64,000 bases of DNA. Origin: Caldichromatium japonicum (GTDB lineage Bacteria > Pseudomonadota > Gammaproteobacteria > Chromatiales > Chromatiaceae). Shown here in pieces: positions 1 to 64,000 of this stretch (position 1 is the stretch's first letter; each line of letters opens with the position of its first letter). A program made the position numbers and the translations under genes. The notes beneath the pieces are model-generated. The model saw nothing but the letters and a program-made list of their open reading frames with translations. It ran no database searches and was not told where the DNA came from. Where the stretch lies: positions 1,843,155 through 1,907,154 of the forward strand of contig NZ_CP048029.1 in the NCBI RefSeq assembly GCF_011290485.1, written 5' to 3'.

Positions 1-1467
1 ATCCATTTCAACCTACGCTTTGCTTTAGTGGCCCTGAGCCTGGGTGCGATCTCCCTCCCCCAGGCGCAGACCCAGGATGACCGCCTCCCCGAGATGGGCA
101 GCTCTGCCGAGACAGTCATGACGCCAGGCGCCGAGCAAAGGCTTGGCCAGTCCTTTATGCGCAAGGTGCGTGAGACCCTGCCCTTGCTCGATGACCCGCT
201 GGCCCTGGATTATCTGGAGGGACTGGGCGCTCAGCTCCTAACGGCGGCGCATCAAGATCCCAGTGGGTTTCGGTTCTTCATCATCGATCAGTCGGTGGTC
301 AATGCGCTTGCCGGCCCCGGCGGACACATCGGGGTCTATACAGGTCTGATCCTGGCTGCCAAGACCGAAAGCGAGCTGGCCGCCGTGATCGCCCATGAGA
401 TCGCCCATATCAGCCAGCGCCATCTGCTGCGTTCATTGGAGGAACAAAACAGGCTGCTCTTGCCCACCGCCGCGCTTCTCATCGCTGGGGCCATCCTAGG
501 AGCCCAGGTCTCAGGCGATGCTGGGGCTGCGGCGATCGCAGGCGCCCAGGCCGCCCTCCTCCAGCGCCAGATCAATTTCACCCGCGAACATGAACACGAG
601 GCCGACCGCATCGGGATTACCATGCTTGCCCAAGCCGGCTTCGACCCATACGCGATGGCCGGTTTCTTCGAGCATCTATCTAAGGCAAGCCGCGTGACCG
701 AGACCAGTACGCCTGAGCTATTACGCACCCATCCGGTCAATGCCAACCGGATCGCCGAGGCGCTCGTGCGCGCTGATACCTTTGGCGTGCGCCAGCGCCT
801 AGACAGCCTACGCTTTCACCTAACCCGTGCCGCCCTGCGCGAACGCTCCTATAAACGCCCAGAGCAGGCGATCGAACACTTCAATGCCACCCTGCAATCA
901 GGGCGCTATCGCGAGGCACGCGCCGAGCACTATGGACTAGCTCTAGCCCTCTTGCGCGCCGGCAGGATTGAGGTCGCACGCCAAGCCCTCGAGCAGGCGC
1001 GTCAGGGACAAGGTGGCCTTGCTGAGTTCGTGATCCTGAATGCACGGCTCGACCTCGAACAAGGTCAGACCGAGCAGGCGGTCCGCAGCCTCAAGGATGC
1101 GGTTGCGCTGGACCCCGAGCGCTGGCCGCTGCGCCTGGCCTATGCCGAAGCGCTCCTTAAGGCGGGACGGGCGGCGCAGGCGATCGATGAACTCTTGGCC
1201 GTCGCCCGGCTGCGTCCCAGCAATCCGGTGTTGTACGATAGGCTGGAGCAGGCGGCGATCCGCGCTGGCAACCTGGGGGCAACCCATCGATTTCGCGCCG
1301 AGCGGCTTTATGCCGAGGGCGAGTGCGAGCTCGCCATCCGCCAGCTCGAGATCGCTTTACGTCAACGCGATCTACCCTATCATGAGGCCGCCCGCATCCA
1401 GGCGCGCCTCGAGACTTGGAAAGAAGAAGAACGCGACGCCAAACGCAACAAGCGAGGAGAACGATGA
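1..1467 (+). CDS. bepA: BepA-like periplasmic M48 metalloprotease with TPR tail (5' end outside window)
   Basis: Zinc metalloprotease of the BepA/YfgC family, which in the periplasm assists assembly or removal of outer-membrane proteins such as LptD. The zinc motif HEIAH lies about residue 123 counted from the GTG at 28, with the third ligand in EHEHEAD near residue 188. The second half is helical, with TPR-like repeats, as in BepA. The frame is open to base 1 and reads as the hydrophobic core of a signal peptide (FALVALSLGAISLPQAQT), so the true start is probably upstream and the GTG at 28 is not it. The stop overlaps the soxY start by four bases (ATGA), which suggests translational coupling. 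The family call is firm; the exact ortholog is less so. Confidence 0.85.
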   Translation: MHFNLRFALVALSLGAISLPQAQTQDDRLPEMGSSAETVMTPGAEQRLGQSFMRKVRETLPLLDDPLALDYLEGLGAQLLTAAHQDPSGFRFFIIDQSVVNALAGPGGHIGVYTGLILAAKTESELAAVIAHEIAHISQRHLLRSLEEQNRLLLPTAALLIAGAILGAQVSGDAGAAAIAGAQAALLQRQINFTREHEHEADRIGITMLAQAGFDPYAMAGFFEHLSKASRVTETSTPELLRTHPVNANRIAEALVRADTFGVRQRLDSLRFHLTRAALRERSYKRPEQAIEHFNATLQSGRYREARAEHYGLALALLRAGRIEVARQALEQARQGQGGLAEFVILNARLDLEQGQTEQAVRSLKDAVALDPERWPLRLAYAEALLKAGRAAQAIDELLAVARLRPSNPVLYDRLEQAAIRAGNLGATHRFRAERLYAEGECELAIRQLEIALRQRDLPYHEAARIQARLETWKEEERDAKRNKRGER

Positions 1468-1922
1468 TGATCGACCGCAAACGCCGCACCCTGATCCTGG
1501 GGGCATTGACCGGCTGCAGCGCATGGCTGGCCTCCCGCCTCGCCCTGGCCGGCTGGAACGCCGATGCCTTCCATTCAAAGGACATCACAAGCGCCTTGAA
1601 GGGGCTCTTGGGCATGGAGAGCGCCGAGACCAGTGAGCGCATCCAGATCAAGGCCCCGGATATTGCCGAGAACGGCGCCGTGGTCCCAATCACGGTCGAG
1701 ACCGACCTTCCAGATGTACGCTCGATCACCTTGGTCGCGGCCAAGAACCCCAATCCATTGGTTGCATCCTTTGAGTTCGTCGACCCGAGCGTGACACCCT
1801 TCGTCTCGACCCGTATCAAGATGGCCGAGACGGCAGATCTCATCGCCGTCGTTCAGTCGGGTGACAAGTTCTATCAAAACGCGCGCACCGTTAAGGTTAC
1901 CATCGGCGGTTGCGGCGGCTAA
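1464..1922 (+). CDS. soxY: Sulfur carrier protein SoxY
   Basis: SoxY holds thiosulfate-derived sulfur on a C-terminal cysteine during periplasmic oxidation by the Sox complex. The diagnostic C-terminus KVTIGGCGG is present, with the carrier Cys third from the end. The N-terminus has RKRR followed by a hydrophobic stretch ending ALA, consistent with Tat export as expected for SoxY. I place the start at the ATG overlapping the bepA stop, which gives 152 residues; a second ATG follows immediately, and the longer frame from 1416 lies inside bepA. soxZ follows after 42 bases with its own strong ribosome-binding site. No soxXAB genes occur in the window; Chromatiaceae often keep soxYZ apart from them. 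Confidence 0.95.
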   Translation: MMIDRKRRTLILGALTGCSAWLASRLALAGWNADAFHSKDITSALKGLLGMESAETSERIQIKAPDIAENGAVVPITVETDLPDVRSITLVAAKNPNPLVASFEFVDPSVTPFVSTRIKMAETADLIAVVQSGDKFYQNARTVKVTIGGCGG

Positions 1923-1964
1923 CATTTCAACTGTCTTTAACAAATTAAACGGAGGAGCCGGACG

Positions 1965-2279
1965 ATGTCCGAGATCAAGATCCGCGCCAAGATCGAGGGC
2001 GATGAGACCGTGGTCAAATGTCTGATGACCCATCCCATGGAGAGCGGCATGCGCAAGGACAACAAAACCGGTGAACTCATCCCAGCCCATTTTATCCAGG
2101 AGGTGATCTGTAAACACAAAGACCGGATCGTTTTGAAGGCTGCCTTAAGCGGCGGTGTCTCACAGAACCCCTATCTCTCTTTCAAGTTCAAGGGTGGCGC
2201 TGCGGGTGATCCCATCGAGATCAGCTGGACTGATAACAAGGGCGAGAGCCAAAGCGCCAAGGCAGAGATTGCGGGCTAA
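1965..2279 (+). CDS. soxZ: Thiosulfate oxidation carrier partner SoxZ
   Basis: SoxZ is the partner subunit of SoxY; the heterodimer presents the sulfur-bearing SoxY arm to the other Sox enzymes. The 104-residue product has the full family length and typical strings such as HPMESGMRKD and AHFIQEV. No signal peptide is visible, which fits the known co-export of SoxZ with SoxY through the Tat system. A GGAGGAG ribosome-binding site lies seven bases upstream of the ATG. A hairpin with a T-rich tail starts 16 bases after the stop and probably ends the transcript. Confidence 0.95.
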   Translation: MSEIKIRAKIEGDETVVKCLMTHPMESGMRKDNKTGELIPAHFIQEVICKHKDRIVLKAALSGGVSQNPYLSFKFKGGAAGDPIEISWTDNKGESQSAKAEIAG

Positions 2280-2295
2280 GGCATCATCCTCTTGT

Positions 2296-2346
2296 GGGCG
2301 CGATCCGATCAGGGAGCAAAAACCTCTTGGATTGCGCCCTATTTTT
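2296..2346 (+). terminator. Rho-independent terminator after soxZ
   Basis: An 11-bp stem with one mismatch (GGGCGCGATCC at 2296-2306 pairing with GGATTGCGCCC at 2329-2339) is followed by TATTTTT. Position and orientation fit the end of the soxYZ transcript. Confidence 0.7.
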
Positions 2347-2395
2347 GCGGAACACCCCCTTAATTCTGAGCCCCCAAGCGGCAACGACCGGTGTT

Positions 2396-3481
2396 TCACC
2401 CTGGCGGTTTCAAGATCGAAGTGCAACGATGTTGATGATAGTGGCGTTCGAAGCTCAAGTCATTGGGCATGAAGAATTTGGCGGGGCACTTCCAGCCGAG
2501 GATTTTGCGCGGGCGGGTCTTGAGTTGCCAGGCGATGGCATCCAGTTCCTCCTGGGTGAATCGGGACAGATCGCTGCCCTTGGGGAAACTTACGCAGCAA
2601 GCCTTTGGTGTTCTCGTTGATGCCGCGCTGCCAGGGGTTATGGGGGCCAGCAAAATAGACGGTCACGCCAGTCAGTTCGGTCAAGCGTTCATGCTGCGCC
2701 ATCCTGCGGCCCTGGTCATACGTCAGGGACAGGCGGCGTGGGCATCGATGCGGTTGAGCACGGTGCTGAATCCGGCGACGGCGGCCTCGGCGGAAGCATT
2801 TTCCATCTTGGCGAGGGTGACGAACAAGGTGGTGCGCTCGACCAGCGTGCCGATGGCGGAAGCGTTGCGGACACCTTTGATGAGATCGCTCTCCCAGTGG
2901 CCGGCAAGCAGACGATCCTCGATTTTGCTGGGCCGGTCGTGGATGCTCGTCATATTCGGAATGGTGCCGCGCCGATCCGTGCCGCGCGCACGTGGGCGCT
3001 GTGTCTTGCGGGACTGGCGCAGGCAAGCGATCAGCTTAGTGCGCAGCTCGCCATGCGGCATCGCGTAGATCGCCGTATAGATCGTCTCGTAGCTGACCTG
3101 AAGTCTTGGGTTGTCAGGGTACATACGGGCCAGTATGCCGGCAATCTGCTCTGGCGAGTCGCGCTGACGCAGCAGATCGATGACGATGGGCCACAGCGGC
3201 CCGTCCATGGCCAGACGCGGCGGACAGCGAGGCGTGGCTGCCAGCTGGCGCGCCCGCTCGTGGGCGGCGACGGCCCGATAGCCGCCTGCCACAGGCGGGC
3301 GCCCGCGCTTTCTCGGTCGTGCGCTCGGGCGCATCCAGCCGTTGCGCGCCAACTCCCGCGAGATCGTGCTCGGCGAGCGCTGCACACTGCGGGCAATTGC
3401 CCGCAGTGTGCAGCCCTGCTCAAGCCCCAGCTGAATCATCGCTCTTTCCTCGATACTGAGGTGTTCGTATTTCTTTCCCAT
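2396..3481 (-). pseudogene. IS30 transposase, two frameshifts
   Basis: DDE transposase of the IS30 family. The N-terminal helix-turn-helix (IEERAMIQLGLEQG, then RSPSTISREL) and the catalytic core strings GHWESDLIKG, LTYDQG and NENTKGLL are readable, but in three frames. The first shift lies about 2733-2741, where the opening frame stops just before LTYDQG. The second is in a four-base G run at 2582-2585, where FPQGQ should read FPKGSDLSRF. The tail ends inside the left inverted repeat. IS30 members do not normally need frameshifting, so this copy is probably inactive, unless the homopolymer shift is a sequencing error. Confidence 0.85.
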
Positions 3482-3529
3482 CGCAACATATTACCTCCTG
3501 GTAAGTGTTGCACTTCAGATTTGAGACCG
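2405..3529 (-). mobile_element. IS30-family insertion sequence (degenerate)
   Basis: The element is bounded by imperfect inverted repeats: CGGTTTCAAGATCGAAGTGC begins at 2405 and its counterpart, ending in TTGAGACCG, occupies 3507-3529 (about 18 of 23 positions match as reverse complements). Between them is one IS30-type transposase frame on the minus strand, broken by two frameshifts. No convincing short target duplication is visible, so the outer ends may be a few bases off. Confidence 0.8.
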
Positions 3530-3896
3530 AGATTTGTGAGACCAAATGGCACGCGTGTTTTATCTATCAACGATGTTGTTTGGACTGCTGCCTACCTCGA
3601 CAAAATAGAAAAAGGCGGCTTCGATACCCTAAACTTGGGCAGTCGTTTCGAGGATGATTTGGCCCCACTTTCGGTGGTCAAGCGTATCCTTCGCTACGCC
3701 CAGTGCTGCTGCCGGGGCTTGAAGAAGAACGCGGCGCAGATCACCAGGCCCCTGATGGTGGCCCCTCTGTGGATGGCGAGAAGGCATCTGATACAGGCTG
3801 CGACAGGGTAAGTGCGCCCAAGCCGGGCGCACGCCCCCTGCTCGCGGACGAAAGGTCCTCGGGGGGCCTCAGACCTTCCTTAGCAGCCCCACTGGA
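3530..3896. other. Intergenic stretch, no gene recognised
   Basis: This lies between the IS30 right end and pcm. A plus-strand frame is open across much of it (includes NDVVWTAAYLDKIEKGGFDT) but has no start of its own outside the IS and no recognisable similarity, so I do not call it. A perfect 8-bp hairpin (GTGCGCCC / GGGCGCAC) sits at 3812-3832, and an imperfect AAGGTC-rich hairpin around 3853-3879 could end the pcm transcript. Confidence 0.4.
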
Positions 3897-4568
3897 TCAA
3901 AAGACGAATGCCTTTTCCTTTGCGCGGACCGGCTGGATGAGCGGTGGCGCCCAGGTTTCGAAGAGCGACTCACGTCGATAGTCCCGTTCATTGACGCGGG
4001 TCAAACGCATGCAGGACATCGCTGGTCCCTGGCCGAGGATACATACCAGCCGCCCGTCCTCTTTTAACTGTCTCTTGAGATTGGAGAGCGCCGACTCATC
4101 GGGCACCGAGCCATTGACAGCGATCGTATCGAATGGCCCGCCAAAGATCGATCCGACAAGACCGTCGCCCTCCCGGACATCGATCCCCGTTAAGCCAAGT
4201 GCCTCAAGGCGCGCCCTCGCCTCAGCGGCCTGCGCGGGATCGATCTCCATGCTGACCACCCGCGCACCGAGCCTGCGCAGACAGGCCGCCATATAGCCTG
4301 AACCGGTCCCGATCTCCAAAGCCCGCTCGCCGGACTGGATGGCAAGCGCCTGCAAGAGGTGCCCCACTAGCTTGGGCGCAAGCATCCGATCCCCATTGGG
4401 CAAAGGGATCTCGATATCGGCATAGGCCAAGGCGCGATAGGCATCTGGCACAAACTGCTCGCGCTCGAGCGCCCCCATGACCTCTAAGACCCGCTCATCG
4501 AGCACCCCCCAGGGGCGCAATTGCTGATGGACCATGTTGAAACGGGCTATTGCGCTCGCTGTCTCCAT
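3897..4568 (-). CDS. pcm: Protein-L-isoaspartate O-methyltransferase
   Basis: SAM-dependent methyltransferase of the PCMT family, which methylates isoaspartyl residues in damaged proteins to start their repair. The 223-residue product shows the family motif I EIGTGSGYMAACL, then VSMEIDP and the region VREGDGL. The N-terminus MVHQQLRPWGV is typical of the proteobacterial subgroup. The gene stands alone on the minus strand, divergent from queF with about 175 bases between the starts. The family is certain; some members of this subgroup have lost activity on isoaspartate, so the substrate is less sure. Confidence 0.85.
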   Translation of the reverse strand: METASAIARFNMVHQQLRPWGVLDERVLEVMGALEREQFVPDAYRALAYADIEIPLPNGDRMLAPKLVGHLLQALAIQSGERALEIGTGSGYMAACLRRLGARVVSMEIDPAQAAEARARLEALGLTGIDVREGDGLVGSIFGGPFDTIAVNGSVPDESALSNLKRQLKEDGRLVCILGQGPAMSCMRLTRVNERDYRRESLFETWAPPLIQPVRAKEKAFVF

Positions 4569-4743
4569 AGGATCGACTGTCCCCCTTAAATAGTTTTTTG
4601 TTGCATGCTTGCCGCCTTAAGAAGGCAGACCAGAGGCCTTGGATTATCCAGCCCCGATCCCTGGTCGTTCAATGGCCGCCTGGTTGCACCATCCCCTATA
4701 ATCCCAAGCATCTGAACCGTTTGAATCGAAGAGAACCGCAATC

Positions 4744-5133
4744 ATGCCTAGTACCCCGAGCAAGACGCTCGAGACCTTCCCTAACCCAGACCCGAACCGC
4801 GACTATACGATCCGCATCCGTATCCCCGAGTTCACTTGTCTGTGTCCCAAGACCGGTCAGCCGGATTTTGCCGAGCTTTTACTCGAATATGTGCCTGATC
4901 AGCGTTGCGTAGAACTTAAATCGCTGAAGAACTATATCTGGTCCTATCGCAACGAAGGGGCCTTCCATGAGGCGGTCACCAATCGGATCTTAAGCGACCT
5001 AGCGGCAGCGACCGAGCCGCGCTTCATGCGCCTGACCGCTGCCTTCAATGTCCGCGGTGGGATCTATACCACGGTGATCGCCGAGCATCGCGCCGCAGGT
5101 TGGCAGGCACTGCCACCCGTCACCCTCCCTTGA
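4744..5133 (+). CDS. queF: NADPH-dependent 7-cyano-7-deazaguanine reductase QueF
   Basis: QueF reduces the nitrile preQ0 to preQ1 using NADPH, the last free-nucleobase step before queuosine is placed in tRNA. At 129 residues it is the short, single-domain type. The catalytic Cys lies in [14 protein letters not shown] (about residue 35-40), and the QueF motif is seen as [20 protein letters not shown]. The stop overlaps the rsgA start (TGATG), so the two are probably co-transcribed. queG, which acts later in the same pathway, lies at 24412. Confidence 0.95.
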
Positions 5134-6161
5134 TGACCCGCAGACGGCTCTCGCAACGCCAGATCGAACGCATCAAGGCCATCCAAGAGCGCAGGCGGGC
5201 GCATCTTGCGGCGCGCTGTGAGCAGGCCCTGGCCGAATGCGAGGCCGAGACCCTCCCCGAAGAGGGCGTAGTGTTGGTCCAACACGGACTGAACCTCTTG
5301 GTCGAGGATGCCCAAGGCCGCCTGGCCCGCTGTTTGGCACGCCAAAACCTAGGCGAGATCGTCTGCGGCGATCGGGTCATCTGGCAGCGCCTACCCGATG
5401 GCCAGGGGGTGGTGATTGCCCTACTTCCGCGCACCACGGTCTTCAACCGCCTGGATGCCGAGGGCCGAGAGAGGCCCTTGGTGGCCAATCTGAGCCGTTT
5501 GCTGATCTTGATCGCCCCCGAACCTGAGCCGAGCGTCCTCCTGATCGATCAATATCTGCTCGCCGCTGAATGCAGCGGGATTGTGCCCATCCTGGTCGCC
5601 AACAAGATGGACCTCTTGGCCGAGCCTAGCGAGCATGCCGAATTTCAGGGCCAGTTCGCACACTATGCAGCGATCGGCTATCGGATCTTTTGGGTGAGCG
5701 CCCGTCATCCCGCGTCGCTTGCGCCCCTGATCCAGGAGCTTATCGACCAGACCAGCGTGCTGGTCGGTCAATCCGGGGTTGGCAAATCCTCGCTGGTGAA
5801 GGCCTTGCTCCCCGACCGAGAGATCCAGATCGGGCGTCTCTCCGAGGCCACAGGCCTAGGTCGGCATACTACATCAGCGGCGACCTGTTATCGCCTACCG
5901 CAGGGGGGATGGATCATCGACTCGCCCGGGGTACGGCGCTTTCGGCTCGGACACATCGACCGCCAGGCCGTGGAGTGGGGATTCCGCGAGTTTCGCGACC
6001 ATGCGGGGCTATGTCGGTTTAACAACTGCCGGCATCTCGAGGAGCCGGGTTGCGCCATCCGCCAGGCGGTCGCTGCGGGCCGGATCTCTCCCCTGCGCCT
6101 GGCGAGCTTTCATCGCTTGCTTGAGGACTGCGAACGCCAGGCGCTCCCCGGGGGTACCTGA
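5133..6161 (+). CDS. rsgA: Ribosome small-subunit-dependent GTPase RsgA
   Basis: Circularly permuted GTPase that acts in late 30S ribosomal subunit maturation. An N-terminal OB-fold is followed by the permuted G motifs: NKMD (G4) comes before GQSGVGKSS (G1, about residue 213) and then DSPG (G3). The C-terminal zinc region shows C-x(5)-C-x-H-x(5)-C as CRFNNCRHLEEPGC. I choose the ATG overlapping the queF stop, giving 342 residues, over the TTG at 5100 inside queF. The N-terminus RRLSQRQIERI is usual for the family. It ends two bases before a convergent small gene. Confidence 0.93.
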   Translation: MTRRRLSQRQIERIKAIQERRRAHLAARCEQALAECEAETLPEEGVVLVQHGLNLLVEDAQGRLARCLARQNLGEIVCGDRVIWQRLPDGQGVVIALLPRTTVFNRLDAEGRERPLVANLSRLLILIAPEPEPSVLLIDQYLLAAECSGIVPILVANKMDLLAEPSEHAEFQGQFAHYAAIGYRIFWVSARHPASLAPLIQELIDQTSVLVGQSGVGKSSLVKALLPDREIQIGRLSEATGLGRHTTSAATCYRLPQGGWIIDSPGVRRFRLGHIDRQAVEWGFREFRDHAGLCRFNNCRHLEEPGCAIRQAVAAGRISPLRLASFHRLLEDCERQALPGGT

Positions 6162-6163
6162 GC

Positions 6164-6520
6164 CTACAGCAAGCGGCTGATCGCGCCCTCGGGAAGCCCG
6201 AGCACCTGGCAACCGAGCCGAAGCCCCTGCTCGGCAAAGGGTTCGATCTCGCCCCAGCGATCGTTGCAATCGAGGAACTCATTGAGCGATTCACTGATGA
6301 GCGAAAGCCGATAGGCACCAGTTGCGCGCTCGGCGGATGGGGAAGACTCAGAGCAGACATAGAGCACGGGCTCAGATGCCCCCTCGGGCACAAAGGCCAA
6401 GAGATAACGATATCTGCGCCCATCTTTGCTCTCGATCTCACCAAGCAGGGTTGCCACATAGCCGCCGATCCGATAGCGGCGCTTAGGGATGGCGGTCTGG
6501 ATCAGGGGACGGCCTTGCAT
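6164..6520 (-). CDS. Small conserved-looking protein of unknown function
   Basis: I do not recognise this 118-residue product. It has no signal peptide or membrane segment; the middle reads as beta-rich (RYRIGGYVATLLGEIESKDG, then RYRYLLAFVPEG) with an acidic C-terminal half. The ATG at 6520 is chosen because the longer frame to 6592 runs into the transposon remnant next door. That remnant ends about ten bases before the start codon, so the native promoter may have been displaced. It converges with rsgA. Confidence 0.55.
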   Translation of the reverse strand: MQGRPLIQTAIPKRRYRIGGYVATLLGEIESKDGRRYRYLLAFVPEGASEPVLYVCSESSPSAERATGAYRLSLISESLNEFLDCNDRWGEIEPFAEQGLRLGCQVLGLPEGAISRLL

Positions 6521-6527
6521 GTCGCGT

Positions 6528-6723
6528 GCTGCTCTCAAGAAAGTGCGCAAACAGGCGCACTGTGCTCTTCCTGCCCCGAATGCGGAGCGCATTCGTCTCT
6601 GACAGGCGTGACTTTCCCGACTACGGCAGAGACCCTCTCTGCTGTAGCGCCGCCGTTACCGGACGGACTCGCCCCGGGTAGGGCAGTTGCGGTTGCCAGC
6701 CGTTTGAGGTTGAGCGCGGCATT
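6528..6723 (-). pseudogene. Remnant of IS200/IS605 tnpB 3' end and right end
   Basis: About 196 bases match, on the opposite strand, the last part of the tnpB relic at roughly 19580-19776 with few differences. They cover the last codons (INAALNLKRLA region) and the sequence after it. The match stops abruptly at 6723/6724, where the IS630 terminal repeat begins, so IS630 inserted into this tnpB copy or its remnant. The preserved part is the region that in related elements also encodes the TnpB guide RNA. Confidence 0.75.
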
Positions 6724-7678
6724 ATTGATCCGAAACCAATGAACTTATATTACGTGGCATCATGGAGCTTGGGATGCTGGAAGTAGCGCATGATGCGTTG
6801 GGGGGAATTGAGAAGGCGGCGCAGGTGGCTGACGGTCGCCTTCTTCAGATCGTCCTTGGCGCGGGAGGGCGCCTGCGCGGTGATGGTGGCCTTGAGCATC
6901 TCGTTGGGGTTCAGTGCTGGGCTGTAGGGGGGGAGGGAGGAGGCCTCGATTTGATTGGCGCATGCAGCCAGCCACGCCTTGACCGGCTTGGTGTGATGCA
7001 CGCGCAGGTTGTCGAGGATGAGGAAGATCTTCTTGCCCCTGGCGTCCTTGACGAGCCGCTTCATGAAGTCGATCAGGATGTCGGCATTCATCGCCCCCGC
7101 GAACGCCTTCCGACGCACCTTGCCGCGGTTGGTCAGCGTCGAGATCACCGACAGGCCTTCGCGACGGTGCGTGACGCGAATCTCGGACGTCTTGATCGCC
7201 GGCGCATAAGAGCGCCCGCGCACCTCGTCCGAGCGCAGCCCCGTTTCATCGCCCCAGTGGATTTCGGCGCCCTCGGCCTTGGCGCGCCGGGCAATGTCCG
7301 GGTAGATCTCCTCAAGCCACGTCTTGCCCGCCGGCGGGCTTTGCTCATAGGCGCGCCGAATCGGTTTCTGGGGCGTCAATCCCCAGCGCACCATGTACTT
7401 GCCTTCCCCCTGCGGCCTGAGCTCGATGCCAAAACGGTCGAGGATCAACTGCCACAGCGCAAACGGCAGCTTCAGCTCATCCGGTGTCCCGTCGCACATG
7501 AGCTTGCGTATCTGGGCGTCCTGCTCCGCCAACAGCGCCCGCTTCTCACCCACCTTTCCTTGAGCCCTTGGGCCCCTTCGCGCGCCGCAAACGACAGCAA
7601 TCTCATGTCTCGTCTTTCCATGCCCACGACATCAGGACAGCTCACTCAATTTCAAAAGCATGTGTTTCTTATCAATAA
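6722..7678 (-). mobile_element. IS630-family element, copy 1 (internally deleted)
   Basis: Inverted terminal repeats of 20 bases lie at 6722-6741 and 7659-7678 (16 of 20 matching: one is CATTGGTTTCGGATCAATAA, the other CATGTGTTTCTTATCAATAA). They enclose one IS630-type transposase on the minus strand. The left end interrupts a tnpB remnant. A second, truncated copy lies in opposite orientation at 12272-12833. Confidence 0.8.
6750..7621 (-). pseudogene. IS630 transposase, N-terminal domain deleted and frameshifted
   Basis: The catalytic domain is intact, with the DDE residues in HWGDETGL, LILDNLRVHH and LNPNEM. Reading from the ATG at 7621, the start MERRDMRLLSFAARE jumps directly to GPKGSRKGG, so the helix-turn-helix DNA-binding region normally found here is missing. 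A stop then follows in a GGTGGGTGAG context before GEKRALL. The second half of the expected N-terminal linker (after LKLPFALW) also looks shortened. An intact copy would be about 330-350 residues. Probably inactive by itself. Confidence 0.8.
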
Positions 7679-7864
7679 AAATATCTTCTCCTACAAACGG
7701 ACCAGAACCATTTATCAGAGTTTCCTTAGCATGCGAGATCCAGGACGAGACACCCGCCCAAGGGGGCAAAACCCAGTCACGCGGTCAGCGCCCCGCGTCT
7801 TGAGCGCTTAAACCTCTTTGCCCATATCATAAGGGCATCAGACACCCGCCGCGATCCCATCGCC

Positions 7865-8806
7865 ATGCATCACCCCTGGTATATCCATCGTCTGTTGAAT
7901 CGACTACAAAGCGCGCTCTTGATCGGCTTTTTAATGGGCCTTTCGGCCTTGGCGGGGGGACTGCTGCTAGGTGAGCTAGGTGTATGGATCGCGCTGGGCG
8001 CGGCCATCGCTGCCCTGGCCGCCGAGCCGGCGATGGGTACGGGCCTGACCCTGCGCCTGTACCGCGCCCGCCCCATCCATCCCACCGAGGCCCCTGAGCT
8101 TTGGTCATGGCTCGATCGGCTCGCACGCCGCGCCGGGTTACCCGCCACACCCCGGCCCTACTATGTACCCAGCCGCATGGTCAACGCCTTCGCCACCGGC
8201 GCCAAAGGCGCCGCAGCGATCGCCCTCACCGATGGGCTTTTGCGCACCCTGACGCCGCGCGAGCTGGCCGGGGTCTTGGCCCATGAGGTGGCCCATATCG
8301 CCCATGATGACCTGCGGGTCATGGGGCTGGCAGATACCATCAGCCGTCTCACGAGCTGGCTGGCCGCGGCAGGTCAGCTTGCCGTCCTTTTGAGCCTGCC
8401 GTTATTGCTGACAGGACAATCGCAGATCAATCTTTGGGGCCTGCTACTCTTGGCGATCGCCCCCCAGCTCGCCCTGCTGGCGCAATTGGGATTATCGCGG
8501 GTACGTGAGTTCGACGCCGATCGCGCTGCTGCCCAACTAACCGGCGATCCCCTGGGTCTGGCCGCAGCCCTCGTCAAGATCGAGCGTGTTCAGCGCCCTT
8601 GGCTGGGCTGGATCTTCCCAGGTTGGGCCAATCCCGAACCTTCCTGGTTGCGCACCCATCCGCCAACCGAGCAACGGGTCGCGCGCCTGAGGGAGCTAAG
8701 CAGTACCCCACAACCGCCTGAGTTCCAGGATCTAGGACGCTTCATCAGGACGATCCCGCTGAGGACCCAACCGCCGCGTTGGTATTTCGGCGGTTTTTGG
8801 CGCTAA
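7865..8806 (+). CDS. HtpX-like membrane M48 metalloprotease
   Basis: Integral-membrane zinc protease related to HtpX. Two hydrophobic segments lie near the N-terminus (about residues 15-55), the zinc motif HEVAH is at residue 140, and another hydrophobic hairpin follows (about 165-215). The third ligand is in REFDADRAAA (about residue 218). The product is 313 residues, near the usual HtpX length, but it lacks the exact HtpX N-terminus, so I leave the symbol blank. The gene is alone, just downstream of the IS630 element. Confidence 0.8.
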   Translation: MHHPWYIHRLLNRLQSALLIGFLMGLSALAGGLLLGELGVWIALGAAIAALAAEPAMGTGLTLRLYRARPIHPTEAPELWSWLDRLARRAGLPATPRPYYVPSRMVNAFATGAKGAAAIALTDGLLRTLTPRELAGVLAHEVAHIAHDDLRVMGLADTISRLTSWLAAAGQLAVLLSLPLLLTGQSQINLWGLLLLAIAPQLALLAQLGLSRVREFDADRAAAQLTGDPLGLAAALVKIERVQRPWLGWIFPGWANPEPSWLRTHPPTEQRVARLRELSSTPQPPEFQDLGRFIRTIPLRTQPPRWYFGGFWR

Positions 8807-8924
8807 ACAGACGCGCGCCGCACCTACCGGCAGCGTTATTCACCGTTTGGTCATGTCGGCTGCACGCAATCGTCAAGATCCCCGCCTAACATAGCTTCAA
8901 AGGCTATGATTTCGGTATACAGCC

Positions 8925-9254
8925 ATGACCAGTCATTACGCCCAAGATCCGCATCCTGCGCCTGCCATCGATGTCCATATCCAATACGGCAACCGCCATT
9001 TCCGCAGAGCCAAGGGGCGCCGTCTATCCGAGCAAGGGATGTATCTCGAGGTCGATCATTTGACCCTACCGGCGGGGACCTTGGTGGTACTGGAGGTACG
9101 GGATATAGAACGGCGCTGGCATATCCCGGCGATCGTGGTTCACCAGGACGGGAGCGGGATCGGCGTCATGTTTCAGGAGAATCGGCCTTGCAACCTGCCC
9201 AGCGCAACCCTGCCCCTACTCACCAGTACTTGCGCGCCGGCATTAGGCGCCTAA
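8925..9254 (+). CDS. PilZ-domain protein
   Basis: A 109-residue protein that is essentially one PilZ domain, the fold that binds cyclic di-GMP. The pattern FRRAKGRRLSEQGMYLEV resembles the RxxxR ... (D/N)xSxxG signature, though the second part is imperfect (LSEQGM), and IGVMF near residue 85 fits the domain end. Ligand binding is therefore uncertain. A GGDEF-EAL gene and an EAL remnant elsewhere in the window show that c-di-GMP signalling is present. Confidence 0.7.
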   Translation: MTSHYAQDPHPAPAIDVHIQYGNRHFRRAKGRRLSEQGMYLEVDHLTLPAGTLVVLEVRDIERRWHIPAIVVHQDGSGIGVMFQENRPCNLPSATLPLLTSTCAPALGA

Positions 9255-9362
9255 TGCCTATAGCACCGTAGGGCGCCCAGCGCCTCCATTCATCCCGTCC
9301 AGGTTCTCCTAAGGACCTTTCGCGCCATCCTTCGCCAAGCGGTATAAATCTGCCCACTGCCC

Positions 9363-9707
9363 TCACTCCCATTGAAACAAAATCCATTGAGGGATTGTGA
9401 TATTGGTGGCCGCGCGTTCCTGCGCATCGATCATCCCGTCCCCATTGATGTCATAGAGATAATACGACGGGCCGAACTGAGGCTGGACCTTGACCATATA
9501 GAGCACCCCGCGCACCCGGTATTCATAGATAGTCGTGCGTCCGGATTCCTTGATGGTGATCTCCGGCTCGACCGCCTCCTCCGTAATCGGTGCCGGCACA
9601 AGCTCTGGTGCCTGTAAAAAACTACCCTTCCCTCCCCCTTCTTGGGCATGAGCGAGGGTAAAGGTAGCGACGAAGAACCAAGTGGGAAGATGTTTAAAAA
9701 AGGGCAC
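9363..9707 (-). CDS. DUF2782-family small periplasmic protein
   Basis: A 114-residue protein with a signal peptide (hydrophobic core TWFFVATFTLAHA) and a compact C-terminal domain, EYRVRGVLYMVKVQPQFGPSYYLYDINGDG, typical of DUF2782 proteins in gammaproteobacteria. In many genomes this family sits beside polA, but polA is not seen here. Function unknown. It is divergent from the rep locus across a 536-base gap. Confidence 0.75.
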   Translation of the reverse strand: MPFFKHLPTWFFVATFTLAHAQEGGGKGSFLQAPELVPAPITEEAVEPEITIKESGRTTIYEYRVRGVLYMVKVQPQFGPSYYLYDINGDGMIDAQERAATNITIPQWILFQWE

Positions 9708-10243
9708 GGAATCACCCGCAATGGCTGAACACCCTGATCATTATTGTACTGGAGGATGAGACCCTGCCTATAGATCCCCTAGGTAATCCCGCGCGTTGGG
9801 CGTTGCCTCAAGGAGCTGAACTGTCGCTATCACCATAGAGCGAAGGCCAGCGCACCGACCACCGGTAAGCCCGGTAGAGACCGACCACCGGTAAGCCCGG
9901 TAGAGTAGGTAGAGTAGGCAACCGCAAGGTTGACACAGGTAACTGGTTGCGCCTGGGCACTCTGTGCCCATTCTACGGGCTAAGGGTTAGCTACCCTGAT
10001 GCTCCTTCACCTCTGCCACCCCCAAATGGCCTGCCCCCTTCAAATGGAAATAGAGGGCGGATTGCCCAAGCGCAATCGGTGGTTATAAGCAAGGCCCAGT
10101 TTTTGAAGGCGGTTTTGTCTTTGAACATCCGGCAAACGGGCCATATCCCGGGGCAAGGGCTAGGTTTTGCCCCCTGCTGCGCCCCCAAGCCAGGCGCTAC
10201 AATGTGCGCCTCCCGTGCAACCCCATTTGAATCACCACGCAGG
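9708..10243. other. Intergenic region before rep
   Basis: No gene is recognised. It holds a 26-base tandem repeat at 9854-9905, a following GTAGAGTAGG run and a small hairpin around GGGCACTCTGTGCCC at 9954-9968. The frame open from 9947 is an upstream extension of rep and not a separate gene. Confidence 0.5.
9854..9905. repeat. Two perfect 26-bp tandem copies
   Basis: Two identical 26-base units begin at 9854 and 9880. Each contains the near-palindrome ACCGGTAAGCCCGGT, so each could fold as a short hairpin. Two copies without spacers is not a CRISPR. Confidence 0.85.
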
Positions 10244-12244
10244 ATGTCTGAACTCAATCCCCAACAACAGGCCGCTGTGCGCTATCTCGATGGCCCCTTG
10301 CTGGTTGTAGCGGGGGCGGGTTCTGGCAAGACGCGGGTGATCGCCGAAAAGATCGCCTGCCTGATCGAACAGGCGGGGATCGCGCCGCGCCATATCCGCG
10401 CCCTGACCTTTACCAACAAGGCAGCGCGCGAGATGCGCGAGCGCGTGGGACAGCGGCTGCGCTCTGCCCAGTCCTCGGGGCTGGCGATCTCGACCTTCCA
10501 CCGCCTGGGGCTTGAGATCCTGCGCCGTTCGCCTGAGCTCGCCGCTCTGTACCCTGGATTTTCCCTGCTCGATGCCGAGGATGCCGAGACCCTGCTGAAA
10601 GAGGTCTTGCACGAGGGGTCCCTGCCCAACGGCACGAGCCCTGAGGCGATCAAACACCAGATCTCGCTGTGGAAGAACGACCTGATCGACCCCCACCAGG
10701 CTGAATGTCTGGCCGAGGATGACTTTGGGCGGCGGCTTGCCGCCTGCTATGCCGACTATGAGCGGCGCCTGCGGGCCTATAACGCGGTCGATTTCGACGA
10801 CCTGATCCTGTTGCCGACCCGTTTGTTCCAGGAACACCCAGAGCTCCTCGCCGAATGGCGCGAGCGGATCCGCTATCTCTTGATCGATGAGTATCAGGAC
10901 ACCAATAGCGCTCAATATCAGCTTCTGCGCCAGTTGGCCGGTGAGCGCGGTGCCTTCACCGCCGTCGGCGACGATGATCAGTCGATCTATGCCTGGCGCG
11001 GGGCGCGCCCCGAGAACCTGGGGCGTCTCAAGAATGACTACCCCCAGCTTACGGTGATCATGCTGGAGCAGAACTATCGCTCGACAGGGCGAATCCTGGG
11101 TCTGGCCAATGCCTTGATTGCCCATAATCCCCATCTCTTTGTAAAGCGCCTGTGGAGCGCCCATGGCGCGGGGCAGCCGTCGCGGGTCATCCCCTGTCGG
11201 GATGAGACCGACGAGGCCGAGCGGGTGGTCTCTGAGATCCTGCACCTTCGCTTCGCCGAGCGCTGCAAGCTGGGCGAGATCGCGATCCTCTTTCGCGGCA
11301 ACCACCAGGCCAGGCCCTTTGAGCAAACCCTGCGCGCCCACCGCCTGCTCTATGTCTTGAGCGGCGGGACCTCCTTCTTTGCGCGCACCGAGATCAAAGA
11401 CATCCTGGCGTATCTGCGCCTATTGGCCAATCCTCGGGACGATGCCGCCTTTCTGCGGGTCGTCAATGTCCCGCGGCGCGAGATCGGACCGCAGACGCTG
11501 GCGCGGCTTGCTGAACTGAGTCGCGCCCAGGGGTTTGGATTACTTGCCGCCTGCCGAGACCCCTGGGTCGCCGCCTAGCTAACCCCTCGTCAATGTGCCC
11601 AGCTTCAGTCATTTGCCCAGCTGCTCGCCGAACACACCACAGCGGACGATCCAGTCGAGTCCTTACGCGCGCTCATCCAAACGATCGGTTATCGCGCCTG
11701 GCTGAGCGAACAGGCGGCAAGCGCTGCATCCAGCGAGCGCCGGTATCAAAATGTCATCGAGCTTCTGGTCTGGCTTGAGCGTCTGTGGCGTGAAGAGTTC
11801 AGCCAACGGGGATTATTGGACCTGGTTGATCATCTCAAGCTCTTGGATGTCCTCGATCGGCTCGATGAGGCCGAGGCTGAGGATCGGGTGCATCTGCTCA
11901 CCATCCATGCCGCCAAGGGGCTTGAGTTTGCCCATGTCTTTTTGGTGGGGATGGAAGAGGGGCTATTGCCCCATCGTACGAGCATCGAGGAGGATTCAAT
12001 CGAGGAGGAGCGGCGACTGGCCTATGTCGGCATCACCCGCGCCCGCAAGACCCTGACCTTGACATTCGCCCAGAGGCGCAGGCGTGCGGGGGAGGTGATC
12101 GAGACCGAACCCAGCCGTTTTTTGGGCGAACTGCCGCTAAGCGAACTGCTGTGGGAGGGCAAACCGGCGGCCGAGACCCCGGACCCCAAGGCCAGGGGCC
12201 GGGCGCATCTGAGCACGCTCAAGGCGATGTTGGCTGCAGGCTAA
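10244..12244 (+). pseudogene. rep: ATP-dependent DNA helicase Rep, interrupted by an in-frame amber codon
   Basis: Superfamily 1A 3'-5' helicase of the Rep/UvrD group. Motifs are readable in one frame: I AGAGSGKTR, II DEYQDTN, III GDDDQSIYAWRGA, IV NYRST, V TIHAAKGLEFAHVF, VI YVGITRARKTL. From the ATG at 10244 to the TAA at 12244 it would be 666 residues, the expected Rep length, but codon 445 (11576-11578) is TAG. Downstream protein continues without a frame change (LTPRQCAQLQSFAQLL). A CAG-to-TAG change is the simplest explanation. The truncated product lacks motifs V and VI and should be inactive unless the stop is read through or is a sequence error. The ATG fits the usual MSELNPQQQAAV start. 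Confidence 0.9.
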
Positions 12245-12271
12245 AAAGTGCGCATTGCGCACCCTAGCGTT

Positions 12272-12833
12272 GCCAAGGCCGAGGGCGCCGAAATCCACTG
12301 GGGCGATGAAACGGGGCTGCGCTCGGACGAGGTGCGCGGGCGCTCTTATGCGCCGGCGATCAAGACGTCCGAGATTCGCGTCACGCACCGTCGCGAAGGC
12401 CTGTCGGTGATCTCGACGCTGACCAACCGCGGAAAGGTGCGTCGGAAGGCGTTCGCGGGGGCGATGAATGCCGACATCCTGATCGACTTCATGAAGCGGC
12501 TCGTCAAGGACGCCAGGGGCAAGAAGATCTTCCTCATCCTCGACAACCTGCGCGTGCATCACACCAAGCCGGTCAAAGCCTGGCTGGCTGCATGCGCCAA
12601 TCAAATCGAGGCCTCCTCCCTCCCCCCCTACAGCCCGGCACTGAACCCCAACGAGATGCTCAAGGCCACCATCACCGCGCAGGCGCCCTCCCGCGCCAAG
12701 GACGATCTGAAGAAGGCGACCGTCAGCCACCTGCGCCGCCTTCTCAATTCCCCCCAACGCATCATGCGCTACTTCCAGCATCCCAAGCTCCATGATGCCG
12801 CGTAATATAAGTTCATTGGTTTCGGATCAATAA
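12272..12833 (+). mobile_element. IS630-family element, copy 2 (5'-truncated fragment)
   Basis: A 562-base segment almost identical to 6722-7283 in reverse orientation. It holds the C-terminal part of the transposase from KAEGAEIHWGDETGLR to the end, plus the terminal repeat CATTGGTTTCGGATCAATAA at 12814-12833. The N-terminal half and left terminal repeat are absent. The junction lies 27 bases after the rep stop. It cannot encode a full transposase. Confidence 0.9.
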
Positions 12834-12872
12834 CCTAGTAGGGTGCCCAGGGCGCACTTTGATGGAGCGCCG

Positions 12873-13937
12873 ATGAAAAGGCTACCTGCACCACCGCGCG
12901 GTCGGGCCGCGCGCTCTAACCCAGACAACCGCTATGCGGCCTGGCAGCGCGAGGTTGTCGATGACGGCTGGGACTCAGAGGCAGAAGTCGCGCCGCTCCC
13001 CACCCGGTGGCAGGCGGACGCCAGCCGCACCCTCATCGCCTATAACGACTCGCCCGACATCCCCTTCGATCGCTCGGTCAATCCCTATCGCGGCTGCGAA
13101 CACGGCTGTATCTATTGCTATGCGCGGCCGTCGCATGCCTGGTTGGATCTCTCGCCTGGGCTCGATTTCGAGACGCGGTTGTTTTACAAACCAGATGCCG
13201 CGCGCCTGCTGCGCGCCGAACTTGCGCACCCGAACTATCGCCCGGCCCCGATCGCCTTAGGGGCCAACACCGACGCCTGGCAACCCGGTGAGCGCCAATT
13301 TCGTCTCACCCGTTCAATCCTTGAGGTAGCGGCTGAGTTTGGGCATCCGATCTGTGTCAATACCAAATCGGCATTGATTGAGCGCGATCTGGATCTACTC
13401 GTCCGCCTTGCGGAACAGCATCTGGTTCATGTCGGTATCTCCCTGACCACCCTCGATCGCGAACTGGCGCGGCGCATGGAACCCCGCGCCTCTGCCCCCC
13501 AGCGGCGCCTGGAGACCATCCGCCGGCTTGCCGCTGCGGGCGTGCCGGTGCGGGCGATGGTGGCGCCAATCATCCCCTTCTTGAACGATGCCGAGCTTGA
13601 AGACCTGCTGGCAGCGGCGCGTACAGCCGGCGCCTACGATGCCCGTTATAGCCTATTGCGCCTGCCGCATGAGCTCGGAGAGCTCTTTACAGATTGGCTT
13701 GAGGCGCATTATCCGGAGAAAGGCAGGCGGGTCTTGAACCGATTGCGCGACTGTCACAGCGGCAGGCTCTATGATGCCCGCTTTGGCCAACGCCTCAGCG
13801 GTTCTGGGCCCTATGCCGAGCTGTTAGAACAGCGTTTCCAGCGCGTCTATCGCCGCCTGGGATTCGCCGAGTTCCCACCGCTCGATATCAGCCACTTTCG
13901 GGTACCAGGGCGGGGGGAACAACTGGCCCTGTTCTGA
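12873..13937 (+). CDS. PA0069-family radical SAM protein
   Basis: Radical SAM enzyme with the 4Fe-4S motif as CEHGCIYCYAR (C-x3-C-x2-C) at about residue 75, within NPYRGCEHGC. It belongs to the SplB-related PA0069/Rv2578c family, whose substrate is unknown. I prefer the ATG at 12873, which has a GGAGCG ribosome-binding site, over the GTG at 12843; this gives 354 residues. It follows the IS630 fragment closely, and an insertion that near could have changed its promoter. Confidence 0.85.
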   Translation: MKRLPAPPRGRAARSNPDNRYAAWQREVVDDGWDSEAEVAPLPTRWQADASRTLIAYNDSPDIPFDRSVNPYRGCEHGCIYCYARPSHAWLDLSPGLDFETRLFYKPDAARLLRAELAHPNYRPAPIALGANTDAWQPGERQFRLTRSILEVAAEFGHPICVNTKSALIERDLDLLVRLAEQHLVHVGISLTTLDRELARRMEPRASAPQRRLETIRRLAAAGVPVRAMVAPIIPFLNDAELEDLLAAARTAGAYDARYSLLRLPHELGELFTDWLEAHYPEKGRRVLNRLRDCHSGRLYDARFGQRLSGSGPYAELLEQRFQRVYRRLGFAEFPPLDISHFRVPGRGEQLALF

Positions 13938-14033
13938 GGGCCTGCCTTTGGCGGGCGGACTCATGGCTTGCTAGGCTTTGGCGATACAGGCAATGACAAG
14001 CACGCCCTTGCGTTGAGCTGCCGCTCCCCAGAA

Positions 14034-14239
14034 ATGGCACTCGCCCAAGAAGACATCGACTACATCAAGGCGCATCTCGGCGAATGGCTCGCTGAGCAAT
14101 CGCTCGGGCACCCGCCGGCGGTCTATGAGATCGAGCTGCGCGAACGCAACGCCACGACCAACACTTCATGTGGGTGGTCGGTTTCATCGCGACCAGCACC
14201 GGCCTGATCATCGCCGTCTCGAGGCTTTGGAACCCTTAA
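14034..14239 (+). pseudogene. Remnant of a small coiled-coil/membrane-anchor protein
   Basis: The N-terminal piece MALAQEDIDYIKAHLGEWLA reads in one frame from 14034. After ELRERNATTNT the protein-like sequence continues in another frame as FMWVVGFIATSTGLIIAVSR to a TAA at 14239, a C-terminal membrane segment. The central coiled coil usual for such proteins (DUF1640-like) is largely missing. This looks like an internal deletion that left the gene out of frame. The family is inferred from layout only. Confidence 0.5.
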
Positions 14240-14422
14240 AGGCAGTCCTCACCCGGGGGATCTACAGACCTTGCTTGAGCCGCCTACTGCTTGCTTCAGA
14301 GAGAACCGCGCATCTACGCCACGGCCTGGTCATCGAACCCTTTTCGGCCTTTGACGCGCGCTGCACCAAGCGTCATAATTTATCTTCAAACTCAGCCAAC
14401 GGCTGAGATTTCCTCGATCTAA

Positions 14423-14499
14423 GCGCCCGTAGCTCAGTTGGATAGAGTACAGCCCTCCGAAGGCTGTGGTCACAGGTTCAAGTCCTGTCGGGCGCGCCA
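14423..14499 (+). tRNA. tRNA-Arg, anticodon CCG
   Basis: A full cloverleaf can be drawn: acceptor GCGCCCG with CGGGCGC, D stem GCTC/GAGT, anticodon stem CAGCC/GGCTG around loop CTCCGAA (anticodon CCG, reads CGG), T stem ACAGG/CCTGT with loop TTCAAGT, discriminator G, and an encoded CCA at 14497-14499. It ends ten bases from the convergent oxidase gene. Confidence 0.95.
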
Positions 14500-14508
14500 A
14501 TCCCTCCC

Positions 14509-17500
14509 TTAAAGCAATACCTGCTCGATCCCACCGGCGCGTGCGTGTTCTAGGATCTGCCGGCGCCAGCTTGTCCCTAAGCGCCGCTCGGCGAGCTCGA
14601 TTACCAGATAGTTCGCCTGAAGTCCGGTCTCGTCTTGATAACGCGCCAGCCCTTGCAGACATGCAGGGCAGGCAGTGAGGAGTTTGACCGCCCCATCCTC
14701 AGCCCGATCCTTGCCCGTCAAGGCGCGGATGTTGGCTGCAAGCTCTTCGCGTTTGCGAAAGCGCACCTGGTTGGCGATATCAGGGCGCGCCACCCCTAGG
14801 GTCCCGGCCTCGCCGCAGCAGCGGTCTGAAGGACTGACCGGCTGACCGAGCAGGGTGGTAGCAACCTTGAGGGGCGCATAGGTCTTCATCGGGCTGTGGC
14901 AGGGGTCATGATAGAGATAATGCGCCTCGCTCACCCCCTCTAACCGCACCCCCCGTTCCATCAGCCATTCGTGGATGTCGAGCAGCCGGCAGCCGGGGAA
15001 GATGCGCTCGAACCCATACTCCAACAACTGATCCATACAGGTCCCGCAGGAGACCAGGACCGTGCGGATGTCGAGATAATTGAGGGTATTGGCGACGCGA
15101 TGGAACAGGACGCGATTTTCCATGGTGATCCGCCGCCCCTGATCCTCGAGACCCAGCGCCCGCTGGGGATAGCCGCAGCAGAGATAGCCCGGCGGCAGCA
15201 CCGCCTGTACCCCTTGTTCCCAAAGCAACGCCAGGGTCGCCAAGCCGATGTCCGAATACAGGCGTTCAGAGCCGCAGCCAGTAAAATAAAACACCGCCTC
15301 CCCCTCCTCAGCAGCGCGGGGATTGCGCAGGATGGGCACCCAGGTACGATCCTCGATCCCGAGGATCTCGCGAAACACGCGCTTGGGGACAGCGACCCGC
15401 ACCGGCCGATTCAAGAGATCAAGGGTCTGTCTGACAAGGGTCGGGCGTCCGGTCGTCGCCGGCGGCAGAGCGAGACGATCGCGCACCGCCGGCAGCCGCC
15501 TTGTCAGTGGACCGATCTGGTTGAGCACGGCAAGCCCCCATTCGGCGACCCATTTACGCAATAGGCGGATGGCGCGGGGATCGGTGCGATTGAGCAATTG
15601 CATCGCCGCCCAGACACCTGGACTGGACCAGCGGCGGCGCCGATCGATCAGGATCGACCGCATCTGCACGGTGACATCCCCAAAGTCGATCCTGACCGGA
15701 CAGGGGTGCTGACACTTGTGACAGATGGTGCAATGGTCGGCAAGATCATTTAAGGCGGCGAAATGACGGGCTGATAGCCCCCGTCGGGTCTGCTCTTCGT
15801 ACAAAAAGGCCTCGATGATGAGACCGGCCCCCAGGATTTTATTGCGCGGCGAATAGAGCAGATTGGCGCGCGGGACATGGGTCATGCAGACGGGCTTGCA
15901 CTTGCCGCAGCGCAGGCAGTGCTTGACTGCATCATTGAGTGCCCCCAGCGCCGTCTCCTCGAGGATCAGTGCCTCCTGCTCGACCAGGCGCAACGAGGGT
16001 GTATAGGCCAGGCGCAGGTCAGCGCCCGGCAGCAGCTTGCCGCGATTGAAATACCCTCGGGGATCGATGCGCTGTTTGTAGGCGATGAAGGCATCGACCT
16101 TGTCTTGTTCCCAAAAGGCGAGCTTGGTCAGCCCGATCCCATGCTCGCCCGAGATCACCCCCCCTAGCTCGGTTGCCAACTGCATAATCCGCTCGACGAT
16201 GCGCTCGGCCTCGTGCAGCATGGCATAGTCGGCCGAGTGCACGGGGATATTGGTGTGCACATTGCCGTCGCCGGCGTGCATGTGCAGGGCGACGAAGAGC
16301 CTGGAATCGCGCAGCCGTTTGTGGATTGCCTGAAACTCGGAGCGCACCCCCGCCCATTCCTGACCGGCAAAGATCTCGTTGAGCGGTCCTGCGACCTCGG
16401 CGCGCAGCGACTGGCGCAGATCGCGCCGCAGCATCAGGCTCAGCAAGGTGTCTTCGGGGCGCAGACGCGCGCGCGCCTGGTCATCGAGCAGATCGAGGTG
16501 TCGCCCTGCGGGTTCATCCAGATGCGCCAACACCGCCTGCCAGCGCGCCCGTACGCGTTCCACCAGCTCACAAGCGGCGTCGCGCTTGGCCTTAAAGATC
16601 GCCTGCGCCTCTGCTGAATCCACCTCCTGCTGGTCCTCCCCCTCAGGAAGACCACCCCGGAGATACGACAGAAGAGCGGCGAGGATGGCATCCTTATTCT
16701 TGATCGACTGCTCGATATTGATCCGCTCGATCCCACGGCTATAGTCAGCAAGCTGCGCCAGCGGGATGACCACGTCCTCGTTGATCTTAAAGGCATTGGT
16801 ATGCCGGGCGACGGCGGCGGTACGCGCCCGATCCTGCCAAAAGCGCCTGCGCGCCTCTGGGCTTACGGCGATAAACCCCTCGCCGTCGCGCCTCTGGATC
16901 AGCTCGACTACCCGTTCAGCGGCGGTCTGGACGGCGGATTCATCATCACTCACCAGGTCGGCCAAGAGCACCATCTTGGGCAATTCATGGCGCGCCGACT
17001 TGGTGGCATAGCCGACGGCGCGCACATAGCGCTCATCCAGATGTTCAAGGCCAGCGGTCTGGACGCCCGGCCAGGCATCGATCAACGTCTTGATCTCGAC
17101 GATGGCTGGCACTGCGCGATCGAGATCATTGCCGAAAAACTCTAGGCAGACCGTCCGCATATGTTCAGGCATGCGGTGCAAGATAAAGCGCGCTGAGGTG
17201 ATGATCCCATCGCACCCCTCCTTTTGCGCGCCGGGAAGCCCACCCAGGGCCTTGTCCGTGACATCCTTGCCCAGTCCTGGTTTACGGAAGGCCGAGCCTG
17301 GGATCTCCAGGATCTCCGGCTCGCCCTTGGGGGTGAGCCCATCTGGTGCAAGACGCGTGAGACAAAAGCGCACTAGGGGCTGGTCATGGATGCGCCCAAG
17401 ATGATGATCCAGCCGCTCGACCACCAGCCAATCGGCCTGCGGGGTGACCATCCGCCAAGAGACCAGGTTATCGAGCGCCGTCCCCCAAAGCACCGCCTTC

Positions 17501-18357
17501 TTGCCGCCGGCATTCATGGCGATATTGCCGCCGATACAGGAGGCATCCTGAGAGGTGGGATCGACGGCGAAGACCAGGCCATTGGCCTCGGCCAGTTCGG
17601 CGACGCGGCGCGTCACCACCCCGGCCTCGCAGTGCACCGTTGGCACCTTGCTGTTCACACCGGGCAGTTCAACCCATTCGATCCCAGAGAGGCGGTCGAG
17701 CTTTTCGGTATTGATGATTGCCGTGTCAGGATACAGGGGGACCGCTGACCCTGTATAGCCTGTGCCCCCGCCGCGCGGGATGATGGTCAGACCGCAATCG
17801 ATACAGGCGCGCACAATCGGCAGGACCTCGGACTCATGATCCGGCGAGATGACGACAAAGGGAAGCTCGACGCGCCAGTCGGTGGCATCGGTCGCATGCG
17901 CTGCGCGCGCCAGACCCCCGAAGTCGATGTTGTCAGGCCGAGTCACCCTGGCAAGGGCCCGGCGCAGGCGTTTGCGCTTGGCGAGGGCCTCAGCGAACCA
18001 GGCCGCAAACTGCTCAACTGCGGCGCGCGCCGCCGCCAACAACTGCGCTGCCTGTCGGTTGTCATTGAGCCGAAGCTCGAACTGATCGAGCCGGTGATCG
18101 AGGGCCTCGAGCAACAGCCGCCTGCGCCTGGGATCCTCAAGCAGGTCGTTTTGCAGATAGGGGTTTCGGGTCACCACCCACATGTCACCCAAGACCTCAA
18201 ACAGCATCCGCGCTGAACGGCCGGTGCGCCGCGAGCTGCGCAGCTGCTCGATGAGTTCCCATCCCTGCTCACCGAGAAAGCGGATGACGATCTCGCGATC
18301 AGAAAACGAGGTGTAGTTATAAGGGATCTCGCGGATACGGACGGCGGGCTGTGACAT
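14509..18357 (-). CDS. Large FAD-linked oxidase with Fe-S and CCG domains (DUF3683 type)
   Basis: A 1282-residue fusion resembling a D-lactate/2-hydroxyacid dehydrogenase joined to its Fe-S electron-transfer subunit. In order: a DUF3683-like N-terminus, an FAD-binding domain ([15 protein letters not shown], about residues 170-390), an FAD-oxidase C-terminal region with [12 protein letters not shown], two 4Fe-4S motifs ([11 protein letters not shown] and [11 protein letters not shown]), and two CCG heterodisulfide-reductase-type modules (one with CCGEAGTLG). I choose the ATG at 18357 ([15 protein letters not shown]) because the 87 codons upstream look like non-coding sequence. The substrate is unknown. 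It is transcribed alone. Confidence 0.85.
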
Positions 18358-18617
18358 GGATCTCAGGGATCGATCAGTGTTTTGCAGCACGTCATGATAC
18401 TGCAAATCGGGGCCTTGATCGCCCGACGAGAATCCCGGAAGGCGCCTCCCCCTCCCGCCTGAGGGGCCGATCCTTGCCGTTCTTTGATCACGACAGGGAC
18501 AGGGGACCCTTGATTGCGGCAGCGACCTGCCGGGCCTGTGGAGGGATGAGGATCCCAGCTTGCGACATGCGCGGCGCTGCAGGTCGCTGAAGGTGCTGGC
18601 GAGTCCAGAAGGAGGCA

Positions 18618-18763
18618 TCAGACCGTCGCCAACCAGCGAACCAGTTGTTCCATTGGCATGGGGCGGGCGAATAAAAACCCCTGTCCCTCCTGGCAGCCCA
18701 AGGTCAACAGGGATTGACGCTGGAGTTCATGCTCAATCCCCTCAGCGATGAGGCCGAGCCGGA
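18618..18763 (-). pseudogene. C-terminal remnant of an EAL-domain protein
   Basis: On the minus strand the reading [13 protein letters not shown], then [19 protein letters not shown], ends in a TGA at 18618. This is the end of an EAL (c-di-GMP phosphodiesterase) domain: IAEGIE and QGFLFARP are its late motifs. The frame breaks at about 18763, where tnpB sequence begins. The rest of the gene is not in the window, so it was cut by the IS200/IS605 element or lost with it. Confidence 0.8.
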
Positions 18764-19765
18764 AAGAAGGCTCACGCGCTTCAGTTCAAGAAGAAAGGCC
18801 GGTGCCACGATAGCTTCTATGTTGCTAACGACAAGTTCCGCGTCTCGGACAAGACCATTTGCCTGCCCAAGAGCGGTGAGGTCGCCATGACCGAGGCGTT
18901 GTGCTTCGATGGCAAGATTCTTGGTGCGACCGTTTCGCGTACTGCGGACGCTGGTTCGTCGCCATTCAGGTTGAAGTGGTCGATGCTGCGTTCTATCGCA
19001 GGTGCATGAAACGACTGGTGTTGACCTGGGCGTTGAGGCGGCGGCCAGGCTTTCCAATGGCGAGTCTGTTGAATCTCCTCTGCGCTTCGTTGTCTCAGGA
19101 TTCGAGGCAGACGCCTTTCCTGCAAGGTTGAGGCGGCCAAGGTCGGGGCTGGGTTTGCGCCAAGGGCCGGACTGGCAAAAGGCACGAGGCTTCCGATCTT
19201 GAAGAATCGAAGGAAATCCTCTGCGATGTTGGCAAGGCTGCACGCACGCATTGCCAATGTCCGAGCGGACTTCACACATAAGCTCACGACCCGGCTCTGC
19301 CGCGAAAACCAAGGGGTGGTGATTGAGGATTTGAACGTCAAGGGCATGCTGGCGAACGAACGGCTTGCCCGCGCCATCAGCGACCTGGGCTTTGGCATGT
19401 TCTGCTTGCAGATGGAATACAAGGGGAAATGCTACGGCGTCTGGTTGGTTTTAGCTGATCGCTGGGATCCGAGCAGCCGCCTGTGTTCGGTCTGTGGTTG
19501 GGAGAATGAGATGTTGGCGTTGAAGGATCGGGAATGGACGTGTCCTCAATGCGGCACGCGCCATGATCGGGACATCAATGCCGCGCTCAATCTCAAACGG
19601 CTGGCAACCGCAACTGCCCTACCCGTGGCGAGTCCGTCCGGTAACGGCGGAGCTACAGCAGAGAGGGTCTCTGCCGTAGTCGGGAAAGTCACGCCTGTCA
19701 GAGACAAATGCGCTCCGCATTCGGGGCAGGAAGAGCACAGCGCGCCTGTTTGCGCACTTTCTTGA
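18761..19765 (+). pseudogene. TnpB (RuvC-type RNA-guided nuclease) with several frameshifts
   Basis: TnpB fragments can be followed through at least three frame changes: KKAHALQFKKKGR then LPKSGEVAMTEALCFDG; RWFVAIQVEVVDAAF; TGVDLGVEAAARLSNGE (first RuvC Asp); then the long frame from 19199 with VVIEDLNVKGM (Glu), the zinc finger CSVCGWENE with CPQCG, and HDRDINAALNL (last Asp). All three catalytic residues are still recognisable, but the N-terminal segment is missing and no single frame joins them. The gene cannot make a working TnpB as read. Confidence 0.85.
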
Positions 19766-19776
19766 GAGCAGCTTTA
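18761..19776 (+). mobile_element. IS200/IS605-type element, tnpB part only
   Basis: This holds a degenerate tnpB plus the right end. The left end and any tnpA (Y1 transposase) are absent. The right boundary is set at about 19776, where similarity with the second partial copy (6528-6723, inverted) ends. The left boundary is set where the EAL frame is interrupted. Confidence 0.75.
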
Positions 19777-19980
19777 GGCAGGCATGGGGATGCTCCTTTC
19801 GCGTTAAACGCAAGACGCGGCCCGCGCCCCAATCGCCACTGGCTTGAGGAAGGCGCGGGGACCAGACCCATCAACGACCAAGGAGGGGCCGATTCAGCGG
19901 CGTTGACTCCCTGGCCTGCTGGATCGCCCCCGCCGAACCTAGAGGGTGGAGTTTAAGCCGGGTGTATGAAGATCAGATGA

Positions 19981-19999
19981 CCCTGCCCCCGGGGCAGGG
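19981..19999. other. Perfect 9-bp hairpin between tnpB and ubiV
   Basis: CCCTGCCCC and GGGGCAGGG flank a single C. It lies 26 bases past the end of ubiV (minus strand) and could act as its terminator, but no T tract follows on either strand. The sequence from 19776 to 20025 holds no other recognised feature. Confidence 0.4.
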
Positions 20000-20025
20000 C
20001 GTGAAAGCGTCCGGCAAGCGGCCAT

Positions 20026-20934
20026 CTAGATTGACATCCCCAGTCGATAGCCTGCCTGCCCAGTCCAATAGCCATCGCAGAGGCCCAGCGGTGCCCATTG
20101 GCGCAGGCGGACAGTCCCTTCGCGCGGATCTAGCTTGCCGTTTAAACAGTCCGCAAAGACGTGGACGACATCAGCGGTATGCTGAGACTGCGGGCTGATG
20201 CGCAGGAGGTCCACACCCAGGTCGCGGATCTCGGTCAAGGCGGGCAATAGGCTATGGACGGTTGCCGACTGGGTCTGGATGCCGTTGAGGTTCAAAAAGG
20301 CCTGGCCCTCTTGGGTAGTGACCAGGAGCCCGTCTGGATAATCCCCGCAACAGAAATTGCAATTGTCCTTGCCGAGCCCGCGATTGTAGGCCGTGAAACA
20401 ACGCGCCGAATAGGCAAGCGGCAGGCGGCCAAAGGCAAAGAGCTCGCATTCGACCCCAGGCGGGCGATATTTCAATAAATCAGCGACCGTAGATCGCCCG
20501 AGCTCGACCGGCATCACCCAGCGTTTGAGCCCGAGCTTGGCTAAAAAGTCGAGGGTCCGATGGTTATAGAGATTGATCGAATGACCGGCGACGAAGGGTC
20601 GGCCTTCTAAAAACCCGAGCGCCGCCAGATCCCCCGCCTCGATCAAAAACCGTTGATCGGCGCAGATGCGCTTGAGTGTCTTTAATTCCCCCTCGGATTC
20701 GATCAGCGCCAAGGTCGAGATCACCGCCTCTTTACCCGCGGCGGTGATCTGCTCAGCGATCTCCCAATAATCCTCGGGTTTGAGTTGGCGCCGTTTGGAA
20801 CAAATCGTCTCGCCGAGATAGATCACCTCGACCGGCGTCTCGATCATCTCGGCATAAAAATCAAAGACCCGCTCGCGCGGCCACAGATAGAGGATGGGGC
20901 CAAGCGAAAGTCGAGGGCGCTCTATCTCCGACAT
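20026..20934 (-). CDS. ubiV: O2-independent ubiquinone biosynthesis protein UbiV
   Basis: U32-family Fe-S protein that works with UbiU in oxygen-independent hydroxylation steps of ubiquinone synthesis. The 302-residue product has the family N-terminus (LSLGPILYLWPRERVFDFY) and the cysteine-rich centre ARCFTAYNRGLGKDNCNFCC that ligates the 4Fe-4S cluster. It lies 96 bases downstream of ubiU in the same direction. UbiT, the usual third partner, is not in the window. An anaerobic route to ubiquinone fits an anoxic phototroph. Confidence 0.92.
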   Translation of the reverse strand: MSEIERPRLSLGPILYLWPRERVFDFYAEMIETPVEVIYLGETICSKRRQLKPEDYWEIAEQITAAGKEAVISTLALIESEGELKTLKRICADQRFLIEAGDLAALGFLEGRPFVAGHSINLYNHRTLDFLAKLGLKRWVMPVELGRSTVADLLKYRPPGVECELFAFGRLPLAYSARCFTAYNRGLGKDNCNFCCGDYPDGLLVTTQEGQAFLNLNGIQTQSATVHSLLPALTEIRDLGVDLLRISPQSQHTADVVHVFADCLNGKLDPREGTVRLRQWAPLGLCDGYWTGQAGYRLGMSI

Positions 20935-21030
20935 AGTGCAACCTGTTGTTCATCCGGCATGCTGCCGATAGCTCATGGATGACCTAGATGACTGATACTC
21001 GACGACCCTCCCCCACTACCGAGGGTAGTC

Positions 21031-22026
21031 TCAATGCCAGGTGCGCTCATAGGGGCCGATGGTGGTCTGGGTCCCCTCGGACACCTGAGCGAGCATCTTG
21101 CGCCAGCTCTCTTTCGGTTGAAACGCCTGGGGATTGCGTTTACAGGCATCGATCGCCTCGCGCCAGACCTGGGTGACCTGGGTGACATAGCGGGTGCTGC
21201 GCTGGCGGCCCTCGATCTTGATCGCGCTCACCCCGGCGGCCATGAGCTCAGGCAGGATATCGAGGGTATTGAGGCTGGTCGGCTCCTCGATGGCATGACG
21301 CAGCTCACCATCCACCCAATAGCGGCCTTTGCAGATGGTCGGGTAGCCTGCGGGTTCACCCGGGGCGCGGCGCTCGAGGAGCACGCCGCCCAGCCGCGTC
21401 TCCTGACCCTGGGGGGTATCGCGCCATTCGACATGGGCCGCCGGCGAACAGGCGCCGAAGGTGTTGGGCGATTGGCCGCTGGCATAGGAGGACAACAGAC
21501 AGCGCCCCTCGACCATCACGCATAGGCTGCCAAACCCAAAGATCTCGACCGGCACGCTGATGTTTTGGATCAGCTGGGCGACCTGGGCCAGCGAGAGCAC
21601 CCGCGGCAGGACGACGCGTTTGATCCCGAAATGGTGCTGCATGAAGCCGATCGCCGCCGGACTGGTTGCTGAGCCCTGCACCGAGAGATGCAGACTGATC
21701 CCGGGATGGCGCTCGGCGGCATAGTCGAGCACCCCCATATCGGCCAGGATCAGGGCATCGATGCCCAGACCTGTAGCGCGATCGACCGCTGCTTGCCAGC
21801 GCGTCCAGTTCCCTGGCTGGGGATAGGTATTGATGGCGACAAAGACCTTGACCCGGCGGTCATGGGCATATTTGACCCCTTCGGCGATCTGTTGGTCGGT
21901 GAAATTGAGCCCAGCAAAATGGCGCGCATTAGTATCGTCGCGAAAACCGAGATACACGGCATCGGCGCCATGATCGACGGCGGCCTTGAGCATTGGCAGG
22001 TTGCCAGCAGGACAGACGAGCTCCAT
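21031..22026 (-). CDS. ubiU: O2-independent ubiquinone biosynthesis protein UbiU
   Basis: U32-family partner of UbiV. The 331-residue product starts MELVCPAGNLPMLKAAVDHG, characteristic of UbiU/YhbU, and carries cysteines in GSLCVMVEGRCLLSSY and FGACSP that fit the cluster-binding positions. It lies 21 bases after the YhcC-type radical SAM gene and is followed by ubiV, so all three are probably one transcript. Confidence 0.92.
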   Translation of the reverse strand: MELVCPAGNLPMLKAAVDHGADAVYLGFRDDTNARHFAGLNFTDQQIAEGVKYAHDRRVKVFVAINTYPQPGNWTRWQAAVDRATGLGIDALILADMGVLDYAAERHPGISLHLSVQGSATSPAAIGFMQHHFGIKRVVLPRVLSLAQVAQLIQNISVPVEIFGFGSLCVMVEGRCLLSSYASGQSPNTFGACSPAAHVEWRDTPQGQETRLGGVLLERRAPGEPAGYPTICKGRYWVDGELRHAIEEPTSLNTLDILPELMAAGVSAIKIEGRQRSTRYVTQVTQVWREAIDACKRNPQAFQPKESWRKMLAQVSEGTQTTIGPYERTWH

Positions 22027-22047
22027 GATGGATGGATCACCTCGCGA

Positions 22048-23022
22048 TCAGGCAGAATTGATGAGTTTGTAGTTGAGCGGGACGGCGCACCGAGCGCCCT
22101 GACGGGTATGGCGGCGAAAGAGTTCGGCCTCGATGGCATTGAGCACCGCCCATTTGCGGCTGCACCACTCGGGCGCCAGCAGGATCTCGGGCGATGCCGT
22201 CCCCGTCAGACGATGATAGAGCACATTGGCCGGCGTGCGCTCGATCAGATCGGCGCAGATGCCGACATAGTCCTCCAGCGTCAGGGGTTGATAGGCACCC
22301 TGCTGCCAATCGATCGCCAGGCGGGTATGTTTGACCACATGCAGGGGGTGGAGCTTGAGCCCCTCCACACCCAGTTCTAGCACCCGATCGAGCGTATTGA
22401 GCGCAGCTTCGCGCCCTTCGCCAGGCAGGCCGATGATCAGATGGGTACAGACCGGAATCCCACGCCGATGGGCGGCGGTCACCGCCGTGCGATATTCGGC
22501 AAAGCCATGACCGCGGTTGATCCGGGCCAGCGTCTGATCATCTGCCGATTGCAGGCCAAGCTCGAGCCAGACCTCCTTGCCGCGGGCACGGTAGTTGGCC
22601 AGCAGATCGAGCACCGCCTCCGAGACACAATCAGGCCGCGTGCCGACCGAAAGCCCCACGACATCTGGGTGGATCAGTGCCGCCTCATAGCGCGCGCGCA
22701 GCACCGCGATCTCGGCATAGGTATTGGTATAGGTCTGGAAATAGGCCATGAAACGCCGCGCACCCGTACGCTTGGCGAGCACCTGACGTCCGGCATCGAG
22801 CTGGGGGTCGATCTCGGGCGGGCGTTGTGCATTGGGGCCGAATGAGACATTGTTACAAAAGGTGCAGCCGCCGATGCCCTTGGTCCCATCGCGGTTGGGA
22901 CAGGTGAAGCCGGCATTGAGCGCCAGTTTATGCACCCGCTGGCCATAACGCCTCAGCAAATACTGGCCGAAGGTATTGACACGGGCGCTTAAGACACGCT
23001 CTGGACGAGTTGATGAGGACAT
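22048..23022 (-). CDS. YhcC/TIGR01212-family radical SAM protein
   Basis: Radical SAM protein of the YhcC family, related to Elp3, with an N-terminal cluster motif read as CPNRDGTKGIGGCTFCNN. The 324-residue length and the ending PEWCSRKWAVLNAIEAEL are typical. The exact reaction is not established. It lies first in a three-gene run with ubiU and ubiV. Confidence 0.85.
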   Translation of the reverse strand: MSSSTRPERVLSARVNTFGQYLLRRYGQRVHKLALNAGFTCPNRDGTKGIGGCTFCNNVSFGPNAQRPPEIDPQLDAGRQVLAKRTGARRFMAYFQTYTNTYAEIAVLRARYEAALIHPDVVGLSVGTRPDCVSEAVLDLLANYRARGKEVWLELGLQSADDQTLARINRGHGFAEYRTAVTAAHRRGIPVCTHLIIGLPGEGREAALNTLDRVLELGVEGLKLHPLHVVKHTRLAIDWQQGAYQPLTLEDYVGICADLIERTPANVLYHRLTGTASPEILLAPEWCSRKWAVLNAIEAELFRRHTRQGARCAVPLNYKLINSA

Positions 23023-23370
23023 GGAGTACGGTCAAGCGACAGGCGACCAGACAACGAGAGATCCCGAGCGAACCAGTTTGGATCATACGTCAGCTTTGCA
23101 GTCAGCGCTATCCTTTCGCGTGGGCTTAAGGCAGCTGCCCAGCTGGCGGATTAAGGCTAGGCCGAGGGGCCTGACTGGAGAATATCATCGCCAGCGGCAA
23201 GCCCTCTGCATCCAGTAGGCACTGCGCCCGGGTGAGCAAGGGGCCGTCATTTCGGCGACGCGCCACTGACTATCCTGCGGGACGAGAGAAGAGAGGTGGC
23301 CCTTGCGAGGACGGCAGGCAGGGACCTTTACCTACAGCGACCTTCAATCACTCAAACGGCTCGATCAGAG
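23023..23370. other. Intergenic region, no gene recognised
   Basis: This separates the divergent yhcC-type and sua5 genes and should hold both promoters. A minus-strand stretch near 23170-23290 reads like protein only if one base is added (TAPLLTRAQCLLDAEGLPL), so it may be a gene relic. I cannot name it. Confidence 0.35.
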
Positions 23371-24369
23371 ATGGATATCCCAACGCGTGTTGAAACGACC
23401 CCGGCCCAGATCCAAGAGGCCGCTGCCATTTTACGCCGGGGCGGTGTGGTTGCCTTTCCCACCGAGACGGTCTATGGCCTGGGGGCCGATGCCCGACAGG
23501 AAACGGCAGTCAGGCGGGTCTTTGCGATCAAGGGTCGGCCCGCCGATCATCCCTTGATCGTCCATCTGGCGAGCGCCGAGGGGTTGAGGGACTGGGCCCA
23601 GGCGGTGCCGGAGGCGGCCTGGGTGCTCGCTGAACGCTTCTGGCCTGGACCCCTGACCCTGGTCCTACCGCGTGCAGCGCATGTCCTAGATGCCGTCACT
23701 GGCGGCCAGACAAGCGTGGCCCTGCGCGTCCCCGCCCATCCGCTTGCCCTGGCGCTCATCCGTGCCGCCGGCCCCTTGGTCGCCCCCTCGGCCAATCGTT
23801 TCGGGCGTCTGTCGCCCACCTGTGCCGAGCATGTAAAGGCCGAATTGGGCAAGGCCCTGGATCTGATCCTCGACGGTGGCCCCTGTCGGATCGGTGTAGA
23901 GTCCACCATCTTGAGCCTGCTCGATGACACCCCGCGGATCCTCAGACCCGGGGTCATCACCCCCGAGGCGATCGAAACAGTCTTGGGTCGGCCTGTGGCC
24001 ATGCACGGCAGCAGGGTGCGCGCCCCCGGCACCCTAAGCGCCCACTATGCGCCGCGCACACCGCTTGTCCTCTTGCTGGCCCAGGAGGTCCCCCAGCAGA
24101 CCGCTGAATGGGTGGCGCAAGGCTGGCGGGTGGCGGTCCTGGGGTGCGGCGAGCCTGCTGGCCGCTGGCCTGCAGGCGTCCAGCGCCTGGCCTTGCCTGA
24201 CCGCCCGGCTGAGTATGCCTGTGGGCTATATGCTAGCCTGCGGGCATTGGATGCCGCTGGCGTTGATCTGATCCTGGTTGAGGAACCGCCCCTGGACCCG
24301 GCGTGGTTGGCGGTCCAGGACCGCCTGCGGCGCGCCGCTGCGACCTTTAGCAAGAAGGGGTCCTCGTGA
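23371..24369 (+). CDS. Threonylcarbamoyl-AMP synthase, Sua5 type
   Basis: Makes threonylcarbamoyl-AMP from threonine, bicarbonate and ATP for the t6A modification of tRNA. The YrdC domain fills the first 200 residues (GGVVAFPTETVYGLGADA, then KGRPADHPLIVHLAS), and a Sua5 C-terminal domain follows (APGTLSAHYAPRTPLVLL). At 332 residues it is the long Sua5 form and not the short TsaC form. I choose the ATG at 23371 over the upstream in-frame start at 23296, which adds a non-conserved leader. A second YrdC-fold protein, YciO, lies at 52572. Confidence 0.88.
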   Translation: MDIPTRVETTPAQIQEAAAILRRGGVVAFPTETVYGLGADARQETAVRRVFAIKGRPADHPLIVHLASAEGLRDWAQAVPEAAWVLAERFWPGPLTLVLPRAAHVLDAVTGGQTSVALRVPAHPLALALIRAAGPLVAPSANRFGRLSPTCAEHVKAELGKALDLILDGGPCRIGVESTILSLLDDTPRILRPGVITPEAIETVLGRPVAMHGSRVRAPGTLSAHYAPRTPLVLLLAQEVPQQTAEWVAQGWRVAVLGCGEPAGRWPAGVQRLALPDRPAEYACGLYASLRALDAAGVDLILVEEPPLDPAWLAVQDRLRRAAATFSKKGSS

Positions 24370-24411
24370 GGCGGCAATGACGCCTGGCCAGTACCTCGGC
24401 CGCTCTCCAAG

Positions 24412-25470
24412 ATGCCCACCCTGATAGACCCTCAGGCAGTTGTAGCCCAGATCAAAGACTGGGGCCGGGGGCTCGGCTTTCAGCAGGTCGGGGTCGCGGA
24501 CACCGATCTTGCCAAGGCCGAGGCGCATCTGTGGGGATGGCTTGCCCGCGGCTATCACGGCGAGATGGCCTTTATGGCCCGTCATGGCAGCAAACGCACC
24601 CGTCCGTCCGAGCTGGTCCCCGGGACCCTAAGCGTGATCAGCGTGCGCATGGACTATCGGCCAGAACCCGAGGTCCAGATGCGCAAACAGCTTGCAGACC
24701 CGGCTGCGGCCTTTATCTCGCGTTATGCCCTGGGGCGGGATTATCACAAGGTGCTGCGCCAGCGTTTGCAACGACTGGCTCAACGCCTCACCGAGACGAT
24801 CGGCCCCTTTGGCTACCGGGTCTTTGTGGATTCAGCCCCGGTGATGGAAAAGCCGCTGGCGGCCAAGGCGGGGCTTGGCTGGATCGGCAAACACAGCAAT
24901 CTCATCCATCCGCGCGCCGGTTCCTGGTTCTTTCTCGGCGAGATCTATACAGATCTCCCCCTCCCCCCTGACCAGCCCATCCCCGACCACTGCGGGCGCT
25001 GTAGCCGTTGTCTTCAGGCCTGTCCGACCGGGGCGATTGTAGCCCCTTATCAGGTCGATGCCAGGCGCTGTGTGTCTTATCTGACGATTGAGCTCAAGGG
25101 GGCGATCCCCGAGGACCTGCGCCCCTTGCTCGGCAATCGGATCTTCGGCTGCGATGATTGTCAGATCGCCTGTCCCTGGAACCGCTTTGCGCTCAATACC
25201 GCCGAGCAGGACTTTGCTTCCCGCCATAGCCTAGATACCGCAACCCTGATCGCGCTCTTCGCCTGGGACGAAGAGACCTTTTTCAAATACACCGCCGGCT
25301 CAGCGATCCGGCGGATCGGCTATGAGCGCTGGTTGCGCAACCTGGCAGTGGCCTTGGGAAACGCCCAGCCGGTGGATGAGGTGCGCCTGGCTTTGAAGTC
25401 GCGCCTTAACCATCCAAGCCCCCTGGTGCGCGAACATGTCGCCTGGGCGCTGAGACGGACCGGCGGTTAG
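24412..25470 (+). CDS. queG: Epoxyqueuosine reductase QueG
   Basis: Cobalamin and Fe-S enzyme that reduces epoxyqueuosine in tRNA, the final step of queuosine synthesis. The 352-residue product has two 4Fe-4S motifs, CGRCSRCLQACPTGAI (about residue 195) and CDDCQIACPWNR (about 248), and a C-terminal HEAT-like tail. It starts 42 bases after sua5 in the same direction. The normal stop is TAG, which shows that amber terminates ordinary genes here. Confidence 0.95.
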   Translation: MPTLIDPQAVVAQIKDWGRGLGFQQVGVADTDLAKAEAHLWGWLARGYHGEMAFMARHGSKRTRPSELVPGTLSVISVRMDYRPEPEVQMRKQLADPAAAFISRYALGRDYHKVLRQRLQRLAQRLTETIGPFGYRVFVDSAPVMEKPLAAKAGLGWIGKHSNLIHPRAGSWFFLGEIYTDLPLPPDQPIPDHCGRCSRCLQACPTGAIVAPYQVDARRCVSYLTIELKGAIPEDLRPLLGNRIFGCDDCQIACPWNRFALNTAEQDFASRHSLDTATLIALFAWDEETFFKYTAGSAIRRIGYERWLRNLAVALGNAQPVDEVRLALKSRLNHPSPLVREHVAWALRRTGG

Positions 25471-25496
25471 GTATAAGGCAGGATGGACAAGCATAG

Positions 25497-25522
25497 GGCG
25501 GATGAGCGCAGCGAGATCCGCC
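25497..25522. repeat. REP-like intergenic hairpin
   Basis: GGCGGAT and ATCCGCC form a 7-bp stem around GAGCGCAGCGAG, between the convergent ends of queG and the response-regulator gene. This resembles the common REP-type hairpins in proteobacterial intergenic regions and may help end transcription from both sides. Confidence 0.55.
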
Positions 25523-25583
25523 ACGCCAAGGCGTTTGGATGGTTGGTAGACGGCGCTTTGTTTGTGCAGCCCAGGGGTCGGGA

Positions 25584-26231
25584 CTAGGGGTTGCGCCGCT
25601 CACACAGCCCGCGTTCGACGGCGATCACCGCCGCCTCGACCCGCGAATGGACCTCAAGTTTGCGCAGGATCGCCTTGACATGCAGCTTGACCGTGCCCTC
25701 GCTGATCCCCAGTGCGCGGGCAATGGCCTTGTTGCTCAAGCCCTCGGCAAGATGACAGAGGATCTCGTGTTCGCGCGGGGTCAGCTCGGCAAGCCCGCTG
25801 GGCGGTGTGGGGCGCGAGTCACCGCGTACCGCGCGCGCCAGGATCCCGGTCAGTTCGGGCGCCACCACCGTCTGGCCTTGGACGATCTCGCCTAAGGCTG
25901 AGATCAGGGCATCCGGTTCCATGTCCTTGAGCAGATAGCCCTGGGCCCCGGCCTGCAGGGATTCGATGACATCGCGCTCCTCGGCGCTGGTGGTCAACAT
26001 GGCGATGGGGAGATCCGGATAGAGGGCGCGCAATCGACGCAAGAGCTCCAGACCGCTCATCCCTGGCAGACGCATGTCTAACAACACCACCTCCGGTCGG
26101 GTCTCGGCCACTTGCTGGAGACCGGTCTGGGCATCGCCGACTGCCGCCACGACCTCGATGCCACGCCGTTCCAAGAGCTCTTGGAGCCCAAAGCGAAACA
26201 GGGCATGGTCATCGATCAAGAGGATCCGCAT
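25584..26231 (-). CDS. NarL/FixJ-type response regulator
   Basis: A two-domain regulator of 215 residues. The receiver domain has the acidic pair in LLIDDHALFR and the phospho-acceptor Asp in VVLLDMRLPGMSG (about residue 53). The C-terminal LuxR-type helix-turn-helix is LTPREHEILCHLAEGLSNKAIA. The ATG overlaps the kinase stop (TGATG), so the pair is translationally coupled. The target genes cannot be told from the sequence. Confidence 0.9.
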   Translation of the reverse strand: MRILLIDDHALFRFGLQELLERRGIEVVAAVGDAQTGLQQVAETRPEVVLLDMRLPGMSGLELLRRLRALYPDLPIAMLTTSAEERDVIESLQAGAQGYLLKDMEPDALISALGEIVQGQTVVAPELTGILARAVRGDSRPTPPSGLAELTPREHEILCHLAEGLSNKAIARALGISEGTVKLHVKAILRKLEVHSRVEAAVIAVERGLCERRNP

Positions 26232-27988
26232 CAGGCCGCCTCCGCGTGGGATGGCCGTCGCGCCGGATGGGTCGCGACCTCGAAGATCACCTCCACCCGG
26301 GTCCCCTCCCCAGGTTCGCTCTCGATGCGCAGCTCTGCGCCGATGCGCCGCGCCCGCTCTTGCATGATCGACAGCCCGATATGCTCGCCGGCATGGCTGC
26401 GCTCATCCGGCAGCTCAAAGCCGATCCCATCATCCTCGATGAGCAGGACATGGCGCCCGCCCGCCTCCCGTGTCAGCAAGACCCGCACCGTATGGGCCTG
26501 GGCATGCTTGCGGATGTTGGCCATGGACTCCTGGGCGATGCGCAAGAGATGCAGCTCCTGTGTGGCCGAGAGGGCAAAGGGGCGACAGTCGTTTTGAAAC
26601 AGGACATGGGCGCCGGTCTCGCGCCCCAGCCTTTGGGTGAGCTTTTCCAGGGCCGGTACCAGACCACAGCGATCGAGCGGCGCACGAAAGCTGGCCAAGA
26701 GCTCGCGCAACTCGGTATGCGCCTCATCCAAACCGTTGCGGATGCGCATAAGGTCCTGGCGCGCCTCAGCCGAGATCGGACAGCTCGCCATGGCATCATC
26801 GAGCATGCGGAACTGAAATCTCAGGCTCGCCAGGGTTTGGGCCAATGAGTCATGCAGCTCATGGGCCAAGGCATTGCGCTCCTCGATGAGTGCCAACCGC
26901 CGCGCCTCATCGTCCGAGCGCTGTTTGGCGATAGCCATCCCCAGGTGATGCCCGATGGTCAATAAGAGATCCATGATGTCCTCGCGTCCCTTAAGCCCTG
27001 GCCGGTCGATAAACAGGCTATAGACGCCGAGCAGCTCATTCTGATGTTCGAGGGGGACGGTGACCACCTCGATCTCGGAGCTGGCGAACATCCGCCGGCC
27101 ATAGACCCGCGAGCAATAACGGACGTTATTGTCGCAGAGGATATCGCCAGGCGCGAGCACATTGCCGCATAGACAGAGATCGACCGGCGTCATCTCCGAT
27201 TCGCCGACCAGATCATCGTTCAGCCCGATCGAGCCAACCAGGCGGTGCGTGCCATCAGGCAGGACCAGGCGCACGGTGGCGGCGCGCGCATTGACCATTT
27301 CCTTGAGCACGCGCAGGAAGCGCAATAACAGCGCCTCGACACTTTCAACCTCGTGGATGCTGGCGGCGACGTCATACAGGATCTTGAGCGAAGCTGTCTT
27401 TTGCGCCAGCCGCCGGGTCTGACGCGCCACCCGCTCATCAAGCTCATCATAGAGTTCGGTGAGCTCGGCATTCAGGCTACGGATATCGTGGGCGATGCCG
27501 CGCAGGATCCCTGTCTCGTTGAGGCTATCACTTGCCCCAGGTTCACCCTGGCAGACCTGGGCCAGCGAGTGTTCCAGATGCACCAGGGGGCGCAAGAGAC
27601 GCCGATAGAGGCGCTGCCAGATCAAGACCGCAGACCCCGCGGCGGTGGCGAGCAGGGCGATCCCCAGGCCCAAGACCCAGGATGCCTCGGGCCAGACCAG
27701 AGCGAACACCAGGGCAGCGCCTAAACCGGACAGCGTACCCATCAGGATCCAGAGCGGCCAGGTCAGACCGAGCGCCTGCCGGAGCGCACAGAGCCTTGTC
27801 TCGAGATCGGCGACACCGGCATCCAGAGGAGTCCGCCGTATCGGGAGCTCCCGCGCGCCCGCTACCGCACCGCCGCCGCAACGGCAGACGCCAAGACAAA
27901 ACGAAAGCGCCGCCCAAGCGTCTTTAAGCCGGGTACGCAGTGTATCGAAGGATGGCGATCCAGTGGCAGGCGATTGCGCAGACATCAA
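26231..27988 (-). CDS. NarX-like sensor histidine kinase with GAF domain
   Basis: HisKA_3-family kinase, cognate to the following response regulator. Two membrane segments (about residues 75-125) lead into a HAMP-like linker, then a GAF domain (about 205-365), then the dimerisation/phosphorylation box ALAHELHDSLAQTLA (about 385) and an ATPase domain (DDGIGFELPDE). Unlike NarX, there is little sequence between the two membrane segments, so it probably senses a cytoplasmic signal. The GAF domain carries four cysteines (CLCGN, ILCDN, RYCSR). The first 70 residues are unusual (FCLGVCRCGGG), so the true start may be further in. Confidence 0.82.
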   Translation of the reverse strand: MMSAQSPATGSPSFDTLRTRLKDAWAALSFCLGVCRCGGGAVAGARELPIRRTPLDAGVADLETRLCALRQALGLTWPLWILMGTLSGLGAALVFALVWPEASWVLGLGIALLATAAGSAVLIWQRLYRRLLRPLVHLEHSLAQVCQGEPGASDSLNETGILRGIAHDIRSLNAELTELYDELDERVARQTRRLAQKTASLKILYDVAASIHEVESVEALLLRFLRVLKEMVNARAATVRLVLPDGTHRLVGSIGLNDDLVGESEMTPVDLCLCGNVLAPGDILCDNNVRYCSRVYGRRMFASSEIEVVTVPLEHQNELLGVYSLFIDRPGLKGREDIMDLLLTIGHHLGMAIAKQRSDDEARRLALIEERNALAHELHDSLAQTLASLRFQFRMLDDAMASCPISAEARQDLMRIRNGLDEAHTELRELLASFRAPLDRCGLVPALEKLTQRLGRETGAHVLFQNDCRPFALSATQELHLLRIAQESMANIRKHAQAHTVRVLLTREAGGRHVLLIEDDGIGFELPDERSHAGEHIGLSIMQERARRIGAELRIESEPGEGTRVEVIFEVATHPARRPSHAEAA

Positions 27989-28011
27989 GACAAGGGGTCT
28001 AATCGGGCCTT

Positions 28012-31000
28012 CTATACGGTCTCAGGGGGTGAATCTGAGGCGGCGAGCAAGGTACGCGCCTGCTCGACCAGGACCAGGGCGCCCTCAAAGTCGAAATGGC
28101 TGATCTGTCTGGACAATGCGGCATGGATCTCGGGGAGCCGCTTGGCCAATGGGCCAGACTCATGCTGATACAGGGTTAACGCCTGGGCGTTGTCCTCGCA
28201 CAGCAGCTGAGCGAGCCGATCGAGCCAGGCCAGGATCTGATTGGGTGCTACAGACGAACGGGACTCACCGGCCTGAAGCAGGAGCAGGCGCGACTGTTCC
28301 ACCGCACCGCGCAATGCCTCCAAGTCCTCGCGGATCGAGGCGATCGTCGAGGCCAGGGCCTCAGGGTCGGCGAGACCTTCGGGGCGGCGCGTGACCTCCA
28401 ATGCCCGTGCCTGCTCGGCGATCCGCACCAGTCCCAAGGTGGCGGCGACCCCTTTGAGGCTATGGGCAATCCGGGCAAGGGATTCGCCGTCGCGTTTGAT
28501 TAGGGACTCATTGAGCTGCCTCGGATCATTGCCATGCGACTCGATGAAGCGTTCCAGGAGCATGAGATACCCTTCCGGGCTGCCACGTAAGCTGATCAGC
28601 CCCTGACGCAGATCGATACCCGGCAGGACGCGGATGGCAGCCAACAGATCTAGCCGCCGGTTCAATGGACGCGAGGTCTGGGCCAGCCCCCCCGCCCCCC
28701 TCTGCTTGACCTCCCGCCTAACCTCTGGCAATAGCGTTGGGGGTTCGGGCAGCCAGCGCAACAGGGCCTTGAAGAGGTCATGGGGCTCGACCGGCTTGGC
28801 CACGAAGTCGTTCATCCCTGCCTCCAGGCAGGTGCGGCGATCCTCGTCAAAGGCATTGGCAGTCAGCGCCAGGATCGGGCGGTCAGACCATTTGGGCAGG
28901 GTGCGGATGGTGCGGGTGGCCGAAAGCCCATCCATCACCGGCATCTGGACATCCATGAGGATCAGGTCATAGTCCTCGTGGGCAGCCATTTCGACGGCGA
29001 TCTGGCCGTTTTCGGCGGTAGCGACCTGGAGACCGAAGCTTTTCAGCAGCTCCAGGATCACATCGCGGTTGATCGGGTTGTCCTCGGCGAGCAACACCTT
29101 CCGCCCGAGACAACGGGCACGTATCTCGTCCTCGCTGACCTGCTGGGCCGCCTGATCGACATCCTCCTGCGGCTGACCCGGCTTAAGTTTAGCGGTAAAC
29201 CAAAAGGTGCTTCCCTCTCCCTCGCTGCTTATGACGCCGACCTCCCCCCCCATCAGATGTGCGAGTTGGGCGGTGATCGCCAGCCCAAGGCCGGTCCCTC
29301 CATAGCGCCGGGTGATCGAGGTGTCAGCCTGCTCGAAGGCTTGGAACAGCTTGGACTGTTTGTCTGCCGGGATGCCGATCCCGGTGTCCTCGACCTCGAA
29401 ACGAACCAGCAGATGTCCATCATCGAGCCGCTCTCGTAGATGCACACGGATGATGATGTAACCGCTCGGGGTAAACTTGAGGGCATTGCTGGCATAGTTG
29501 AGCAGGGCCTGGCGCAAACGGGTGACATCGCCGCTCACCCAATTGAGCTGGGGATCGAGCTCGATCCTGAGGTGTAACCCTTTGGCGCGCACTTCATCGA
29601 GCACCAAGGAGCTGACCTGATCGAGCAACATGGCGATCGAAAAGTTCTGCTCAGAGAGATTCAGCTTGCCCGCCTCGATCTTGGAGAGGTCGAGGATGTC
29701 ATTGATGACGTTCAATAGGTGACGGGCCGCGTCCTCGATCTTGTCGAGCCGGGCAAGCTGACTAGGGTTGCCCAGTTCGCGCTTGAGCAGATGGGTCAGT
29801 CCGAGGATGGCATTCATCGGGGTGCGGATCTCATGGCTCATATTGGCCAGAAAGGCGCTCTTAGCGCGCATGGCGATTTCAGCCAGCTCAGCGCGTCTTG
29901 CCAGCTCGGCCTCCATCTCGCGTTGCGGTCGGATATCGCGAGCGAAGCCCACGGTCCCCAAGACCTCGCCGCTATCGTCGATGATCGGCGCCTTAAAGAC
30001 CTCATAGAGGGCACAGGGGTTACTCTCACTTTCCATCTCGCGGGTGATCCTCTGGCGACTGGTGATGACCTCGGCGTCCTCTGCGAGATAATAGCCGGCG
30101 CGTCCAGGCCAGAGCTCTTTGTCGGTCAGGCCGATAATCTCTTGGGGCAGGCGTCCCTTGAGCTCGGCAAAAAGGCGGTTGACCGCAACAAACCGCCCCT
30201 CGCGATCCTTCATCCACACAGGGTACGGCAGGTTGTCAAGCAGGGCCTGCAGCGAACGCGTCTGGTGGCGCAGCTCGCGGGTGCGAGCCTCGACCAGTTC
30301 TTCGAGATGATGGCGATACTCCTCAAGCTCGCTGATGAGGCGTTTCTGTTCCGTGATATTGGACTTGACCGCCAGATAATGGGTGATCTTGCCATCGGCT
30401 TGACGGATCGGAGCGATGATCGCCAGCTCGCTATAGAAGGTCCCGTCCTTGCGTTTATTGATAAACTCACCCTGCCATACCTCCCCTGCCAAGAGGCATC
30501 CCCAGAGCCCATCATAGACCTCCGGGGGAGTGAGGCCCGATTGCAGGATCCTTGGGTTTTGCCCGATTACCTCGTCGCGCGTATAGCCTGTGTTCTTGAC
30601 GAATGACTCATTGACATACTCGATACAGGCATCGAGGTCGGTGATGACGATGCTCTCCGGGCTCTGTTCAACGGCAAGCGACAGCTTGATCAAGTCGAAT
30701 TCGATGCGCTTGTTTTCGGTGATATCGCGAAACACCCCGCGCCGTCCCAGATAATGCCCCTCGGTGCTCAAGACCGGATTACAGAGGTGCTCGAGCCAGT
30801 ACTCGCGCCCATCGCGGCTGATCAGACGCAGCTGTAGAGAGACAGGGTCGAGATGATAAGCAGAGATACTCTTGATCTCCTGCAAGTGCTGCTCCCAGAG
30901 CCGACGATCGGCGGGATGGATGAGTTGGCTGACCAGACCTGGATCGGCGATGAAGTCCTGGGCCGAATAACCGGTTATCCCAAGACAGGCCGGCGAAACG

Positions 31001-32139
31001 TAGCGATAGCGGCCATCGGGCCCCATCCAATATTCCCAGTCGCAGCTGTATTCGGCGAGGACCCGATAATGCTCGCGGCTTTCGAGCAGCAATTGGGTAG
31101 TGCGCTGGCGCTCCAGATAGACCGCGATATGGACAGCGATGGCCTCAAGTAGGGACCTTTCCTCGTCGAGGAAGGGGCCCTCGCCGATCCCAGGCGGTGG
31201 CGCCTGGCGATAGGCCACTTCAAGCCTCCCCAGCTGGGTCTCCTCGGTGGGGATCGGGGCTGACGACACCCAGTCGGTTGGCATAAAGCCGGGGGTCTGA
31301 AACACCTGTTCGCCGATCTCGAGACGGGCCTCGGCCAGATCAGGGAACTGGAAGGCCGGCGGCAGGTATTCGATGACCCGTTGGATGACCTCCTCCATCG
31401 GGGCCTCAGTGTGGCTGATCTCGCGCACCACTGCATAAAGCCCCTGCATCTCCTTGAGACGCTCATTAAGCTCGGCCTCGCGATGCCGGAGGCGTTCAGT
31501 GGTCGTTTGGATCTCCTCGCGTTGGCGGACCGCCTCGGTGCGATCGATGACTGCGCACACATAGCAGGTCTCCCCGGCTTCCAGGATCGGGAGGCGCGCA
31601 ATATGGAGATCGGCGATAAACAGCCCACCCTCGCCGTTGCGAAAACGCAGCTCCTCGACAGCCAGACCAGCGGCGGCGGCAGCAGGCAACTCGTCCTTCC
31701 ACAGCCGGGCCAGTCGGTTGTGATCGGTCTCACCGAGCAGACGCATGAAATGATGCTGGTGGAGATGGCGGGACTTCAGCTTAAAAAGGGTCTGCGCCGC
31801 CAGGTTGCCCTCCTGGATCAGACCGTGGCGATCGACCACCAGCGCGGCGATCGGCAAGGCATTAAACAGGGTCGAGAAGCGATCAAGGGCTGCCTGGGTT
31901 TGACGTTGGCTGCGCAGGAGTTCCTCGTTTTGGATCTGCAGCTCTGCCTGATAGATCCTCAGGCTCTCGATGACGGCCGCCAGCTCGACATTGGCCCCCT
32001 GTACGAGCTCATCGGCGAGCTCAAAGCGCCCCTGATGCAGAGCCTCCAGGGCCCGGCTGCGGATATCATTGATCGAGGGGGCAGAGGAGGACGGGGAGGA
32101 GGGAGCAGCCTCGCCGGTCTTATCAGACTGGTCGTCCAT
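28012..32139 (-). CDS. Hybrid sensor histidine kinase with multiple PAS, receiver and Hpt domains
   Basis: A 1375-residue soluble phosphorelay protein. In order: a PAS domain (about 70-190), a coiled coil, a GAF-like region (230-350), three more PAS domains (about 355-470, 480-600 and 630-750), the H-box [11 protein letters not shown] (His about 768), an ATPase domain with [11 protein letters not shown], a receiver domain ([11 protein letters not shown], with Asp in [13 protein letters not shown] about 1060) and an Hpt domain ([13 protein letters not shown], about 1225). All phospho-acceptor residues are present, so the relay looks functional. No membrane segment is seen. It is divergent from a decayed paralog, with an IS5-like element in between. 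Confidence 0.9.
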
Positions 32140-32209
32140 ATTGCTAGTCGAGAAATCCTAAATTGAGAAAGCTTGGTCTGGGGTCCTTGCACTAAGACTA
32201 TAGCCCATT

Positions 32210-33430
32210 GGGCACCTCGAAAAACCTTGATCAGCCCTTTGCCGGAATAAACTTGCCGTCACCTGAATTCCAGCCGACCTGACCGCCATGAAGAAGTGCC
32301 GCGCCATCAAGACGGACCTGTTTGCAGACTGCCAACAGCGGGAGAAGATCGACAAGTTGGGCGATCCATTGGTTGAGATAGAAGGCGCCATCGACTTGGA
32401 AGCCTTGGCGTTGGAAGTTGACCGCATGGCCCCGCGCTCGGTGAGTCTGCAAGGTGGCCGGCCACCGTTCCCCGCTGAAACCATGGTGCGCATTCTGGTC
32501 TTGAAACGCCTGTACAACCTGTCTGACGAGCAGATGGAGTATCAATTGCTGGACCGCATGAGCTACAAGCGCTTCTGTGGTCTGGCCCAAGCCGCCAACA
32601 TTCCTGACCGGACGACTGTGTGGGTGTTTGAGAACCGGATCGGCGAAGCCGGCGCCAAAGCCATCTTCGATGGCCTCAGCGCGCAACTGCTCAAGAAGGG
32701 TTTGATCGCCCGGGGTGGGCAGATCATCGACGCCACGCGGGTAGCGCGCCCCGGCAGCACTTCACCAAGGACGCCAAGGAACCGCTGAACGAAGACGCCA
32801 TGCCCGCGGATTGGAAGCCGGTCAAGCGGCGCCAGAAGCATGGCAAGAGCCACTATGGCTACAAGCTCACGGTGAACGTCGACAAGAGGTACAAATTCAT
32901 CCGCAAGATCGTCACCGACACCACCAGCACCCACGACAGCCAGCACTTTGAGGCGGTCATGGACCCGGCCAACACCAGCCGGGAGGTCTTTGCCGACCGA
33001 GGCTATCCGTGCGAGGAACGAGAAGCCTGGCTGAAAGCGAACGGCTATCGGAACAAGCCGCTGTCTGAAGCGCAGCAGCGGCGCAACCATGGCATTGCGA
33101 AGACACGAGCCTGTGTTGAACATGTGTTTGCGGCCATTGCGCAGATGGGCGGCAAACTGATCCGCACCATTGGTCAAGCGCGTGCCAACTTTGCGATGAC
33201 GATGATGGCGGCCTGCTACAATCTGAAGCGACTGGCGTTCTTCCAGCGAGTGGGCATCGTGCCCGCATAACGCCCAACATGGGCCGAATGGCCACCGCCC
33301 ACTTCGGGGTAAAAACCGGGCAACGCTGCTTGAAAAAGCAGCGATTTGTTGAGGAAGTTGAGCCGGATTCAGTCAGTGGCATCGCGCTTTGACCGGGTCC
33401 CATCAAAATAGTGGGTTATTCGAGGTGCCC
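32210..33430 (+). mobile_element. IS5-family element (frameshifted)
   Basis: Terminal inverted repeats lie at the edges: GGGCACCTCGAAAAACC begins at 32210, and GGGTTATTCGAGGTGCCC ends at 33430 (one mismatch over 17 bases). The inner region holds one transposase split by a frameshift. Flanking CATT and TATT might be a decayed 4-base target duplication. It sits between two divergent hybrid kinase genes. Confidence 0.85.
32288..33270 (+). pseudogene. IS5-family transposase, one frameshift
   Basis: The first frame runs from the ATG at 32288 (MKKCRAIKTDLF) through the first catalytic Asp in GGQIIDATRV. It then shifts at about 32745-32760, in a CGCCCCGG stretch, where the expected sequence (RQHFTKDAKEPLNEDAMPADW) continues in another frame. 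The second part holds the Asp in FADRGY and the Glu in RACVEHVFAAI, so the full DDE set is present across the break. One base restored would give about 327 residues. Confidence 0.85.
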
Positions 33431-33667
33431 TATTAAAATATGATCTATATAAAATTAAGGGGTCTATCTGCCAGGCCGATCCCCTTGTGCGGATCCGTCA
33501 GGGTCGTAAAAGTTCTGTAACACTGCTGCACGACAAGGCCTCAGGGCCCGGCCTAGAGAGGCGGGTGATCATCTTGTAGGACAGGATCTCAAGTCAAGCC
33601 TGGCGCCCGTGCCAGCCGCCTGCTTTGTCAAGGATTTAGTGCTTTTGCCGTCTGCCGAGCCCATCAG

Positions 33668-36600
33668 ATGTCCACGCCCCCCAGACCCCGCCAGCGCTGC
33701 GCTCACCCGCGATCCTGGTCCTCGTCTATGCCGCGCTGGCTGGGCTGTGGATCCTGGCCTCGGACCTGATCCTCGAGCAGCTGTTCAAGGACCCTATTGA
33801 GCTGGCCATCGCCAGCCTGATCAAAGGACTGGGCTTTGTGGCCGTCACTGCCGTCTTGCTCTATCTCCTGCTGCGCACTCAGGAGAGAGGAAGGGCCTCT
33901 TCGGATACCGGGGTGGCCCAGCACCCTGTTCGCCGCTGGTTGCCGTTTCTGGTCCTCTTTCCTGTCATCCTGGCCTTAACCGCGAGCGCCGCCCTCCATA
34001 CCTATGGCTACGAGCGCGATCTGCAGGTGACCAATCTCTTGGCGGCAGTCAGCATCAGACAGAGAGAGCTCGAGGGCTGGCTATGGGAGCGCCAGAAGGA
34101 CGCCAGACTCATTCATACCAGCAGTTATCTTGGCGAGGCCTATCGGTCTTGGCGCCAAGGCGATGCCGAGGCGGGCAGACGGCTGCAGGAATGGCTGAGC
34201 CAATTTATCAGCCCCCACGGCTTTCATGCCATCAGCCTGATCGATCCCCAGGGCCAGACCCTCTGGGCAAGTCCCGAGGCGCCGCCTAGGTTGATCCGGT
34301 ACGTCAGCAGTCATGCAGCCTTGGCGGGCATCGAGGGACGGGTATATCGGATCGGTCCCTATCTGGGACTGCGCGTGACACCGTAGATCGATCTGCTCAG
34401 CCCGCTTGCCCTCCCCGAGGGCGCGCCCGTGGTCGTCTTGCATGCCGATCCCACCCCTTGGCTAGAGGATGAGACCGCAAGCCCTTGGACTGCCAAGAGC
34501 GGCGAGGTCCTGTTGATCGGGGGCGAAGGCCAGCGACTCATGGTCCTCGGCCAGCGGCCCTCCTTGCACACCCAGCCTGTCTGTCGGTATCTCTCGTTGA
34601 CCGACCCCGACTCGCTGGCCCATTGGCTTCAGTCAGCGATCACCAGCCCTGGCCAAATCGTCGAGGGTCGCGATGATCGCGAGCAAAGGGTGCTGGGGAT
34701 CGCCCTACCGGTCGCCGAGACCGACTGGTTTTTGCTGGCCAAGATGGATCATGCCGAACTCATGGCCGGTTTTAGCCAGCGCGCGGTCTGGATCTTCAGC
34801 GGCGGTGGCCTGCTCTTGGTATTGGCCATCACCGTGTTCTCGGCATGGCAACAGCACCAGGTGCTCCTGACCGAGCGGCAACTGGCTGAGGAACGCGAGG
34901 CCTCTCGTCGGCATCTTGAGGAACTGGTCGAGGCGCGCACCCAGGCGCTCCATCATCAAAGTCAGGCACTGCGCGCCCTCATCGATAACCTGCCGCACCC
35001 TGTCTGGATGAAGGATCGCGAGGGACGGTTTCTGGCGGTCAATCGCACCTTCGCCTCTTCCATTGGCCAGACGCCCAAGGCCTTGATCGGTAAGACCGCC
35101 TGGGACCTGTGGCCCGCGAGGGTCGCGGTGCGTTATCAGGACAGCGATGAATGGGTCATCCGCAACCATCAGCCGCTCTTCCTCGAGGAAAGGTTGGGCG
35201 ATGATCCTGATGCGGTGTTCGAGGTCTTCAAGGCACCGATCATCAATGCCCAGGGCGAGATCATCGGGACGGTCGGCTTTGCCCGCGACATCCGGCCCGA
35301 GCGCGCCATTCAGGAGGAGCTGGCAAGACGCGCTGAGCTGGCCGAAAGCGCCATGCGCGCCAAGAGCGCCTTCCTGGCCAACATGAGCTATGAGATCCGC
35401 ACCCCGATGAACGCCATCCTCGGCCTGACCCATCTGCTCAAGGACGATAGGCAGCTCACGGAGGACCAGCTAGATAAGCTCGACAAGATCCAAACCGCCT
35501 CCCAACACCTGCTGATCATCCTGGACGACATCCTGGATCTGGCCAAGATCGAGTCCGGCAAACTGCAGCTGGCCGAGGATAACTTCGCTGTGGTCCCTCT
35601 GCTCGAGAAGGTATGCGCGCTCGTGGCGGATGCAGCCCGGGCCAAGGGGCTCAGTTTGACAGTGGACAACCAAGGTGTCCCTGACTGGCTGCGCGGCGAT
35701 GCAGCGCGCATCCGTCAGATCCTGCTGAACTATCTCAGCAATGCCGTAAAGTTCACCGACCAGGGGTCGATCGTCTTACGTGCCCGGGTCTTGGATGAGG
35801 ACAATACCAGCGTCTTAGTGTGTTTCGAGGTCGAGGATACCGGTATCGGTATCCCGCCGGATCAACTCCCAGAGCTCTTTCAACCATTTACCCAGCTCGA
35901 CAATTCATTGAGCCGCTGTTTCGGTGGAACCGGCCTGGGGCTGACGATCAATCTCCAGCTCGCCAACCTGATGGGCGGGATGGTCGGTGCCGAGAGCCAG
36001 CCCGACATCGGCAGCATCTTCTGGTTTCAGGCGCGTTTCGAGCGCGGACGCTCGCAGCAAGATCCCCCAGCCGCCTTGCTGACCGAGGAACAATTGCGCC
36101 AGCAGTATAGCGGACATCGTCTGCTCCTCGTGGAGGACGATGCCGTCAATCGCGAGGTGATTGCTGAGCTCCTGCGCCGCGGCGGGATAGCGGTCGATCA
36201 GGCGGTCGATGGAGGCCAGGCCATCGAATTGGTCAAGGAATCTCACTATGATGTGATTCTGATGGATATACAGATGCGGGTGATGGATGGTCTAGAGGCA
36301 ACCCGGTGCATCCGCGCCCTGCCCAATGGCGCCAACATCCCGATCTTGGCATTGACGGCGAATAGCTTCGATGAGGATCGCGCCCAATATCAGGCGGCAG
36401 GGCTGAATGACTGCATCGCCAAACCTGTTTCGGCCGAGCGCCTGCTCGAGACGATCGCGCGCTGGTTGCCCCTAAGACCAGCCGAGGCCGAGATGCCCAC
36501 TCTGCCTCAGCCGCCCACTGCCGCTCTAGACGCAGACCCGGATCTAGCCAGACTGCGCAGCGTGCCAGGTCTCGACTGTGCCCAAGGGCTGTCCGCAGTA

Positions 36601-37158
36601 GCAGGTCAGGCTGGGCGGTATCTCGAGCTGCTGCAGCGTTTCGCGCAGACCCATCTGCAAGATCTCCAACGGATACGCACTGCCTTGGAGACAGGGGACC
36701 ACGAAGGTATTAAAGCCCTGGTCCATACCCTCAAGGGTGTGGCAGCAAACCTCGGGGCGACGGCGGTCGCAGAGGCAGCGGCAGCAGTCAATGCCCTGTT
36801 GCGATCCGCGCCTGAGATCTCGGTCGAAAAGCTTTATGCAGCGATCGACCGCCTCGAGCAGACCTTTGCGTCGCTCACTCAGGTCCTGTCCGGACGTGAT
36901 TCCACCTCTGTCCCGCCGCTCCACTCAGGGCAATCATCTGTGACCGAACAAGCAAAGGCGCTATGCGATAACCTGATCGAGCTGTTGCGCTTTAATGATA
37001 CCCGCGCGCTTGCGCTCGCCCGTCAACAACGTGCGCTGCTCATCCTCATCCTTGGTGAGTCCCATGCCCCATTTGAACGCCATCTGGGGGCGTTTGAGTT
37101 CGAGGAAGCCCTCGAGCTGTTGGAAAACGCGCGCTTAGAACAGGGCATACCGAGCTGA
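33668..37158 (+). pseudogene. Decayed hybrid histidine kinase, paralog of the left-hand kinase
   Basis: Layout: membrane segments (VYAALAGLWILA, then LVLFPVILALTASAA), a periplasmic sensor region, a third membrane segment, a PAS domain, histidine-kinase and ATPase domains (DTGIGIPPDQ), a receiver (LLLVEDDAVNRE, LILMDIQM-type) and an Hpt domain (VHTLKGVAANLG). Three lesions are visible. The only good start, ATG 33668, is out of frame with the rest unless one base of a six-C run (33677-33682) is removed. An in-frame TAG lies at 34384-34386. The phospho-acceptor position in NMSYEIRTPMN is Tyr (TAT, 35389-35391) where the paralog has His. The PAS-to-Hpt region strongly resembles the product at 28012-32139. 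Confidence 0.85.
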
Positions 37159-37423
37159 AGAACTTTCAAGGCCGCCCCTGCTCGCGCTTGGGCAGCCGGA
37201 CCAGCATAGCGCTGCCCCTCAGGGGGAGGCCTTGCCTGCGGCGCGATCAGGAGGCAGCCACTCCTGTAGGGCGCCGCGCACCATGAGGTCACTGCACCTG
37301 CGCGCTATGATACAACCACCCGGGATGCGCCACGTATGACGACTGCATGAACAAGCGTATCGGCCACAGCGCGTGGCCGCGCACTCAATACATTCAGAGA
37401 GGGAGAGCGAGATGGGATGAATA

Positions 37424-37442
37424 CCGTGCCCTCAGGGCACGG
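37424..37442. terminator. Hairpin downstream of the sulfur-globule-like gene
   Basis: A perfect 8-bp stem, CCGTGCCC and GGGCACGG around TCA, lies 18 bases past the stop of the minus-strand gene at 37461. No clear T tract is present, so it may slow or protect the transcript end and not terminate strictly. The rest of 37159-37460 holds nothing recognised. Confidence 0.45.
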
Positions 37443-37460
37443 GCACGGTAAGGTGAGCGG

Positions 37461-37796
37461 CTATTTCTCAGATTTCTGGGCCGATTGGGCAGGGGCAGCA
37501 ACCGTTGGTGCCACTACAACGGGCGCGGCCCCTGGATAGCCCCAGTACCCTGGATAGCCCCAGTACCCTGGATAGCCCCAGTACCCTGGATAGCCCCAGT
37601 ACCCTGGATAGCCCCAGTACCCTGGATAGCCCCAGTACCCTGGGCCCCACCAGTCCCAACCAGGGCCCCACCAGCCGCCGAGCATGGCGCTCATCATGCC
37701 GGCCATCACGCCGAAGAAGGCGTGGGCGGGCAGGGTGGTCAAGGATGCAGAACAAGCAATGATTGCGGCCAGCGCAATGCGTCTGACTGTTGTCAT
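37461..37796 (-). CDS. Secreted Gly/Tyr/Trp repeat protein, candidate sulfur-globule protein
   Basis: An 111-residue protein with a clear signal peptide (cleavage after LPAHA). Its mature part is rich in Gly, Trp, Tyr and Pro and contains six perfect GYWGYP hexapeptides after WWGPGWDWWGP, then a short Ala/Val/Pro tail ending in KSEK. Sulfur-globule envelope proteins of purple sulfur bacteria are small, exported, repetitive and Gly/Tyr-rich, and Sox-dependent sulfur storage is expected here, so this is the best guess. It is an inference from composition, not homology. The ribosome-binding site AGGAGG is well placed before the ATG. No cysteines are seen in the mature part. Confidence 0.65.
   Translation of the reverse strand: MTTVRRIALAAIIACSASLTTLPAHAFFGVMAGMMSAMLGGWWGPGWDWWGPGYWGYPGYWGYPGYWGYPGYWGYPGYWGYPGYWGYPGAAPVVVAPTVAAPAQSAQKSEK
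37531..37638. repeat. 18-bp tandem repeat, six perfect copies
   Basis: Six identical 18-base units (CCTGGATAGCCCCAGTAC) encode the GYWGYP repeats on the minus strand. Perfect DNA identity, including third positions, points to recent expansion or gene-conversion upkeep. Confidence 0.97.
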
Positions 37797-38059
37797 GACA
37801 TGCCTCCTCTGTTCATCTCACGACCCTTGAGTACACGGACGCAGACACCGATGGAACTGCGTCCATCGCTGTCAGAAGTATAAGCAATTGATCGAATAGC
37901 GATGCTCCGAAACTCTGGAGTCAGCTACCCAATCGATGACTTTATTGATTTATATCAATTAGATACGCCATCCCCTGCCCTTCCCTACCTGCGGACGCTA
38001 GATCATCCGCCACGGCCCAGGCAAGTGCCTGAGCAAGCAAAGGATCATGCAAGGTCTGC

Positions 38060-39151
38060 CTAACCTTGTTCCAACAACCGGCGCAGATCGATGATGGCGG
38101 CATTGGCGCGCGAGATATAGGAAGCCAATACCAGGGAGTGGTTGGCCATCATGCCAAAGCCCTCGCCATTGAGGATCAGGGGGCTGCGGATCGGCGCTTG
38201 GGTATGTTCGAGCTTGCGGATGATCTGTTCCATGGTGACCTGGGCGTTGCGGGTCCTGAGGACATGCTCAAAGTCGATCGACATCGCCTCTAGGGTATGG
38301 ATCAGGGCCCAGGTATAGCCGCGGGCCTCGAAAAAGACGTCGTCGATCTTGAGCCAAGGTGTGCGTGTATACTGCGACTGGCCGGCTGCACCGCCAGCAG
38401 GCTGGAGGCCCCCCCCGCCGATCAGGTCATCATCCCGCGCATCCTCACCCACGGCATAGGAGAGCCGCTGGGCCAGATTGCCGAGGCGTTTTTCGACCAC
38501 CTGGAGATAGGCGCGCAGGTTATCGGCACGGGCAAAGAACTGGGCATCGCGCCGGGTCAGGCGGTTGAGATAACGTTCAAGCGCGGCAATGCCTTTGCGA
38601 TATTCCGACTCGGTCGAGGGCAACATCCAGGATTCAGAGTTGTAATTGAACTGCGGCTGAGCGATCTGCAGATCCCGGTCCTCGAGCGATTGCGACTGGG
38701 CGCGGCTCAGCTCATTGCGCATGGCGTTGGTCAGATCGCGCAGCTCAGTCAGTGCCCCAAATTCCCAATTTGGGATGTTATCGAGATAGACGCCGGGCGG
38801 GAAGATGTCGTTGCTCAGATAGCCACCGGGCTTATCGAGTAGGGTCTTGCCGATGCGGATGGCGGTCGCCGTGGCATAGGTACCGGTGACCAATTTATTT
38901 TCATCGCCGCCGACCATCGCCAAGGCATTGGCCCGGACATCGAAGAGCGCCGGAGAGCGCGACCAGACGACCCCCAGGATCACCACGATCAAAGCATAGG
39001 TGATGAGGAATAGGCCGGCGGTCCATAGCCAACCCTTCTCGCGCCATACCTTGGGGTGATAGAGCGACACGGTCTTGATGAACCAGATGCGGATCGCTGG
39101 CAGGATGTCGAAACGTTTTAAAGAAGCTCGCAGGGATGATCTGATATCCAT
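38060..39151 (-). CDS. DUF2333-family membrane-anchored protein
   Basis: A 363-residue protein with one N-terminal membrane segment (LFLITYALIVVILGVVW, about residues 45-65) and a large mostly helical soluble part (SESWMLPSTESEYRKG, RRDAQFFARADNLR, KIDDVFFEARGYTWAL). This matches DUF2333 proteins found in gammaproteobacteria, including many phototrophic and sulfur-oxidising ones. Function unknown. It stands alone between the two repeat-protein genes. Confidence 0.8.
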   Translation of the reverse strand: MDIRSSLRASLKRFDILPAIRIWFIKTVSLYHPKVWREKGWLWTAGLFLITYALIVVILGVVWSRSPALFDVRANALAMVGGDENKLVTGTYATATAIRIGKTLLDKPGGYLSNDIFPPGVYLDNIPNWEFGALTELRDLTNAMRNELSRAQSQSLEDRDLQIAQPQFNYNSESWMLPSTESEYRKGIAALERYLNRLTRRDAQFFARADNLRAYLQVVEKRLGNLAQRLSYAVGEDARDDDLIGGGGLQPAGGAAGQSQYTRTPWLKIDDVFFEARGYTWALIHTLEAMSIDFEHVLRTRNAQVTMEQIIRKLEHTQAPIRSPLILNGEGFGMMANHSLVLASYISRANAAIIDLRRLLEQG

Positions 39152-39442
39152 TTTGATTCTCTGATCAAGGGTGATTTACGGGTTGGATTATGGCATACCT
39201 CCTTAACCTGGCTTGCAATAAGCCGCTCAACAATTGGTCCCGCTGGCGCGGTCAAGGCGGGGTTGGCACCTTGTTGCAGCTGGGCCGGGCACAGCCAGAT
39301 CAATCCGCTTCGGGATTCTAATGATCATGCAATGATACCGAGGATCAAACAGCCCGTGATCCAAGTCAATGTATCCCAGCTCGAGATTGGTGGATACTGA
39401 CATGGTAAGCATTGCGTCCCACGTTGGCAGAGTACAGTTTCT

Positions 39443-39901
39443 ATGGACAAGATCGACAGCGATCAAGATCTACGCGCCGCGCTCGATCGTCTCACCCCAG
39501 ATCAACAGCGACGCCTCGGTTGCCGTTTCGTCCAACAGGTTATGCATCTATGCCGCGATGAGCGTGTCAAGCGAGCTATCATGACCGGAATCGCCGATAC
39601 CGCGACACCTTCAGAGCTCGAAGACGCCTTTCGGGCCGCACGTGCCCGTGCGGTCAGCACCTACACGGATTGCGGTAAGGACACCGACTGGCTGGAGCAA
39701 GCCGATCACTTTGTTGCCGCCGCTGCTGCAGCAGCTTTGACACCCGATGAGGTGCTGCTCAGCGACAGACACAATCGCGCCTGGAAAGCGGCCGTCCAGG
39801 TGCGTATGGCGGTAAATTGCGCCATGATGGAGGATGATTCGGCCGATGAAGGTCAGATTGCACGCAGTCAATACGCACTCGCCGCCGAGTTTGTCGGCTA
39901 A
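39443..39901 (+). CDS. Unknown 152-residue helical protein
   Basis: I recognise no family. The protein is acidic, predicted largely helical, without signal peptide or membrane segment, and contains an Ala run (HFVAAAAAAALTPDEV) and four cysteines. It starts with MDKIDSDQDLRAALDR. A secreted repeat protein follows 62 bases downstream in the same direction, so they may share a transcript. The ATG has no strong ribosome-binding site. Confidence 0.6.
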   Translation: MDKIDSDQDLRAALDRLTPDQQRRLGCRFVQQVMHLCRDERVKRAIMTGIADTATPSELEDAFRAARARAVSTYTDCGKDTDWLEQADHFVAAAAAAALTPDEVLLSDRHNRAWKAAVQVRMAVNCAMMEDDSADEGQIARSQYALAAEFVG

Positions 39902-39963
39902 CCCAAACCGAGATTTTTGATTCGGCCCCCGCGACCGATGCCTGAATCTCACGGAGATCCAAG

Positions 39964-40536
39964 ATGCAGAGAAACAGTTTGTATGTTTCCGCCGCCGCCC
40001 TAGCCTTGGCTGTGGGTGTCGGGCTATCTAGCGTTAGCCAGGCCCAGCCGGGCGGCTATGGCAACTATTACCCAGGATCGGGACAAGGGATGAGTCAAGG
40101 CCCAAGTAACCAGGGTCCGGGGCAAGGCCAAGGTGGTGGACAAGGGTACCAGGGTCCGGGGCAGGGCCAAGGTGGTGGACAAGGGTACCAGGGTCCGGGG
40201 CAGGGCCAAGGTGGTGGACAAGGGTACCAGGGTCCGGGGCAGGGCCAAGGTGGTGGACAAGGGTACCAGGGTCCGGGGCAGGGCCAAGGTGGTGGACAAG
40301 GGTACCAGGGTCCGGGGCAGGGCCAAGGTGGTGGACAAGGGTACCAGGGTCAGCAGCCAGGGAATCAGGGCTGGGGTTCTGGTAGCGGGCCGCAGGGGGG
40401 GTATGGGCGTCCTGGACCGCGGAGTCCACGCGATAATGGCTATGGCCCCGGGCCTGGCGGCTATGGTCCACCCCCCCATCCAGGCTTTGGTCCTGGCCTT
40501 GGACCGCGGCCACCCTATCCACCGCCTGGTTACTAA
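39964..40536 (+). CDS. Secreted Gly/Gln-rich tandem-repeat protein
   Basis: A 190-residue protein with a signal peptide (hydrophobic core LYVSAAALALAVGVGLSS, likely cut after SQA). The mature part begins with Tyr/Gly-rich sequence, then six perfect 13-residue repeats GPGQGQGGGQGYQ, then a Pro/Gly/Tyr-rich tail (GYGPPPHPGFGPGLGPRPP). It is low-complexity and probably disordered. No known family is recognised. It could be a second sulfur-globule or cell-envelope structural protein by analogy with the gene at 37461, but Gln-rich repeats are not the classic sulfur-globule pattern. Confidence 0.7.
   Translation: MQRNSLYVSAAALALAVGVGLSSVSQAQPGGYGNYYPGSGQGMSQGPSNQGPGQGQGGGQGYQGPGQGQGGGQGYQGPGQGQGGGQGYQGPGQGQGGGQGYQGPGQGQGGGQGYQGPGQGQGGGQGYQGQQPGNQGWGSGSGPQGGYGRPGPRSPRDNGYGPGPGGYGPPPHPGFGPGLGPRPPYPPPGY
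40114..40347. repeat. 39-bp tandem repeat, six copies
   Basis: Six 39-base units starting at 40114, 40153, 40192, 40231, 40270 and 40309 encode GPGQGQGGGQGYQ. The first differs by one base (CAA for CAG); the others appear identical. All frames stay open through the block, which creates spurious reading frames on both strands. Confidence 0.97.
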
Positions 40537-40586
40537 AGCCACGCCCCCTGTCTTCTCAGACAGGCGTCATAGAGCGATCCCTTGGT

Positions 40587-40620
40587 CTCGTTGCTAGTCC
40601 GCCCAATAGTAGGCAACGAG
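40587..40620. other. Inverted repeat between convergent genes
   Basis: CTCGTTGC and GCAACGAG (8-bp stem) enclose an 18-base loop containing AATAGTAG. A smaller hairpin (CCTGTC/GACAGG) lies at 40547-40564. They sit between the repeat-protein gene and the convergent rlmD end, where two transcripts must stop; neither has a T tract. The GTAGGCAA string also occurs near 9907. Confidence 0.4.
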
Positions 40621-40641
40621 GTCAGGGGACGGTCCACTACC

Positions 40642-41964
40642 CTAGCCTCGCTCAAACAAGGCGATCGATTCTACATGGCTGGTATGGGGGAACATGTCCA
40701 TGACCCCAGCTTCGCATAATCGATAGCCAAGCCCATGAACCAGATGGCCGGCATCGCGTGCTAGAGTCGCCGGATAACAAGAGACATAGACCAGGCGCTC
40801 GACGCCGAGCCGCGGTAGCCAGTCCAATACCGCCCAGGCCCCGCTGCGCGGCGGATCAATCAGCGCTTTGTCAAAGGACCCCTCGCCCCAGGGGGGGATG
40901 ATCGTGTCTGCTTGGAGATCGGCGGTATAAAAACGCACGTTCTCCAGTCCATTGCGCCGGGCATTGAGCAACGCGCGTTCAACCAGACCAGGATCACCCT
41001 CGACCCCTATCACCTCGCGGGCATAGCGCGCCAAGGGTAGGGTGAAGTTGCCCAGGCCACAGAAGAGATCCAGCACCCTGTCATCAGGCTGCGGAGCAAG
41101 CAATGCGATCGCTTGATCCACCATCTTGCGGTTGAGCTCTAGGTTGACCTGGGTGAAATCAGCGGGCTGGAAACCGATCTCAATCCCCTGTCCTGGCAGG
41201 CTATAGTGCAGGTCCACCCCTTGCTCGGGCAGGGGACGGATGGTCTCGATACCGCCTTCCTGAAGATAGATGTGCAACCCTGTCTCCGCGGCGAACCTGA
41301 GTAGACGCTCTATATCCTCAGGAGAAGGTGAGCGCATGGCGCGCACCACGAGCACACCGGGTCCATCGCCCATTGCCATCTCGATCTGGGGTACCTGATC
41401 GCGGATAGTCAGATCCGCGATGGCCGCGGCCAATGCCACCAAATGTTCGCCGACTAGCGGATGCAGGACTGCGCAGTGCCTGAGATCAGCAAGCAAGGAA
41501 CCCTGGCGTTCCCGAAAGCCGATCAACACCCGCCCCTTTTTGAGCACATGACGCACCCCGAGCCTCGCCTTACGCCGATACCCCCAATGCCCAGCGGTCA
41601 ACGGATCGAGCCAGCGTTCAGGGCTGACCTTGCCGATGCGCTCTAAAGTCTCGGCAAGCCCGGCCTGTTTGAAACGGATCTGGGCCGAGGGATCGAGATG
41701 CTGGAGGGTGCAGCCGCCGCAGACCCCGAAATGCGGACAACGGGGCACAACCCGCTGGGGCGATGGGGTCAAAATTACCTCAGCGACGGCCTCATCGAAT
41801 CGGCGTTGCAACCGGGTGTAACGCAAACACACCCGCTCCCCCGGCAAGGCGCCATCGACGAAGACCGTCTTGCCATTGATGCGGGCGATGCCCCGCCCTT
41901 CAGGGGTCAGGGTCTCGATATCGGTTTCGATGGGTTCAGGGAGCGGCTTAGGGCGATGCGACAC
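40642..41964 (-). CDS. rlmD: 23S rRNA (uracil-1939-C5)-methyltransferase RlmD
   Basis: Fe-S containing m5U methyltransferase of the TrmA/RlmD family acting on 23S rRNA. The N-terminal TRAM domain is followed by the cluster cysteines (CPHFGVCGGCTLQH, about residues 75-90), the SAM-binding motif VLDLFCGLGNFTLPLA (about 295), and the catalytic Cys in YVSCYPATLARD (about 395). The 440 residues match the family. It is transcribed singly. Confidence 0.93.
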   Translation of the reverse strand: MSHRPKPLPEPIETDIETLTPEGRGIARINGKTVFVDGALPGERVCLRYTRLQRRFDEAVAEVILTPSPQRVVPRCPHFGVCGGCTLQHLDPSAQIRFKQAGLAETLERIGKVSPERWLDPLTAGHWGYRRKARLGVRHVLKKGRVLIGFRERQGSLLADLRHCAVLHPLVGEHLVALAAAIADLTIRDQVPQIEMAMGDGPGVLVVRAMRSPSPEDIERLLRFAAETGLHIYLQEGGIETIRPLPEQGVDLHYSLPGQGIEIGFQPADFTQVNLELNRKMVDQAIALLAPQPDDRVLDLFCGLGNFTLPLARYAREVIGVEGDPGLVERALLNARRNGLENVRFYTADLQADTIIPPWGEGSFDKALIDPPRSGAWAVLDWLPRLGVERLVYVSCYPATLARDAGHLVHGLGYRLCEAGVMDMFPHTSHVESIALFERG

Positions 41965-42006
41965 AGCGGCTGAAGCAGGGATTGCGCCAGAGAAAGAGGT
42001 GTCATT

Positions 42007-42422
42007 TTAACGCCCTTGGTCGGCAGCGAGCGAATCGCTATCGAGCGCTTGATAGATCCCGAAGCGAAATCGCGGGGTACAGAGGGCCAGGAAGATCAGA
42101 TCGCCCGTCCCAGATCGCCCGTCCCGTCGTTTCGGATGCGCTGGGCAGCACCTGCCGGGATATAGACCAGATCGCCTGGATTGACCCGCTGCGCCCCCAG
42201 ACCCTCGACCTCGACGATACCCGTCCCCTCCAGGATCAGATAGCGCTCAACCGTATCGATCAGCCGATGCCAGCGGGTAGTCAGACCGGATTCCACCCGC
42301 GCGCGGGCGATCGACAGGGCCGGATCCTGCGCCTGATTCCAGAGTTCGCGGATCAAGCAGCCCTCTTCTATCCATTGCTCGTGGGACAGGGGCGAATAGA
42401 CCAGCGGCTGGCATGGGCTCAC
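42007..42422 (-). pseudogene. Small cupin protein truncated by a 14-bp duplication
   Basis: Starting at a GTG (42422), the product has one cupin barrel of the mannose-6-phosphate-isomerase type (RWHRLIDTVERYLILEGTG, NPGDLVYIPAGAAQRI). The frame now ends at 42096, after GTGDLGRAI. If one copy of a perfect 14-base tandem duplication at 42098-42125 is removed, the reading continues as GDLIFLALCTPRFRFGIYQA to a TAA at 42007, which is the expected cupin end. The start overlaps the stop of the RAYT gene by four bases (GTGA). Confidence 0.75.
42098..42125. repeat. 14-bp tandem duplication inside the cupin gene
   Basis: AGATCGCCCGTCCC occurs twice in a row, at 42098-42111 and 42112-42125. The length is not a multiple of three, so it shifts the cupin frame. 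Confidence 0.97.
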
Positions 42423-43198
42423 CTCAGACCCTCCATCCCGGCCCTATTGGATATCTGCTCCCTGCCATCGCGCACGCTGCTCGACTGGGCACCCAGACCC
42501 CGGCGATAGGCCGCCGAGCGCCGATCCCCCCCGCGCGGACGCGGCAAGGCGCGGCGATTGAGCAGCCTTTCGATCTGCTGGCAGAAACTCGAGCTGCCCA
42601 GCACCCAGGACTTATTAGTGCGCTCGCGGATCGCGCAGATGAGTTCAGGCGCCAGAGGTTGCTCGGACTGACTGGTATAAAGCTCGCGACGGGCTTTGAG
42701 GCTACGTCCCAGACGTTCGTATTCGCGATGTGCCGTCACCAGCGGATCATCCGCACCTTTGGCATTAATCCCATAGCTCGACCAATCATATTCACCCGCA
42801 TGTGCGACCAAGCCAGCACGTACCGGATTGGACTCGATATAATGCGCGACCGCCAAGAGATAGCCCTGGGGATCGACGAGGGTGGCCCGATAGCGTCCTT
42901 CCCACAGGGTGCCGCTGCGACCATATTTGGTATTGAAATAATGCACATAATAGCGCCCGACATATTGCATCAGCTTGCCGATGCCTGCTTCGCTCTGTGG
43001 CGTCAGTAAGAGATGAAAATGATTGGGCATCAGGACATAGGCGTGGACCGCGCATTGGAAACGCTCGGCGCCGGCGACAAGCCTTTCCCAGATGAACCAA
43101 TAGTCCTCTTCGTCGAACAGGATCTGCTGACGGTTGTTGCCGCGCTGGATGACGTGTTGTGGATAACCAGGCAGGATAAAACGCGGAAGACGGGCCAT
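42419..43198 (-). CDS. REP-associated tyrosine transposase (RAYT/Y1 family)
   Basis: A 259-residue Y1-type transposase domain protein. It starts MARLPRFILPGYPQHVIQRGNN, has the HUH motif in MPNHFHLLLTP (about residue 60), and the nucleophile Tyr region YVGRYYVHYFN (about 80-90). The pattern YIESNPVRAGLV is typical of RAYTs. These are single-copy proteins linked to REP hairpins and not part of a classic IS, and no flanking IS ends are visible. It overlaps the next gene (the cupin) by four bases. Confidence 0.85.
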   Translation of the reverse strand: MARLPRFILPGYPQHVIQRGNNRQQILFDEEDYWFIWERLVAGAERFQCAVHAYVLMPNHFHLLLTPQSEAGIGKLMQYVGRYYVHYFNTKYGRSGTLWEGRYRATLVDPQGYLLAVAHYIESNPVRAGLVAHAGEYDWSSYGINAKGADDPLVTAHREYERLGRSLKARRELYTSQSEQPLAPELICAIRERTNKSWVLGSSSFCQQIERLLNRRALPRPRGGDRRSAAYRRGLGAQSSSVRDGREQISNRAGMEGLR

Positions 43199-43283
43199 CG
43201 GGTCAGATCCAATGGGTTGACCTAGCTATGAGTATAGCCGCCCCTCTGCGTTCTGCCGCCGGCTCCGACCCTAGCCTGCCCCA

Positions 43284-45815
43284 ATGAAATCGGGTATCGA
43301 ACCGTTCCCGATCTGGCATGTCCTGGATGGATTGCGCGCCGCCCTGCATCAGGGCCATGCCGTACTCCAGGCGCCGACCGGGTCGGGCAAATCGACGGTG
43401 GTGCCCATCGCCCTGTTGGATGAGCCCTGGCTGGCGGGGCAACGGCTCCTGCTGCTCCAGCCCCGCCGTCCGGCGGCGCGCCTGATCGCAGCGCATCTGG
43501 CCAAGCAGCTCGGCGAGCCTCTAGGCAAAAGGGTCGGTTATCAGATCCGCTTTGAACGCTGCCTGGGCCCCGATACCCGCATCGAAGTCCTCACCGAGGG
43601 CATCCTCACCCGCCGCATCCAGTCCGATCCTTCACTGGACGGCGTAGGTCTGGTGATCTTCGATGAATTTCACGAACGCCATCTGGTCTCAGACCTGGGG
43701 CTGGCCTTGACCCTCGACAGTGCGCAACAGCTTCGGCCTGATCTGCGCATCCTGGTCATGTCGGCGACCCTGGAGGCCGAGCCTTTGGTCAGGCTGTTGG
43801 GCAAGGCGAGCCTGATACGCGCCGAGGGGCGCAGTTTTCCGGTGGAGATCCGCCATGCCGAGCGCGCGCTTGATCCTGAGCCGGTGCGAGCGGTGGCGGC
43901 GGCCGTGCGCCAAGCCCTGATCCAAGAAGACGGCGACATCCTGGCCTTTTTGCCAGGGGTCCGCGAGATCGAGCAGGTGCGCGCTGCGCTTGCATCCCTA
44001 ATTGAGCCAGGGCTGATGCTCCTGCCGCTGCACGGCGCCCTATCCACCGCCGAGCAGGACCGGGCGTTGCGCCCTGACCCTGAACGCCGACGGGTGATCC
44101 TAGCCACCGACCTGGCCGAGACCAGCCTGACGATCGAAGGGATCCGGATCGTCGTCGATTCGGGTCTGGCCCGTAAACCGCGTTTTGATCCGGCCACAGG
44201 GCTAACGCGTCTCATCACCGAACCCATCCCGCGCGCCAGCGCCGAACAGCGCGCCGGCCGTGCGGGGCGCCTGGGGCCTGGGATCTGTTACCGGCTGTGG
44301 ACCCGCGCGCAAGAGAGCGGACGCCCCGAGCAGCGCATCCCGGAGATCCTGGTCAGTGATCTGGCCTCATTGGTCCTGGAGCTGGCCCTCTGGGGGGTCA
44401 AAGACCCCGAGGCGCTCACCTGGCTCGATGTCCCGCCAGCGCCGGCATGGGCCCAGGCGATCGCGGTGTTACAGGCACTCGATGCGCTCGATGCACGCGG
44501 TGCCATCACCCCCCTGGGACGGGCGCTTGCCGAGCTTCCGGTTCATCCGCGCCTCGGGGCGATGCTTTTGCGCGCTACCCCTGGCGAGCGCCAGCTTGCC
44601 GCAGATCTCTGTGCCCTGGTTTCAGAGCGCGATCCCTGGCAAGCTGCGCCAGGACTCGTCCGCCCGGCCGATCTCGGTCTGCGTCTGGCCGCCCTCAACG
44701 CCCTGCGCGCTGGCACCACCCTGCCGCTGGGGATCGATCGCCAGCGACTGGCGACGGTCGAGCGGGCCGCGCGTCAGCTCGCACGGCTCGCCAGACGCCA
44801 GATGTCCCCATCATCGCCAATGGTCGATCAAGCGCCGCGCTCACCCGGCGCCCTGTTGTCCCTCGCCTACCCCGACCGTATCGCCCAGCGGCGAGCCGGT
44901 GCGGATGCCCGCTATCTCCTGGCATCGGGGCGCGGCGCTGGGCTGGCCCAGGACGATCTGCTGGCCGGCGAACCCTACCTGGTGGTTGCTGCCTTGGACG
45001 ACGCAGGGCGCGAAGGGCGCATCCAACTGGCCGCAGCGCTCACCGCCACTGAGATCCGTGCCGAGCTCGCCGGACACATCGTCCGGCAGCGCGAGGTCTT
45101 CTGGGACGAGGCGCGCGCAACAGTGAGCGCCAGGCTCACGACCCGCCTGGGCGAGATCGTGTTGGATGCCCAACCCATGGCCCCCGACAATGCGGATGAG
45201 GCGAACTCGCTCCTCCTTGCCCAGATCCACCGGCGCTTTACCGAGGCGCTCAACTGGTCCGCATCCGCCCGGCAACTACAAGGGCGCATACTGCTCGCAC
45301 ACCGCCATGATCCCGAGGGTGGCTGGCCAGATCTTTCAGAGTCTGCGCTCAAGTCTCAGCTCGCCGACTGGTTGGGGCCCTGGCTGGTCGGCAAGACACG
45401 GCTGGACGAGGTTCAGGAGATCGACCTGGTGGCGATCTTGCTTGAGCGCCTGACCTGGAAGCAGCGCCAGCGGCTCGACCGCCTGTTTCCCGTCCGCATC
45501 CAGACACCCGCTGGCACCAGCCGCCCGATCGACTATGCCCAGGGCGAGCCGCCAATCTTGGCCGTCCCTGTGCAAGAGCTGTTCGGATGGTGCAATACGC
45601 CCAGCATCTGCAATGGCCGTGTACCGCTGCTGTTGCATCTGCTCTCGCCGGCGCGCCGCCCGATCCAGGTCACCCAGGATCTGGCCGGTTTTTGGGCGCG
45701 CGGCTATGCCGAGGTCCGCAAGGAGCTGCGCGGGCGCTACCCCAAGCATCAATGGCCCGAGGACCCGACCCAGGCGCAGGCCCGGCCCGGCGGTATCAAA
45801 CAGCGCGACCGCTAA
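43284..45815 (+). CDS. hrpB: ATP-dependent helicase HrpB
   Basis: DEAH-type RNA helicase of the HrpB family, 843 residues as expected. Motif I is APTGSGKST (about residue 35), motif II DEFH in IFDEFHERH, motif III SATL and motif VI QRAGRAGRLGPG (about 315). The HrpB C-terminal region ends the protein (PRRPIQVTQDLAGFW-type, near ARRPIQVTQDLAGFW). Its physiological substrate is not established. It is transcribed alone and converges with the Anbu gene. Confidence 0.93.
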   Translation: MKSGIEPFPIWHVLDGLRAALHQGHAVLQAPTGSGKSTVVPIALLDEPWLAGQRLLLLQPRRPAARLIAAHLAKQLGEPLGKRVGYQIRFERCLGPDTRIEVLTEGILTRRIQSDPSLDGVGLVIFDEFHERHLVSDLGLALTLDSAQQLRPDLRILVMSATLEAEPLVRLLGKASLIRAEGRSFPVEIRHAERALDPEPVRAVAAAVRQALIQEDGDILAFLPGVREIEQVRAALASLIEPGLMLLPLHGALSTAEQDRALRPDPERRRVILATDLAETSLTIEGIRIVVDSGLARKPRFDPATGLTRLITEPIPRASAEQRAGRAGRLGPGICYRLWTRAQESGRPEQRIPEILVSDLASLVLELALWGVKDPEALTWLDVPPAPAWAQAIAVLQALDALDARGAITPLGRALAELPVHPRLGAMLLRATPGERQLAADLCALVSERDPWQAAPGLVRPADLGLRLAALNALRAGTTLPLGIDRQRLATVERAARQLARLARRQMSPSSPMVDQAPRSPGALLSLAYPDRIAQRRAGADARYLLASGRGAGLAQDDLLAGEPYLVVAALDDAGREGRIQLAAALTATEIRAELAGHIVRQREVFWDEARATVSARLTTRLGEIVLDAQPMAPDNADEANSLLLAQIHRRFTEALNWSASARQLQGRILLAHRHDPEGGWPDLSESALKSQLADWLGPWLVGKTRLDEVQEIDLVAILLERLTWKQRQRLDRLFPVRIQTPAGTSRPIDYAQGEPPILAVPVQELFGWCNTPSICNGRVPLLLHLLSPARRPIQVTQDLAGFWARGYAEVRKELRGRYPKHQWPEDPTQAQARPGGIKQRDR

Positions 45816-45863
45816 GGGCGACCCTCATGAGGTCGGCACTCACCCTTGCCGCGGCTATGCGGG

Positions 45864-46607
45864 TCAGGTCAATTCGGACGCGGACAGACAGGCAAGCGAG
45901 GGCAGCGCTGAGAATGCCTCTTGAATACGTTCTCCCCAGGCTGCGCGTAGACTGAGGAAGTAGGGGTCATCCAGATCGATGCGCAGGACGCGCTCCAGGG
46001 CCAGACGATCCCGCGGATAGCAAGCCAGGTCTAGGGGCATGCCGACCGACAGATTGGACTTGAGGGTCGAGTCCATCGAGATCAGGGCACATTTGGCCGC
46101 ATCCTCCAGGCTGGAATGAAAACGGAAGATCCGGTCGATGATCGGCTTGCCGTATTTCGATTCGCCGATCTGGAAATAGGGGGTGTCCGGGGTGGCCTCA
46201 ACAAAATTGCCGGCGGCATAGATGTTGAAGAGGCGCGGCGATTCACCGGCGATCTGGCCGCCGAAGATCAGGCTGATGTTGAAATCGATCCCGAAGGCAC
46301 GCAGCGAGTCAGCATCGCGCTGATACACGTGCCGCACACAGTCGCCGACATGACAGGCGGCCTCAAAGAGATTGGGCACGCGCATCAGGTTCTCCCCTTC
46401 CTGAGCGAGACGCTCCTCCAGCAAGGTCACTACGGATTGGGTCACCGCCAGATTGCCCGCCGACAACAACACCATTACTCGGTCGCCGCGGCGCTCAAAG
46501 ATATTCATCTTGCGAAAGGTATTGATCTGATCGACCCCGGCGTTGGTGCGCGTGTCGGAGAGAAACACCAGGCCGGCATCCATCAACATGCCGATGCAGT
46601 ATGTCAC
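45864..46607 (-). CDS. Anbu-type bacterial proteasome-like peptidase
   Basis: Ntn-hydrolase related to HslV and the 20S proteasome. I start at the GTG at 46607, giving MTYCIGMLMDAGLVFLSDTRTN and 247 residues; removal of Met exposes Thr as the expected N-terminal nucleophile. The longer frame to 46697 adds 30 residues that would bury the Thr. Also typical are NAGVDQINTFRKM and LISMDSTLKSNLSVG. The gene is divergent, across about 90 bases, from an ATP-grasp gene and an alpha-E gene, the family's known partners. The role is proposed to be peptide or peptide-conjugate processing. Confidence 0.88.
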   Translation of the reverse strand: MTYCIGMLMDAGLVFLSDTRTNAGVDQINTFRKMNIFERRGDRVMVLLSAGNLAVTQSVVTLLEERLAQEGENLMRVPNLFEAACHVGDCVRHVYQRDADSLRAFGIDFNISLIFGGQIAGESPRLFNIYAAGNFVEATPDTPYFQIGESKYGKPIIDRIFRFHSSLEDAAKCALISMDSTLKSNLSVGMPLDLACYPRDRLALERVLRIDLDDPYFLSLRAAWGERIQEAFSALPSLACLSASELT

Positions 46608-46695
46608 GCTGAATCCACCTCTTTCGCCGTTCGTGGGCTCGTTGAATAAACAGGCACACTCCTTGCCTAGATTTTGACGTATCAGGAGGGTGGCC

Positions 46696-48147
46696 ATGAA
46701 TCATCTGTTGCGGGATTACCCCGTCCAAGCATTCTACGACGAACTCATCGCCCCTGATGGAGCGCCGCGCCCGGCAGCGCGACCTCTCCTCGATCATTTG
46801 GCGGGATTGCCTGTCGGTGAGCTCGCGGCACGCCGTCGGGCGGTCGATGCGGCGATCATGACCACTGGCATCACCTTCACCGTCTATTGCGATGCCGGCA
46901 ACATCGATCGCGCCTGGCCATTCGACATCGTTCCGCGCATCCTCGCGAAACATGAATGGATGCAGGTTGAGGCGGGTCTGAAGCAGCGTCTGCTAGCGAT
47001 CAATCTGTTCATCGACGACCTCTACAATGCCCAGCGCATCGTGCGCGACGGGGTCTTTCCCCTGGAGGTCCTGAGTGGCTCGCAGAACTTTCGCCCCGCC
47101 TGCCAGGGATTTTCGCCCCCTTTTGGTGTCTGGGCGCATATCTGCGGCACCGATTTGGTGCGTGACCGCGATGGCAAGCTCTATGTCTTGGAGGACAACC
47201 TACGTGTCCCCTCAGGCGTGTCCTACATGCTGCAAAATCGGCAGCTCATGAAACGCCTGTTCCCTGAGCTCTTCCAGTCCTCCGAGATCCTGCCGGTGGA
47301 TGATTATCCAGCACGATTGTACGCCACCCTGGCGGCGCTCTCGCCACGCCCTGGGGTGCGCCCGGTGATCGCTGTCTTGACCCCCGGCATCTTCAACTCC
47401 GCCTATTTCGAGCATTCCTATCTTGCCCAACAGATGGGCGCCTTTCTGGTCGAAGGCGGCGATCTGGTGGTCCAGGATGATGATTGCGTTTATATGAAGA
47501 CCATCGCCGGTCTGAGGCGTGTCGATGTGATCTATCGGCGGATCGACGACGATTTTCTCGATCCTGAGATCTTCCGCCCCGACTCGCTGCTCGGCGTGCC
47601 AGGTCTCATGCGTGCCTGGCGCGCCGGCAAGGTGGGCATCGCCAATGCGCCAGGTTCAGGGGTGGCCGATGATAAGGTCGTCTATGCCTTTGTCCCCCAA
47701 ATCATTCGCTACTACCTCGGCGAAAGCCCGATCCTGCCCAATGTGCCGAGCTGGTTGTGCATGTACGATGACCAACGCGACTATGTCCTCAGCCATCTGG
47801 ATCAGCTCGTGGTCAAGCCCGCCAACGAATCAGGCGGCTATGGGATGCTGATCGGTCCGCGCGCCAGCGAGCTGGAGCGCGCCCGTTTCGCCGCCCTGAT
47901 CCGCGCCAACCCGCGCAATTATATGGCCCAGCCGACGCTGGCCCTTTCTACCGCGCCGACGCTTGTTAACGATGATCATCTCGAACCGCGCCACGTCGAT
48001 CTGCGTCCGTTCGTGCTCCAGGCCGATAGCCTGTATGCCACCACCGGCGGGCTGACGCGTGTGGCCTTGCAGGCCGGCTCGCTGATCGTCAATTCGTCGC
48101 AGGGCGGCGGCGCCAAGGACACCTGGGTAGTCGACACCGGGGAATAG
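46696..48147 (+). CDS. Circularly permuted ATP-grasp protein (type 2)
   Basis: ATP-grasp amidoligase-like protein (DUF404/DUF407 type) of 483 residues, with IFNSAYFEHSYLA, DVIYRRIDDDFLDP and VVKPANESGGYGM as the conserved ATP-binding and catalytic segments. Such proteins are thought to form amide bonds in small peptides. The ATG at 46696 is preferred over the GTG at 46690 because AGGAGGG ends six bases before it. An alpha-E gene follows after 11 bases. Confidence 0.88.
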   Translation: MNHLLRDYPVQAFYDELIAPDGAPRPAARPLLDHLAGLPVGELAARRRAVDAAIMTTGITFTVYCDAGNIDRAWPFDIVPRILAKHEWMQVEAGLKQRLLAINLFIDDLYNAQRIVRDGVFPLEVLSGSQNFRPACQGFSPPFGVWAHICGTDLVRDRDGKLYVLEDNLRVPSGVSYMLQNRQLMKRLFPELFQSSEILPVDDYPARLYATLAALSPRPGVRPVIAVLTPGIFNSAYFEHSYLAQQMGAFLVEGGDLVVQDDDCVYMKTIAGLRRVDVIYRRIDDDFLDPEIFRPDSLLGVPGLMRAWRAGKVGIANAPGSGVADDKVVYAFVPQIIRYYLGESPILPNVPSWLCMYDDQRDYVLSHLDQLVVKPANESGGYGMLIGPRASELERARFAALIRANPRNYMAQPTLALSTAPTLVNDDHLEPRHVDLRPFVLQADSLYATTGGLTRVALQAGSLIVNSSQGGGAKDTWVVDTGE

Positions 48148-48158
48148 GAGTGAGACTG

Positions 48159-49133
48159 ATGCTGTCGCGTGTCGCCGAAAACCTGTATTGGATGGCGCGT
48201 TATCTCGAACGGGCCGACAACACCGCTCGCTTCATCAACAGCGTCACCCAGATGCTCCTGGATCTACCGCGGGGGGCCTCATTCGGCTGGGATGTCTTGT
48301 TGAAGGTCGCCGGGCTCGATGAGCTCTATGCCCAATATCATGACGATGAACGCGAGTCCGACATCATCCGCTTCCTGATCCAGGACGAACGCAACCCCAG
48401 CTCGATCCTTGCGAGCATCCAGTGCGCCCGCGAAAACACCCGCACCTTTCGCGAGGTGGTGCCGATGGAGCTCTGGGAGCGGATCAATGGGCTGTATCTC
48501 TATGTCCGCGATCAGGCCGAACATGCGACCCAAGGGCGCAGTCAACGCTATGCGCTGCTCGATGGCGTGATCGAACATCAGCAGGCGATCACCGGATTAT
48601 TGATGGGCTCGATGAGCCAGGATCTGGCCTATCAGTTCATCAAGCTCGGGCGTAATCTGGAACGTGCGGATATGACCACCCGCATCCTCGATGTCAATTC
48701 CGCTGTACGCCTCCCAGCGGAGGCAAGCGCCGCACAGTTTGCACGCGAACGCCTGTGGGTGACGACGCTTAATGCCCTCTCTGCCTATCTGATGTATCGC
48801 CGACATGTCGGGATGGATGTCGCAGGCGCCTCCGTCCTGCGCTATCTCCTCTGCGACAAACACTTTCCGCGCAGCGTCGCCCACTGTCTCGGCGAGATCG
48901 AGGACTGTCTCGCGCAGCTCGTGGACTACCAGGAGCCGTTGCGCCTGGCGCGCGCCCTGTGGCGGCGGCTGGAGACGATCGACTGCGCTGTCTATGCAGA
49001 CACCGAGCGCCTGCATCACGACATGGACAGGATCCAGGCCGAGCTGGGTGCACTACATGCCGCGATCTCGCAGCGCTATTTTTACCGTTATCAGCCTACT
49101 GTTGTAGCGCACACCACCCAGGATCAATCCTGA
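48159..49133 (+). CDS. Alpha-E domain protein (DUF403)
   Basis: An all-helical alpha-E family protein of 324 residues. It begins MLSRVAENLYWMARYLERADN, the signature N-terminus, and continues with GWDVLLKVAG and CARENTRTFREVVPMELWE. These proteins pair with the permuted ATP-grasp enzymes; their reaction is not known. I choose the ATG at 48159 over the GTG at 48150 because AGGAG lies eight bases before it. Its end overlaps the convergent scpB end by ten bases. The transglutaminase-like gene often third in this cluster is absent. Confidence 0.88.
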   Translation: MLSRVAENLYWMARYLERADNTARFINSVTQMLLDLPRGASFGWDVLLKVAGLDELYAQYHDDERESDIIRFLIQDERNPSSILASIQCARENTRTFREVVPMELWERINGLYLYVRDQAEHATQGRSQRYALLDGVIEHQQAITGLLMGSMSQDLAYQFIKLGRNLERADMTTRILDVNSAVRLPAEASAAQFARERLWVTTLNALSAYLMYRRHVGMDVAGASVLRYLLCDKHFPRSVAHCLGEIEDCLAQLVDYQEPLRLARALWRRLETIDCAVYADTERLHHDMDRIQAELGALHAAISQRYFYRYQPTVVAHTTQDQS

Positions 49134-49723
49134 TCCTCGCCTATCCTGGCGAATACGGGCGAGGGGATCGGCCTAGGGGCATCCGGTTCGGCTGAGTGTG
49201 CGCTAGAGAGGTCAGAGAGCGGCGGCAATTCAGCGAGCGTGCGCAGGCCAAGGTCATCCAAAAACTGACGCGTGGTGGCATAGAGTGCCGGACGGCCCGG
49301 GACATCGCGATGCCCGACCACCCGAATCCACCCGCGTTCGCTCAAGGTCTTCAGGATCGAGGTATTCAGGCTCACGCCGCGGATCGACTCGATCTCACCG
49401 CGGGTGACCGGTTGGCGATAGGCGATGATCGCGAGGGTCTCGAGGAGCGCTCGGGAATAGCGCGGCGGGCGCTCCTCCCATAAACGCGCAACCCAAGGGG
49501 CGACCGCGGCGCGCACCTGTACCCGATAGCCGCCAGCGACCTCAACCAGCTCGATCCCCCGCCCGGCATAATCCATCGCTAGCGCCTGGAGCGTTGCCAA
49601 GACCTCAGTGCGCTCGGGCCGTTCATGTGCCTCAAACAGCTCGAGGATGCGTTCGATGCTCAAGGGCGCGCCCGCAGCAAGCAGGGCGGCCTCGACAATC
49701 GCTTTCAGCGAAGATTCAGTCAT
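49124..49723 (-). CDS. scpB: Segregation and condensation protein B
   Basis: Winged-helix kleisin-associated subunit that works with SMC and ScpA in chromosome organisation. The 199-residue product has the ScpB core (SLKAIVEAALLAAGAPLS, RALLETLAIIAYRQPVTRGEIESIRGV, LYATTRQFLDDLGL). It follows scpA by 48 bases in the same direction, the normal arrangement. Confidence 0.92.
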   Translation of the reverse strand: MTESSLKAIVEAALLAAGAPLSIERILELFEAHERPERTEVLATLQALAMDYAGRGIELVEVAGGYRVQVRAAVAPWVARLWEERPPRYSRALLETLAIIAYRQPVTRGEIESIRGVSLNTSILKTLSERGWIRVVGHRDVPGRPALYATTRQFLDDLGLRTLAELPPLSDLSSAHSAEPDAPRPIPSPVFARIGEDQD

Positions 49724-49771
49724 GGACAGGGATCAGATCGGGATCGGCAGGATACCGCGCCCTCCAAGGCT

Positions 49772-50650
49772 TCAGGGGATGCCCGCACGCAACCGTAACT
49801 GAAGTGGGTTGAAGGGGGTAGTCTGGATGAGTTCCAGGACCTGTTCCTTGATGAGCTCCAAGAGGGCCAGGATGGTCACCACCACCCCGGCGCGCCCCTC
49901 ATGCGGGTCCAGGAGTTCAGACAAGGTGGCCAGGTGGCGCTGTCCAAGATGATCGAGAATCCGGGTCATGCGCTCGCGCACCGACAGCGGCTCGCGTTCG
50001 ACACGATGATGGGCATAGAGCTCGGCGCGCCGCAAGACCCCGTCTAGGGCAAGCAGCAGATCGCGCACATCGATGACAGGCAAGGGTCGGCGGATAAAAC
50101 CAGATGGGGCAGAAGCCTGGACCGCAAAGACATCGCGCTCCATCCGCGACAGTTCATCGAGCCTTACTGCCGCTTGTTTGAATCGCTCATATTCTTGTAG
50201 TTGGCGCACCAGCTCGGCGCGCGGATCCTGTTCCTCATCCTGGACCTCAGCGGGGCGAGGCAGGAGCATCCGTGATTTGATCTCGGCCAGGAGCGCGGCC
50301 ATGACCAGATATTCGGCAGCCAGATCCAGGCGCAGCGCGCGCATGAGCTCGACATAGGCCATGTATTGCTCGGTAACCGCGGCGATCGGGATATCGAGGA
50401 TATCCAGGTTTTGCCGCCGGATGAGATAGAGCAAGAGATCCAATGGTCCCTCAAAGGTCTCAAGAAAGACCAGAAGTGCATCGGGCGGGATATAGAGATC
50501 CTGGGGGAGACGGTGCAGGGGCGTGCCGCAGACGATGGCTACGGGCAGCCCCGGTGCAGCGGCGTGCATGACTGTCTCGTCGGTCTCCCCTAGACTGCAC
50601 CCCAGTTGGCTGGCTTCCCGCCGGCTGTCTCCCTGGCCCTGCTCCATCAT
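49772..50650 (-). CDS. scpA: Segregation and condensation protein A
   Basis: Kleisin subunit of the SMC-ScpAB complex. The recognisable core starts at FLETFEGPLDLLLYLIRRQNLDILDIPI (in the window as FEGPLDLLLYLIRRQ, about residue 65) and includes YLVMAALLAEIKSRMLLP and a C-terminal winged-helix region. The first 27 residues may not be translated; an internal Met (MHAAAPG) is an alternative start. It lies 4 bases after trpS. Confidence 0.9.
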   Translation of the reverse strand: MMEQGQGDSRREASQLGCSLGETDETVMHAAAPGLPVAIVCGTPLHRLPQDLYIPPDALLVFLETFEGPLDLLLYLIRRQNLDILDIPIAAVTEQYMAYVELMRALRLDLAAEYLVMAALLAEIKSRMLLPRPAEVQDEEQDPRAELVRQLQEYERFKQAAVRLDELSRMERDVFAVQASAPSGFIRRPLPVIDVRDLLLALDGVLRRAELYAHHRVEREPLSVRERMTRILDHLGQRHLATLSELLDPHEGRAGVVVTILALLELIKEQVLELIQTTPFNPLQLRLRAGIP

Positions 50651-50654
50651 CCGG

Positions 50655-51890
50655 CTAAAGCATCATCAGCGACATGGCATGGCGGACCTCATCTAGAGTC
50701 TCGCGCGCCACATCTCGGGCCTTTTCGCAACCCTCGTTCAGGATACTGCGCACCAGGTCCGGTTGGGCCTCGTATTCCCGCGCCCGCTCCTGGATCGGTA
50801 AGAGTTCGGCCAAGACCGCATCGATGATGGGCCTTTTGCAATCGAGACAGCCGATCCCCGCACCAAGACAACCCTCCTGCACCCAGGCGCGGGTGGGTTC
50901 ATCCGAATAGACCTGGTGAAACTGCCAGACCGGACAGCGTTGAGGCTCGCCTGGATCGCTGCGGCGTACCCGCGCCGGATCGGTCGGCATGGTGCGCAGT
51001 ACCCTTTCGACCTCTGCGGGCGGATCGCGCAGGGCGATGGTGTTGTTGTACGACTTGGACATCTTCTGGCCATCGAGACCTGGCATGCGCGACGCTTTGG
51101 TCAAAAGGGCCTGCGGCTCGGGGAGGATGATCCGCCCGCTGCCTTCCAGATAGCCGAATAGCCGTTCGCGATCCGAGACCGTCAGATGAGTCTGGTCTTC
51201 CAATAGCGCCCGCGCGACCTCGAGCGCCTCCTGATCACCCTGTTCCTGATAGCGCCGGCGTAGCCCGTCAAAGAGCTTGGCGTTTTTCTTCCCCAGCCTG
51301 CGTTTGGCCTCCTCAGCCTTGAGCGTGAAATCCAGTTCGCGCCCGAAGAGATGATTAAAACGGCGTGCCACCTCTCGGGTCAGCTCTACATGCGCGACCT
51401 GATCCTCGCCGACCGGCACCAAGCCTGCCTTATAGATCAGGATATCGGCGCTTTGCAGCAGCGGATAACCCAGAAAGCCATAGGTGGCTAGATCTTTCTC
51501 CTTCAATCGCTCCTGCTGATCTTTATAGGTCGGTACCCGTTCCAGCCAGCTGAGGGGTGTAATCATCGAGAGCAAGAGATGCAACTCAGCATGCTCAGGG
51601 ATATGCGACTGGACGAATAGGGTCGTCAAACCGGGATTGATCCCTGCCGCCAGCCAGTCGATCACCATCTCGTGGGTGCTGATCGGGATCAGGCTCGGGT
51701 CCTCGTAATGGGTGGTCAGGGCGTGCCAATCGGCAACGAAGAAGAAACACTCATATTCATGCTGGAGGGCTAGCCAGTTCTTGAGCACGCCGTGGTAATG
51801 ACCAAGATGCAGCCTGCCGGTCGGACGCATGCCGGAAAGCACACGCGCATGTTGAGTCGAGACAGAGGCCAAGGTGAACTCCCGTAGCAA
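50655..51890 (-). CDS. trpS: Tryptophanyl-tRNA synthetase
   Basis: Class I aminoacyl-tRNA synthetase charging tRNA-Trp. The HIGH-type motif appears as HLGH in GRLHLGHYHG (about residue 30), and the KMSKS loop as GQKMSKSYNN (about 276). The product is 411 residues, longer than the common 330-residue form; the extra length includes a Cys-containing stretch (CPVWQFHQVY, GCLGAGIGCLDCKRP) seen in a gammaproteobacterial subgroup. It is part of the minus-strand run from the PHP gene to scpB. Confidence 0.92.
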   Translation of the reverse strand: MLREFTLASVSTQHARVLSGMRPTGRLHLGHYHGVLKNWLALQHEYECFFFVADWHALTTHYEDPSLIPISTHEMVIDWLAAGINPGLTTLFVQSHIPEHAELHLLLSMITPLSWLERVPTYKDQQERLKEKDLATYGFLGYPLLQSADILIYKAGLVPVGEDQVAHVELTREVARRFNHLFGRELDFTLKAEEAKRRLGKKNAKLFDGLRRRYQEQGDQEALEVARALLEDQTHLTVSDRERLFGYLEGSGRIILPEPQALLTKASRMPGLDGQKMSKSYNNTIALRDPPAEVERVLRTMPTDPARVRRSDPGEPQRCPVWQFHQVYSDEPTRAWVQEGCLGAGIGCLDCKRPIIDAVLAELLPIQERAREYEAQPDLVRSILNEGCEKARDVARETLDEVRHAMSLMML

Positions 51891-51906
51891 TCAAGACGAT
51901 GCAAGG

Positions 51907-52575
51907 TTAGCTAAAAACCAGGTCCTTGACGATGGCGCCGCTCGGCAAAAACCCGATGCAGGCATGCACGATCGGCTGGAGAAAGGCGCCGAGCACGCCA
52001 GTGACCAGCAGGATGAGCAGGATGATCAACCCCAGGGGCTCGAGCCGGGCAAAAGCGCGGGCCAACGGCCCGGGCAGCAGGGCATGGATGATCCGCCCGC
52101 CGTCGAGGGGCAAGAGCGGTACTAGATTCAAGGCCATCAACCAAAGATTGATCAGAACCCCAAAGACCCCGCTATAGACGAGGACTAGACCGATCCAGTG
52201 GCTCAGCGGGAGGGCCAGTGCGCCTGCTTGGATGATCAAGGCCCAGAGCAAGGCCATCAGCAGATTGACCCCCGGCCCCGCAGCGGCGACCAGAGCCACA
52301 TCGCGGCGCGGATGATGCAGGTTGCGCCAATCCACCGGCACCGGCTTGGCCCAACCGAATAAGAGGCCGCCAAGGGCATAGGTCAACGCCGGTACCAACA
52401 AAGTGCCGAGCGGATCGATGTGACGCAGCGGATTGAAGGTCACCCGCCCCAACCTCATGGCGGTCTGATCGCCGAGCCGGTTTGCCACCCAGCCGTGCGC
52501 CGCCTCATGGACAGTGATCGCCAGGATGGCGGGGAGGATCATGGCCGCCCAGACAAGAGGCTCGTGTTGCATCAT
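51907..52575 (-). CDS. Site-2 protease family (M50) membrane protein
   Basis: A 222-residue integral-membrane zinc protease with at least four hydrophobic segments. The zinc motif HEAAH is in ITVHEAAHGWVANRLGD (about residue 23), and the second ligand region is NLVPLLPLDGGR (about 145). It resembles the short FtsH-independent Rip/SpoIVFB-like M50 group common in this cluster. Substrate unknown. Its start overlaps the yciO end by four bases. Confidence 0.85.
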   Translation of the reverse strand: MMQHEPLVWAAMILPAILAITVHEAAHGWVANRLGDQTAMRLGRVTFNPLRHIDPLGTLLVPALTYALGGLLFGWAKPVPVDWRNLHHPRRDVALVAAAGPGVNLLMALLWALIIQAGALALPLSHWIGLVLVYSGVFGVLINLWLMALNLVPLLPLDGGRIIHALLPGPLARAFARLEPLGLIILLILLVTGVLGAFLQPIVHACIGFLPSGAIVKDLVFS

Positions 52576-53198
52576 GGCACCTCAAAGAGACTGACATCCC
52601 CCTTGCCGCGGCGCAGGATTGCCGGCGGCTCCTGGGTCATATCGATCACCGTGGTTGGATCGAGACCACAGAACCCACCGTCGATGATGAGCTCGACCTG
52701 TTTATCGAGCAGCTCGCGGATCTCCTCGGGATCGGTGAGCGGACGATCCTGATCGGGCAGGATGAGGGTAGTGCTCAGGATCGGCTGATCGAGCTCGGTC
52801 AGCAAGGCGCGACAGATGGCATGATCCGGCACCCGCAGCCCGATCGCCTTGCGCCTAGGATGGAGCAGGCGGCGCGGGACCTGTTTGGTGGCCTCATGGA
52901 TAAAGGTGTAGGGACCAGGGGTCAGGGTCTTCAGTAAGCGGAATGCCTGATTGTCGATCTTGGCATAGGTCGCGATCTCAGAGAGATCGCGGCAGATCAG
53001 GGTGAAGAGATGCTTGTCGTCGAGCCGGCGGATGCGGCGGATGCGCTCCATCGCCGCTTTCTTGCCGAGCTGACACCCCAGGGCATAGGACGAGTCGGTC
53101 GGATAGACGATCACCCCCCCGTCCAGCAGGATCTCGATCGCCCGGCGAATCAAGCGGCGCTGCGGATTGTCGGGATGGATCTGAAAGAACTGGGCCAT
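52572..53198 (-). CDS. yciO: YciO-family YrdC-fold protein
   Basis: A 208-residue YrdC-domain protein. It begins MAQFFQIHPDNPQRRLIRRA, typical of YciO, with GGVIVYPTDSSYALGC and the C-terminal VELIIDGGFCGLDPTTVIDM. YciO can make threonylcarbamoyl-AMP weakly, but its own role is unclear; the window also has a true Sua5 at 23371. It lies between the PHP nuclease and M50 genes in a tight run. Confidence 0.88.
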   Translation of the reverse strand: MAQFFQIHPDNPQRRLIRRAIEILLDGGVIVYPTDSSYALGCQLGKKAAMERIRRIRRLDDKHLFTLICRDLSEIATYAKIDNQAFRLLKTLTPGPYTFIHEATKQVPRRLLHPRRKAIGLRVPDHAICRALLTELDQPILSTTLILPDQDRPLTDPEEIRELLDKQVELIIDGGFCGLDPTTVIDMTQEPPAILRRGKGDVSLFEVP

Positions 53199-53202
53199 GA
53201 GG

Positions 53203-54081
53203 CTAGCAGCCGAGGGCGCAGACTAAAGGGGACTCACCAGTCGCCATGCTGGGCCAATCAGCCCAGATAGGCACACAGCCGGCTGGCAGAGGTGGCAGAC
53301 GCCCCAGCTCCAGCCAAGGCTGTTCGGGTCCGTGATAGTCCGAGCCTGCCGAAGCGCGCAGACCCTGGGCGCGCGCGAGCTGGGCCATCCTCAGGATCGC
53401 GTCGCGGTCATGGCTGCCGGAGACGACCTCGATACCCAGGCCGCCCAGTTCTCGGAACTCGCCACACAGCCGGCTCAATTGGCGGGCTGTCAGGTCATAA
53501 CGCGCCGGATGGGCGATGACTGCTTCGCCGCCGGCGGCCCGAATCCAGCCTACGGCCTCCTCCAGCCTGGCCCAGTCGCTTGGGACATGGCCTGGTTTAC
53601 CGCGGGTGAGAAAATGCCGGAAGACCGTCTGCACATCGGGCGCTTGACCGCACTCGACCAGAAAACGGGCAAAATGGGTGCGCCCTACCAAACGCCCCTG
53701 GGCCAAGGTGCGCGCCCTCTCATAGGCCCCTGCGATCCCGTGTTGGGCCAGGCGGCGCCCGATCTCCTCGGCGCGCCAGGCTCGAAAGTCCAACAGGCGG
53801 GTCAAACCCGCTTGTAATGCGGCATTGCCAGGGTCGATGTGCAGCCCCACCAGATGCACCGTGATCCCGCCCCAGGTCACAGAGATCTCGACCCCAGGAA
53901 CCAGATACAGACCGAGGGCCGCAGCAGCGCTGCCGGCCTCGGCCAGGCCATCGGTTGTATCATGATCGGTGAGGGCTAAGACCCTTACCCCTGCGGCATG
54001 GGCGCGGACAACCAGTTGGGACGGGGTCAGGGTACCGTCGGAGGCAGTGGAATGGGTATGTAGATCAGTGAGCTGGTACAT
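53203..54081 (-). CDS. rnm: PHP-domain nuclease, RNase AM (YciV) type
   Basis: PHP-family phosphoesterase/exoribonuclease of the YciV/TrpH group. Metal-binding motifs are DLHTHSTASDG (residues 6-16), LTDHDTTDG (about 37), PGVEIS (about 62), AHPARYDL (about 190) and GSDYHG (about 248). The family degrades short RNA and acts 5'-3' in 5S/23S rRNA end processing in E. coli. It is the first gene of the minus-strand run that continues through yciO to scpB. Confidence 0.87.
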   Translation of the reverse strand: MYQLTDLHTHSTASDGTLTPSQLVVRAHAAGVRVLALTDHDTTDGLAEAGSAAAALGLYLVPGVEISVTWGGITVHLVGLHIDPGNAALQAGLTRLLDFRAWRAEEIGRRLAQHGIAGAYERARTLAQGRLVGRTHFARFLVECGQAPDVQTVFRHFLTRGKPGHVPSDWARLEEAVGWIRAAGGEAVIAHPARYDLTARQLSRLCGEFRELGGLGIEVVSGSHDRDAILRMAQLARAQGLRASAGSDYHGPEQPWLELGRLPPLPAGCVPIWADWPSMATGESPLVCALGC

Positions 54082-54197
54082 TGCGTTAGTTTAACTGAAC
54101 GTCGGACATTTAGGCGCCTCGCTAACGAGATCCAGACAAAAAATGCTGCTGCTTGCTATGATTGGCTGTAAATCCAGCGCAGACGCGATCCCAGGCA

Positions 54198-54932
54198 ATG
54201 CTTCCACCGATCGATCTCGGCTATATCGCCGAGCAGCTCGATGAACTCGGCGAGGAGCTGTGCGCCCGCGGCGAGGAACTCGATCCGCCGCCCGAGACAT
54301 TGTTGCTGGCCTTGCGGCGGATGATCGAGGTTCTGCAGACCGCTGATGGTGCAGGTGCAGCCGATTTTGGCCACCAGATCCAAGGACTCACCGGATCGGA
54401 TCCTGAACTGATCCTAAGCTATGGTATCCAGCTACTGACTCAGCTTGCTGGGACCGCCGAACGGATGGATCTACCGCAGCATGCCCAAGCGCTCGAGCGC
54501 TTGACCCTGCCACTGAGCCTGTGGATGTTGCGCCGCGGCTGTGAACTCAGCTATCCCGAACCGGTGGTCAATGCCCTAGCCCATCTGGCCAACCACCTGC
54601 ATCATGCCGAATCCTTGATCGAGCTCTATGGCCTGATGAATGAGATCCTGGAGTCTATTGGTCTTGAACGCGCCCTTGCGAGCGAAAGCGGACAGAGCAA
54701 CCGGCCCTGTCATGTGCTATTGATCAACCGCGCCATCGTCGCCACCCGCACCCGTCAGCCAGAATTGATGGACTCGGCCTTTCGATCGATCGCCGATTAT
54801 CTGCCGGACGAGGCCCCCGCCTTCTTTCGCGAAGGTATGAGCCAGATCGAAGGGCTCGATTATCCTGCGGCGGCACGTACCGTGATGGAACACTATTTCA
54901 CCGCCTGGTGTACGGGCCAGCGCCTCCATTGA
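54198..54932 (+). CDS. Unknown helical protein
   Basis: A 244-residue protein without signal or membrane segment; the whole sequence reads as alpha-helical pairs, TPR-like in spacing, but no family is recognised. It begins MLPPIDLGYIAEQLDELGEE. The in-frame start at 54162 is less likely because it adds a short non-conserved leader. It lies upstream of two decayed regulatory genes, in the same direction. Confidence 0.6.
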   Translation: MLPPIDLGYIAEQLDELGEELCARGEELDPPPETLLLALRRMIEVLQTADGAGAADFGHQIQGLTGSDPELILSYGIQLLTQLAGTAERMDLPQHAQALERLTLPLSLWMLRRGCELSYPEPVVNALAHLANHLHHAESLIELYGLMNEILESIGLERALASESGQSNRPCHVLLINRAIVATRTRQPELMDSAFRSIADYLPDEAPAFFREGMSQIEGLDYPAAARTVMEHYFTAWCTGQRLH

Positions 54933-55080
54933 CCGAGCGCAGATCCTGATCAGCGATAAGCGTTTTGGTATACGGGTGCCTGGTACTTTGCGCTGTGCCG
55001 GTAGTGACGGGATTTACCTAATCCCCCTTGCAATCGAGTATAATCGAGCGCATCGATCCTCAACGCCGCTTCCATCTCCG

Positions 55081-55390
55081 GTGCAGTTTGCTGAAATTCA
55101 ACCGGGCATGCGCCTCGCCCAGGATGTCTATGACCCCTATGGTCAGCTCCTAATGCGGGCAGGGACCGTGCTTGGCGAGCGTCAGATCCGGGCGTTGCGC
55201 GTCTGGGGGGATCGCTAAGATCGCCATCACCCTCCCGACCTCATCTTCAGCCCGCGTACTCGATCAGCCGCAGGCGATCGCGGCCACTTGCCGTCTGCTC
55301 GACGAGCAATTCAGCCTGAGCAGCCGTGATCATCCAGCCATCCAAGCGCTCTATACCCTCTGCCTCCACCGCGCCCTGGAGTGGCTCTGA
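55081..55390 (+). pseudogene. Short regulatory-domain protein with a G-run frameshift
   Basis: From the GTG at 55081 the product reads VQFAEIQPGMRLAQDVYDPY then LMRAGTVLGERQIRALRVWG, the kind of N-terminal module found before HD/HDOD domains (DUF3391-like). In a six-G run at 55205-55210 the frame is lost (DR then stop). Removing one G continues it as IAKIAITLPTSSSARVLDQP to the stop at 55390, about 102 residues. Probably once coupled to the HDOD gene 10 bases downstream. Confidence 0.65.
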
Positions 55391-55400
55391 GGGCAGCGCG

Positions 55401-56244
55401 ATGGCAAGACCCGAGCCTTTGATCGTACGGCTCAATGAACTCCCATCGCTTCCTGCAGTCTACTACCGGGTCCGCGCTGCCCTCGAGGACCCCAACAGCG
55501 CTATCGAGACCATAGCCCGCTTGATCGAGTCAGACCCCAGTCTGAGCGCCCGGGTACTGAAGGTGGCCAACAGCGCGCTCTATGGGCTCTCGGCCAAGGT
55601 CAATCGGGTGTTGCACGCCCTGACCCTCATCGGCACGACTGCCACCCATAACCTGGTGCTGGCGACCGTGTTGCTCAAACAGTTTCGCGGGCTGCCGCTA
55701 GGCACAGTCTCGATGCGCTCGTTCTGGGAACACAGCATCGCCTGTGGGATCGCCGCCCGGCTCGTCACCCGCCTTGGTGGGCGGCTCGACCCTGAACGCG
55801 TCTATCTCTGCGGTCTGTTACATGACATCGGACGCCTGCCGCTCTATCTTCGAGCCGCTCAACGTGCGCGCAGCACTTCAGGCATACCGCGAGCGTCAGG
55901 GTCCGCTGCATGAGCTGGAGCGCCAATATGTCGGGACGGATCATGCCGAAGTCGGCCAGATGCTATTGAACCGCCGGCAGCTGCCCGAGTTCCTGGACGA
56001 GAGCGCTGCCGCGCATCACGCATCCAGACGATAGTTGATCGATCCTATCGAGGCAGCGGTTGTGCATGTCGCCGATCTGATCGTCAACAGCCTCAGGCTC
56101 GGCACTAGCGGGACCCGCTGGGTGCCTTGCCTAGAAGATAGCGCCTGGTGTCTGACTGGACTGGAGACTGCCCAACTGCCTGGGCTTGTCGATACGACCA
56201 TTGCAGCGACCGAGGATGTGATCACTGCCTTTTTAGACACCTGA
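55401..56244 (+). pseudogene. HDOD-domain signalling protein, frameshift plus in-frame amber
   Basis: HDOD domains are non-catalytic HD relatives common in bacterial signalling. The first frame runs from the ATG at 55401 (MARPEPLIVRLNELPSLP) through VLKVANSALYGLSAK to LLHDIGRLPLY. The frame then shifts near 55848, and the rest (FEPLNVRAALQAYRERQG, DHAEVGQMLLNRR) is in another frame. In that frame a TAG at 56032-56034 interrupts HHASRR and LIDPIEAAVVHVAD. The joined length would be about 280 residues, normal for a single HDOD protein. Confidence 0.8.
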
Positions 56245-56293
56245 TCCAATCCGCTCCCTTGGCTTGACTCCAACACCTCCTGAGGCAAGGCCG

Positions 56294-58204
56294 ATGAAAG
56301 GATTAATCTCGCAAAGATGCTGGGCACCCATATCTAGCGAGGCCGAGCGGAGTGCAGGAGGGGGATCGGGCCTACATCCGCTTACCTTCGATGTCCTGCG
56401 AGAGGTGATCGGACGCCTTCCTGCCTGCTGTTCGCTGTCCGAACTTCTGGGGATCGTCTCGCATGCCGCACAGCTCCTCTTGCCCTCGCTTCGTTTGGCC
56501 GTCTTGTTGCGTCAGCCCGATGCCGCCCTGGAGATCGTCTATTGCAACCCGCCAACAGACGAACCGATGCTGCGCGTTCAGGTCGAACGGCTCATCGATC
56601 AGGGCCAAATCGCCCAAGCCCTCACCCACGGGTTCTCCTGGAGCCAGACTCCAACTGCAGGCCAGTGGTTATTGTCGCAGATCGCAACCCAGCGGCGCAT
56701 TCATGGCCTGATCCTCTGGAGTGTGCCTGGACTCGTCCCGCCCTGGCAGCAGATCCTGGGTACACTCGCCGATCTGACGGCATTGGGTTTGGAATGGCTA
56801 ATGGGTGATGCCCAGGCCATGCGGGTGCCACCTAGGGTACATCTGCCGCTGATCCCAGCCTTCGATGGTGCCATCCCCGCCGCCGATCAACTCACGGGTT
56901 TGGCCCATCGCGTCTATTTCCTGCGTTTCCTCCAGCAGGCGATCCTCAGCTCAGCCCCGCCGTGCTCGGCGGCGATCCTTTTGCTCGACATCGACGGCTT
57001 TCAGCGGGTCAATCAAGAACTCGGCTATGAGGCCGGCGACTGCCTGCTGTGCGAACTGGCCCTACCCCTGAATGGCGCACTGCGCTCGCAGCGAGTCCAG
57101 GCCCAGCTCAGGGTCATGGAACATAATATCTATTTTGCCCGCACCGGTGCCGATGAGTTTGGGATCGCCATCGCAGGGCTAACCCTAACCGAACGTCTTG
57201 AGGAGCTGGCAGCTTATCTACACAGCCACATCGCCGAGGGCTTTTTGTATCAGGGTAGCCGGATTCATCTGTCTATCAGCATCGGGATCGCAGCCACCGT
57301 CGGCGCGGGTGAGACGACCCATGCCCATACCCTATTGGGTCAGGCCGATACTTCCCTCAAGCGGGCCAAACAGTTGGGGCGCGATCGCTATGCGCTTTAT
57401 GAGCCGGGCCGCGAGGAGACGGCAACAGCCCACCTGCGTGCCGAATCACTCTTGCAAGAGGCCCTGCGCCAAGACCTCTTTAGCCTCGTTTTCCAGCCGC
57501 AGTTCGACCTCAGCACCGATCGATTGGCCGGAGCCGAGGTCCTCTTGCGCCTGGCGCTTGGCGACACAGGGGCAATCCCACCGTCCTCTTTCATCCCTGT
57601 GGCCGAGAGCACGGGTCAGATCATCGAGATCAGCCAATGGATGATCCGGCGCGTCTGCCGCCAGCTTTGCGCCTGGGATGCGCTGGGGGTCGCTGCATTT
57701 CCTCTATCGGTCAAGATCTCGGCGGTTGAGCTCAGCCAGCCTCAGCTGACCGAGCAGATCCTCGCTATCCTCGGGGCGGAAGGGATCGCACCGCATCGCC
57801 TGCATCTCGAGATCACCGAGACGGCCATCGCGCAGCAAGAATCCCAGGTGCTGGCCAATCTCAAGGCACTGCGCACCGCCGGATTTGCTATCTGGATCGA
57901 TGATTTCGGGATCAGTTATTCATCGCTCAAATCGATCAAACGCTATCCGGCCCACGGCATCAACCTCGATCGCGAGTTCATCCAAGACCTGGAGCGCGAT
58001 TTGGCCACGCGGGTGATCACCCGCTCGATCCTGGAATTGGCGACAGCACTCGGCTATCCAGTGGTAGCCGAGGGGATCGAGGACGTCGGTCAATACGGAT
58101 TACTGCGCGACTGGGGCTGTCCCATCGGTCAGGGGTATCTCCTGGGGCGCCCGATCGATGCCCTGGAGTTTCAACAGTGCTATCTCACCCCTGCGGCGAA
58201 GTAA
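56294..58204 (+). CDS. GGDEF-EAL protein with degenerate GGDEF motif
   Basis: A 636-residue cyclic-di-GMP signalling protein. An N-terminal GAF-like region (about 20-190) is followed by a GGDEF domain (about 200-365), whose signature reads GADEF (residue about 286), and an EAL domain (about 385-630), where the motif is EVLLR with Glu retained, then EITETAIA, DDFG and EGIED. The Lys of the usual KID-type segment appears as NLD. The cyclase may be inactive or weak; the phosphodiesterase might still work. I choose the ATG at 56294, after GGCAAGG. It follows the broken HDOD gene. Confidence 0.85.
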   Translation: MKGLISQRCWAPISSEAERSAGGGSGLHPLTFDVLREVIGRLPACCSLSELLGIVSHAAQLLLPSLRLAVLLRQPDAALEIVYCNPPTDEPMLRVQVERLIDQGQIAQALTHGFSWSQTPTAGQWLLSQIATQRRIHGLILWSVPGLVPPWQQILGTLADLTALGLEWLMGDAQAMRVPPRVHLPLIPAFDGAIPAADQLTGLAHRVYFLRFLQQAILSSAPPCSAAILLLDIDGFQRVNQELGYEAGDCLLCELALPLNGALRSQRVQAQLRVMEHNIYFARTGADEFGIAIAGLTLTERLEELAAYLHSHIAEGFLYQGSRIHLSISIGIAATVGAGETTHAHTLLGQADTSLKRAKQLGRDRYALYEPGREETATAHLRAESLLQEALRQDLFSLVFQPQFDLSTDRLAGAEVLLRLALGDTGAIPPSSFIPVAESTGQIIEISQWMIRRVCRQLCAWDALGVAAFPLSVKISAVELSQPQLTEQILAILGAEGIAPHRLHLEITETAIAQQESQVLANLKALRTAGFAIWIDDFGISYSSLKSIKRYPAHGINLDREFIQDLERDLATRVITRSILELATALGYPVVAEGIEDVGQYGLLRDWGCPIGQGYLLGRPIDALEFQQCYLTPAAK

Positions 58205-58233
58205 AAGGGGCAGCCCTGGCTTGATTTGAGGCG

Positions 58234-58959
58234 ATGAACCCGGACCGCTTGCCCCCCGCCGTCATCTGGCAAGCCCCGCCGGGCTATCTGGCATTGCCAG
58301 TAGGCGCGCTGCATCTGTGGCGCATCTCGCTCAGTGGAGCCGACCTTGAACCTGATGCCTACTGGCCATTGCTGAATGCCGAGCAAAGGTCGCGTACTCA
58401 GGCGCTGCGCGACCCCAGGCTGCGCGCCCGCTATGCCCGAGGGCGCGCCGGGCTCAATCTCATCCTCGCACGCTATCTGCAACGGCCACCCGCTCAGATC
58501 GAGACCCAGCGCACCCCCAACGGCAAGCCAAAGCTCTGCGGCGCAGATGCCTGGTTGAGATTCAGCTTTACCCATAGCGATGGTATCGCCTTGGTGGCCC
58601 TGAGTTGCGGCCCGCAGGCAGAGCTTGGGGTCGATTGTGAACGCATCCGTCCCCGCCCCCACCTCTTGGCGATCGCAAGGCGGCTGTTTGACCCCGAAAC
58701 CTGTGCCGAGCTGGAATCAGCACCCCCAAACGAACGTCTAGAGCGTTTTTATTGGGCCTGGACAGCGCTTGAGGCCAGGGTCAAATGGGATGGGCGCGGG
58801 CTGTTTGCCCCCCCGCTACCGCAGATGCCCCCTCCCCAGATAGTGCATGTCGTCCCTGCCGCCGGTTATTGTGCGGCCATTGCCCGGTCGCGACTGCCGC
58901 CGCTTGCGGATTGGTCGGTCTTCGCGCTCGATAGACTTGATCCATCTGCCCATGCCTAG
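58234..58959 (+). CDS. 4'-phosphopantetheinyl transferase superfamily protein
   Basis: Transfers phosphopantetheine from CoA to carrier proteins. It is of the Sfp/AcpT type, 241 residues. Key strings are RFSFTHSDGIALVALS, GVDCERIRPR (magnesium-binding Asp and Glu, about residue 132) and FYWAWTALEARVK (the WxxxEAxxK motif, about 175). The target carrier protein is not in the window. It lies 57 bases before uppP on the same strand; TAG is its stop. Confidence 0.85.
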   Translation: MNPDRLPPAVIWQAPPGYLALPVGALHLWRISLSGADLEPDAYWPLLNAEQRSRTQALRDPRLRARYARGRAGLNLILARYLQRPPAQIETQRTPNGKPKLCGADAWLRFSFTHSDGIALVALSCGPQAELGVDCERIRPRPHLLAIARRLFDPETCAELESAPPNERLERFYWAWTALEARVKWDGRGLFAPPLPQMPPPQIVHVVPAAGYCAAIARSRLPPLADWSVFALDRLDPSAHA

Positions 58960-59015
58960 TTAGGGTAGGCCTTATCTCTCCTATCAGCGACAGACTGTCA
59001 ACCGAGAACCCCGAA

Positions 59016-59825
59016 GTGGATAACATCCAGATCCTTTCCCTAGCTTTTATCCAGGGTTTCACCGAGTTCCTGCCAATCTCGAGTTCGGCCCATCTGATCC
59101 TGACCCCATTGATCTTTGGCGAGGAGCTCCAGGACCTAGCCTTCGATGTCGCGGTCCATCTGGGGACCCTGGCCGCTGTACTCATGTATTTCCGATGCGA
59201 GCTCGCCCAGATGCTCGGCGCCATGCTGGGCGCGGTGCACCGCCGGCGCCTGGAAGATTCAAACGCCCGCCTAGCTTGGATGATCGTATTCGCCACCCTG
59301 CCGGTGTTGATCCTAGGGTGGCCGTTGAAGGGTCTGTTGGAATGGTTGCGGGGTAATCCGGCCCTGATCACCGCCGTCATCGGCTGGACGACCATCGGCT
59401 TTGGGCTGCTCTTAGGCTGGGCGGACTGGCAGGGGCGGCGGGCGCGCGGCGAGTATCGACTCAAGGGCAGCGAGGCGATCCTGATCGGTCTCTTTCAGGC
59501 GCTCGCCATCATCCCGGGGGTATCGCGCTCGGGGATCACCATGACCATCGGCTTATTCATGGGGCTCACGCGAGAGGGGGCCTCGCGTTTTTCGTTTCTG
59601 CTTGCGATCCCGACTATCCTGATGGCCGGCGCGATCGAGACCCTCGACCTGATCCAAGATGCCAAGCCGGTCGATTGGAGCGCCTTGGCCCTGGGGGCGA
59701 TCGTCTCCTATCTGGTCGCCTATCTCACCATCCAGTTTTTCTTGGGGCTGATCGGGCGCATCGGGATGTGGCCCTTCGTGGTTTATCGTCTGCTGCTTGG
59801 CGCAGTGATCCTTGTGTTGATCTAG
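59016..59825 (+). CDS. uppP: Undecaprenyl-diphosphatase UppP (BacA)
   Basis: Membrane enzyme that removes one phosphate from undecaprenyl diphosphate to recycle the lipid carrier for peptidoglycan synthesis. The 269-residue, many-span protein has the signature EFLPISSSAHLILTP (about residue 20) and the second conserved region PGVSRSGITMTIGL (about 168). A GTG start is used (MDNIQILSLAFIQG). It ends 15 bases from the convergent homoserine dehydrogenase gene. Confidence 0.93.
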   Translation: MDNIQILSLAFIQGFTEFLPISSSAHLILTPLIFGEELQDLAFDVAVHLGTLAAVLMYFRCELAQMLGAMLGAVHRRRLEDSNARLAWMIVFATLPVLILGWPLKGLLEWLRGNPALITAVIGWTTIGFGLLLGWADWQGRRARGEYRLKGSEAILIGLFQALAIIPGVSRSGITMTIGLFMGLTREGASRFSFLLAIPTILMAGAIETLDLIQDAKPVDWSALALGAIVSYLVAYLTIQFFLGLIGRIGMWPFVVYRLLLGAVILVLI

Positions 59826-59840
59826 CACCGGGGCCGCTGC

Positions 59841-61166
59841 TCAACCGGAGAGCGACTCCATGCGGATGCGTTTGACCCGCCCCTGGACGGTGTCCAGGGC
59901 CTCGATGCGGGCGATGGCCCGGTTCATCTGTCCTTCGATCACCCGGTGAGTGAGCATGACCAGGGTGACATGGGTCTCACCTGCGGCAGGGGCTCGTTGT
60001 TCGATGGCCTCGATGCTGACCCCTTCCTCGCCCAGGATGGTCGCGATACGTCCCATCACCCCCAGACGGTCGAGGGCAGTCAGACGCAGATAATAGGAGG
60101 TCTGGATCGCATCCATCGGCAGGATGGGGATGTCTACGAGTTCATCGGGCTGGAAGGCCAGATGCGGCACCCGGTGATTGGGATCGGTGGTGAGCGCCCG
60201 TACTACATCGATGAGATCCGCAACCACGGAGGAGGCGGTCGGCAGGGCGCCGGCCCCAGCACCATAAAAGAGAGTCGGCCCCACCGCATCGCCCTTGACC
60301 AGGATGGCATTCATCACCCCATCGACATTGGCGAGTAACCGCCGCTCGGGGAGCAGGGTCGGATGGACCCGTAGCTCGATCCCCCCTGCCGAGCGGCGGG
60401 CGATCCCCAGATGCTTGATGCGATAGCCAAGCTCGGCGGCATTGGCGATATCCTCGGGGTCGATACGGGAGATCCCTTCGGTGAAACAGTGTTCGAACTG
60501 CAAGGGGATGCCGAAAGCGAGTGAGGCCAGGATGGTGAGCTTATGCGCGGCATCGATCCCTTCGATGTCTAAGGTCGGGTCGACCTCGGCATAGCCACGC
60601 GCCTGGGCATCGGCGAGCGCTGCGGCAAAGTCGCACCCGTGATCGCGCATCTGGGTGAGGATGAAATTGCCGGTGCCATTGATGATGCCGGCGATCCATT
60701 CGATATGATTAGCGGCCAAGCCCTCGCGCAGCGCCTTGATGATGGGGATGCCGCCGGCGACCGCTGCCTCAAAGCCGACCATGACCCCTCGGCGGCGCGC
60801 TGCGCCGAAGATCTCATTGCCGCGCTTGGCAATCAGCGCCTTGTTGGCCGTGACCACGTGTTTGCCGGTCTCGATCGCCCGCATCACGAGTTCAAAGGCC
60901 GGCGACTCGCCGCCGATAAGCTCGACGATAACCTGGATGCTCGGATCTTCGACCACAGCGAAGAGATCGGTGCCGATCTGCCCGATCTGATTGAGCCCCT
61001 CGATCCGTTCGGGGCGATAGTCGCGCGCGGCGGCGCGCGCGATCTCGATCCCACGTCCTGCCCGACGGGCGATCTCGCGGGCATTGCGCGTCAAGACTGT
61101 CACTGTCCCCCCACCGACGGTTCCTAAACCCAGAATGCCGATACTGACCGCTTCCACGTCCACCAC
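59841..61166 (-). CDS. hom: Homoserine dehydrogenase
   Basis: NAD(P)-dependent reduction of aspartate semialdehyde to homoserine, on the route to threonine and methionine. The 441-residue product has a Rossmann motif GILGLGTVGGGT (about residue 10), the substrate region AGGIPIIKALREGLA and KLTILASLAFG, and a C-terminal ACT domain (LRLTALDRLGVMGRIATIL, about 355), the usual site of feedback by threonine. It follows alaC by 20 bases in the same direction, so the two are probably co-transcribed. Confidence 0.95.
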   Translation of the reverse strand: MVDVEAVSIGILGLGTVGGGTVTVLTRNAREIARRAGRGIEIARAAARDYRPERIEGLNQIGQIGTDLFAVVEDPSIQVIVELIGGESPAFELVMRAIETGKHVVTANKALIAKRGNEIFGAARRRGVMVGFEAAVAGGIPIIKALREGLAANHIEWIAGIINGTGNFILTQMRDHGCDFAAALADAQARGYAEVDPTLDIEGIDAAHKLTILASLAFGIPLQFEHCFTEGISRIDPEDIANAAELGYRIKHLGIARRSAGGIELRVHPTLLPERRLLANVDGVMNAILVKGDAVGPTLFYGAGAGALPTASSVVADLIDVVRALTTDPNHRVPHLAFQPDELVDIPILPMDAIQTSYYLRLTALDRLGVMGRIATILGEEGVSIEAIEQRAPAAGETHVTLVMLTHRVIEGQMNRAIARIEALDTVQGRVKRIRMESLSG

Positions 61167-61186
61167 CTCCTCGTCGCTTGTCCGTT

Positions 61187-62389
61187 TTAAACGCCCACAC
61201 GCGCATCGCGCCGGAACATTTCTTTGATCCCGCGGATCGCCTGGCGGGTGCGATGTTCGTTCTCAATGAGCCCGAAGCGCACATGGGTATCGCCATATTC
61301 TCCAAACCCAATCCCAGGGGCCACTGCAACCTTGGCCTCGCGTAAGAGCTTTTTGGAAAACTCGAGCGATCCCAGGGCGCGATAGGGCTCGGGGATCGGC
61401 GCCCAGACGAACATGGTCGCCTTGGGCGGTTCGACCGGCCAGCCGGCAGCATTGAGCCCGGCGCACAGCACATCGCGTCGGCTCTGATACATATTGCTGA
61501 TCTCGCGCACACAGTCCTGCGACCCTTCCAAAGCGGTGATGGCCGCCACCTGGATCGGGGTGAAGGTGCCATAGTCGAGATAGGATTTGATCCGCGCCAG
61601 GGCCGCAACCAGGGTCCGGTTGCCGCACATAAAGCCTACCCGCCAGCCAGGCATGTTATAGCTCTTAGAGAGCGTAAAGAACTCGACGGCGATGTCCTTG
61701 GCGCCTGGGATCTGAAGGATGGAAGGGGGTTTGTAGCCATCAAAGGCGATGTCTACATAGGCGAGGTCGTGGACCACCCAGATCCCGTATTCCTGGGCGA
61801 TGTCGATCACTTGTTGAAAAAAATCGAGCTCCACGCACTGGGTGGTCGGGTTGCCCGGGAAATTGATCACCAGCATCTTGGGCTTGGGCCATGTCTCCTG
61901 GATCGCCCTTCTGAGCTCATCGAAGAAATCGACATCTGGGGTCAGGCGCACATGGCGCACATCGGCACCGGCGATGATGAAGCCATAAGGATGGATCGGA
62001 TAGGCCGGATTAGGGACCAAGACCGTATCGCCTGGGCTTACCGTGGCCAAGGCCAAATGCGCCAACCCCTCCTTGGAACCGATGGTGACGATGGCCTCCG
62101 TCTCGGGGTCGAGATGGACGTCGAAACGGTCGCGGTACCAGTTACAGATCGCGCGGCGCAGCCGCGGAATCCCGCGCGACATGGAATAACGGTGGGTATC
62201 TGGGCGCTGGGCAGCCTCGATGAGTTTGTCGACGATATGCCTGGGGGTCCCCTGGTCGGGGTTCCCCATGCCAAAGTCGATGATGTCCTCGCCCCGGGCG
62301 CGCGCCTCGGCCTTCAATTCATTGACGATATTGAAGACATAGGGCGGTAACCGCTTGATGCGGTGAAACTCTGACTCGGGGGCGGCCAC
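61187..62389 (-). CDS. alaC: Alanine aminotransferase AlaC
   Basis: PLP-dependent class I/II aminotransferase of the AlaC/YfdZ type, making alanine from pyruvate and glutamate. The 400-residue product has the AlaC N-terminus ([19 protein letters not shown]) and the PLP lysine in [13 protein letters not shown] (about residue 235). The same gene order with homoserine dehydrogenase is common in gammaproteobacteria. Confidence 0.92.
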
Positions 62390-62637
62390 GGTAAAACCTC
62401 ATCTGGATGACAAACGGATGAAAAGATTGAGTTTAACCTTGCCCAGGGCGGAAATCATCCCACCTGCGCGCGGGCCCTGCGCCGATCCTGGCACCATACT
62501 CGTAGAGTACGCAATGGGCACCCTACTGCCTGACCCTCATTCCAGCGTAAGCCGCAACGGAATCCAAAAACCTTGGGGGGATGCGGAAGGCCGGGGCTGC
62601 GCCTGAATCAGTTCCGATGCGTATCCTACACCCGGGG

Positions 62638-64000
62638 TCAGGGGTTGAGGGGTAGATCGCTGAACTCCTCCTGAATCCATTCGACCCGCCGCGGCTCACG
62701 GTGCCCACCGCCGACCTGGACCTGGATGAGCCCGGGCGGTGGCTCCAAGGTCGCGATCGGTCTGTCTTTGAGCGCCTGTTCCATGAAATCGACCCACATC
62801 CCGAGCGCTGCCTTCCCCCCTTCTTCACCGCGCCCGAGCTTGCCGAAGTCATCGAAGCCCATCCAGGCCACCGCCACCAGCTCGGCTTGATAGCCGGCAA
62901 ACCAGGAGTCGCGGATATCGTTGGTGGTCCCCGTCTTGCCGACGATGTCCGGACGATTGAGACGCTTGGCGCCCGTGCCCGTCCCGCGCTCGACGACCTC
63001 GCGCAGGAGCGAGGTCATCTGATAGGCGATGCGCGGGTCGATTACCTGCTCGGCAGGACGGAAGGGTTGCAGCGGGCGGGTGCTGGCGGCCTCGCTGGTC
63101 CGATACCAGCAATCGTTGCAGGCACGCGCCGGGCGGGCTTGAAAGATCACCTGCCCGGCACTGTCTTCGATCCGCTCGATGAAATAGGGGATGACATGAA
63201 AGCCACCGTTGGCAAAGACCGCATAGCCCTCAGCCAGCTTGACGGGCGAGAGCTCGCCCGTACCGAGCACCAGGGACAGGCCCGGCGGCAGGGCACGTTC
63301 ATCGAACCCAAAGCGCCGGACATAGGCGCGCGCCGTCTCTAGGCCCACGGCTTGCAAAAGGTTGATGCTGGCCAGGTTGCGCGAGAGCGCCAGGGCGCGG
63401 CGCAGGCTGATGGGACCGAGCTCCTTGCCGTCGGCATTCTGCGGGCTCCAGCCCTTGTATCCCTTGTAGGAGAGTGCCTCATCGCGCACGAGGCTCGCCG
63501 GGGTATAACCGCGGTCGAGGGCAGCGGCATAGACGAACGGCTTAAAGCTTGAACCCGGTTGGCGGCGCATCTCGACCGCACGATTGAACTTTGAATCACC
63601 GAAGGCATAGCCCCCCGCCAGGGCGCGGATCGCCCCATCGCGCGGATCAAGCGCAATCAGGGCCCCCTCAACCGCCGGCAGCGGCGCCAGGACCCATTCG
63701 CCCTTGGGCCCCTGTTTGAACCGCACCAGATCTCCAACCGCCAGGGCATCGGCGCTGCGGCGTTTAGGCCCCTGCCAGCGTTCGGTATGGCGTTGATTGC
63801 GAGCCCAGTCGATCGAGCGCTGGGCCAGGTTGACCCGTTGCCCCCGCCCCAGATAGACCTCGACGCTATTGGCCGAGACCCGGGTAATCAAGCCCGGGGT
63901 CAGTCCAGGGATGGCAACCACCTCATCCAGATACGCATCGAGTTGGCCAGCTGCAACGCCAGCGATATTGAATCTGTCCTCCGGACCACGGTAGCCGTGG
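62638..64000 (-). CDS. mrcA: Class A penicillin-binding protein 1A (5' part outside window)
   Basis: Bifunctional peptidoglycan synthase; the C-terminal half with the transpeptidase domain is seen. The catalytic Ser motif is SSFK in QPGSSFKPF, and KTG occurs in GKTGTTNDIRDSWF. The region before it (LITRVSANSVEVYLGRG) is the linker domain of PBP1A. The frame is open to the end of the window in the minus direction (upstream residues such as GYRGPEDRFNIAGV read on), so the glycosyltransferase part lies beyond 64000. No premature stop is seen. The downstream interval 62390-62637 holds nothing recognised. Confidence 0.9.
   Translation of the reverse strand, partial: HGYRGPEDRFNIAGVAAGQLDAYLDEVVAIPGLTPGLITRVSANSVEVYLGRGQRVNLAQRSIDWARNQRHTERWQGPKRRSADALAVGDLVRFKQGPKGEWVLAPLPAVEGALIALDPRDGAIRALAGGYAFGDSKFNRAVEMRRQPGSSFKPFVYAAALDRGYTPASLVRDEALSYKGYKGWSPQNADGKELGPISLRRALALSRNLASINLLQAVGLETARAYVRRFGFDERALPPGLSLVLGTGELSPVKLAEGYAVFANGGFHVIPYFIERIEDSAGQVIFQARPARACNDCWYRTSEAASTRPLQPFRPAEQVIDPRIAYQMTSLLREVVERGTGTGAKRLNRPDIVGKTGTTNDIRDSWFAGYQAELVAVAWMGFDDFGKLGRGEEGGKAALGMWVDFMEQALKDRPIATLEPPPGLIQVQVGGGHREPRRVEWIQEEFSDLPLNP

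Follow-up and report, generated by a model that had tools for sequence, protein, structure and literature searches.

A probable, recently inactivated pseudogene of a fast-evolving hybrid histidine kinase, with tyrosine at the phospho-acceptor position, in Caldichromatium japonicum

DivL, a pseudo-histidine kinase of Caulobacter, carries tyrosine at the acceptor position while its other kinase motifs remain recognisable, and, in the portion of the publication available to us, it is described as having neither kinase nor phosphatase activity and as keeping this tyrosine in its alphaproteobacterial homologues, with one exception (PMC4211667). Here we describe a gene, hereafter gene B, in a 64,000-nucleotide stretch of the Caldichromatium japonicum genome (the window; NZ_CP048029.1, positions 1,843,155 to 1,907,154), which resembles DivL, as portrayed in that portion of the paper, in having tyrosine in place of the acceptor histidine (PMC4211667). 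The likeness does not extend much further: by the same partial account DivL is an intact gene with a conserved tyrosine, whereas in gene B the tyrosine occurs in one gene only, the frame is broken, and a receiver (REC) and an Hpt domain are attached (PMC4211667). When gene B is held against the DivL type, the tyrosine is there, but all five aligned B proteins have histidine at this position, and the gene is interrupted by a TAG codon. Because the tyrosine is not conserved among orthologues and the frame is broken, we treat gene B as a pseudogene derived from a kinase of known type. Literature searches added little: one on histidine pseudokinases found none, one on hybrid histidine kinase pseudogenes in Chromatiaceae gave nothing relevant as judged by titles and the beginnings of abstracts, and one on Caldichromatium japonicum gave nothing on its genome among the titles returned.

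Other close counterparts are the B-type kinases of Allochromatium palmeri (G002, L029), Allochromatium warmingii (G006, L030) and Thiocystis violacea (L031), which share the HisKA-HATPase-REC-Hpt order and are 48-53% identical to the window's B at the protein level. In A. palmeri and A. warmingii the gene is also paired divergently with a paralogue, gene A, just as it is in the window. All three have an open frame and the acceptor histidine, while the window's B has the TAG, the tyrosine and a nearest ATG that is out of frame. We conclude that gene B is very probably a recently inactivated pseudogene of a fast-evolving hybrid histidine kinase, most likely an ordinary dying gene whose copies in relatives are intact, and not a new kind of signalling protein. 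The features of the locus are collected in Table 1.

Table 1. Features of the gene A-gene B locus, in window coordinates.
Feature	Position	Strand	Basis
Gene A, intact divergent paralogue kinase with His	28012..32139	-	Pfam and alignment
Insertion sequence in A-B intergenic region; DUF772 and DDE_Tnp_1 transposase in two frames	32207..33433	+	Pfam and genome copies
Gene B, disrupted membrane-bound hybrid histidine kinase (probable pseudogene)	33668..37158	+	Alignment to five intact homologues
Six-C run between ATG 33668 and body frame	33677..33682	+	Sequence
GTG, first start codon in gene B body frame, upstream of TAG	33838..33840	+	Sequence
In-frame TAG; column is Arg in 5/5 aligned B homologues	34384..34386	+	Sequence and alignment
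909-codon open frame 3' of TAG, first start GTG 34429: remaining sensor, hydrophobic helix, PAS_4, HisKA(Tyr), HATPase_c, REC, Hpt	34429..37158	+	
PAS_4	34984..35304	+	Pfam, E 4.8e-20
HisKA	35359..35559	+	Pfam, E 9.8e-18
TAT (Tyr) at phospho-acceptor His position	35389..35391	+	H-box NMSYEIRTPMN; His in 14/14 aligned homologues
HATPase_c; N, G1 and G2 motifs can be made out by eye; residues around the F box substituted	35695..36039	+	Pfam and alignment
Receiver; Asp, Thr and Lys of the catalytic site seen on inspection; acceptor Asp followed by Arg in place of Pro	36124..36456	+	Pfam and alignment
Hpt; HTLKG motif present	36625..36855	+	Pfam and inspection

HisKA, HATPase_c, Response_reg and Hpt follow one another in gene B, all four above the Pfam cut-off, as is PAS_4, and paralogue A has the same C-terminal domain order; the segment of gene B that precedes the TAG (33838-34386) has no Pfam match. 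What sets gene B apart from a hybrid histidine kinase is the H-box itself, where the tyrosine codon TAT at 35389, reported by the initial annotation, is confirmed. The in-frame TAG at 34384 is confirmed likewise, and lies in the same frame as the 909-codon open reading frame downstream of it. Codon CAG (Gln) had been expected there as the undamaged state, an expectation that does not hold, as the relatives have arginine in this column.

The protein search covered 55 genomes, including that of C. japonicum itself, and gave matches in 53; among the matches listed, the best ones outside its own genome, those of A. palmeri and A. warmingii, adjoin a divergent A-type kinase, and the divergent pair is also found in Allochromatium humboldtianum (G004, L041) and in genome G001. 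The B homologues aligned were five, from these four same-genus genomes and T. violacea, the last counted as an orthologue from the tree only, with no A-type neighbour seen beside the gene. Together with eight A proteins (the window's included) and one non-orthologous outgroup they form a 14-homologue alignment, in which every B and every A protein has an open frame and histidine in its H-box. When 15 proteins were placed in a tree (595 columns), the window's B nested within the B group, with a support of 86 for its grouping with the four same-genus B proteins and 93 for the whole B group. The comparison with orthologues that the initial annotation had proposed thus bears out its claim of a disrupted gene that has lost its acceptor histidine, the disruption being confined, among the six B proteins compared, to that of the window.

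The translation of gene B aligns with intact homologues on both sides of the TAG and as far upstream as the C run, which argues that the lesions are more than chance. Measured against the five open homologues its frame is disrupted: no uninterrupted frame runs from sensor to Hpt, as the TAG intervenes and ATG 33668 is also out of frame. A one-base shift in the six-C run had been thought necessary to join the gene to a start codon. That part of the claim which concerns the ATG stands, since ATG 33668 lies one base out of the body frame near the run and its own frame stops after 33 codons; the body frame itself holds no ATG, GTG or TTG before 33838. The need for a shift is nevertheless doubtful, because it arises at or near the run only if ATG 33668 is the start of gene B. 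The first hydrophobic segment of the frame (ILVLVYAALAGLWIL), just 3' of the C run, aligns with segments of T. violacea, G001 and A. humboldtianum, whose B genes have an in-frame Met 5' of it; from the B proteins of A. palmeri and A. warmingii the segment is absent altogether. Since these two intact proteins start later, the 5' shift may be harmless and not a lesion, which would leave the TAG as the single clear frame break, and a gene started at GTG 33838 could yield a protein of similar extent to those of the relatives. As it stands, no full-length kinase should be expected, for any upstream start would terminate at the TAG.

Besides the lesions, gene B has departed unusually far from its family. 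Scoring each sequence at the columns invariant in the remaining 14, we find the window's B changed at 26/177 columns and its neighbour, paralogue A, at 3/154 (Fisher P 2e-5). All 13 A and B proteins apart from the window's B show 0 to 6 departures per 151 to 157 invariant columns, a count that is low by construction for proteins that have a near relative among those aligned (e.g. G001 and A. humboldtianum), and the non-orthologous outgroup 24/175. Terminal branch lengths tell the same story (0.88 for B and 0.20 for A). Gene B is more weakly constrained than its homologues and its neighbouring paralogue, as a pseudogene would be, a pattern that a changed function could give as well.

The scarcity of stop codons bears on the timing. 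One stop in 1159 codons limits unconstrained evolution to approximately 149-166 substitutions (0.043-0.048 per site, 95%), and none in the 909 codons 3' of the TAG limits neutral change there to approximately 94-105 substitutions (0.034-0.038 per site), both bounds taken from a Poisson count with a nonsense fraction of 2.9-3.2%. In its 595-column core B has ~135 more replacements than expected from A, a rough figure derived from approximate root-to-tip averages and a lineage factor (1.78) obtained from paralogue A; if neutral, this excess predicts 5.3-6.5 stops, and none is present (P 0.0016-0.0048). There are too few stops for all of the acceleration to be neutral, so the fast divergence probably came before the loss of the frame. 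Differences from A. palmeri B by codon position (0.343, 0.272 and 0.570 at positions 1, 2 and 3) are least at the second and most at the third, which indicates that much of the divergence took place while the frame was being translated. Judged from the sequence, the break is recent, and the part of the acceleration that seems to have occurred under translation might reflect a changed function. The open 909-codon frame, the catalytic residues, all of those inspected being legible save the histidine, and an excess of divergence seemingly too large to be all neutral are to be counted against the pseudogene reading.

Gene B has also decayed in one other relative and may be missing from two more. 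In sister genome G005 the slot between A and the neighbouring gene, which we take to be HDOD, is occupied by two fragments of B that lie in different frames (L048:1474-2257); residues ~475-974 (numbered as in A. humboldtianum) and the greater part of the sensor have been lost, the kinase core is gone between the fragments, and the adjacent A is intact. No B was found beside A of G007 in the 11 kb searched around A. In G003, a genome given as 91% complete, the contig that carries A is 9420 bases long and ends close to the gene, which leaves the locus incomplete. When residues 1-566 of A. palmeri B were searched against these three genomes, a sensor match at the locus was seen only in G005, with no clear B sensor match in G007 or G003; the other matches were to a different G005 kinase (residues 63-566, 32%) and weak ones of 26% in G003 (E 7e-5) and G007 (E 6e-4). 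Disrupted kinase genes are no rarity among these genomes: counted by eye, 10 of the ~150 match rows among the matches listed carry an internal stop.

Tyrosine at the acceptor position was seen in none of the relatives examined, only in the window's B. With a degenerate pattern (Met, a WSN codon, Tyr, Glu-Ile-Arg-Thr-Pro), which demands these exact neighbours and so misses tyrosine in otherwise changed H-boxes, one of 369 sampled genomes of the class and one of 146 of the family gave a match, gene B itself both times, and the histidine form of the same pattern was matched in 201/369 of the class genomes. The two samples share a few genomes, and G003 and G007 are in neither.

The insertion sequence between the two kinase genes is present in the genome in six copies that share 98-100% identity over the full or nearly full length, alongside two copies that are partial and a single distant match; no clear target duplication was visible by eye at the flanks of the window copy. 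It may have separated gene B from its promoter. A scan of positions 32100-34500 gave one promoter site (shuffle mean 0.7) and one terminator (shuffle mean 1.8). Within the A-B pair of each of four relatives (L043, L044, L045 and L046) HisKA, HATPase and REC are 66-80% identical and Hpt 36-42%, a combination of similar core and dissimilar Hpt that might be due to gene conversion between the two genes. Two short-repeat genes lie further downstream in the window: one at 37530-37650, on the minus strand, where an 18-bp tandem repeat encodes YPGYWG repeats, and an ORF at 39964-40536 whose repeats are rich in glycine and glutamine (GPGQGQGGGQGYQ).

An error of sequencing or assembly could in principle account for the broken frame: the TAG, and perhaps the count of the six-C run, would then be a consensus error, and the organism would have an open, fast-evolving B, with or without the tyrosine. 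An error at the TAG alone would suffice for an open frame from GTG 33838. However, the genome is a single contig of 99.97% completeness, its 25 HisKA matches have no internal stop, and the B protein around the TAG is itself degenerate at the invariant columns described above, while the tyrosine needs a second error or a separate explanation. We regard an error as unlikely.

A functional pseudokinase made from an internal start (e.g. GTG 34429) is a still more doubtful proposition. Such a product would be a membrane-bound PAS-HisKA(Tyr)-HATPase-REC-Hpt protein, unable to autophosphorylate on a HisKA histidine, which would use its receiver and Hpt to sense or drain phosphoryl groups from A or a different relay. 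The stop-free 909 codons and the acceleration partly under translation speak for it, as do the catalytic residues of both domains, and DivL, in the published portion cited, is a precedent for tyrosine at the acceptor site (PMC4211667). Against it, columns invariant in the other B proteins are changed in the window's B about as often after the TAG (98/371; for the five homologues, 2 to 37 of 275 to 310) as before it (10/36; 0 to 15 of 26 to 41), while three of the five homologues (A. palmeri, A. warmingii and T. violacea) keep the later part clearly better. Nor is the tyrosine common to any relative examined, and B is a relic in G005 and has no clear match in G007 or G003. The fuller version, that B became a pseudokinase before or despite the frame break and that its 909-residue tyrosine product would bind partner relays as a phosphoryl sink or as a sensor for paralogue A, seems to us highly improbable; if true, it would make pseudokinase B a gammaproteobacterial counterpart of DivL with its own REC and Hpt.

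The initial annotation had judged that the receiver and Hpt parts look intact. This is so for the phosphotransfer residues, which are present by inspection, their roles being presumed here; the receiver as a whole is strongly diverged, at 50-55% identity to three B homologues (the A and B receivers inside each of four other genomes are 72-75% identical). Its suggestion that a surviving downstream product could take part in phosphotransfer finds no support, given this divergence, the columns changed after the TAG, and the state of B in G005, G007 and G003.

Three further readings were rejected: amber suppression of the TAG, as ARAGORN read no CTA anticodon among the tRNAs at the genome's 48 Rfam tRNA matches (run in two batches, 30 and 17, and confined to those matches); a conserved programmed frameshift at the six-C run, which none of the five B homologues needs; and a long-dead pseudogene, ruled out by the bound that a single stop in 1159 codons sets on neutral divergence.

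Returning to the recently inactivated pseudogene, we propose the following course. The intact ancestor of B would have been a sensor in the membrane that carried a PAS-HisKA-HATPase-REC-Hpt relay; its gene would have adjoined paralogue A in divergent orientation, and the two proteins probably functioned side by side. In the window's lineage B would first have diverged fast with its frame still kept, as the scarce stops suggest; the frame would then have been lost through the TAG, and perhaps through the 5' shift too. The phospho-acceptor would have gone by a change of His to Tyr, before or after the loss of the frame, and B may have been severed from its promoter by the insertion sequence that lies between the two genes.

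For annotation, the lesson is that a striking change in a kinase active site can read as decay once homologues are compared. The locus also offers a case in which at least two species of one genus of purple sulfur bacteria have lost a member of a divergent kinase pair, with rapid divergence seemingly preceding the loss of the frame.
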